Source: Lysobacterales bacterium
GTDB lineage: Bacteria; Pseudomonadota; Gammaproteobacteria; Xanthomonadales; SZUA-36
Assembly (NCBI GenBank): GCA_013002505.1
Contig: JABDJL010000092.1
Span: 1 to 34,334, forward strand
Direction: 5' to 3'
Length of the DNA stretch: 34,334 nt
Of the stretch, positions 1 through 34,334 are shown piece by piece. Each line of letters begins with the position of its first letter. Positions within the stretch are counted from its first letter, which is position 1. Made by a program: the position numbers and the translations under genes. Under the pieces are notes generated by a model. It worked only from the letters and a program-made list of their open reading frames with translations. It did not search any database and was not told the DNA's origin.

Positions 1-1
1 G

Positions 2-835
2 GGAAAGATTTTGCGCAGGCAACCCCTGGTGGGCGGTATTGATACTGCCGGGGTCGTGGTCGATTCCGCCGATGATCGTTTCAATGAAGGAGATGAAGTC
101 CTTGTCACCGGTTGCGGATTGTCGGAAACGCGTGATGGCGGATACGCGGAATATCTGCGCTTGCCGGCCGCGGATGTTGTGCCAATACCCGAAGGTCTTT
201 CGATGCGTGAAGCCATGGCTCTTGGCACGGCGGGGTTTACCGCCGCCTTGTGCCTTTACCGGATGGAAGCCAATGGACAACGCCCCGGGCTCGGCCCGAT
301 CGTCGTGACCGGTGCCAGTGGCGGCGTGGGTTCGGTGGCCATTAACCTGCTCAAGGTGGCGGGCTACGATGTTCATGCCATCTCGGGAAAAGTGTCACAG
401 TTCGAGTACCTGGAAACCCTGGGGGCAAGCCAGTGTATTTCACGCCACGATCTTCACTGGGGTCAAAGGCCGCTGGAAAAGTCGAGATGGGCAGGCTGTA
501 TTGATAATGTCGGCGGCGACATGCTGAGCGGCATTAGCCGCATCATTCATCCCTGGGGAAATATCGCCAGTTGCGGAATGGCGGGTGGCATTGCGCTGCA
601 ATCCACCGTTATGCCATTTATTCTGCGCGGCGTGAGTCTGCTTGGCATTTCATCCGCCAACTGCCCTTACGACATCAGGCTCAAGCTGTGGCACAGGCTT
701 GCCACGGACTGGAAGCCGCCATTGCTGGATCGGATTTGCAGTAGCGAAATTTCGATGCACGAACTGCCGGAATCCTTCTCCACGATGCTGTCCGGCGAGT
801 CACTTGGCCGGACCGTGGTCAAAATGGCTGACTAG
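2..835 (+). CDS. acuI: YhdH/AcuI-type NADPH-dependent acryloyl-CoA reductase, 5'-truncated by the window edge
   Basis: This is the C-terminal ~277 residues of a zinc-independent medium-chain dehydrogenase/reductase of the YhdH/YhfP (AcuI) family. These enzymes reduce acryloyl-CoA to propionyl-CoA with NADPH, detoxifying acrylate-type electrophiles in the cytoplasm. What is seen: the family block GIDTAGVV near the cut N-terminus, GDEVLVTG and GGYAEY of the GroES-like fold, the Rossmann nucleotide-binding loop VTGASGGVGS, and the family-typical FILRGVSLLGISS near residue 210. The open frame runs to the first base of the window without a start, so the N-terminal ~50 residues lie outside. The stop is TAG at 833-835. 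Substrate is assigned by family only; a related quinone oxidoreductase role is possible. Confidence 0.88.
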   Translation, partial: GKILRRQPLVGGIDTAGVVVDSADDRFNEGDEVLVTGCGLSETRDGGYAEYLRLPAADVVPIPEGLSMREAMALGTAGFTAALCLYRMEANGQRPGLGPIVVTGASGGVGSVAINLLKVAGYDVHAISGKVSQFEYLETLGASQCISRHDLHWGQRPLEKSRWAGCIDNVGGDMLSGISRIIHPWGNIASCGMAGGIALQSTVMPFILRGVSLLGISSANCPYDIRLKLWHRLATDWKPPLLDRICSSEISMHELPESFSTMLSGESLGRTVVKMAD

Positions 836-864
836 AACATCTGTAAACGGAATCAAAGTTAAGG

Positions 865-870
865 CATAAT
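865..870 (+). promoter_or_regulatory. Weak -10-like hexamer upstream of the receiver-domain gene
   Basis: CATAAT lies 45 bases before the ATG at 915. The -35 position 17 bases upstream reads TGTAAA, which is a poor match. It is listed only because the 79-base gap after the preceding gene needs some start signal if the two are not co-transcribed. Confidence 0.25.
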
Positions 871-914
871 CAGTGCACCACATCGGCTCTTCAATGCAAA
901 AAGGGCAAAGATCT

Positions 915-1280
915 ATGGCCAGGGTTCTAATCGTTGACGACTCAAGGGTGTACCGTTACAGCCTTCGCAAGCTTATGAAGGAATGGGGGCACGAGGTATT
1001 TATCGCCAAGAATGGCGAGCAGGCCATGGACGCCGTCAAGGAATTTCAGCCCGATATCATCCTGATGGACATCGTCATGCCGGGCATGAGCGGTTACCAG
1101 ACCAAGCGCATGCTCGCGCGCGATGACACAACTTCCGGCATCCCGGTCATTTTTGTCAGTACCCGCAGCGAGGAGACTGACCAGATTTGGGGTCTCCGCC
1201 AGGGCGCCGCCGCATACGTGACCAAGCCGGTTCAACCCGAAAAACTTCAGGCTGCCATGATCGAGGCGATGGCCGCCTGA
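915..1280 (+). CDS. Single-domain response regulator, PilH/CheY-like
   Basis: A 121-residue stand-alone receiver domain without an output domain. The acidic pocket is D8/D9, the phospho-acceptor is D52 in LMDIVMPG, the switch Ser is S82 and the conserved Lys is K104 in the TKP motif, so it should be phosphorylatable. The segment EETDQIWGLRQGAAAYVTKP closely follows PilH of the type IV pilus chemosensory (Pil-Chp) pathway, where such proteins tune twitching motility; the pilus assignment is inferred from similarity, as no pil genes are adjacent. A frame open from GTG 873 would add 14 residues, but ATG 915 gives the family-typical start MARVLIVDDS. The histidine kinase partner is not in the window. 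Confidence 0.85.
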   Translation: MARVLIVDDSRVYRYSLRKLMKEWGHEVFIAKNGEQAMDAVKEFQPDIILMDIVMPGMSGYQTKRMLARDDTTSGIPVIFVSTRSEETDQIWGLRQGAAAYVTKPVQPEKLQAAMIEAMAA

Positions 1281-1309
1281 GTCACATCCGAGCTATTCGG
1301 AATTTATCT

Positions 1310-1789
1310 ATGACTATTCAAGCAGGGGATACCATTCCCTCCGTCGATCTTCGCATCATGTGCAGCAAGGGCCCCGAGCTCATTAACAGCCGGGACTACT
1401 TCGATGGTTGCAGGGTCGTGATGTTTGCTGTTCCGGGTGCGTTCACGCCGACCTGTTCTGCCAGGCATCTGCCGGGCTACATCGATCTCGCCGGAGACTT
1501 TTTTGCCAGCGATGTGGATAAGCTGGCCTGCCTTTCGGTCAATGACGCATTCGTCATGGACGCCTGGGGAAAATCCGCCGGCGCAGACAGAATTGACATG
1601 CTCGCTGATGGCAATGCGGATTTCGTCAAGGCGCTGGGTCTTGAGAGTGATTCATCTGAATGGGGCATGGGCATCCGCTCCCGGCGCTTTGCGATGATCG
1701 CCGATGAAGGTGAAGTCACTTCGATTTTCGTGGAGCAAGCGGGTGAATTCCGGGTCAGCTCCGCTGAACACGTGCTGGCCAACCTCTAG
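1310..1789 (+). CDS. Prx5-type peroxiredoxin (AhpC/TSA superfamily)
   Basis: A 159-residue thiol peroxidase of the Prx5/AhpE-like redoxin group, which reduces hydrogen peroxide and organic hydroperoxides in the cytoplasm. The active site is PGAFTPTCS, with peroxidatic Cys49 and its activating Thr46; Arg126 in RSRRFA is the third conserved active-site residue of Prx5. Other cysteines are C18, C34 and C74, so a 2-Cys mechanism or use of a glutaredoxin reductant cannot be decided. ATG 1310 is chosen because it gives a normal Prx5 N-terminus (MTIQAGDTIP); the frame is open much farther upstream but overlaps the preceding gene there. The TAG stop is in frame with the next gene, whose TTG start comes only two sense codons later. 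Confidence 0.9.
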   Translation: MTIQAGDTIPSVDLRIMCSKGPELINSRDYFDGCRVVMFAVPGAFTPTCSARHLPGYIDLAGDFFASDVDKLACLSVNDAFVMDAWGKSAGADRIDMLADGNADFVKALGLESDSSEWGMGIRSRRFAMIADEGEVTSIFVEQAGEFRVSSAEHVLANL

Positions 1790-1795
1790 GCAGAA

Positions 1796-2404
1796 TTGAG
1801 CACAAAGATCGACAGGGTGGACGCCTACATCGCCAGCGCGGCTGACTATGCGCGGCCGCTCCTGCTCAAGCTGCGTGACTGGGTGCATGATGCCGCGCCC
1901 GAGATCGAAGAAGACATCAAGTGGGGCATGCCGGCTTTCATGCACAAGGGTATTGTCGCCAACATGGCGGCGTTCAAGAAGCACGTTTCATTTGGTTTCT
2001 GGAAAGGCCAGCTGATGAAAGATCCGGCCGGCTTGTTCGACAATCCCAGGCGCACCCAGATCACGGCCTTCAAGCTCAGGACTCTCGATGACCTGCCGGC
2101 GCGCGAGGTGTTTGCAGCTTACCTGCGCGAGGCGATAGAGCTGAATGAGCGCGGTGTAAAACTACCCGTTGCCAATAAGAATCCTGAACGGGAAGTGGCG
2201 ATCCCCGAAGACCTGTCTGCTGCGCTTAAGAACAGCCCGGACGCCAGGAGTGTATTCGAAAGTCTCAGCTACACCCACCGCAAGGAATATGTCGACTGGC
2301 TTAACGAGGCCAAGCGTGACGCGACCCGCACCCGGCGCCTTGAAACCGCTATTGAATGGATCTCACAAGGCAAACCGCGCAACTGGAAGTACAACAAGCG
2401 CTAG
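1796..2404 (+). CDS. YdeI/OmdA (OmpD-associated) family protein with DUF1801-like N-terminus
   Basis: A 202-residue protein of the YdeI/OmpD-associated family. The N-terminal half (about residues 5-110; KWGMPAFMHKG) matches the DUF1801 fold. The C-terminal OmdA segment carries the family pattern PEDLSAALKNSP followed by FESLSYTHRKEYVDWLNEAK and a basic end. YdeI has been linked to antimicrobial-peptide tolerance in Salmonella, but the biochemical role is unknown. The only start that retains the N-terminal family region is TTG at 1796, in frame with and just after the upstream TAG; no convincing ribosome-binding site is visible, so translation may be coupled to the peroxiredoxin gene. GTG 1817 is an alternative but would remove part of the first helix. 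Confidence 0.8.
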   Translation: MSTKIDRVDAYIASAADYARPLLLKLRDWVHDAAPEIEEDIKWGMPAFMHKGIVANMAAFKKHVSFGFWKGQLMKDPAGLFDNPRRTQITAFKLRTLDDLPAREVFAAYLREAIELNERGVKLPVANKNPEREVAIPEDLSAALKNSPDARSVFESLSYTHRKEYVDWLNEAKRDATRTRRLETAIEWISQGKPRNWKYNKR

Positions 2405-2418
2405 GCATTTGCGCCTTT

Positions 2419-2435
2419 ATGCGCCATCTTTCTCA
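2419..2435 (-). repeat. Short interspersed repeat, copy 1
   Basis: On the minus strand this reads TGAGAAAGATGGCGCAT and is identical to 2455-2471. It lies in the gap between two convergent genes. A third copy differing by one base lies near 34107 on the plus strand. Confidence 0.6.
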
Positions 2436-2452
2436 GGATTGCCTTCGCACAG

Positions 2453-2472
2453 GGATGCGCCATCTTTCTCAT
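2453..2472 (-). repeat. Short interspersed repeat, copy 2 (overlaps lpdA stop)
   Basis: On the minus strand this 20-mer reads ATGAGAAAGATGGCGCATCC. It contains the lpdA stop codon and matches 34106-34125 at 19 of 20 positions. The two copies are 31.6 kb apart and have no coding homology around them, which points to a dispersed element rather than shared gene ancestry. Confidence 0.6.
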
Positions 2473-3899
2473 TTATTAACGCGATGAATCGCCCGCTTAT
2501 CGAGGTTCAGGGCCGCTTCGTGAATGGCTTCGGAAAGCGTCGGATGGGCATGAACAATCCTGGCCAGGTCTTCTGCCGAGCCGTGGAATTCCATTGCAAC
2601 CACGCACTCAGCGATCAATTCCGACGCCGAAGCACCGACAATATGGGCACCCAGCAGTTCATCTGTCTCCGCGTCAGCCAGTAGCTTGACCATGCCCGAG
2701 GCATTGCCCAGTGCCAGGCCCCGTCCGGTGGCCGCGAATGGGAACGAACCGGTATTGAACTCGATTCCTTCTTCGCGCAACTCCTTTTCGTTCTTGCCAA
2801 CCCAGGCGATTTCCGGATCGGTGTAGATGACCCATGGAACCGTGTCGAAATGAATATGCGCCGGCATTCCGGCAATGATCTCAGCAACCGCGATGCCTTC
2901 CTCAGACGCCTTGTGAGCCAACATCGGTCCGCGCACGCAATCTCCGACAGCCCAGACATTTTCGTCGCTGGTACGCGACTGGCTGTCCACTTCGACCTGG
3001 CCGCGCTCGGTAAGCTTCACGCCACAATCGTCTGACAGCAGGCCTTCGGTGTAGGCGCGCCGGCCCACCGCGACCAGTAGGCGGTCGAACTCGAGGACAG
3101 ATTCTTCGTCGCCGCTTTCAACCGTGACATGCACGACGCCTTTCCTGACCTCGGCCTTCTTGACCTTGGTGCCAAGGCGGATATCCAGGCCCTGTTTCTT
3201 GAAATCCCGGGCCGCGGCACGGGCGACATCCTCGTCCACCACCGGCAGGAAGTCGGGCAGTGCTTCGAGCAGGATGACGTCGGAACCCAGGCGGCTCCAC
3301 ACCGAACCGAGTTCCAGTCCAATGACCCCGGCGCCGATCACGCCCAGCCGCTTGGGCGTTTCGGAAAATTCCAGGGCGCCCACGTTGTCGACGATGTATT
3401 CTCCGTCGAATTCCACGCCTGGAATGGCAATCGGCTCAGAACCGGAAGCTAAAATCACAAATTTTGCTTCCAGCTTGGTAACATCTTCTGAACCGGACAC
3501 AGTCACTTCAACCTCCCGGTTTGCAAGAAGTTTTCCCTTGCCATGGAATGCCGTGACCTTGTTGGCCTTGAACAAACCGGCAACGCCGCCGGTCAGTTGC
3601 TTGACGATACCGTCTTTGCGCCCCAGCATCTTTGATACATCGAAACTGACATCGCCGGCATTGATTCCGTGATCCCCGTAATCATGTTGAAGGTGGTGGT
3701 AGTGCTTGCTCGAATCGAGCAGAGCCTTGGAAGGAATACACCCGACGTTCAGGCAGGTGCCGCCCAGCGCCTGCTTGCCGTCCTTGCCGGTAAACATGTC
3801 GATACAAGCGGTTTTCATGCCGAGCTGCGCGGCCCTGATCGCGGCGACGTATCCGCCGGGTCCGCCGCCGATGACGACGACATCAAATTGTTCTGCCAT
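2469..3899 (-). CDS. lpdA: Dihydrolipoyl dehydrogenase (E3 of 2-oxoglutarate dehydrogenase)
   Basis: A 476-residue flavoprotein that reoxidises the dihydrolipoyl arm of the E2 core and passes electrons to NAD. The N-terminal FAD-binding motif is VVIGGGPGGYVAA (residues 8-20). The redox-active disulfide is C49/C54 in GGTCLNVGCIPSK. A second dinucleotide-binding motif, GVIGAGVIGLELG, lies near residue 185, and the C-terminal dimer-interface His-Glu pair is in HAHPTLSEAIHEAA. Length and motif order are normal. It is the third gene of sucA-sucB-lpdA and starts 12 bases after the sucB stop, so it is probably co-transcribed and dedicated to this complex, although an E3 can also serve pyruvate dehydrogenase. 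Its TGA lies inside a short repeat. Confidence 0.97.
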   Translation of the reverse strand: MAEQFDVVVIGGGPGGYVAAIRAAQLGMKTACIDMFTGKDGKQALGGTCLNVGCIPSKALLDSSKHYHHLQHDYGDHGINAGDVSFDVSKMLGRKDGIVKQLTGGVAGLFKANKVTAFHGKGKLLANREVEVTVSGSEDVTKLEAKFVILASGSEPIAIPGVEFDGEYIVDNVGALEFSETPKRLGVIGAGVIGLELGSVWSRLGSDVILLEALPDFLPVVDEDVARAAARDFKKQGLDIRLGTKVKKAEVRKGVVHVTVESGDEESVLEFDRLLVAVGRRAYTEGLLSDDCGVKLTERGQVEVDSQSRTSDENVWAVGDCVRGPMLAHKASEEGIAVAEIIAGMPAHIHFDTVPWVIYTDPEIAWVGKNEKELREEGIEFNTGSFPFAATGRGLALGNASGMVKLLADAETDELLGAHIVGASASELIAECVVAMEFHGSAEDLARIVHAHPTLSEAIHEAALNLDKRAIHRVNK

Positions 3900-3910
3900 A
3901 GTTCTCTCGA

Positions 3911-5089
3911 TTACAGGTTGAGTAACAGGCGCGCCGGGTCCTCCAGCGCGTCTTTCAGGGCCACCAGGAACAATACGGCGTCTTTACCGTCGATGATCCG
4001 GTGGTCATAGCTCAATGCCACGTACATCATCGGGCGGGCGACGATTTGCCCTTCCTCGACGACCGGGCGCTCCTTGATATTGTGCATGCCAAGGATCGCG
4101 CTTTGCGGCGGATTCAGTAATGGTGTCGACAGCAGGGAACCGAAGGTGCCGCCATTGGTGATCGTGAAAGTGCCGCCCTGCAGGTCTTCAAGGGCAATAT
4201 TGCCCTCACGGGCCTTGGCGGCATAATCACGAATACCGTGCTCGATATCCGCCAGCGACATGTTCTCGGCGTTCCTGAGCACCGGCACCAGCAGTCCGCG
4301 TTCTGTGGAAACGGCGATGCCGATGTCCTGGTAACCGTGGTAGATGATTTCATCACCCTCCATGGATGCATTGACAATCGGGTGCTTTCTCAGGGCATCG
4401 CAAGCGGCCTTGACGAAAAAGGACATGATGCCCAGCTTGACGCCGTGGCGTTCAGCGAACGCTTCCTTGTACTTGCTGCGCATGTCCATGACGGCTTTCA
4501 GGTTGACCTCGTTAAAGCTGGTCAGGATGGCGGCCGTATTCTGCGCCTCTTTCATGCGTTCTGCGATGCGCGAGCGCAGGCGGGTCATCTTGACACGCTC
4601 TTCGCTACGCGTGCCGCCACCTTTCATATGCCTGACGACATCCGCCTTGGTCAGGCGTCCGTCACGGCCGGTGGCTTCAACCTGCGCAGGGTCAACGCCT
4701 TCCTGTTCGACGATCCGGCGCGTGGCTGGGCTTAGTTTCGAGTCGTCCTTGGACTGTCCGCCGGCATCTGCCGCCGGTGCCGCCTGTTTTTTCTCGGCCT
4801 GGGGTTCTTCGGATGGTTTTTCCTTACCACTGTCATCGGGTTTTTCAACGGTGCCTTCCTCGATGACCGCCAGTACCTCGTTGCTGGTCACGGTTTCACC
4901 CGTGCCGCGTACGATGTCCTTGATCACCCCTTCCACCGGTGAAGGTACTTCCAGTACCACCTTGTCTGTTTCCAGGTCGACCAGGTTTTCATCACGGAAT
5001 ACCGAATCTCCGGCCTTCTTGTGCCACGCGGCGACGGTGGCATCGGCAACTGATTCCGGCAGCACCGGGACCTTGACTTCAATACTCAT
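3911..5089 (-). CDS. sucB: Dihydrolipoyllysine-residue succinyltransferase (E2 of 2-oxoglutarate dehydrogenase)
   Basis: A 392-residue E2 that takes the succinyl group from E1 on a lipoyl arm and transfers it to CoA, and forms the complex core. One lipoyl domain occupies residues ~2-77, with the lipoylated Lys43 in [11 protein letters not shown] Pro/Glu/Lys/Ala-rich linker follows, then a peripheral-subunit-binding domain ([15 protein letters not shown]...[13 protein letters not shown]). The catalytic acyltransferase domain ends with the active-site motif [12 protein letters not shown] 5089 is preferred over the longer frame to 5146 because AGGAG sits seven bases upstream of it and [13 protein letters not shown] is the usual E2o N-terminus. 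It begins about 29 bases after the sucA stop. Confidence 0.97.
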
Positions 5090-5117
5090 CCAGATCTCCT
5101 GATCATTCTGAAACTCA

Positions 5118-7940
5118 TCAATTTCTGTCTCCCTTTCCGAGGCCAAGAGCCTGCTTCACGAGTGCTTCCTGTTCTTCGAGATGCACCGTGAAACTGCCGA
5201 CCGCCGGTGATGCTGAAATCTCCCGGCCGGTATAGAACAACTGGCGCTTTTCCCCTGTGCAGTTTTGCAGGTGATGCCTGATCTGGTACCAGGCACCCTG
5301 GTTTTTGGGTTCTTCCTGGCACCACGCCACTTCTGTGGCATTGGGGTAAGCCTCCAGGGTTTCAAGCAACAGGTCTTCCGGGAATGGATGCAGCTGTTCA
5401 ACCCGGATCAACGCAAGCTCCTTGTTCTTGGTTTCTGCGCGCGTGTCGTCAAGGTCATACCAGACCTTGCCCGAACAGAGCACGATGCGCTTCACCGCCT
5501 TTTTACCTTTCACCCGGCGGTCGTCAATGACGAGCCTGAAACTGCCTTTTTCAAGCAGTTCCAGTTTCGAAGTGGATGCCTTGTTGCGCAACAGGCTCTT
5601 GGGCGTCATGACGATCAGCGGCTTGCGAACCTTGCGCAGCATCTGGCGGCGCAACATGTGAAACATCTGGGCAGGTGTCGACGGTACGCACACCTGGATG
5701 TTACCCCTCGAACATAATTGCAGGAATCGCTCAAGGCGGGCGCTGGAGTGCTCGGGACCCTGGCCTTCGTAACCGTGTGGCAAGAACAAGGTCAGGCCGC
5801 AATAACGCCCCCACTTGGCCTCCCCGGAGGTCAGAAACTGGTCGATAACAACTTGCGCACCATTGGCAAAATCTCCGAATTGGCCTTCCCAGATGACCAG
5901 GGTTTCAGGCGCCGCCGTGGCGTAGCCGTACTCGAAGGCCATGACCGCTTCCTCGGACAGCAGCGAATCGATCACCGTGACATCCACTTCGGGATTGACC
6001 TTCGACAGCGGCAGCAGGCTTTCGCCGTCTTCCTGGTTGTGCAGCACGGCGTGGCGATGAAAAAATGTTCCACGGCCCGAATCCTGGCCAACCAGGCGCA
6101 GGCTATTCCCGTCTTCGGCAAGGCTGGCGTAAGCAAGGTTTTCTGCATAACCCCAGTCCATGGGCTGTTCGCCGTCTGCCATGGCCTGGCGCGATTCGAT
6201 GATTTTCTTGACGCGCGGATGCAATGTGAATGAGTCCGGCAAATCGGTCAGCGTTTTCGTCAGTGACCGGGCCCGCTCCAGCGAGATTGTCGTGTCGACT
6301 TCGGTGTCGGCTTGCGGGTCATCGTAACTGTGCCAGTTCGCGGCATGCTCCTTGCGCTTGGGGTGAGGCTCCACGTCCGCGACTTGCTTACCCTCGTCGA
6401 GTTTCTGGCGATAACTGTCCATCAGGCTTGCCGCGTCGTCGTCCTCGATCACGCCACGCTCGACCAGTGCTTTCGCATACTTGGCGCGGGTCGTTTCCAT
6501 GGCGCGGATGGTCTTGTACATCAGCGGTTGGGTCGCAGCGGGTTCATCGGCTTCGTTATGGCCATGGCGCCGGTAGCAAACCAGGTCAATGACCACGTCG
6601 CGCTTGAAGCGGGTGCGGAAGTCACAGGCAATCTTCATTACGTGGTGCACCGCTTCCGGATCGTCGGCATTGACGTGGAATATCGGAGCATGGACCATTT
6701 TTGCGACCGCCGTGCAGTAGAGCGTCGAGCGTGCATCCTCACGGATCGAAGTGGTGAATCCAATCTGGTTGTTGACGACGATATGCAGCGTTCCGCCTAC
6801 TGCGAATCCGCGCGTTTCGGACATCTGGAACAATTCCATTACCACGCCCTGCGCGGCGAATGCCGCATCACCATGAATCAATATCGGCATGACCTCGTCG
6901 TGGGTTTCGTCATCGCGCCGCACCTGGCGCGCGCGGGCTGAACCCACCACCACCGGATTGACAATTTCGAGGTGCGATGGATTGAACGCCAGCGCCATGT
7001 GCACGTCACCGCCCGGTGTTTCGATGTCGGATGCAAACCCCAGGTGATACTTGACGTCGCCTGAGCTGGCGCCCTGGGCCGTGGGCTTTTTGCCCTCGAA
7101 TTCGGCGAATAGCATGGCGGGTGACTTGCCCAGGATGTTGACCAGCACGTTGAGGCGGCCGCGGTGAGCCATGCCAATGACGACCTCTTCAACACCCTGG
7201 CTGCCGGCATGCAGCATGGTCTCGTGCAGCAGTGGAATCAGGCTGTCACCCCCTTCAAGCGAGAAGCGTTTCTGGCCCACGTAGCGGGTGTGGAGAAATT
7301 TTTCCAGGCCCTCGGCTGCCGTCAGCATCCTGAGGATTCGCAAGCGCTCCGGGTCGGATACCTGGTATTCACCACGGGTGCCTTCCAGGCGTTCCTGCAA
7401 CCAGCGGCGCTTGTCGGTATCGACAATATGCATGTATTCCACGCCGATACTGCCGGTATATACGCGCTTACACAGCTGATAGATGTCTCGCAGGCTCATG
7501 CGCTCGGGCGCAAACAGCGTCCCGGTGTCGAATTCGCGATCGAGATCACCCTGGTCGAGGTCGTGCGCTTCCAGTTCGAGATCCGCCACCGGTGGGTGGT
7601 GCGGGCTGCCGAGCGGATCAAGCCTCGCGTTTTCATGACCGCGCACGCGAAACGCGTTGACCAGGCGCAGCACGCCTGCCTGCTTATGGTCTGAATAAGC
7701 GGTATCGCCGCCCGTGGATGTGCTGCCATCGAGAAACTGCAGCATTCGGAACCGCTCCTGGATTTCGAGATGGCCCCGCTCAGTTCCATTGGCGCCGGGC
7801 ATTGCGTCGAATACCTTTCGCCACTGCTGCGGCACGCTGTCGGGATCATTGAGCCAATCCTCGTAATAGGCTTCGACAAACGCCGCATTCCCACCCGAGA
7901 GGTGCGAATAACGGTAAAACTCTTCGATGGTAGAGCTCAA
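5118..7940 (-). CDS. sucA: 2-oxoglutarate dehydrogenase E1 component
   Basis: A 940-residue thiamine-diphosphate-dependent decarboxylase that converts 2-oxoglutarate to a succinyl-lipoyl group on SucB, the CO2-releasing step of the TCA cycle. The short N-terminal E2-binding segment ([20 protein letters not shown]) is followed by the E1o signature [16 protein letters not shown], the thiamine-binding GDAAFAAQG block and the C-terminal transketolase-like domains. The length is close to the E. coli protein. The start is TTG at 7940, preceded by GAGG eight bases upstream; no ATG fits the family N-terminus. It heads the operon sucA-sucB-lpdA; sucCD and sdh are not in the window, so the cluster is a compact three-gene version. 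Confidence 0.97.
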
Positions 7941-8017
7941 GCTTGAAACCTCGGATTTTGACTAGCGGACTTAATGTTCAGTTTACCGGCACACCCAGCG
8001 CCCCGGAGCGAGGCCGT

Positions 8018-8023
8018 ATTATA
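8018..8023 (-). promoter_or_regulatory. -10 element (TATAAT) for the sucA operon
   Basis: On the minus strand a perfect TATAAT lies about 78 bases upstream of the sucA TTG, in an AT-rich patch containing a TTTTTTACA stretch. No good -35 lies at 16-18 bases (the best is ATCATT), so it may need an activator. The predicted leader is about 70 bases. Confidence 0.5.
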
Positions 8024-8118
8024 CATTTACGGTTGTAAAAAATGATGGCGAATGCCCGTGATTGCAAAGTCTTGCGATCCCCATTGATGAACCGGGACCC
8101 CGGGAAGACCGGAGCCTG

Positions 8119-9255
8119 TCAGGCGTCCGAAAATACCAGGTGGCCGGCGTTGACAAGTTTACACAGCGCCTCGTGGTCGGCCGCACTGATGAATTTGGGA
8201 TCGACCTCTGGCCTGTCCAGGTTGCACAGGTTAACCGCCAGCTCAATGGAGCACCTCACGCACATGCCCACGGCGAATAGTTTCGCCATTGAGTCGGACT
8301 CAATCCAGGTCATGCGGGTCCATGGATTGGTGACCAGGGTCTGTCCCTGCTGGATTCGATTGCGCAATTCCGATGGACTCAAATCAGGGCCGGGGTTGAC
8401 CGGTTCCTGGGCGACACCGAAGTGTGACAGCTGCTGCGCCATGAAAGTGGTAAAACCGGCTTCGTCTTCGAGCACATCACGCAGCATGTCAATGGCGCGC
8501 CGTGCACTTTTACTGTCCAACTCCCCGGAACGTATCGTGGCTGAAAGCGGTGGGTCGGTATAGCGGGGGCCGCCTCCAGGGAGCCGTGCGACATGTTCTG
8601 CCATCGCGGAGAAAAGGTCCGCCGCAGCAGGGGCCCGCAAACCGACCGACCAGGTCATGCCATCGTCGAGGGCAACGCCGTGGTGTGCAATGTTGGGTGG
8701 CAGGTAGAGCATATCGCCGGCATGCACGTCCCACGCCTGTTCCGGCGAAAATGTTTTCAAAACATCCAGCGGACAATCCGCCAGGCGTTCAGGCGAAAAG
8801 GACTCCGAAATCTGCCAGCGCTTGCTGCCGCTGGCCTGCACCAGGAACACGTCATACTGGTCCACGTGCGGGCCTGCCGAACCGCCCGTTGCCGCGAAAC
8901 TGATCATCAGGTCATCCAGGCGCCAGGAGGGCAGGAAATCGAAGTGCGACATAAAAGCCCGCAAGGGAGGGTAGTGCTTCTCAACGTCCTGGACCAGCAA
9001 CGTCCAGCCGGACTCCGGTAATTCGCTGAACCGGCTTTCTTCGAACGGACCGTGCTCCGGTTGCCAGTTGTTCTTGGGAAACCGGCCCTGAACCAGGCGC
9101 GACTCGGCGAATGATTCGCACGCCAGGCCGGCAAGGTCGTGTTCATCAAAGGACGGGAAATCGCGATCAAAAGCGCCGCGCACGAGCAGCGGACGCTTTT
9201 GCCAGTAACGGGCCAGGAACGTTTCGACGCTGAGTTCGCCGAATATTCGACTCAT
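8119..9255 (-). CDS. roxA: Cupin-fold 50S ribosomal protein L16 3-hydroxylase (RoxA/YcfD family)
   Basis: A 378-residue JmjC-type Fe(II)/2-oxoglutarate oxygenase that hydroxylates a conserved Arg of ribosomal protein L16. The iron ligands are visible as H130-x-D132 in GPHVDQYDVFLVQ and H191 in LPPNIAH. The rest of the cupin core (GSKRWQI, GDMLYLPPN) matches YcfD, which is about 373 residues. The C-terminal ~130 residues form the dimerisation and winged-helix-like region of the family. ATG 9255 gives the start MSRIFGELSVETFLARYWQKRP; the longer frame to 9300 overlaps purB. It begins 7 bases after the purB stop, so it is in an operon with purB, a common gammaproteobacterial pairing. Confidence 0.9.
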   Translation of the reverse strand: MSRIFGELSVETFLARYWQKRPLLVRGAFDRDFPSFDEHDLAGLACESFAESRLVQGRFPKNNWQPEHGPFEESRFSELPESGWTLLVQDVEKHYPPLRAFMSHFDFLPSWRLDDLMISFAATGGSAGPHVDQYDVFLVQASGSKRWQISESFSPERLADCPLDVLKTFSPEQAWDVHAGDMLYLPPNIAHHGVALDDGMTWSVGLRAPAAADLFSAMAEHVARLPGGGPRYTDPPLSATIRSGELDSKSARRAIDMLRDVLEDEAGFTTFMAQQLSHFGVAQEPVNPGPDLSPSELRNRIQQGQTLVTNPWTRMTWIESDSMAKLFAVGMCVRCSIELAVNLCNLDRPEVDPKFISAADHEALCKLVNAGHLVFSDA

Positions 9256-9262
9256 GCCGGGA

Positions 9263-10741
<1,479 letters not shown>

Positions 10742-10772
10742 TCAAGGCGGGGCGTTCAGGGCATGAAAAGCG

Positions 10773-10778
10773 TATAAT
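10773..10778 (+). promoter_or_regulatory. -10 element (TATAAT) upstream of fumC
   Basis: A perfect TATAAT lies 48 bases before the fumC ATG in the divergent purB/fumC gap. The -35 positions at 16-18 bases spacing are GC-rich and do not match TTGACA, so it is a -10-only candidate. Confidence 0.4.
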
Positions 10779-10825
10779 CGGCAGGGTCGGAAAGCGCATT
10801 ATTAACCACCACAACGGACAGCAGA

Positions 10826-12226
10826 ATGAGCAACGCACCAGGCCCGGGTAAAACCCGCACAGAACGCGACAGCATGGGTGAGTTACAGGTGCCCGCCGAT
10901 GCCCTGTGGGGCGCGCAGACGCAACGCGCGGTCAATAACTTCCCGATCAGCGGCCTGCCCATTCCACGCGCCATGATCCGCGCCATTGGCTTGATCAAGG
11001 CCTCGGCAGCAGCGGTCAACGCAGACCTTGGACTGCTTGAATCTGACAAGGCCGAGGCCATTATCACGGCGGCATTGAAAGTTGCTGACGGCGAGTTTGA
11101 TGCGCATTTTCCGATCGATATATTCCAGACCGGTTCAGGGACGAGCTCCAACATGAACGCCAACGAGGTGATTGCGCGCCTCGTGAATCGGGAAGGGGGC
11201 GTCGAGGTACACCCGAATGATGATGTCAACATGTGCCAGAGCAGCAATGACGTCATTCCCAGTGCAATCCAGGTCAGCGCCTGCCTTGTTGCGCGCGACG
11301 AGTTGTTACCGGCGCTGGCACACCTGCGCCAGGTGCTGGATCAAAAAGCTGAAGCCCTTGCCGATTCACCCAAGACCGGGCGCACCCACCTGATGGATGC
11401 GATGCCGGTAACCTTTGGGCAGGAACTCGGGTCCTGGTCGGCACAGGTCAGGTCGGGAACCAAGCGTGTCAAGAGCGCGTTGAAGCGCTTGCGGCGTCTG
11501 CCCCAGGGCGGCACTGCCGTCGGAACCGGCATCAATGCGCACCCGGAGTTTGGGACGCGCGTTGCAGCGGAACTCAAAACGCGCACCGGCATAGCCTTCA
11601 AGGCCGCGGACAACTATTTCGAGGGTATCGGCTCGCAGGACGCAGCCGTTGAACTCTCCGGGCAACTCAAGACCATCGCCTGCAGCCTGATGAAGATTTC
11701 CAATGACCTGCGCCTGATGAATTCAGGGCCGCTGGCGGGCATCGGCGAAATCGCACTTCCGGCCTTGCAGCCGGGCTCTTCGATTATGCCCGGCAAGGTC
11801 AACCCGGTGATTCCCGAAGCCGTGTGCATGGTATGTGCACAGGTCATTGGCAATGACGCAGCGATTACCGTGGGCGGCCAGTCGGGTAATTTTCAGCTCA
11901 ACGTGATGCTGCCAATGATCGGCTACAACCTCGTGCAAAGCATCGAGATCATGGCCAATGCCAGCCGTTTGCTGGCCGATTCGGCGATTCGCGATTTCCA
12001 GGTCAACGAACAACGCATCAAGGATGCGCTGGACCGGAATCCGATCCTGGTGACGGCGTTGAACTCGGTTATCGGGTATGACCTCGGCGCCGCGACCGCC
12101 AAGCAGGCTTACCGCGAAGGACGACCGATCCGCGATGTAGCGCGGGAAACCACCGGCCTTGCCGATGAAGAGCTGGACCGGCTGCTGGATCCGCTGGACC
12201 TGACCCGCGGTGGAATTAAGAAATAA
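10826..12226 (+). CDS. fumC: Class II fumarate hydratase
   Basis: A 466-residue iron-independent, oxygen-stable fumarase that interconverts fumarate and L-malate in the TCA cycle. It has the tetrameric fumarase/aspartase architecture: TGSGTSSNMNANEV (substrate site), the B-site region HPNDDVNMCQSSND, the TGRTHLMDA block and the C-terminal signature GSSIMPGKVNPV. The N-terminus (RTERDSMGELQVPADALWGAQTQRAVNNF) is canonical. ATG 10826 is chosen from family alignment; the ribosome-binding site is weak (GGACAG). Class II fumarase beside sodB and a peroxiredoxin fits an oxidative lifestyle. The gene stands alone, with convergent downstream genes and a REP-like hairpin after it. Confidence 0.97.
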   Translation: MSNAPGPGKTRTERDSMGELQVPADALWGAQTQRAVNNFPISGLPIPRAMIRAIGLIKASAAAVNADLGLLESDKAEAIITAALKVADGEFDAHFPIDIFQTGSGTSSNMNANEVIARLVNREGGVEVHPNDDVNMCQSSNDVIPSAIQVSACLVARDELLPALAHLRQVLDQKAEALADSPKTGRTHLMDAMPVTFGQELGSWSAQVRSGTKRVKSALKRLRRLPQGGTAVGTGINAHPEFGTRVAAELKTRTGIAFKAADNYFEGIGSQDAAVELSGQLKTIACSLMKISNDLRLMNSGPLAGIGEIALPALQPGSSIMPGKVNPVIPEAVCMVCAQVIGNDAAITVGGQSGNFQLNVMLPMIGYNLVQSIEIMANASRLLADSAIRDFQVNEQRIKDALDRNPILVTALNSVIGYDLGAATAKQAYREGRPIRDVARETTGLADEELDRLLDPLDLTRGGIKK

Positions 12227-12276
12227 ATCCACTCATTACACGAGTTTCACAAATTACGACCAATCGCATTTTAGGA

Positions 12277-12305
12277 GCGATCTGAGGCCGCAGGCCGATG
12301 GTCGC
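12277..12305. repeat. REP-like palindromic hairpin between convergent fumC and the ABC permease
   Basis: An outer 6-bp stem (12277-12282 with 12300-12305, including one G-U pair) encloses an inner GGCC/GGCC stem with a 3-base GCA loop, after the lead-in TAGGAGCGA. The pattern resembles the TAGGAGCG-type REP sequences of pseudomonads and xanthomonads and lies in the typical place, between convergent genes. No T-tract follows, so it is not a clear intrinsic terminator. Only one copy was found in the window. Confidence 0.45.
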
Positions 12306-12344
12306 GATTCGCCTGGCCCGATGAAAGGCCATCATTCTCCCGAA

Positions 12345-13295
12345 TCAGTTGTCCGTTGCCCTGTGACGCAGCCACAAGGCCGCTGCCAGGAAAACTGCTG
12401 CCAGCAGCAATCCCATCAGCATGTCCACTGAGAACAAGCGGTCGAGCATATTGCCGATCGTCACCGCATGGTCGAAATCATCGGTAATGGGAATACCCAG
12501 CGCCGCGCCGACATTACCGTTGTGCTCACCGCCAGAGATGATCAGCGGGCTGTTGGCGAACCAGTTCCATATCAGCCCGCCGAGGTTGGTCTTGAGGGTG
12601 AAGGTCCTCAGGAAGTCTATCCAGATCTGCAGCACGGCAAACACGGCCGGCGGTACCAGGGCGAACAGCAGGGGTATGCGCGGAGAGACCGCGGACACGA
12701 ACATTAACCAGCCATACAGGGGCAGGGCCCAGAATGCCATGGCCAGGTAGGAGGCCAGTAACATGCCCAGCGGCTTGAACGGGTTGGTCAGGCCCAGGAA
12801 CAATGTCCACGGGTTTTCGCCCAGCGTCAATACCACGATCGAACTGATAATCGTCAGTGCGAGCATTGTCAGCACGTAAACGACGAAGAAAAAAACTGGC
12901 ACCACGAACATGGCTGAAAGCAGCTTGGAAGCCAGGGTCAATGTGTCCGATGCGGGCAGCGATTTCCACCACAGGATACTGCGATCCTTGCGGTCGTCGT
13001 AAAGCGAACCCAGCAGGTAGAAAAACACCACGATGGCCAGCACAAGGGTAAACAGGAAGCTGTTGAACATCAGCCCCATCTGAATCGCAAATGCACGGTC
13101 CCCTGGGTTGGTTTTCTGGGCAATGAACTGGATCGCTTCCTTGAGGGTGTGAAATTCATTGTCGAAGTAGCCGAAGGTGAATATTCCCATCAGGAAGACC
13201 ACCACGTAAATGCCGCCGATAACCAGTGGAGTCGTGCGGAAAGCACCACGATTTTCCCAGTATTCCCGGACCATCAGGGCCTTGAGGCGGTTCAT
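12345..13295 (-). CDS. ABC transporter permease (ABC-2 type), six predicted TM segments
   Basis: A 316-residue integral membrane protein with hydrophobic segments near residues 22-43 (TPLVIGGIYVVVFLMGIFTF), 75-95, 125-155, 170-195, 205-225 and at the C-terminus (VDMLMGLLLAAVFLAAALWL). The N-terminal MNRLKALMVREYWENRG is typical of ABC-2 permeases that work with YtrB/NatA-like ATPases. Its ATG overlaps the stop of the ATPase gene by four bases (ATGA), so the two are coupled. The substrate is unknown; transporters in YtrA-type operons have been linked to cell-envelope antibiotics or acetoin, but nothing here decides this. Confidence 0.85.
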   Translation of the reverse strand: MNRLKALMVREYWENRGAFRTTPLVIGGIYVVVFLMGIFTFGYFDNEFHTLKEAIQFIAQKTNPGDRAFAIQMGLMFNSFLFTLVLAIVVFFYLLGSLYDDRKDRSILWWKSLPASDTLTLASKLLSAMFVVPVFFFVVYVLTMLALTIISSIVVLTLGENPWTLFLGLTNPFKPLGMLLASYLAMAFWALPLYGWLMFVSAVSPRIPLLFALVPPAVFAVLQIWIDFLRTFTLKTNLGGLIWNWFANSPLIISGGEHNGNVGAALGIPITDDFDHAVTIGNMLDRLFSVDMLMGLLLAAVFLAAALWLRHRATDN

Positions 13296-14152
13296 GCTTC
13301 ACCCCCGTTGCTCATCGTTGCAACAAACAGGTCCGCCACGCTGGGCGTATGCAGTTCCCCGAGTGCGCTGAGCTTTGCGCGATCCGCATTTTCATACAGA
13401 AATATGTGCCTTCCAAACAGTACCCTTTCGAACAGTGGGTTCAATGCACGCGCCGCTTCAATCGTCTCGGGCGTGGCCATCAGCTCGATGTAGCGTTCCT
13501 GGACATCATCCATCGTGCAGTCGAGCGCAATTTTCCCTTCCTGGATGAACACCAGGTCGGACAAAATGTGTTCCACTTCCTCGACCTGGTGGGTGGTGAT
13601 CAGGATGCTGCGCTGCTCATCGAAATAGTCATTCAGCAGGTTGGTGTAGAACTGCTTGCGGTAAAGAATATCGAGTCCCAGCGTCGGTTCGTCGAGCACC
13701 AGCAGCCGCACATCAATCGCCATGACGATGGCCAGGTGCAGTTGCGCGACCATGCCCTTGGACAACTGCTTGACCCGGTGATCCATCCTGACCTTGGTGG
13801 TCTTCAGGTAGGCCTCGCATTTTTCCCGTCGAAACCTGGGGTGGATTTTTTCAGTGAACTCGAGCAGTTGCCAAACCCGCGCCCAGCGGGGCAATACCGC
13901 GACATCGGCAATGAAGCACACATCCTCCATCAGCGCTGCGCGGTCTCGCGAAGGGTCTTTACCCAGGACCTTCAACTCGCCTTCGAAGTTTGTCAGGCCG
14001 AGAATTGCCTTGAGCGCCGAAGTCTTGCCTGCGCCGTTGGGGCCAATGAGTCCCACGATACGACCAGCCGGCACTTCGAGGTCAATGCTGTCCACTGCCT
14101 TGTACTTGCCATAGCGCTTGGTCAGGCCGCGCGCTTCAATCACGTTCGTCAT
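13292..14152 (-). CDS. ABC transporter ATP-binding protein
   Basis: A 286-residue ATPase. Walker A is GPNGAGKT (residues 37-44), the signature is the variant LSKGM instead of LSGGQ, Walker B with catalytic Glu is LLVLDEPTLGLD, and the switch His is in ITTHQVEEV. After residue ~215 there is an extra domain common in ABC-2 drug or peptide exporters. It follows the GntR gene by three bases and overlaps the permease gene by four, so regulator, ATPase and permease are one transcription unit. Export rather than import is likely, since there is no binding protein. Confidence 0.9.
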   Translation of the reverse strand: MTNVIEARGLTKRYGKYKAVDSIDLEVPAGRIVGLIGPNGAGKTSALKAILGLTNFEGELKVLGKDPSRDRAALMEDVCFIADVAVLPRWARVWQLLEFTEKIHPRFRREKCEAYLKTTKVRMDHRVKQLSKGMVAQLHLAIVMAIDVRLLVLDEPTLGLDILYRKQFYTNLLNDYFDEQRSILITTHQVEEVEHILSDLVFIQEGKIALDCTMDDVQERYIELMATPETIEAARALNPLFERVLFGRHIFLYENADRAKLSALGELHTPSVADLFVATMSNGGEA

Positions 14153-14155
14153 GAA

Positions 14156-14524
14156 TTAACCTTTGTCCTTTTCATTTGCTTCATCAAGCAATTCTGCGGC
14201 GTCCAGACCGAGTTGCCGGATACGGCTGAGCATTGCCGGCCACTCTTCTTGCAAAAACTTTTCTCGTTCACTCTTGATCAGTTGTTTCCTTGCGCCTGCC
14301 TTGACAAACATGCCAAGTCCGCGTCTTTTCTCTACCAGGCCTTCGTCAACCAGTGCCTGGTAGGACTTGGAAACCGTAATGGGATTGAGCTGGAATTCAG
14401 CCGCCACGGTGCGCACCGAGGGCAGTGCATCGCCCTCCGCCAGGGTCTTGTCCAGGATCATGGCGATGGTGCGTTCCTTTAATTGCCAGTAAATAGGCTG
14501 GCTGTCATTCCAGTGGACTGACAT
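14156..14524 (-). CDS. GntR family regulator, YtrA subfamily
   Basis: A 122-residue regulator with an N-terminal winged helix (PIYWQLKERTIAMILDKTLAEGDALPSVRT..., recognition region NPITVSKSYQALVDEGLVEKRRGLGMFV) and only a short helical C-terminus. This is the hallmark of the YtrA subfamily, which almost always controls an adjacent ABC transporter and its own operon. It lies between the small exported protein (6-base gap) and the ATPase. The palindrome over the operon promoter at 14804-14832 is the probable operator. The ligand is unknown. Confidence 0.88.
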   Translation of the reverse strand: MSVHWNDSQPIYWQLKERTIAMILDKTLAEGDALPSVRTVAAEFQLNPITVSKSYQALVDEGLVEKRRGLGMFVKAGARKQLIKSEREKFLQEEWPAMLSRIRQLGLDAAELLDEANEKDKG

Positions 14525-14530
14525 CAGTAA

Positions 14531-14761
14531 TTAGCCCCTTCCAAAAATCAGGAGGCTGATACTGAGCTTGCGCCTGGGGCTGGCTTCCGACTGGCTGTTT
14601 TGCTCAACGACGGTTTGCTGAACACCCACCGATTGCACTGTTTCCTGTTCTGCGGCTTTGTCTCCTGCGCCGGCAAAGGTCGAAAACACCAGGATCAAGG
14701 CGGCCAGCACCGCGATGCGGTTGGAAATTTTAAACGTACTTCTGTGAATTAAACTCATCAT
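14531..14761 (-). CDS. Small exported protein, first gene of the YtrA-type ABC operon
   Basis: A 76-residue protein of no recognised family. Residues 1-33 form a signal peptide: a basic start (HRSTFKISNR), a hydrophobic core IAVLAALILVFSTF and a likely cleavage site after AGA. The mature part is about 43 residues, rich in Gln, Glu and Val (ETVQSVGVQQTVVEQNSQ), and ends with the basic-hydrophobic tail RRKLSISLLIFGRG. It is the promoter-proximal gene, six bases ahead of the regulator, so it is made with the transporter. It could be a secreted factor, an export substrate or an envelope sensor; the sequence does not decide. A second ATG three bases downstream of the first is an alternative start. 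Confidence 0.6.
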   Translation of the reverse strand: MMSLIHRSTFKISNRIAVLAALILVFSTFAGAGDKAAEQETVQSVGVQQTVVEQNSQSEASPRRKLSISLLIFGRG

Positions 14762-14803
14762 GTCCCTGCAGTCCCGAACCGGCAGATACCGGTTTACTTA
14801 TTC

Positions 14804-14844
14804 GGTGTTGTAGTGAAGTATAACACCACTACGAATGAATGCAA
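14804..14844 (-). promoter_or_regulatory. Promoter and palindromic operator of the YtrA-type operon
   Basis: On the minus strand -35 TTGCAT (14844-14839) and -10 TATACT (14822-14817) are 16 bases apart. Two nested inverted repeats cover this promoter: GGTGTT (14804-14809) with AACACC (14822-14827), and GTAGTG (14810-14815) with CACTAC (14827-14832). Dyads of this kind over a core promoter fit autorepression by the GntR protein encoded second in the operon. Confidence 0.55.
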
Positions 14845-14870
14845 GGGGTCAGAACGAAATAATGAAACTG

Positions 14871-14887
14871 GAACCCGCGGTGGGTTC
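14871..14887. other. Hairpin downstream of the sulfurylase/kinase gene
   Basis: GAACCC (14871-14876) pairs with GGGTTC (14882-14887) around a five-base loop, ten bases past the stop of the sat-cysC gene on the minus strand. No T-run follows, so termination is only possible, not shown. Confidence 0.3.
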
Positions 14888-14896
14888 AGGCTCGAG

Positions 14897-16618
14897 TCAT
14901 GACGTGGTCACGGCGATCAGCCCCATCTGCTCCAGCTTGAGTATGATTTTCAGGGCTGCCTCATCGGGTGAGATGTCTTTTGTATCGATGGTGACTTCGG
15001 CGTGCTCCGGCGCTTCGTATGGGTCGTCAATGCCGGTGAAATGCTTGATCTCGCCACGTCTTGCCTTGGCATACAGGCCCTTGCGGTCGCGCTGTTCGCA
15101 GACCTCCAGCGCCGTGGAAACATGCACTTCGCAGAAACCGCCCAACGGCTCAATCTGCTCGCGCACTTCGCGCCTGACGGCGGTATAGGGCGCGATGGGT
15201 GCGCAAATGGCCACGCCGCCGTTTTTGGTGATCTCGCTGGCCACAAACCCGATACGCAAGACATTGAGGTTTCGGTGTTCCTCCGAGAACCCCAGTTCCG
15301 ATGACAGGTTCTTGCGCACGATGTCACCATCCAGCAGCGTCACGGGCCGGTCGCCGAGTTCGCGAAGTTTGATCATCAACACGTTGGCAATCGTTGACTT
15401 GCCGGCCCCGGAGAGGCCGGTGAAAAACACCGTGAAGCCCTGTTCGGCGCGCGCCGGGTAACTGCGCCGCAATTCACGGGCGACTTCCGGAAAGGTGAAC
15501 CACTCGGGAATCTCGAGGCCTTCGTACAACCGCCGGCGTAATTCTGTGCCGTCAATTTCCAGCACTTTTTCGTTTCCAAGGACCTCGTCGGCAGCCACGT
15601 ATTGTGCGCGTTCCTCGACGTACACCATGGCGCGGAAGGGCACCATCTCGATGCCAATTTCCTGCTCGTGCTCGGCGAGCAGCTTTTGCGCCTCGAAGGG
15701 CCCGTAAAATGACTTACCTTCGCTGTCCTTGCCTGGCCCGGCATGATCTCGTCCCACGATCAGGTGGGTGCAGCCGTAATTCCTGCGGATGATGGCATGC
15801 CATACGGCCTCGCGCGGCCCGCCCATGCGCATGGCCAGCGGTAACAGGCTGAGCGCCGTGGTTTGTTCAGGGTATCGGTCCAGCACAGCCTCGTAACAGC
15901 GGACCCGTGTCAGGTGGTCAATATCCCCGGGCTTGGTCATGCCGACCACCGGGTGAATCAACAGGTTGGCCTGCGTTTCGCGTGCGGCCAGGAAGGTCAG
16001 CTCCTGGTGCGCGCGGTGCATCGGGTTGCGGGTCTGGAAGGCAACCACCCTGCGCCAACCGAGCTTCTCGAACTTGGCGCGCAATTCTCCCGGCGAATGC
16101 CGCAAATGCTTGCAGTCGTAATGAACCGGGTGTTGCAAACCGCGCAGACGGCCGCCGAGATAGACGGCGCCGGAACGATTCAACAGAAAGTCCACGGCCG
16201 GGTGGCGGGTGTCCCGGGTGCCGTAGACTCGTTGCGCTTCTTTTTCCAGGTCGGGTTGCCAGCGGCTCGAGATTTGCAAGACGGCCAGTACCACGCCCTC
16301 CGGGTCGCGCAAGGCAATTTCATCACCCTTGTCGAGGCCGGCGGCGAAGTCGTGGCTGACATCCAGCGTGACCGGGATCGGCCACAGGGTGCCATCTGCG
16401 AGCCTCATGTCCTGGCAAACCGATTCATAATCGTCCTCGTCCATGAAACCGGTCAGTGGCGAGAATGCAGCGTTCAGCAACATTTCAATGTCGCAAAGCT
16501 GACGCGGTTTCAGGTCCCACGAAGGCAGTGTGCCTGCATGCATCTTGAGTTCGCTGTGTTGGTCCTCGGTAACGACCAGGTCAGTCAATTTTCCGCCATA
16601 CGGCGCGGCCAGTGTCAT
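14897..16618 (-). CDS. Bifunctional sulfate adenylyltransferase / adenylylsulfate kinase
   Basis: A 573-residue fusion that activates sulfate to APS and phosphorylates it to PAPS. Residues ~1-385 are a Sat-type ATP sulfurylase: PUA-like N-domain, the QTRNPMHRAH nucleotide-binding motif (195-204) and GRDHAGPG (289-296). Residues ~393-573 are an APS kinase with P-loop GLSGAGKS (401-408), LLDGDIVRKNL and the lid RKGLYAKARRGEIKHFTG. Both sites look intact, unlike fungal sulfurylases with a dead kinase-like domain. It is monofunctional-operon: no cysDN, cysH, cysI or aprAB is near. ATG 16618 is chosen because MTLAAPYGGKLTDLV is the usual start; the frame is open farther upstream but runs into the divergent promoter region. 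Confidence 0.93.
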   Translation of the reverse strand: MTLAAPYGGKLTDLVVTEDQHSELKMHAGTLPSWDLKPRQLCDIEMLLNAAFSPLTGFMDEDDYESVCQDMRLADGTLWPIPVTLDVSHDFAAGLDKGDEIALRDPEGVVLAVLQISSRWQPDLEKEAQRVYGTRDTRHPAVDFLLNRSGAVYLGGRLRGLQHPVHYDCKHLRHSPGELRAKFEKLGWRRVVAFQTRNPMHRAHQELTFLAARETQANLLIHPVVGMTKPGDIDHLTRVRCYEAVLDRYPEQTTALSLLPLAMRMGGPREAVWHAIIRRNYGCTHLIVGRDHAGPGKDSEGKSFYGPFEAQKLLAEHEQEIGIEMVPFRAMVYVEERAQYVAADEVLGNEKVLEIDGTELRRRLYEGLEIPEWFTFPEVARELRRSYPARAEQGFTVFFTGLSGAGKSTIANVLMIKLRELGDRPVTLLDGDIVRKNLSSELGFSEEHRNLNVLRIGFVASEITKNGGVAICAPIAPYTAVRREVREQIEPLGGFCEVHVSTALEVCEQRDRKGLYAKARRGEIKHFTGIDDPYEAPEHAEVTIDTKDISPDEAALKIILKLEQMGLIAVTTS

Positions 16619-16648
16619 TCGATTTAATCCACCATTTTGGGACGGCGG

Positions 16649-16654
16649 ATTATA
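16649..16654 (-). promoter_or_regulatory. -10 element (TATAAT) for the sulfurylase/kinase gene
   Basis: On the minus strand a perfect TATAAT lies 31 bases before the ATG at 16618, with GTGATT as a poor -35 at 17 bases spacing. The short leader is consistent with a normal sigma-70 start. Confidence 0.45.
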
Positions 16655-16743
16655 GGTGCTTGGGCGCCGGTAATCACCCCCGGGATCGCGATGCCGGCCG
16701 GCGTGTTGCGGGCGGCCTTGAAATATCGGGCAGCGCAACAAGG

Positions 16744-16762
16744 TCTTGTAACATTCACAAGA
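16744..16762. promoter_or_regulatory. Inverted repeat just upstream of the sodB ribosome-binding site
   Basis: TCTTGT (16744-16749) and ACAAGA (16757-16762) are perfect 6-base arms around a 7-base spacer, ending seven bases before AGAGGAG. It could be an operator or an RNA hairpin in the sodB leader. No known regulator motif is recognised. Confidence 0.4.
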
Positions 16763-16780
16763 TACCCAGAGGAGTCATCC

Positions 16781-17374
16781 ATGCCATTTGAGCTTAAGCC
16801 CCTGCCATACGCCGAGGACGCGCTCGCACCGGTGATCAGCGCCACGACCATATCGTTTCATTACGGCAAACATCATCGCGGATATGTCAACAAACTGAAC
16901 AAGGCCGTTGAAGGCAGCGACGATGAAAGCAAGTCGCTCGAGCAACTGATCAACAGCGCCAGCGGTTCGCTGTTCAACAATGCCGCCCAGGTATGGAACC
17001 ATGATTTCTACTGGCACTCGCTGACACCGCAGGGTGGTGGCCAGCCTGCCGGCGAACTGGGTGAGGCCATCAAGCAGGCCTTTGGATCAGTTGACAGCTT
17101 TCGGCATTCTTTTGCCGATGCGGCAAAGTCCCATTTCGGTTCCGGCTGGGCGTGGCTGGTTGCAGACAAAAACGGCGCCCTGAGTATTGTGCACACCTCG
17201 GACGCTGATAATCCGCTGCGGCAAGGGCTGACACCGATACTGACGCTCGATGTCTGGGAGCATGCCTATTACCTGGATTACCAGAATGCCAGGGCCAAGT
17301 ACGTCGACCAGTGCATAGACCGCCTGTTGAACTGGGACCACGCGGCTGCTTGTTATTCAGCACACAGCGCCTAG
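16781..17374 (+). CDS. sodB: Superoxide dismutase [Fe]
   Basis: A 197-residue cytoplasmic superoxide dismutase. Metal ligands are H27 (ISFHYGKHH), H74 (VWNHDFYW), D157 and H161 (LDVWEHAYY). Gln70 in NNAAQVWNH, supplied from the position of E. coli FeSOD Gln69, argues for iron rather than manganese, since MnSODs have Gly there. Length and N-terminus (MPFELKPLPY) are typical. ATG 16781 has a strong AGAGGAG ribosome-binding site. It is divergent from the sulfurylase gene and 48 bases ahead of the MgtC-like gene. An inverted repeat lies immediately before the ribosome-binding site. Confidence 0.96.
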   Translation: MPFELKPLPYAEDALAPVISATTISFHYGKHHRGYVNKLNKAVEGSDDESKSLEQLINSASGSLFNNAAQVWNHDFYWHSLTPQGGGQPAGELGEAIKQAFGSVDSFRHSFADAAKSHFGSGWAWLVADKNGALSIVHTSDADNPLRQGLTPILTLDVWEHAYYLDYQNARAKYVDQCIDRLLNWDHAAACYSAHSA

Positions 17375-17422
17375 CTTGTTATGATGTGACCGGTCCGGCC
17401 GGACGGACGCTTACGGAGAAAA

Positions 17423-17875
17423 GTGGTGGATCAACTTTCATTTGACTGGGGTCTGATCATTTCGAACCTGATCCTGATGAGCGTCGCCTACGTGCTGGCC
17501 CTGCCGATCGCATGGAATCGCGAAGCCCACGCGCGCTCGGCGGGTCTCAGAACCTACCCCATGGTGGCGCTGGCGACCTGCGCCATGATGCTGATCGGGA
17601 TAAATGTCCTGAGCAGCACCGGTGCAGAGTCACGCGTCATGCAGGCCATTATTACCGGTATGGGGTTTATCGGCGGCGGCGCCATTTTGAAGAGCGGCAA
17701 GCGCATTACCGGCCTGGCGACGGCGTCAAGCCTGTGGGCCACCGGCGCCATGGGCATCGCGGTTGCATGGCAGCGCTACGAAATGGCGGTTCTGTTGAGC
17801 CTGATGACCTTTGCCACGCTGCAGTTTGTTTCGCCGGCCAAGAAATTGGTAGAGAACAATCAGAAGGAAGATTGA
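17423..17875 (+). CDS. MgtC/SapB family membrane protein
   Basis: A 150-residue inner-membrane protein corresponding to the N-terminal membrane domain of the MgtC/SapB family. It has four or five hydrophobic segments (near residues 12-28, 47-65, 72-88, 98-115 and 118-135). The family core motif is ITGMGFIGGGAILKSG, followed by TGLATASSLWATGAMG. It has no C-terminal ACT-like domain, so it is the short form. MgtC proteins aid growth at low magnesium and inhibit the F-ATPase in pathogens; short homologues are of unknown role. Start: GTG 17423 or, better placed after GGAGAA, GTG 17426. Confidence 0.85.
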   Translation: MVDQLSFDWGLIISNLILMSVAYVLALPIAWNREAHARSAGLRTYPMVALATCAMMLIGINVLSSTGAESRVMQAIITGMGFIGGGAILKSGKRITGLATASSLWATGAMGIAVAWQRYEMAVLLSLMTFATLQFVSPAKKLVENNQKED

Positions 17876-17911
17876 ACTGCTCTCGTTGATCGGCGGAAAT
17901 TTCGATCCGTG

Positions 17912-18877
17912 TCAGGCAGCTGCCTGCAAAAGTTTTCTTAGCTGTTGTTTCAATTCCTGCTTGGCGGGCTTCGCCTGGCGGTAGACCTCTTGCGCCCTGA
18001 AGAATTCCAGCGACTTGATGTCCACGATTTCCGGTGCGATGAAGATATCGGGCTGCACTCGACGCAGCTTCTCGCCTACGATCGCCTGTTGCATGATGGT
18101 GACCGAATTGAACAGGGTTTCAAAATAGCCGGGTATCGAATTGTCCGGCCTGGTGCGCGAGCCGGTTACGTCCACCGCGATGATCAGGTCACAATCGTCC
18201 GTCAACAAATCGAACGGAACCGGGTTCACCGTGCCACCGTCAACCAGCACCTTGTTGTTGTGCGAGACCGGGCGGAACACGCCGGGAATCGCCATGCTGG
18301 CCTGCACGGCGGGCAGCAACTCGCCACTGTCAATGGCGACTTGTTCACGTGACCACAGGTCGGCGGCGACGATGGTCAGCGGGATATCGAGTTGCTCGAA
18401 ATGGTTGCCATCGACGGCCTTGTAAATGCGATCGACCAGGCGTTCGCTGGCCAGCAGCCCGCCGCTGCCCAGTTCCACCTCGAGCAGGTCTGTCCAGCCG
18501 ACCGCATCGTCCGACAACAGGCTTTCGATCGGGCCATCAGATTCGCTGACAAACAGGTCATCAATCAGCTTGCGAATGTTCGCGGTGGACATACCGCCTG
18601 AGTACAGCGCGCCGATCACGGCGCCAATGCTGGACCCGGCAATCCGGTGCGGTCTCAGGCCTTCTTCCTCGAGAGCCTCGAGAATCAGCACATGGGCCAG
18701 GCCGTTGGCGCCGCCTGAGCCGAGCGCCAAACCGATGCGCGGTGCCGCGCTGCCGGAATTGTCAGGGCTTCGGGCCAGCACAGAGTCGGGCGCTACAGCC
18801 GTCACAGTAGCTGCGGAAATACCAGCCACGAACTGGCGGCGGGATAATGAAGTGTGAGGCATGCTTGATTTCACCAT
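17912..18877 (-). CDS. Tat-exported patatin-like phospholipase (RssA-like)
   Basis: A 321-residue patatin-fold serine hydrolase. The N-terminus has a twin-arginine signal, SRRQFVAG (12-19), followed by a hydrophobic stretch and VLA-R, predicting export of a folded enzyme. The catalytic dyad is S83 in GSSIGA and the Asp of LVDGGTVNP. The oxyanion loop reads GSGGANGLAH (53-62): the usual Arg of G-G-x-R-G is Asn. The C-terminal tail is basic and coiled (KQELKQQLRKLLQ). It is most like RssA-type NTE-domain lipases, but a Tat signal is unusual for that group. ATG 18877 is used; ATG 18862 is an alternative that also keeps the signal. Confidence 0.87.
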   Translation of the reverse strand: MVKSSMPHTSLSRRQFVAGISAATVTAVAPDSVLARSPDNSGSAAPRIGLALGSGGANGLAHVLILEALEEEGLRPHRIAGSSIGAVIGALYSGGMSTANIRKLIDDLFVSESDGPIESLLSDDAVGWTDLLEVELGSGGLLASERLVDRIYKAVDGNHFEQLDIPLTIVAADLWSREQVAIDSGELLPAVQASMAIPGVFRPVSHNNKVLVDGGTVNPVPFDLLTDDCDLIIAVDVTGSRTRPDNSIPGYFETLFNSVTIMQQAIVGEKLRRVQPDIFIAPEIVDIKSLEFFRAQEVYRQAKPAKQELKQQLRKLLQAAA

Positions 18878-18913
18878 GAAGGGATGGAACAGAATCGCAA
18901 TAGGGTAGCAAAA

Positions 18914-18932
18914 TGGCGCGCCCGGCAGGATT
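18914..18932 (-). repeat. 19-bp copy of the 3' end of tRNA-Arg(CCT)
   Basis: TGGCGCGCCCGGCAGGATT (plus-strand reading) is identical to 19112-19130, the CCA end, acceptor 3' strand and part of the T arm of the tRNA gene 198 bases away. The copy lies downstream of the tRNA on its own strand. The 150-180 bases between hold the tRNA terminator and no gene. Confidence 0.75.
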
Positions 18933-19084
18933 TACTCGCGACATCCATGTCGCTCGCCTTCGCACAGCTCAGGTCGCAGCGCTTCGCTTGCGCGTCCAAA
19001 ACGGCTGTCCTGCCGTTTTGTCGAACCCCGGGCGAATCTTCGATTCACCAGTTCGCCTCCTGCTACGAGCACCCCAAACAAAAA

Positions 19085-19106
19085 AACCGCCAAAAAGGCG
19101 GTTTTC
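19085..19106 (-). terminator. Rho-independent terminator of tRNA-Arg
   Basis: AACCGCC (19085-19091) and GGCGGTT (19097-19103) form a 7-bp stem with a five-base loop. On the minus strand the stem is followed by a run of T (19084-19078), five bases after the tRNA 3' end. The other strand also has TTTTC, so it may act in both directions. Confidence 0.85.
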
Positions 19107-19111
19107 TTGTT

Positions 19112-19188
19112 TGGCGCGCCCGGCAGGATTCGAACCTGCGGCCCCCAGATTAGGAATCTGGTGCTCTATCCGACTGAGCTACGGGCGC
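19112..19188 (-). tRNA. tRNA-Arg (anticodon CCT)
   Basis: A 77-base cloverleaf. The acceptor stem is GCGCCCG/CGGGCGC with discriminator G and encoded CCA. The D arm is TAGCTCAGTCGGATAGAGCA, the anticodon stem CCAGA/TCTGG carries loop TTCCTAA (anticodon CCT, codon AGG), and the T arm is GCAGGTTCGAATCCTGC. Plus-strand frames across it produce the well-known false protein containing ARPAGFEPAAPRLGIW. A terminator follows directly, and a 19-bp copy of its 3' end lies farther downstream. Confidence 0.97.
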
Positions 19189-19259
19189 GTTGAAGTTCCG
19201 CATTGTACTGGCGACATGGCGATTTTGAAATTCAGATTCCTGAATCTTGCGCTTTCATC

Positions 19260-19889
19260 TCATGACTGCGCGGCAGCCAGGCACTCCCGGGCGCGCAGTT
19301 CAATGGCGTCCCAGTCTGAGCGCACCATAAATTCCGGCGCGAACAAGGGCGCAACAAAACCCACCGCATATGCACCCGCGCGAATCCATTCACCGGCATT
19401 GTGCTGGTCCGCGCCGTTGGTTGGAACAATCTTCAGGAAGGGCAAAGGTCCGAGGATCGCCTGCACGTAAGACGGCCCGCTGGCCGGGGCCGGGAACAGC
19501 TTGCAAAAGGTCGCGCCAAAACGATGCGCCTGGAGCATTTCGGTGGCCGTGTGGGTGCCCGGAAAGCTGGCCACGTTTAAATCTTTGGCAGCGCGAATGA
19601 CGGGTTCATCGACCACCGGTGAAACCAGGAATTGCGCACCATTTTCAACAGCCTTGTGTGCCTCTTCGGTGGTTAGTACCGTGCCGGCACCAACCGTGAC
19701 ATCACCGCGCGAGGCAAAGTCCCGGATCAACTCGAACACGCCTGGAACAGTGAGAGTGAATTCAATGAGTTTGAAGCCACCGCGTATGGCTGCCTCCATG
19801 GCGAGCGCGGCCTTTTGCTGATCGTCGGTGCGCAGGATCGCGGTGGCTTTCTCGGCGCCCAGTTGTTCAATGATGTGCTTAATGCCCAT
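19260..19889 (-). CDS. KDPG/KHG aldolase family protein (Eda-like)
   Basis: A 209-residue class I aldolase that cleaves 2-keto-3-deoxy-6-phosphogluconate or 4-hydroxy-2-oxoglutarate to pyruvate plus an aldehyde. The Schiff-base Lys is K130 (TFCKLFPA) and the general base is E43 (LIEFTLT), with GAGTVLTTEEA and FPGTHTATE as family blocks. The phosphate-loop motif PTGG is PTNG here, and the Arg of E. coli Eda (R49, in EVTLR) is Thr47. These changes suggest a substrate other than, or besides, KDPG. No edd or zwf gene is near; the gene is divergent (64 bases) from aconitase X, a 3-hydroxyproline-type dehydratase, which favours a 4-hydroxy-2-oxoglutarate or related keto-acid substrate. Confidence 0.85.
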   Translation of the reverse strand: MGIKHIIEQLGAEKATAILRTDDQQKAALAMEAAIRGGFKLIEFTLTVPGVFELIRDFASRGDVTVGAGTVLTTEEAHKAVENGAQFLVSPVVDEPVIRAAKDLNVASFPGTHTATEMLQAHRFGATFCKLFPAPASGPSYVQAILGPLPFLKIVPTNGADQHNAGEWIRAGAYAVGFVAPLFAPEFMVRSDWDAIELRARECLAAAQS

Positions 19890-19953
19890 GGGCCAAGTCT
19901 GGCAGTGGGCCTGAGCATTCGCAAGCTTTCAAATATCGGCTGCGCACTTCACA

Positions 19954-21222
19954 ATGCAAGGCGTGCTGAACTACAACGAAGAACAACGTGATTTTTTGCA
20001 GGGCGTGCACGGTGAGGCGGCCGCAATGGCCATGCGAATACTCTCTGACATGGCTCGTGTCGAGGGTGTGCGGGATTTTGTGGCGGTCACCTCGGCGCAC
20101 GTGGATGGTTGTGTCTACCACGGTGACACTGGCTGCTACTTTGCCGAGAAACTCGCTTCCGCCGGGGCGCGGGTGCGGATACCGACCTCGCTGAACGTCG
20201 GCGCCATGGACCTGAGGCAACCGTCCAATGTCCTGCTCGAGGGCGCTACGCGGGACCTTGCCATCCGTCAAATGAACGCTTATGTCGCGATGGGTTGTAC
20301 TCCCAGCTGGACCTGTGCGCCTTACCAGGCGGGCTTCCGGCCCTCACCGGGAGAGCAGGTTGCGTGGGCCGAGAGCAATGCAGTGGTGTTCGCCAACTCG
20401 GTACTGGGCGCGCGAAGCAACCGCTACGGAGACTTCCTCGATATCTGTTGTGCGATCACCGGCTATGCGCCCAACAGTGGTTTGCATCGCCCGGAAAACC
20501 GGTTGGCCACGCTGGTCATCGATGCAAGCGGACTGTCACGCAGCCTGAAGAAACGGGACGATTTCTACCCGGTGTTGGGGTGGTGGCTGGGTCACACCGT
20601 GGGTGCCAAAGTGGCAGCCATTGTTGGCCTGCCGCTTGACGTTTCTGAGGACAGGCTCAAGGCGCTTGGCGCGGCGGCCGCATCGACCGGCGCCGTGGGC
20701 CTGTTTCACGTGGTTGGTGTGACACCCGAGGCGCCGACGTTGGAACGGGCACTGGGCGGCGCCGAAGCTGTGAAGCGCATCGTGCTGAACCGCGAGATTT
20801 TACTCGACACGCATCGTCGAATGAGTCCTGCCGGGGACGAGCAACTGGATGTCGTGGCGCTGGGCAGTCCACATTTTTCAATATCCGAATTCAAAGTGTT
20901 GCTGGGCCTGTTGAAGGGCCGCAAGGCCGCGATTCCAATATATGTCTGCACCGGGCGCCACGTGATCGACGAACTTGGCCCGCTGGGTTTATTGAATGGC
21001 CTGGATGCAAGCAATATCACGGTCGTCGCGGACACCTGTGTGGTGGTGACACCGGTGCTCAGTTCTGATGGCGGTGTATTGATGACCAACTCAGGTAAGT
21101 TCGCCCACTACGGAAAATCGCTGACCGGTCACGATGTCGTGTTCGGCAGCCTCGAGGAGTGCGTCAACAGCGCCATCGCCGGTCGCGTGATTCGCGACAA
21201 GGCAGCCTGGGGGGTGGCGTGA
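19954..21222 (+). CDS. Aconitase X catalytic (large) subunit
   Basis: A 422-residue DUF521 protein, the catalytic subunit of two-subunit aconitase X. Diagnostic blocks: VTSAHVDGCVYHGD near residue 45, the strongly conserved MGCTPSWTCAPYQ (113-125), GEQVAWAESNAVVFANSVLGARSNR and the C-terminal TNSGKFAHY. Bacterial members are Fe-S dehydratases of cis-3-hydroxy-L-proline, giving pyrroline-2-carboxylate; archaeal ones dehydrate phosphomevalonate. The first is expected here, but no proline racemase or pyrroline reductase is adjacent. ATG 19954 fits the family N-terminus. The stop overlaps the GTG of the small subunit (GTGA). Confidence 0.88.
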   Translation: MQGVLNYNEEQRDFLQGVHGEAAAMAMRILSDMARVEGVRDFVAVTSAHVDGCVYHGDTGCYFAEKLASAGARVRIPTSLNVGAMDLRQPSNVLLEGATRDLAIRQMNAYVAMGCTPSWTCAPYQAGFRPSPGEQVAWAESNAVVFANSVLGARSNRYGDFLDICCAITGYAPNSGLHRPENRLATLVIDASGLSRSLKKRDDFYPVLGWWLGHTVGAKVAAIVGLPLDVSEDRLKALGAAAASTGAVGLFHVVGVTPEAPTLERALGGAEAVKRIVLNREILLDTHRRMSPAGDEQLDVVALGSPHFSISEFKVLLGLLKGRKAAIPIYVCTGRHVIDELGPLGLLNGLDASNITVVADTCVVVTPVLSSDGGVLMTNSGKFAHYGKSLTGHDVVFGSLEECVNSAIAGRVIRDKAAWGVA

Positions 21223-21626
21223 GTACCAGCAGCCGGGTTTTGGTCGCGGGCGAAGGGCAGGGCGAGGTGCTTCACCTTGGCGAGGGGATCAGTTTTTGGG
21301 GCGCCGTTGATCCATTGAACGGGACCATCATTGATCAGCGACATCCCATGGCCGGGCAAGGCATTGGCGCGAGGGTGCTCGTCATGAACCGCGCGGTGGG
21401 ATCAAGCTCCGGCAGTGCCATCTTGCTGGAGACATTGCATCGAGGCTGCGGGCCGGCTGGAATAGTGCTTGCAGAGGCAGACCAGATCCTGACGCTGGGC
21501 GCCGTCGTGGCCCGGGAAATGGGCTACGGCGTTATCCCGGTTGTGCAACTCGATGCGGTATTTTTTGAGCGCTTGTCCGGCGTGGTCTCAATTGATTCCG
21601 AAGGAATTATTGAATCCGTTCGTTAA
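21219..21626 (+). CDS. Aconitase X swivel-domain (small) subunit
   Basis: A 135-residue DUF126 protein that supplies the swivelling domain of two-subunit aconitase X. The active-site Ser loop is GSSSGSA, following GARVLVMNRAV, with the front block GEVLHLGEGISFWGAVDPLNG and the characteristic HPMAGQGI. The GTG start at 21219 overlaps the large-subunit TGA by the sequence GTGA, so translation should be coupled and the subunits made in equal amounts. The two genes are separate here, whereas other bacteria have a fused type. The ffs promoter follows within about ten bases of the stop. Confidence 0.88.
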   Translation: MSTSSRVLVAGEGQGEVLHLGEGISFWGAVDPLNGTIIDQRHPMAGQGIGARVLVMNRAVGSSSGSAILLETLHRGCGPAGIVLAEADQILTLGAVVAREMGYGVIPVVQLDAVFFERLSGVVSIDSEGIIESVR

Positions 21627-21631
21627 GCCGG

Positions 21632-21660
21632 TTGAACCCCCTGCCACGCTGCGGCACAAT
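21632..21660 (+). promoter_or_regulatory. Candidate promoter of ffs
   Basis: TTGAAC (21632-21637) and CACAAT (21655-21660) are 17 bases apart. A start near 21667 would give a 5' leader of about 34 bases before the mature RNA, which fits RNase P processing known for E. coli pre-4.5S RNA. Confidence 0.45.
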
Positions 21661-21700
21661 GCCACTCCCGTTGCCTGGAGCATTTTGGTAACGGTTCTAT

Positions 21701-21812
21701 GGTGGCTCCCGTTTGTCACCTCGCGGCGACTCATTGTGAACCCCGTCAGGCCCGGAAGGGAGCAGCGGCAGCAGTGAAATCGGGTGCCGGGGAACGGCGG
21801 GCGGGGGCCGCC
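21701..21812 (+). ncRNA. ffs: 4.5S RNA, signal recognition particle RNA
   Basis: The SRP domain IV core CAGGCCCGGAAGGGAGCAG is at 21747-21765, with the flanking GTGAACCCCGT and CGGCAGCAGTG. The ends pair as a long helix: the first 17 bases (GGTGGCTCCCGTTTGTC) pair with the last 17, many pairs being G-U, which fixes the mature boundaries to about 112 bases. The RNA binds Ffh and targets ribosomes making membrane proteins to FtsY. Its place just before dnaX is the usual one in pseudomonads and relatives. Confidence 0.93.
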
Positions 21813-21875
21813 ACTCAATCTGCTATAGTGATCAGGTAATGATTTTCCAGGCGCCAATTCATTGATTCAGTCCAA

Positions 21876-23498
21876 ATGAGCTACCAGGTACTGGCGCGTA
21901 AGTGGCGCCCCAAAATTTTTGAAGAACTGGTCGGCCAGGAGTCGGTTGTCCGGGCGCTGGTCAACGGCCTGGATCATGACCGTGTGCACCATGCTTTCCT
22001 GTTTACCGGCACCCGCGGCGTGGGCAAGACCACGCTGGCGCGAATCCTCGCCAAGTGCCTCAATTGTGAGGCCGGCGTTACTTCGAAGCCTTGCGGGGAG
22101 TGCGGCAGCTGCGTGGATATCGACGAAGGACGGTTCGTTGACATGATGGAAATCGACGCCGCGTCACGAACCAAGGTTGACGACACCCGTGAACTGCTTG
22201 AGAGCGTCCAGTTCACACCTACACGGGGCCGCTTCAAGGTATACATCATCGACGAAGTGCACATGCTCTCAACCAGCAGCTTCAATGCGCTGCTGAAGAC
22301 GCTCGAAGAACCACCCCCGCATGTAAAATTCGTTTTGGCCACCACCGACGCGCAGAAAATTCCGGTGACCATTCTATCGCGCTGCCTGAAGTTCAATTTG
22401 CGGCGCCTGTTACCCAACCAGATCAGCGACTATCTCGAAAAAATTCTCAGTGCTGAATCGGTTGAGTCTGAACCGGCCGCTGTGTCGAGGATTTCCCGGG
22501 CAGCCGACGGCAGCATGCGGGACGGGCTGAGTCTGCTAGACCAAGCCATTGCCTACGGGGGAGGCAAGCTCACCGATGAAGACGTCGCAAATATGCTCGG
22601 CAGTGTCGACCACGCGCACATTGCATCCATGCTCCGGGCCGTGGCGTCAGCCGATGCACAGCAGGTGCTGGAGCTGGTCGCGGAGCTTGCAGCGCAGGCG
22701 CGCGATCTCGAATCGGTGCTCGAGGAAGTTGCTGAGGTCTTGCACCGGATCAACCTCGTGCAGCTGGCGCCGGAATACCAGGATCCCGAACGCAGTGATT
22801 GGGAATCCATTGTGCAACTGGCGGACTTGTTGTCTGCCGAAGACGCGCAGCTCTTTTACGAGGTCGCCATCCACGGCGCGCGTGACCTGGGTCTCGCACC
22901 GGACCCGAGAACGGGCCTGGAGATGGCATTGTTAAGGATGCTGGCATTCAAGCCATTGGAAGAACCAGGTTCCGGACATGCCCAGCAAAAACAACCCGCC
23001 ACGGCCAGTCCACCCAAGGCGGCCGGCAAAGCCGCCGCGCCAGCCCGGACGAAAACTGCAGAATCCGTTGCTTCCGGGCAGGATGCTCAGAACAAGCCGC
23101 GGTTCAAGGCACCGAGGGACTCAAAAGACTGGCACGGCTTGATGCCGAAACTGCGACTCAGCGGCCCGGTCAGGGAGTTGGCTCGTAATATCGAACTGGA
23201 ATCATGTTCCGGCGACCGCTGGCAGTTCCTGATTCCGGATTCGGTCAGGCACTTGGGCTCGCGGGCCCTGGTGCAGAAACTCCAGACCGAGCTTTCCAGC
23301 CAGCTGGGACAGGCCATCAGCCTGCACGTACATACCGCCTCCGAGCCGCTGACAACCCCGGCGGTGGTCGGCGAGCAGGCATCGCAGCAGCGATTGAGCG
23401 AGGCAGAGCGCGCCATTTTGCAGGATCCGACCGTGCAGGAATTGCAGGAAGGCATGGGCGCGGAGATTGTCAAGGATTCCATCCAGCCATTGCAGTAA
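21876..23498 (+). CDS. dnaX: DNA polymerase III subunit tau (gamma/tau)
   Basis: A 540-residue AAA+ clamp-loader ATPase. Walker A is GTRGVGKT (45-52), the zinc module uses C64, C73, C76 and C79, Walker B is IIDEVHML, and the SRC sensor is in [12 protein letters not shown]. Domain III ends near residue 360; an Ala/Pro/Lys linker ([17 protein letters not shown]) precedes the tau-specific C-terminus that contacts DnaB and DnaE. It is about 100 residues shorter than E. coli tau. No canonical A-AAA-AAG slippery heptamer is seen in frame, so a frameshifted gamma form is not predicted. It starts 63 bases after ffs and leads dnaX-ybaB-recR. Confidence 0.96.
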
Positions 23499-23523
23499 AA
23501 GGCGCTTTTCGGAGGAACAGGAT

Positions 23524-23844
23524 GTGAAAGGAAATATCGCAGGCCTTATGCAGCAGGCCCAAAAAATGCAGCAGGAAATGCAGCGTGCCCAGGAAGAACT
23601 CGCCACGCTGGAAGTCACGGGGCAAGCCGGCGGCGGCATGGTCAAGGTGGTCATGAACGGCAAGCACGCGGTTCGCAGGGTCACCATTGACCCGTCACTT
23701 TCTGATGATATCGAGATGCTGGAAGACCTCGTGGCCGCCGCGGTAAACGATGCTGTCAACCGGGTTGCCACGGAAACCCAGGAGCGCATGGCCGGGATGA
23801 CGGCTGGATTGCAGTTGCCACCCGGAATGAAGCTTCCGTTCTGA
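23524..23844 (+). CDS. YbaB/EbfC family nucleoid-associated protein
   Basis: A 106-residue DNA-binding protein that dimerises and coats the nucleoid. The N-terminal helix is a Gln/Met-rich coil ([20 protein letters not shown]), followed by the conserved strand block [18 protein letters not shown] and a C-terminal helix ending with [15 protein letters not shown], the family signature. GTG 23524 has an excellent GGAGG eight bases upstream; the overlapping ATG at 23522 is out of frame and stops at once. It lies 25 bases after dnaX and 18 before recR, the classical order. Confidence 0.95.
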
Positions 23845-23862
23845 TCGTCGTCGGATCAAAGC

Positions 23863-24480
23863 ATGACGGCCCAACCCCTGCTTGAACAGTTGATCGATGC
23901 CCTGCGTTGCTTGCCGGGTGTTGGTCCCAAATCTGCGCAACGCATGGCCTTGCACCTGCTTGAACGGAACCGCGAAGGTGGTGTCCGCCTGTCCGAAGTC
24001 ATGGCACAGGCAATGCAGGAAATTGGTCGCTGCGTGGAGTGTCGTGACCTGACCGAATTTGAACGTTGCGGCATCTGCAGTAACCAATCCAGGGACCGCC
24101 GCCAACTGTGTATTGTCGAATCACCGGTTGACGTGCTGGCGCTCGAGCAGGCGACGACTTTCAGAGGCGTCTACTTTGTCCTGTTGGGCCGGCTTAGCCC
24201 GCTGGACGGAATCGGCCCGGCCGAACTGGGCCTCGATCAACTCGCGACGCGGTTCGAAGAATCGCCTCCGGAAGAAATCATCGTGGCAACCAACCCGACC
24301 GTCGAGGGTGAGGCTACAGCCTATTACCTGCAGCGCATGGCGGCCAAACATGACATTCCCGTTTCCATGATCGCGCATGGTGTTCCGCTGGGCGGCGAGC
24401 TTGAGTACACCGATCAAACGACCCTTGCGCATGCTTTTGGAACCCGGCAACGGGTCGCCCCGGAACCCGTCAAAGACTGA
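23863..24480 (+). CDS. recR: Recombination protein RecR
   Basis: A 205-residue mediator that, with RecF and RecO, loads RecA on gapped DNA. The N-terminal helix-hairpin-helix (LPGVGPKSAQRMALHLL) is followed by a C4 zinc finger with C57, C60, C69 and C72. The Toprim domain starts at LCIVESPVDVLALE, includes NPTVEGEATAYYL, and ends with the Walker-like THGVPLGGELEY region (AHGVPLGGELEYTD). Length and order are standard. It ends dnaX-ybaB-recR and converges with the comEA-like gene across a GC-rich hairpin. Confidence 0.97.
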   Translation: MTAQPLLEQLIDALRCLPGVGPKSAQRMALHLLERNREGGVRLSEVMAQAMQEIGRCVECRDLTEFERCGICSNQSRDRRQLCIVESPVDVLALEQATTFRGVYFVLLGRLSPLDGIGPAELGLDQLATRFEESPPEEIIVATNPTVEGEATAYYLQRMAAKHDIPVSMIAHGVPLGGELEYTDQTTLAHAFGTRQRVAPEPVKD

Positions 24481-24512
24481 CTGCAGCTTCACGCGCTGCC
24501 TGGCAGCAGTCA

Positions 24513-24539
24513 GCCCCGGGCGGTCCTGTCACCCGGGGC
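24513..24539. terminator. GC-rich hairpin between convergent recR and comEA-like genes
   Basis: GCCCCGGG (24513-24520) and CCCGGGGC (24532-24539) form a perfect 8-bp stem with an 11-base loop. It lies between the two stop codons. No T-tract follows on either strand, so termination strength is uncertain. Confidence 0.5.
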
Positions 24540-24547
24540 CGAAAGCC

Positions 24548-24838
24548 TCAGTCGGAATCTTCAGAGGCGAGCTGCGTTTCACCGTCCAGCATGATGACAC
24601 CGCGGTTCAGGTCTATCGTCCTGACGCCAATTCCCTTGACGTTGACCAGTTCGTCGATGTGCTGGAATTGCCCGTTCGACTCGCGGTAGGCGACAATCGC
24701 TTCGGCTTTTTTGAGCCCGACGCCTTTCAGGGCCTGGGCCAGTTCTTCTGCACTGGCCGTGTTGACATTGACCACGCTGGCAGCCCAGGCCATGACACTG
24801 AAAAGTGCGCTGAGCACAAATGTAAAAAAGACTTTCAT
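24548..24838 (-). CDS. ComEA-like helix-hairpin-helix protein, exported
   Basis: A 96-residue protein with a signal peptide (MKVFFTFVLSALFSVMAWA, cleaved after AWA) and one helix-hairpin-helix DNA-binding domain, VNVNTASAEELAQALKGVG...AEAIVAYRESNGQF...DELVNVKGIG. Such periplasmic ComEA proteins bind incoming double-stranded DNA and ratchet it across the outer membrane during natural transformation. An acidic tail (SEDSD) ends it. GGGAGGA lies eight bases before ATG 24838. It stands alone, convergent with recR; other com or pil genes are not here apart from the PilH-like regulator near the window start. Confidence 0.88.
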   Translation of the reverse strand: MKVFFTFVLSALFSVMAWAASVVNVNTASAEELAQALKGVGLKKAEAIVAYRESNGQFQHIDELVNVKGIGVRTIDLNRGVIMLDGETQLASEDSD

Positions 24839-25039
24839 GGTGTCCTCCCTTGTTGATGATTTTGCAGAATCCCGGTGATTCCGGAAGTCAGCGTTCAGGC
24901 TAGGAATTTCGCGAAGGGTGCGATAGCGGCAATCGCTGCGGACCGCCGTCGGAGATTTGCTTTTCGGTTGCAGAATTTGCTCTCAGGTTTTGAGAATGCG
25001 ATGCGCTCTAATACGCTCATCACGTTAAGGAGTCGGCCC

Positions 25040-25267
25040 ATGAATGCGAAAAAAGATCTGATTGGAAAAACCATTTCTGGCCTCGTGGCGGTCCAGGACT
25101 GCGATGATGAACCCGTCAAAATCTGGATGCTGCAATTCACCGACGGCACCCACATCGAGTTCGTTTCCCCACAGGCCAGGCGCCGCATCAGGGTGGCGGC
25201 TCGTGGTGTCAGGCGTCGTCCCGGCGCCCATCCGCCTGAAGCTCAACTGGCGCTTAATGTGGCGTGA
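25040..25267 (+). CDS. Small orphan protein, 75 aa
   Basis: A 75-residue protein of no recognised family. It starts MNAKKDLIGKTISGLVAV, has a beta-rich middle (VKIWMLQFTDGTHIEFVSP) and a very basic stretch, RRRIRVAARGVRRRPG. There is no signal peptide or membrane segment. ATG 25040 has AAGGAG seven bases upstream, which supports real translation; the frame stays open farther upstream but without initiation signals. The stop is four bases before the paired DnaA boxes. The basic C-terminal half would allow nucleic-acid binding, which is inference only. Confidence 0.6.
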   Translation: MNAKKDLIGKTISGLVAVQDCDDEPVKIWMLQFTDGTHIEFVSPQARRRIRVAARGVRRRPGAHPPEAQLALNVA

Positions 25268-25271
25268 AATG

Positions 25272-25294
25272 TTATCCACAAAAACTGTGGATAA
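25272..25294. promoter_or_regulatory. Inverted pair of perfect DnaA boxes
   Basis: TTATCCACA (25272-25280) faces TGTGGATAA (25286-25294) across five bases, AAAAC. With flanking bases it is a 10-bp perfect inverted repeat, so it could also form an RNA hairpin after the 75-aa gene, but no T-run follows. Confidence 0.7.
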
Positions 25295-25382
25295 CCCTGT
25301 GAGCAAAACCACGGTGTCACAAGCGCGGTGTGGCCAAGTCCGGATTGGTTAAAAATTGACCAACTGAGTTTTGCATATTAAA

Positions 25383-25395
25383 AATCAATAACTTA
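25383..25395 (+). promoter_or_regulatory. IHF-consensus site 1
   Basis: AATCAATAACTTA fits WATCAANNNNTTR exactly and is preceded by the A/T run TATTAAA, as in strong IHF sites. Confidence 0.45.
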
Positions 25396-25465
25396 ACTGG
25401 AGCAGCACGAATCGGCGCGGAAAAAAAAGACTGTCATCAAATCGAAATATGAACAATCAGTTACT

Positions 25466-25474
25466 TGTGTATAA
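25466..25474 (-). promoter_or_regulatory. Third DnaA box
   Basis: On the minus strand it reads TTATACACA, which matches the R-type consensus TTATNCACA. It lies 172 bases right of the inverted pair, beyond IHF site 1. Confidence 0.5.
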
Positions 25475-25504
25475 ACAATTCAAACCAGTTCTAACTAAAC
25501 GCGA

Positions 25505-25517
25505 TAAGTGATTGATT
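25505..25517 (-). promoter_or_regulatory. IHF-consensus site 2
   Basis: On the minus strand AATCAATCACTTA fits WATCAANNNNTTR exactly. It is oriented opposite to site 1. Confidence 0.45.
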
Positions 25518-25580
25518 AAATGCCAGCTGCGAGGAGATCAATTCGACCAGGGAATCCTGTCAGATCGGGCTTGACCTGGA

Positions 25581-27035
25581 TCACCCAGCGACGGCTTCGA
25601 TCTGGTCGTACCACGCCTCCAATTGATCGAGTATATGTAACTGCCCAGGCCTGGCTGGTGGCGGCTGCTCGCGGAGCTCGCGAATTCGCTGGCGCATTTC
25701 CATCATTCCGGGGTGCCCATGTAGAGGCGGGTCTGTGAGCCGTTGGCGACGATCATGCTGCCAGCGTTCGGCCTCGGCCGGGTTCAGCGTTTCCGGGTAG
25801 TTGCGTGCGCGAAATCTGAACAGTAACTCGGGCAGGCGCGCATCCCGGAATGGCCATTCGGTGGAGGCAATCTCCGTCGGGTCCATGTCCACCAGGCGGT
25901 TCATCAACGCCCGGTCAGCGTGGCTGAAAAAGTCGCCGCCATAGAGCATCAATTCAGGATCCCTGGGTTCGTTGTCGAATGGACGTTCAAACACCTCCAT
26001 GACCTTGTAGCGGATCGCTTCGATGTCTTGCAGGATTCGTGCGGCATGCGCATGGCACTGGTCGACGTCGAGCCCAATCCTGCTGGTGTCCACGCCGCGC
26101 AGGGTCTGAATCGGCGCCAGCATCGGCACCTTGTTGCTGTGAATCGCCTTGAGTGGAATCCGTTCGTGGTCATCAGGCAAATCCGCTGCCGGCGTGAACA
26201 CCAGGTCCGCAATCGACTCTGCCGGCTCGTTGATCAAGGCAGAAGGGTCTGCATGCAGGTCAATGGCGATGACGGATTTCGGTCTACCGGGCACCAGCGC
26301 CAGTGGCAGGAACAGCCCGGTGCATCCACGGCTGGCTGCAATACGCCCGCTGGTATGCACAAGCGGCTGAGGCTGTGACACGTCGAGCAAGGCGATGGCT
26401 GTTTTCTGGTTTCGAAGTCCCAGCGCCCATTCAAACAACCTTGGTTGCGCCTTCCTGATCAGCCGCGCCAGCGCCAGGGTTGCTTTGACATCGGCCAGCG
26501 CGTCATGCGCCTCGCCATGCTCAATGCCGTTCGCCTCGGTCAGGTGCTCGAGTCTGAAACTGGCCTGGCCCTGGTCATTGCGTGGCCAATTGAGCCCGTC
26601 GGGCCGCAGCGCGTAACACATACGTGCGAGGTTGATCAGGTCCCAGCGGGAATTACCATGCTTGTACTCGCGTTCGTAGGGGTCCCTGAAATTCCGGTAC
26701 AACAGGTGACGCGTAAATTCGTCATCGAAGCGAATGCTGTTATAGCCTGCACTGCAGGTTCCAGGTTGCATCATTTCTCCGTGCACGCGGCGAGCAAACT
26801 CAGCCTCGCAAACGCCTTCCGCCAATGCCTTTTGTGGCGTGATGCCAGTCACCAGGCAGGCATCCGGGTTGGGCAGCATGTCATCGGCCGGGGCGCAGTA
26901 CCACGCGACCGGCTCGCCGGTGATTTCCAGTGACATATCGGTACGGATGGCTCCGAATTGTGCCGGCCGGTCCAGCGCCGGGTGCGTTCCGAAAGTCTCG
27001 TAGTCGTGCCAAAGAAAGGTCTCGACGGCGGTCAT
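25581..27035 (-). CDS. sbcB: Exodeoxyribonuclease I
   Basis: A 484-residue DEDD-family 3'-5' exonuclease acting on single-stranded DNA in recombination and mismatch repair. Exo I is D11/E13 in HDYETFG, Exo II is FDDEFTRH (D104/D105), and Exo III is EAHDALADVKATLALA with the His-Asp pair. The SH3-like and helical C-terminal regions (RFRARNYPETLNPAEAERW) are present, and the length is close to E. coli ExoI (475). Its ATG overlaps the stop of the upstream kinase-like gene (ATGA), so both are in one operon. The stop lies at the edge of the DnaA-box region. Confidence 0.95.
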   Translation of the reverse strand: MTAVETFLWHDYETFGTHPALDRPAQFGAIRTDMSLEITGEPVAWYCAPADDMLPNPDACLVTGITPQKALAEGVCEAEFARRVHGEMMQPGTCSAGYNSIRFDDEFTRHLLYRNFRDPYEREYKHGNSRWDLINLARMCYALRPDGLNWPRNDQGQASFRLEHLTEANGIEHGEAHDALADVKATLALARLIRKAQPRLFEWALGLRNQKTAIALLDVSQPQPLVHTSGRIAASRGCTGLFLPLALVPGRPKSVIAIDLHADPSALINEPAESIADLVFTPAADLPDDHERIPLKAIHSNKVPMLAPIQTLRGVDTSRIGLDVDQCHAHAARILQDIEAIRYKVMEVFERPFDNEPRDPELMLYGGDFFSHADRALMNRLVDMDPTEIASTEWPFRDARLPELLFRFRARNYPETLNPAEAERWQHDRRQRLTDPPLHGHPGMMEMRQRIRELREQPPPARPGQLHILDQLEAWYDQIEAVAG

Positions 27036-27862
27036 GGATCGATGCGCTCAACGGGTCCGTGCCGGTGATCCAGCGTGATGACATGATCAGCCCAGGAGCG
27101 GCAGTTTTGCTGGGCGTGAATACACCATCGCTGGAAGGGCGCCAGGAACGCCGCGACTTCGTCGCGGGATTTCAGCCACGGACGTTCCAGCTGGCATTCC
27201 TGGGCCCAGCGCCACTCGATGATGGTTTCCCAGTCCGGCGCGACCAGCTGCCAGTTCAGATCAAGTAGCGGTGTGAGCAATTCCGAATACTGCCCAAGCG
27301 CCCGGTTCACCCAGGTCCGCCAAGTCGCGTGCGGGTCACTTTGAATTTCCATTGCGTTGACCGGCGCCACCAAGTCGCTCTCAGCCTGGGGCGGAACACC
27401 GACAATCCACCCTTCCAGAAAAACAAGCTCCGGAACGTGGTTTTTCATGACGAACCTGCCGCGATTTCGGCGCTCGTCCTGTTGCTTGTCAAACAGGGGG
27501 ATTTCAATCTCCTCGTGGCCTGGATTTTTTAACTGTGCCAGGTGACTGGCCAACAGCTCGATGTCGTGAGTGCCCGCAACGCCGCGGTTGGCGAGCAGCG
27601 GGTGCACCGCATCTGCCAGGCTCATGCGTTGCGCCCTTGGCAGGTAATAATCGTCCAGCGACAGCACCATTGTAGCGTCGATCCGGGCGGCGCATGCCCT
27701 GGCCAGCGTGGTCTTGCCGGTTCCCGGAGCGCCGCCCAGGCCGATGGTGAGCGGTCGCCTGGCAGGCAAGGTTTCCAACAGCTGCGAGACAGTACGCTCC
27801 AGTTCACGTGATGCCTGTTCAGGCAGTGAATCTTTGTCGGCTGCGATAGAATACCGGGGCAT
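27032..27862 (-). CDS. P-loop kinase of the D-glycerate 3-kinase/YGR205W family
   Basis: A 276-residue P-loop protein related to plant D-glycerate 3-kinase, yeast Tda10 and the phosphoribulokinase/uridine kinase fold. Walker A is GAPGTGKT (44-51). The substrate-side Asp pair is LSLDDYYLPR and the lid region is IPLFDKQQDERRNRGR; VFLEGWIVGV corresponds to the family's EGW(M/I)xG motif. It probably phosphorylates glycerate or a similar small sugar acid. ATG 27862 is the only well-supported start; the frame open to 28009 runs into tesB. It overlaps sbcB by four bases and is divergent from tesB by 46 bases. Confidence 0.82.
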   Translation of the reverse strand: MPRYSIAADKDSLPEQASRELERTVSQLLETLPARRPLTIGLGGAPGTGKTTLARACAARIDATMVLSLDDYYLPRAQRMSLADAVHPLLANRGVAGTHDIELLASHLAQLKNPGHEEIEIPLFDKQQDERRNRGRFVMKNHVPELVFLEGWIVGVPPQAESDLVAPVNAMEIQSDPHATWRTWVNRALGQYSELLTPLLDLNWQLVAPDWETIIEWRWAQECQLERPWLKSRDEVAAFLAPFQRWCIHAQQNCRSWADHVITLDHRHGPVERIDP

Positions 27863-27908
27863 GCGGTCATGGTACTGAATATTCAGAATCTTTAGGAGAA
27901 AAGGCCAG

Positions 27909-28778
27909 ATGAAACCGGCGCAGGATGCTTTCACGGAACTGTTGGAACTGGTGAAGCTTGAACAACTCGAGGTAAACCTGTTTCGGGGTGAAAGCCGCGA
28001 TATCGGCACCAGCCGCGTATTCGGCGGACAGGTCCTGGCACAGGCCGTTCTGGCGGCCAGCGAAACCGTCGATGAGCGGCTTATCCATTCTCTGCACGCC
28101 TATTTTTTGCGCGCAGGTGATGACCAGTCACCCATCGTTTATAACGTTGACCGCAGCCGGGATGGCCGCAGCTTCACCGCGCGGCGTGTCGTGGCGATTC
28201 AGCATGGCCGCCCGATTTTCACGCTGTCGGCGTCTTTCCAGTTACAGCAGGACGGACTCGAACACCAGACTCCCATCCCCGAAGTGCCGCCGCCGGAATC
28301 GATCGATGTTCGTGACGAAATCCCCAGTGAAGACCTTGAGCGCGCGCCGCAAAAACTTCGGCGCTGGTTTTCCCGCTTCGGGCCTTTCGAATTCAGGGTG
28401 GTGGTTGACCAGAACCCTTTTGATCCGCAACCGATGCCTCCAGTTAAACAATTATGGTTCAGGCTCAGGGGCCACGTCGGCGACGGCCAGGTAATCCAGC
28501 GTGCTTTGCTGGCCTATGCATCTGACTTTCACCTGGTGGGCACGGCCACGCTGCCGCATGGCATTTCATTCATGAAGAACCATTTGGCCATGGCGAGCCT
28601 GGACCACGCGATGTGGTTTCATCGTGATGTGAACCTGGATGAGTGGCTGCTTTACACCTGTGACAGCCCTAACGCCAGCGGTGGCAGGGGCCTGGCCAGG
28701 GGCATGATTCATGACCAGGATGGTCGCCTGGTCGCGAGCACCGCACAGGAAGGTATGATCCGGGTTAAAAAAGATTAA
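27909..28778 (+). CDS. tesB: Acyl-CoA thioesterase II
   Basis: A 289-residue double-hotdog thioesterase that hydrolyses medium- and long-chain acyl-CoA to free fatty acid and CoA. The N-terminal hotdog carries FGGQVLAQAVLAA and HSLHAYFLRAGD; the C-terminal one carries the active-site Asp in LLAYASDFHLVGTA, a middle region SLDHAMWFHR and a Gln near the end (AQEGMIRV), matching D204, T228 and Q278 of E. coli TesB (286 residues). AGGAGA lies 12 bases before the ATG. It precedes msrA by 12 bases, so they are probably co-transcribed. Confidence 0.95.
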   Translation: MKPAQDAFTELLELVKLEQLEVNLFRGESRDIGTSRVFGGQVLAQAVLAASETVDERLIHSLHAYFLRAGDDQSPIVYNVDRSRDGRSFTARRVVAIQHGRPIFTLSASFQLQQDGLEHQTPIPEVPPPESIDVRDEIPSEDLERAPQKLRRWFSRFGPFEFRVVVDQNPFDPQPMPPVKQLWFRLRGHVGDGQVIQRALLAYASDFHLVGTATLPHGISFMKNHLAMASLDHAMWFHRDVNLDEWLLYTCDSPNASGGRGLARGMIHDQDGRLVASTAQEGMIRVKKD

Positions 28779-28790
28779 CGGAGAATTGAA

Positions 28791-29267
28791 ATGGCAATTG
28801 AGAAAGCAACATTTGGCGCCGGCTGTTTCTGGGGCGTTGAAGTGCGCTTCCGCGAAGTGGCTGGCGTGGTAGATGCGGCCGTGGGTTACATGGGCGGACA
28901 TACCGAAAACCCGACTTACAAGGACGTCTGCACCGGCAGAACAGGCCATGCCGAGGTGGTGGAGCTTGACTTCGACACGGAGCAGGTCAGTTACGATGAT
29001 CTACTCGAGGTGTTTTTCAGCAGCCACAATCCGACAACGCGAAATCGCCAGGGGCCTGATGTCGGCACCCAGTACAGGTCGGTGATATTCACCCGCGGCG
29101 AAGAGCAGCAACGCCTGGCGCTGGCCGCGGTCAACGCCGCCAATGACTCAGGTCGCTGGAATCAGCCGGTCGTTACCGAAGTGACCGCAGCCGGCGCGTT
29201 CTGGCGCGCCGAGGAGTATCACCAGCAATACCTGGCCAAAAACGAGAACGCTTTCTGTCACGTCTGA
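28791..29267 (+). CDS. msrA: Peptide-methionine (S)-S-oxide reductase
   Basis: A 158-residue repair enzyme that reduces methionine-S-sulfoxide in proteins. The catalytic Cys12 is in GAGCFWG, with the MsrA blocks VGYMGGHTENPTY, HAEVVELDF and FFSSHNPTTRNRQGPDVGTQYRS. The likely resolving cysteine is the third residue from the end (FCHV). GGAG lies seven bases before the ATG. It follows tesB closely and converges with the GlsB/YeaQ gene. With the peroxiredoxin and Fe-SOD it makes a third oxidative-damage gene in the window. Confidence 0.96.
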   Translation: MAIEKATFGAGCFWGVEVRFREVAGVVDAAVGYMGGHTENPTYKDVCTGRTGHAEVVELDFDTEQVSYDDLLEVFFSSHNPTTRNRQGPDVGTQYRSVIFTRGEEQQRLALAAVNAANDSGRWNQPVVTEVTAAGAFWRAEEYHQQYLAKNENAFCHV

Positions 29268-29299
29268 CCGCGACGCAGGCCATGCTGCCGAATAGCGGC

Positions 29300-29548
29300 T
29301 CAGGCTTTTTTCAGCTTCGAGACGATAAACAACAGGATGATGGCGCCGATCGTGGCGGTAATGACCGAGCCGATGATGCCCGCACCTACGGTAATGTTGA
29401 GTAATCCGAACAGGAAGCTGCCGATGGCCGCGCCGATGATTCCGATGATGATATTCATCAGCAATCCCTGGCCGCCGCCCTTCATGATATTGCCAGCCAG
29501 CCAGCCTGCCACGGCACCTACCAACAGTGAAACCAGTAATCCTTCCAT
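29300..29548 (-). CDS. GlsB/YeaQ/YmgE family stress-response membrane protein
   Basis: An 82-residue, very hydrophobic, Gly-rich protein with three membrane segments: LLVSLLVGAVAGWLAGNIM, MNIIIGIIGAAIGSFLFGLL and a final GSVITATIGAIILLFIVSKL. It ends with a basic tail, KLKKA. The pattern is the transglycosylase-associated (GlsB/YeaQ) family found in many stress regulons; the molecular role is not known. AGAGG lies eight bases before the ATG. It is divergent from the lytic transglycosylase gene by about 100 bases. Confidence 0.9.
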   Translation of the reverse strand: MEGLLVSLLVGAVAGWLAGNIMKGGGQGLLMNIIIGIIGAAIGSFLFGLLNITVGAGIIGSVITATIGAIILLFIVSKLKKA

Positions 29549-29649
29549 TTGTCTGCCTCTTGTTTATGTGTTAATTAGCGGTCGTGGAAATGGAGATTCC
29601 GAATCGACAGTGTAACCAATATACGCGGCAATATTCGCGGTCGTTGACC

Positions 29650-30318
29650 ATGAAAGTCCAGTCGAGAACCGTAATGGACCGATTCCTGGCCCGCGTGATC
29701 CGGCCAGCGATCCTGTATCGCGCGGCGCTTCTATGCGCCGTCCTGGCGTTGCTGCCCGTCACCGCACTTTCCCAGGTTTACAAGTACACCGATGAGGACG
29801 GCGTGGTGCACTACACCAATATCAAGCCGCGTTCCGAAAGACAGTATGCGACGCTCAATTTTCCCTGTTATGCGTCTGACCCGGACTGCCGGGCCGTTGA
29901 CTGGGAACAGGTGCCGTTGAAAACCACGCTGTTCGATGACGAGATCAGCCGCGCCTCGGCACGCTACGCCGTGGACGAATCATTGATCAGGGCCATCATT
30001 CACGCCGAGTCGGCCTACCAGTCTGAGGCGAGGTCGCCGAAGGGCGCCCAGGGGCTGATGCAGTTGATGCCAGAGGTACAGCAGGAACTCGAGGTGCTGG
30101 ACCCTTACCATCCGGAAAGCAATATCGACGGTGGCACCTACCACCTGTCGCGCATGTTGACCCTGTTCGATGGCGACATGGACCTGGCCGCTGCGGCCTA
30201 TAACGCGGGGGAGGGGGCCGTTCAGAGGCACGGCGGGATTCCGCCCTATGCCGAGACGCGCGAGTATGTCAGGCGTATCCGTATCCTTTACCGCCGCTAT
30301 TCCGCCGCTCGAAGCTGA
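29650..30318 (+). CDS. Lytic transglycosylase (SLT domain) with N-terminal DUF4124 segment
   Basis: A 222-residue exported murein-cleaving enzyme. A signal peptide covers residues ~9-41 (LLCAVLALLPVTALSQ). Next comes a short DUF4124 motif, VYKYTDEDGVVHYTNIKP, and then the SLT domain with catalytic Glu120 in IIHAESAYQ, followed by SPKGAQGLMQLMP and AAAAYNAGEGAVQ. It makes 1,6-anhydromuropeptides during wall remodelling. ATG 29650 is chosen; ATG 29674 (MDRFLARV) is equally possible and retains the full signal. The stop is nine bases from the dnaE stop, so the genes converge with no room for a long terminator. Confidence 0.9.
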   Translation: MKVQSRTVMDRFLARVIRPAILYRAALLCAVLALLPVTALSQVYKYTDEDGVVHYTNIKPRSERQYATLNFPCYASDPDCRAVDWEQVPLKTTLFDDEISRASARYAVDESLIRAIIHAESAYQSEARSPKGAQGLMQLMPEVQQELEVLDPYHPESNIDGGTYHLSRMLTLFDGDMDLAAAAYNAGEGAVQRHGGIPPYAETREYVRRIRILYRRYSAARS

Positions 30319-30327
30319 AAGACCAGA

Positions 30328-32595
<2,268 letters not shown>

Positions 32596-32598
32596 TCA
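32596..32598 (-). other. In-frame TGA at the conserved Cys codon of dnaE
   Basis: The minus strand reads GAC TTT TGA ATG GAG across the active site. In E. coli the same place is DVDF-Cys-MEKRD. Only one base separates TGA from either Cys codon. Upstream and downstream frames together give 1159 positions, against 1160 residues in E. coli DnaE. Confidence 0.9.
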
Positions 32599-33807
32599 AA
32601 AGTCGATATCGAAGTCCGGCATGGATATTCGTTCGGGATTCAGGAATCGCTCGAACAGCAATTCGTACTGCAGCGGGTCCAGCCCGGTAATGCCGAGTAC
32701 ATAGGCGACCAGAGAACCGGCGCCGGAACCGCGTCCCGGGCCTACCGGAATACCTTCCTTCTTGGCCCAGCGGATAAAGTCGGCCACGATCAGGAAATAC
32801 CCGGGAAAGCCCATGTTGTTGATGACGCCCAGTTCCAGCTCAAGGCGATCCCGGTAATCTTGTACCTGGTAGCCTTCGGCAGGCCCCCGTGAATCGAGCA
32901 CATCATTGAGTGCTTTTTCGGAGACGTTCTTCAGAAACTCCTCGGCGCCCTGGTTTTCCGGGGTTGGAAAGGCGGGCAGATAGTATTTGCCGAACTCCAG
33001 CTCAAGGTTACAACGCTTGCCTATCTCGACGGCGTTTTCAAGCGCGCCGGGTAAATCGGAAAAAACGTCCTGCATCTCTTCCGGGGTTTTTAAATATTGT
33101 TGATCTGAATAGCGCTTTTCCCTTCTCCGGTCGGCCAGTTGGCGGCCGTCATGAATGCAGACCCTGGCTTCGTGGGCCTTGAAATCACTGGCATCCATGA
33201 AACGCACATCATTGGTGGCGACCACCGGGCAGGACAGCATCTTGGCCAGGTGCAGCGCTTGCTGTTCATGCGTGCGCTCCTGCTCGCGGCCCGTGCGTTG
33301 CAATTCGATGTAAAACCGGTCGGGGAACTCCCGCATCCATCCTTCCGCCAATTGCCGCGCGCGGTTGGGGTGGCGGTTGCACAATGCCTGGCCGACGTCC
33401 CCCTCGCGACCGCCGGACAGTGCAATCAGGCCCTCGGAGTGCGGGCCGATCCAGTCTCGCCGCAGGTAGGCGATGCCATGGTGCTGGCCCTGCTGGTAAG
33501 CGCGGCTGATCAGCTGGCACAGGTTCAGGTAACCCGTGCGATCCTGGCATAACAGCACGGCCCTGGTCGGGTGGTCCGGGTCATCGGGGTTTTGCAACAA
33601 GACATCGGCGCCTGCAATCGGCTTGATTCCGGCATTGATCGCTGCACGGTAGAACTTGACCAGCGCAAACAGGTTGTTCTGGTCGGTGACCGCGATTGCC
33701 GGCATGCCCCTGTCGCGTGCTGCGGCGACCAGCTTTTTCAGGCGCAGCGTACTGTCCACCAGCGAGAATTCGGAATGAAGGTGCAGGTGGACGAAGGTAG
33801 AATTCAT
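32596..33807 (-). CDS. dnaE: DNA polymerase III alpha subunit, N-terminal part ending at an in-frame TGA
   Basis: A 403-residue product containing the PHP domain ([15 protein letters not shown]; residues 1 to ~280) and the first part of the pol III palm. The family block [15 protein letters not shown] is followed by [10 protein letters not shown], with catalytic D400 and D402 (E. coli D401/D403), where the frame ends in TGA. The sequence is fully conserved up to the stop. ATG 33807 gives the usual N-terminus. By itself this fragment lacks the third catalytic Asp, the fingers, the clamp site and the tau site, so it cannot polymerise unless joined to or assembled with the downstream part. Confidence 0.9.
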
Positions 33808-33847
33808 TAATTTCAGGTGAATAGTTTCGGCGCGCAGGAAGGCTCAC

Positions 33848-33853
33848 ATTATA
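33848..33853 (-). promoter_or_regulatory. -10 element (TATAAT) upstream of dnaE
   Basis: On the minus strand a perfect TATAAT lies about 41 bases before the dnaE ATG. The -35 at 17 bases (CTGGTG) is poor. The rest of the 196-base gap to tRNA-Val shows no gene. Confidence 0.4.
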
Positions 33854-33935
33854 CGTCCGGTAGCCGATTGCACCAGCATCCATTCGAGGTAATTCTGGCC
33901 ATCAATATAGCTGGCATTCTGGCGGGGCCGGAGGC

Positions 33936-33965
33936 TTGAGTCATACGGTCCGGCTATGGTATTGT
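33936..33965 (+). promoter_or_regulatory. Candidate promoter of tRNA-Val (and thrS)
   Basis: TTGAGT (33936-33941) and TATTGT (33960-33965) are 18 bases apart and followed by a GC-rich start region (GCGCGCCC), as in stable-RNA promoters. Transcription would start near 33972, about 30 bases before the tRNA. Confidence 0.4.
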
Positions 33966-34003
33966 GCGCGCCCTTGCGTAACCCCTTGCAAGGCTTCAGA
34001 AAT

Positions 34004-34078
34004 GGGCGCGTAGCTCAGCGGGAGAGCACTACGTTGACATCGTAGGGGTCGGCAGTTCGATCCTGCCCGCGCCCACCA
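34004..34078 (+). tRNA. tRNA-Val (anticodon GAC)
   Basis: A 75-base cloverleaf. The acceptor stem is GGGCGCG/CGCGCCC with discriminator A and encoded CCA. The D arm is TAGCTCAGCGGGAGAGCA, the anticodon stem CTACG/CGTAG has loop TTGACAT (anticodon GAC, codon GUC), and the T arm is GGCAGTTCGATCCTGCC. The ACCA end is also the left edge of a 10-bp inverted repeat (34075-34099). It is followed by a terminator and thrS. Confidence 0.97.
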
Positions 34079-34099
34079 TTTTCGTGAAGCGAAAATGGT
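34075..34099 (+). other. Perfect 10-bp hairpin that includes the tRNA-Val ACCA end
   Basis: ACCATTTTCG (34075-34084) pairs with CGAAAATGGT (34090-34099) around TGAAG. In the precursor the tRNA 3' ACCA would be base-paired until the trailer is cut. Confidence 0.6.
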
Positions 34100-34105
34100 T
34101 CAAAT

Positions 34106-34125
34106 ATGAGAAAGATGGCGTATCC
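34106..34125 (+). repeat. Short interspersed repeat, copy 3
   Basis: ATGAGAAAGATGGCGTATCC matches the lpdA-end copy (2472-2453, minus) at 19 of 20 bases. It begins a 17-codon frame, MRKMAYPEGRWAPFFVE, ending in TGA at 34157-34159, which runs through the terminator hairpin before thrS. Confidence 0.6.
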
Positions 34126-34127
34126 TG

Positions 34128-34150
34128 AAGGGCGCTGGGCGCCTTTTTTT
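34128..34150 (+). terminator. Rho-independent terminator between tRNA-Val and thrS (possible attenuator)
   Basis: GGCGC (34131-34135) and GCGCC (34139-34143) form a stem, extendable to eight pairs through AAG/TTT, with loop TGG and a run of seven T. Only 15 bases separate it from the thrS ATG, too few for a separate thrS promoter. Confidence 0.8.
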
Positions 34151-34165
34151 GTTGAGTGAAATCAA

Positions 34166-34334
34166 ATGCCGGTTATCACCCTTCCCGATGGCAGTGAAAG
34201 ACAATTCGATTCGTCCGTCAGCGTGATGGACGTGGCGGCCGATATCGGCCCGGGCCTGGCCAAGGCCACGTTGGCCGGCGACGTCAATGGCCGCCTGGTC
34301 GATGCGTCGTATGAAATTGACTCCGATGCACAGC
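34166..34334 (+). CDS. thrS: Threonine-tRNA ligase, N-terminal fragment (cut by the window end)
   Basis: The first 56 codons of threonyl-tRNA synthetase. [20 protein letters not shown] followed by [26 protein letters not shown] is the TGS domain that begins bacterial ThrRS; the editing, catalytic and anticodon domains lie beyond the window. ATG 34166 is preceded by GAGTGA at a reasonable distance. The usual gammaproteobacterial neighbours downstream are infC, rpmI and rplT, which could be checked outside the window. An intrinsic terminator lies just upstream, so expression probably depends on readthrough from the tRNA-Val promoter. Confidence 0.92.

Follow-up and report, generated by a model that had tools for sequence, protein, structure and literature searches.

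Downstream of the tRNA-Arg(CCT) gene in the window (the whole stretch of DNA analysed, 34,334 nucleotides) lies a tRNA-linked repeat (TLR) of the same family as the tyrT and rrB units of E. coli, a placement that is well supported. The fuller reading, in which an RNA released from this TLR by read-through carries tRNA-like ends and titrates CsrA, was given a probability of roughly 0.6, and the CsrA part of it is predicted from conserved hairpins.

Layout of the unit behind tRNA-Arg(CCT)

The following features were delimited, all of them read on the minus strand.

19112..19188, minus strand: tRNA-Arg(CCT), host gene of the repeat (ARAGORN; Rfam RF00005, 73.9 bits)
19112..19130, minus strand: upstream copy of the duplicated segment, i.e. 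the last 19 nt of the tRNA, AATCCTGCCGGGCGCGCCA (exact direct repeat D1)
19076..19111, minus strand: terminator-like hairpin at the tRNA/repeat junction (inverted repeat I1; fold)
19058..19075, minus strand: A', GGGGTGCTCGTAGCAGGA, which forms the 5' strand of the closing stem and is complementary both to the tRNA 3' end and to the 19-nt copy downstream (fold; own-tRNA complementarity test on 65 units)
19031..19057, minus strand: variable hairpin between A' and the core (fold)
18928..19026, minus strand: conserved core (model R1, 95.4 bits, the sequence being itself among the 20 of R1)
18997..19020, minus strand: core hairpin H1, with GGA in its loop, CAAAACGGC-AGGACA-GCCGTTTTG (alignment of cores; covariation; fold)
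18938..18953, minus strand: core hairpin H4, GCGACATGGATGTCGC (alignment of cores; covariation)
18942-18949, minus strand: CATGGATG in H4, which fits the Rsm/CsrA motif CANGGANG (motif as given in PMC6849547)
18914..18932, minus strand: downstream copy of the last 19 nt of the tRNA, exact and ending in CCA, which forms the 3' strand of the closing stem (direct repeat; fold)
18914..19075, minus strand: predicted 162-nt TLR RNA, from A' to CCA (fold, z -4.89)

The exact 19-base duplication of the tRNA-Arg(CCT) 3' end described in the earlier note is real: the tRNA was detected by ARAGORN, and the direct-repeat scan found the 19-mer TGGCGCGCCCGGCAGGATT in identical form at 19112-19130 and 18914-18932, with a spacing of 198. 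Read on the tRNA strand, it runs AATCC...CCA and corresponds to the last 19 nt of the tRNA (about positions 58-76 in our own numbering), with 19/19 identity between copy and tRNA 3' end; simple arithmetic (about 300 positions x 4^-19) gives a chance expectation of about 1e-9 for such an exact match. The copy lies, as had also been claimed, on the same strand as the tRNA and downstream of it, past the terminator-like hairpin at 19076-19111; the whole feature reads on the minus strand. In the predicted fold, the stem of this hairpin is prolonged by bases of A' and of the tRNA 3' end; the scan for terminator-like structures listed it on the plus strand only.

The 143 nt between hairpin and copy hold no gene-like feature, and the statement that no gene lies between the two copies was borne out, the roughly 180 nt that separate them being free of gene-like ORFs. 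Two mechanical ORFs (18884-19153 and 18913-19470, both on the plus strand) cover the interval, run antisense through the tRNA and were taken as chance. The 162 nt that run from the hairpin through the copy form a markedly stable fold (z -4.89, none of 200 shuffles being equally stable), and in the minimum-energy fold most of A', the 18 nt that follow the hairpin, pairs with the 19-nt copy and so closes the whole unit. The neighbouring genes encode a patatin-like phospholipase downstream on the tRNA strand (17912-18877, gene start at 18877) and a KDPG/KHG aldolase upstream (19260-19889). Between 18700 and 19400, the sole promoter-like site is found at 19229-19202 on the minus strand, just upstream of the tRNA. 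Elsewhere in the window, a bacterial small SRP RNA was detected at 21710-21806 on the plus strand (Rfam RF00169, 69.5 bits).

The core family and its kinship with E. coli TLRs

With a 208-bp query, matches were obtained in 19 of 61 genomes (the own genome and relatives). Scanning of the matched loci without any model showed that the 3' end of the host tRNA itself, a tRNA-Arg, Gln, Glu or Pro gene, is copied, usually over 18-20 nt, 167-198 bp downstream, with tandem units at some loci; several tRNA-Ser loci hold the core together with shorter end copies. Three candidates were set aside: a 155-bp copy (L012), whose spacer is a run of N and in which a longer tRNA stretch is copied, and copies of the tRNA-Arg(TCT) 3' end of 16-23 nt, located 177-189 bp downstream (L026 and L034), whose spacers lack the core. 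The spacer of L026 also holds pieces of tRNA body, so that a degenerate tRNA duplicate is likely there.

A covariance model (R1) was built from 20 aligned cores, 2 of them from the genome of the window and none from E. coli. The recurrence of the unit at other tRNAs, a check suggested in the earlier note, was found in the own genome: R1 gives 8 matches there at E<=0.01, every one of them behind a tRNA, and the 6 loci concerned are Arg(CCT), Glu(TTC), Ser(GCT), Arg(CCG) with two units, Pro(TGG) with two adjacent matches, and Pro(CGG), the Arg(CCT) and Glu(TTC) units being also part of the training set. In larger samples, R1 matches were found in 128 of 274 genomes of the same class and in 85 of 299 genomes spread over the phylum, 63 of these 85 lying outside the class. 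In these surveys at most 14-15 candidates were scored per genome and tRNA-linked and dispersed copies were pooled; the figures are counts of the core and not of TLRs alone, because R1 also matches dispersed copies. Among the matches listed, 139 R1 matches fell in 100 loci and 83 had a tRNA upstream on the same strand (16 kinds by anticodon); some of the remaining 56 lie behind tRNAs or tmRNA-like ends missed by ARAGORN, and many are dispersed. One core follows a tmRNA detected by ARAGORN (L215) and two others follow tmRNA-like 3' ends recognised by eye (L081, L142). The hosts of the core thus extend beyond tRNA and 5S genes, to tmRNA or tmRNA-like 3' ends.

The reading of the segment as a tyrT-type repeat gained support from E. 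coli K-12, where R1, built without E. coli sequences, recovered rrB, located behind 5S between T1 and T2 of rrnB (48.1 bits, E 3.5e-12), and four units of tyrT/tyrV (26.0-30.4 bits, E 5e-6 to 3.5e-7), and gave matches in argVYZQ (26.6 bits, 15.1 bits and, at E 0.1, 9.5 bits); argX-proM gave no match at E<=1. As a check on identity, the core model therefore did not miss the E. coli TLRs. Conversely, the Rfam RtT model (RF00391) matched units of relatives below its cut-off of 45 (L074 at 40.5 bits, L102 at 36.9, also L179 and L238); it gives four matches at K-12 tyrT and none to the window unit, either at E<=1 or at gathering. Given these R1 and RtT cross-matches, the window unit belongs to the TLRs as understood by Rudd 1999, a paper cited in PMC8144298 together with Egan and Landy 1978 and Bosl and Kersten 1991/1994.

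No Rfam family reached its threshold for the core, whether in a set of 17 loci where the copies are dispersed or tRNA-inserted or in a set of 14 that almost all carry TLRs. Below threshold, overlaps with cores were given by RtT in the four loci named above, by RsmY (L010) and by the Aggregatibacter sRNA AaHKsRNA22 (RF02902; L070 903-1007, L072 105-205 and L077 917-1012, 26.6-35.8 bits for a cut-off of 39.8), and AaHKsRNA22 may in turn be related to the core. In the open-access literature searched, no description of TLRs as a family outside Enterobacterales was found; expression of an RtT sRNA is mentioned for Thioalkalivibrio (PMC8092127).

The likeness to the tyrT repeats (rtT/RttR, RF00391) extends to organisation. 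Both repeat 18-19 nt from the 3' end of the tRNA upstream, and both have a comparable spacing (178 nt in K-12 tyrT, 167-198 in the relatives, 198 in the window), tandem units at some loci, a segment complementary to the tRNA and an R1-matched core. The tyrT units differ in that their H4 loop lacks GGA, and K-12 tyrT, examined by eye, has no strong hairpin terminator directly after the tRNA, unlike the window. RrA, RrB and RrF, the TLRs between T1 and T2 of rrnA, rrnB and rrnD, resemble the window unit in their position behind a terminator, in a core with two GGA hairpins and in an end that copies the upstream RNA gene; they differ from it in being linked to 5S rRNA instead of a tRNA, and in the second terminator that follows them, none having been seen by the scan right after the window unit. 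RrB is described as sitting between two terminators, as binding CsrA in vitro through GGA motifs and as also binding Hfq, with modest effects only of rrA/B/F deletion or overexpression (PMC8144298). In K-12, the serV-argVYZQ tRNA genes, which hold R1-matched TLR cores, have csrA as their close upstream neighbour (L334, 2817600-2819500).

Direct repeats that abut a tRNA 3' end are a typical form of att scar, and the earlier note had kept open the remnant of a small excised integrative element, with attL and attR at the tRNA 3' end and its cargo lost. The position of the repeat fits such an origin. It is now very improbable and largely refuted, the interval containing no integrase, cargo or other gene-like ORF over its approximately 180 nt, with a similar spacing in the related loci examined; moreover, one conserved, RNA-like core stands at many tRNAs with different ends, the copies follow the host tRNA, tandem units occur, and E. 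coli has homologues.

GGA hairpins, covariation and CsrA

Of the 20 aligned cores, 15 have CANGGANG and the other 5 CAGGANG as their H4 loop; GGA is present in the H1 loop of 19. CANGGANG is the Rsm-binding motif as stated in PMC6849547 (citing Dubey et al. 2005 and Schubert et al. 2007), and the window unit, with CATGGATG in H4 and AGGACA in H1, has both the GGA in its loops and the CANGGANG context. The paired positions covary (0.624 against 0.166 in shuffles), with two-sided changes in 20 of 21 pairs in alignment A2, which was fitted to the model, and in 13 of 21 pairs in a MAFFT alignment of the same cores.

R1 was trained on sequences with GGA loops, which biases its matches; a scan of named genomes with the H1 pattern only, meant to lessen this bias, gave at least 116 stretches, and the named matches, among those listed, are nearly all from Gammaproteobacteria. 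Idiomarina ramblicola and Rheinheimera lutimaris are examples of cultured relatives in which a tRNA precedes the core. Among the matches listed, 90 of 122 distinct elements have, 30-100 nt further on, a stem with a CANGGANG or CAGGANG loop, against 0/122 on the reverse strand and 0.25/122 in shuffles.

The genome of the window encodes CsrA (one PF02599 match, E 1.4e-24). Across genomes, R1 matches were found in 114 of 235 CsrA-positive and 14 of 39 CsrA-negative genomes (Fisher p = 0.17), so that the co-occurrence of CsrA with R1 matches is weak. GGA loops are kept in genomes where CsrA was not detected, several of which are fragmented (G072, G254, G152, G128 and most matches of G182), and in one of two matches each in G135 and G245; they are lost in G318 and G315, which also lack a detected CsrA. 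In G318, GGA in H4 is kept in none of 7 distinct matches, 5 of which are not beside a tRNA and may represent another repeat; the one other genome of its family that was examined has CsrA and no R1 matches. A TLR need not bind CsrA, because GGA is absent from the H4 loop of the K-12 tyrT units. Taken together, a CsrA role is likely for many TLRs, though not for all, and is predicted for the window unit.

GGA motifs in hairpin loops are also found in CsrB/CsrC, RsmY/RsmZ, McaS and GadY. CsrA-titrating sRNAs of this kind have dedicated promoters; the window unit is unlike them, its sole promoter-like site being upstream of the tRNA. The core of one relative (L010) matched RsmY weakly and below threshold, at 23.9 bits (cut-off 57, E 0.066). 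The two GGA hairpins of the window unit resemble the two-site design of McaS and GadY, as described in PMC8144298, and contrast with the approximately 18 and 9 motifs given there for CsrB and CsrC.

Spread of the core, host-fitted ends and proposed function

At the tRNA-Arg(CCT) gene itself the unit is patchy, being carried by 2 of 18 loci (the own locus included, among best matches in relatives), and R1 agreed, with 2 matches on the 19 loci given to it. The earlier note had named absence of the segment at orthologous loci, together with a lack of other tRNA-linked copies, as evidence against its reading: absence is indeed common, but other tRNA-linked copies, far from lacking, are numerous. 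Within a genome, cores that follow different tRNAs resemble each other more closely (0.813, 16 pairs) than do cores that follow the same tRNA in different genomes (0.756, 82 pairs; p 0.0035; 0/1000 with permuted genome labels; 45 units from 34 genomes). Cores have therefore spread or been homogenised within genomes, their ends staying fitted to the host tRNA.

The core also occurs away from tRNAs: among the H1-pattern matches listed, 98 of 125 have no ARAGORN tRNA or tmRNA within 500 nt upstream. Long ORFs enclose 37 of the 98 (against about 77% expected at random), and 44 are otherwise intergenic (about 18% expected). Dispersed cores are in tandem at four loci (L189, L191, L230, L264). Other cores lie within tRNA-like copies, in the T loop (L077, L118, L126, L127, L148) or in the anticodon loop (L145, three copies), with Rfam tRNA matches close to the inserted cores in L077, L118, L145 and L148, as if the core were able to insert into tRNA loops. 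A role of dispersed cores as ribosome-binding or start-codon elements was considered and found no support, 34 of 86 with an ATG near their end opening an ORF of at least 60 codons, compared with 35% of all ATGs (40 loci). By eye, sense cores in L158, L164 and L165 lie inside or at the end of a recombinase-like reading frame and appear to be read through in frame. A second family of dispersed palindromic repeats with GCGACATGGATGTCGC was seen in the own genome at about position 1501 of L003, L004 and L005 (contigs C191, C165 and C33), with CTACAGGGATGTA-like hairpins in L005 and one hairpin identical to H4 of the window TLR; no tRNA was found in these three loci.

These observations bear on a selfish or neutral origin, in which a mobile or gene-converted palindromic core spreads among intergenic positions and the 3' ends of tRNAs, with the 19-nt copy as a by-product of insertion or amplification and no benefit for the cell. 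The dispersed and sometimes tandem cores, those inside tRNA-like copies, the greater similarity within genomes and the patchiness at tRNA-Arg(CCT) all speak for it. We nevertheless consider it rather unlikely, since the strong two-sided covariation with conserved loop letters points to selection on a folded molecule, A' fits its own tRNA, and no transposase or target duplication was identified in a non-systematic look. Spread and function of the core are compatible, and the two are not mutually exclusive.

The ends of the units are tRNA-specific. Among the 83 tRNA-linked matches, 44 have the 3' end of their own tRNA at 17/19 nt or better, against 0/83 for the end of another tRNA; at 15/19 or better the figures are 51/83 and 1/83, and the remaining 32 have end matches below 15/19. 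As a further identity check, the 3' copies thus did not fail to follow the host tRNA. The stretch before the core was examined in 65 first units with 32 distinct tRNA ends: A' pairs better with the end of the tRNA it follows than with ends assigned by permutation (21.2 against 17.6, sd 0.37, maximum 18.6 in 200 permutations), the own end ranking individually in the top 5% for only 29 of the 65 units. A' and the copy would accordingly form a helix resembling a tRNA acceptor/T stem with a CCA end.

Such a helix could also serve tRNA 3' maturation or termination as a back-up tRNA end, the core merely folding the spacer. This processing or decoy role agrees with the fact that the tRNA-specific parts are precisely the duplicated end and its complement, with the RNase E recognition proposed by Stenum et al. 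for the rrB copy (PMC8144298), and with the persistence of TLRs lacking GGA in H4 behind tRNA-Ser in G318 (L294, L303) and G135 (L301), and also at E. coli tyrT. It was judged improbable, as it leaves unexplained both the conservation of the GGA loops in most copies and the dispersed copies without a tRNA.

In the preferred, CsrA-titration reading, some transcripts of tRNA-Arg(CCT) would read through the terminator into the unit, where pairing of A' with the 19-nt copy would mimic the acceptor/T stem with its CCA end. Enzymes of tRNA 3' processing, drawn by this tRNA-like helix, would trim the RNA, and the freed molecule of about 160 nt would present its two GGA hairpins to CsrA/RsmA; by titrating CsrA, it would tie CsrA activity to tRNA synthesis. 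Expression of the TLR may be low, because the preceding hairpin looks like a strong terminator. More tentatively, TLRs, the RNA of the rrnB T1-T2 spacer and a large class of dispersed palindromic repeats could be one family of spreading RNA modules with CsrA/RsmA hairpins, present in Gammaproteobacteria and at least one other class, which behind a tRNA or rRNA gene would gain the 3' end of the host gene and become a processed CsrA sponge, repeatedly wiring stable-RNA synthesis to Csr.

The window unit adds a member to the TLRs, a family described by Stenum et al. 2021 as having no known function (PMC8144298). The range of the core, in 128 of the 274 genomes sampled in the class and 85 of the 299 sampled in the phylum, may be set beside the published tracing of rrB homologues within Enterobacterales (31 species, 12 genera; PMC8144298). 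What is of interest here, and can be tested, is the broader claim that TLRs are CsrA sponges derived from a spreading RNA module: the keeping of GGA while the stems change raises the concrete question of whether CsrA sponges are released from tRNA operons. In that case, CsrA activity would be coupled to stable-RNA output, and the rrnB T1-T2 spacer, which is widely used on plasmids (PMC8144298), would carry such a module.
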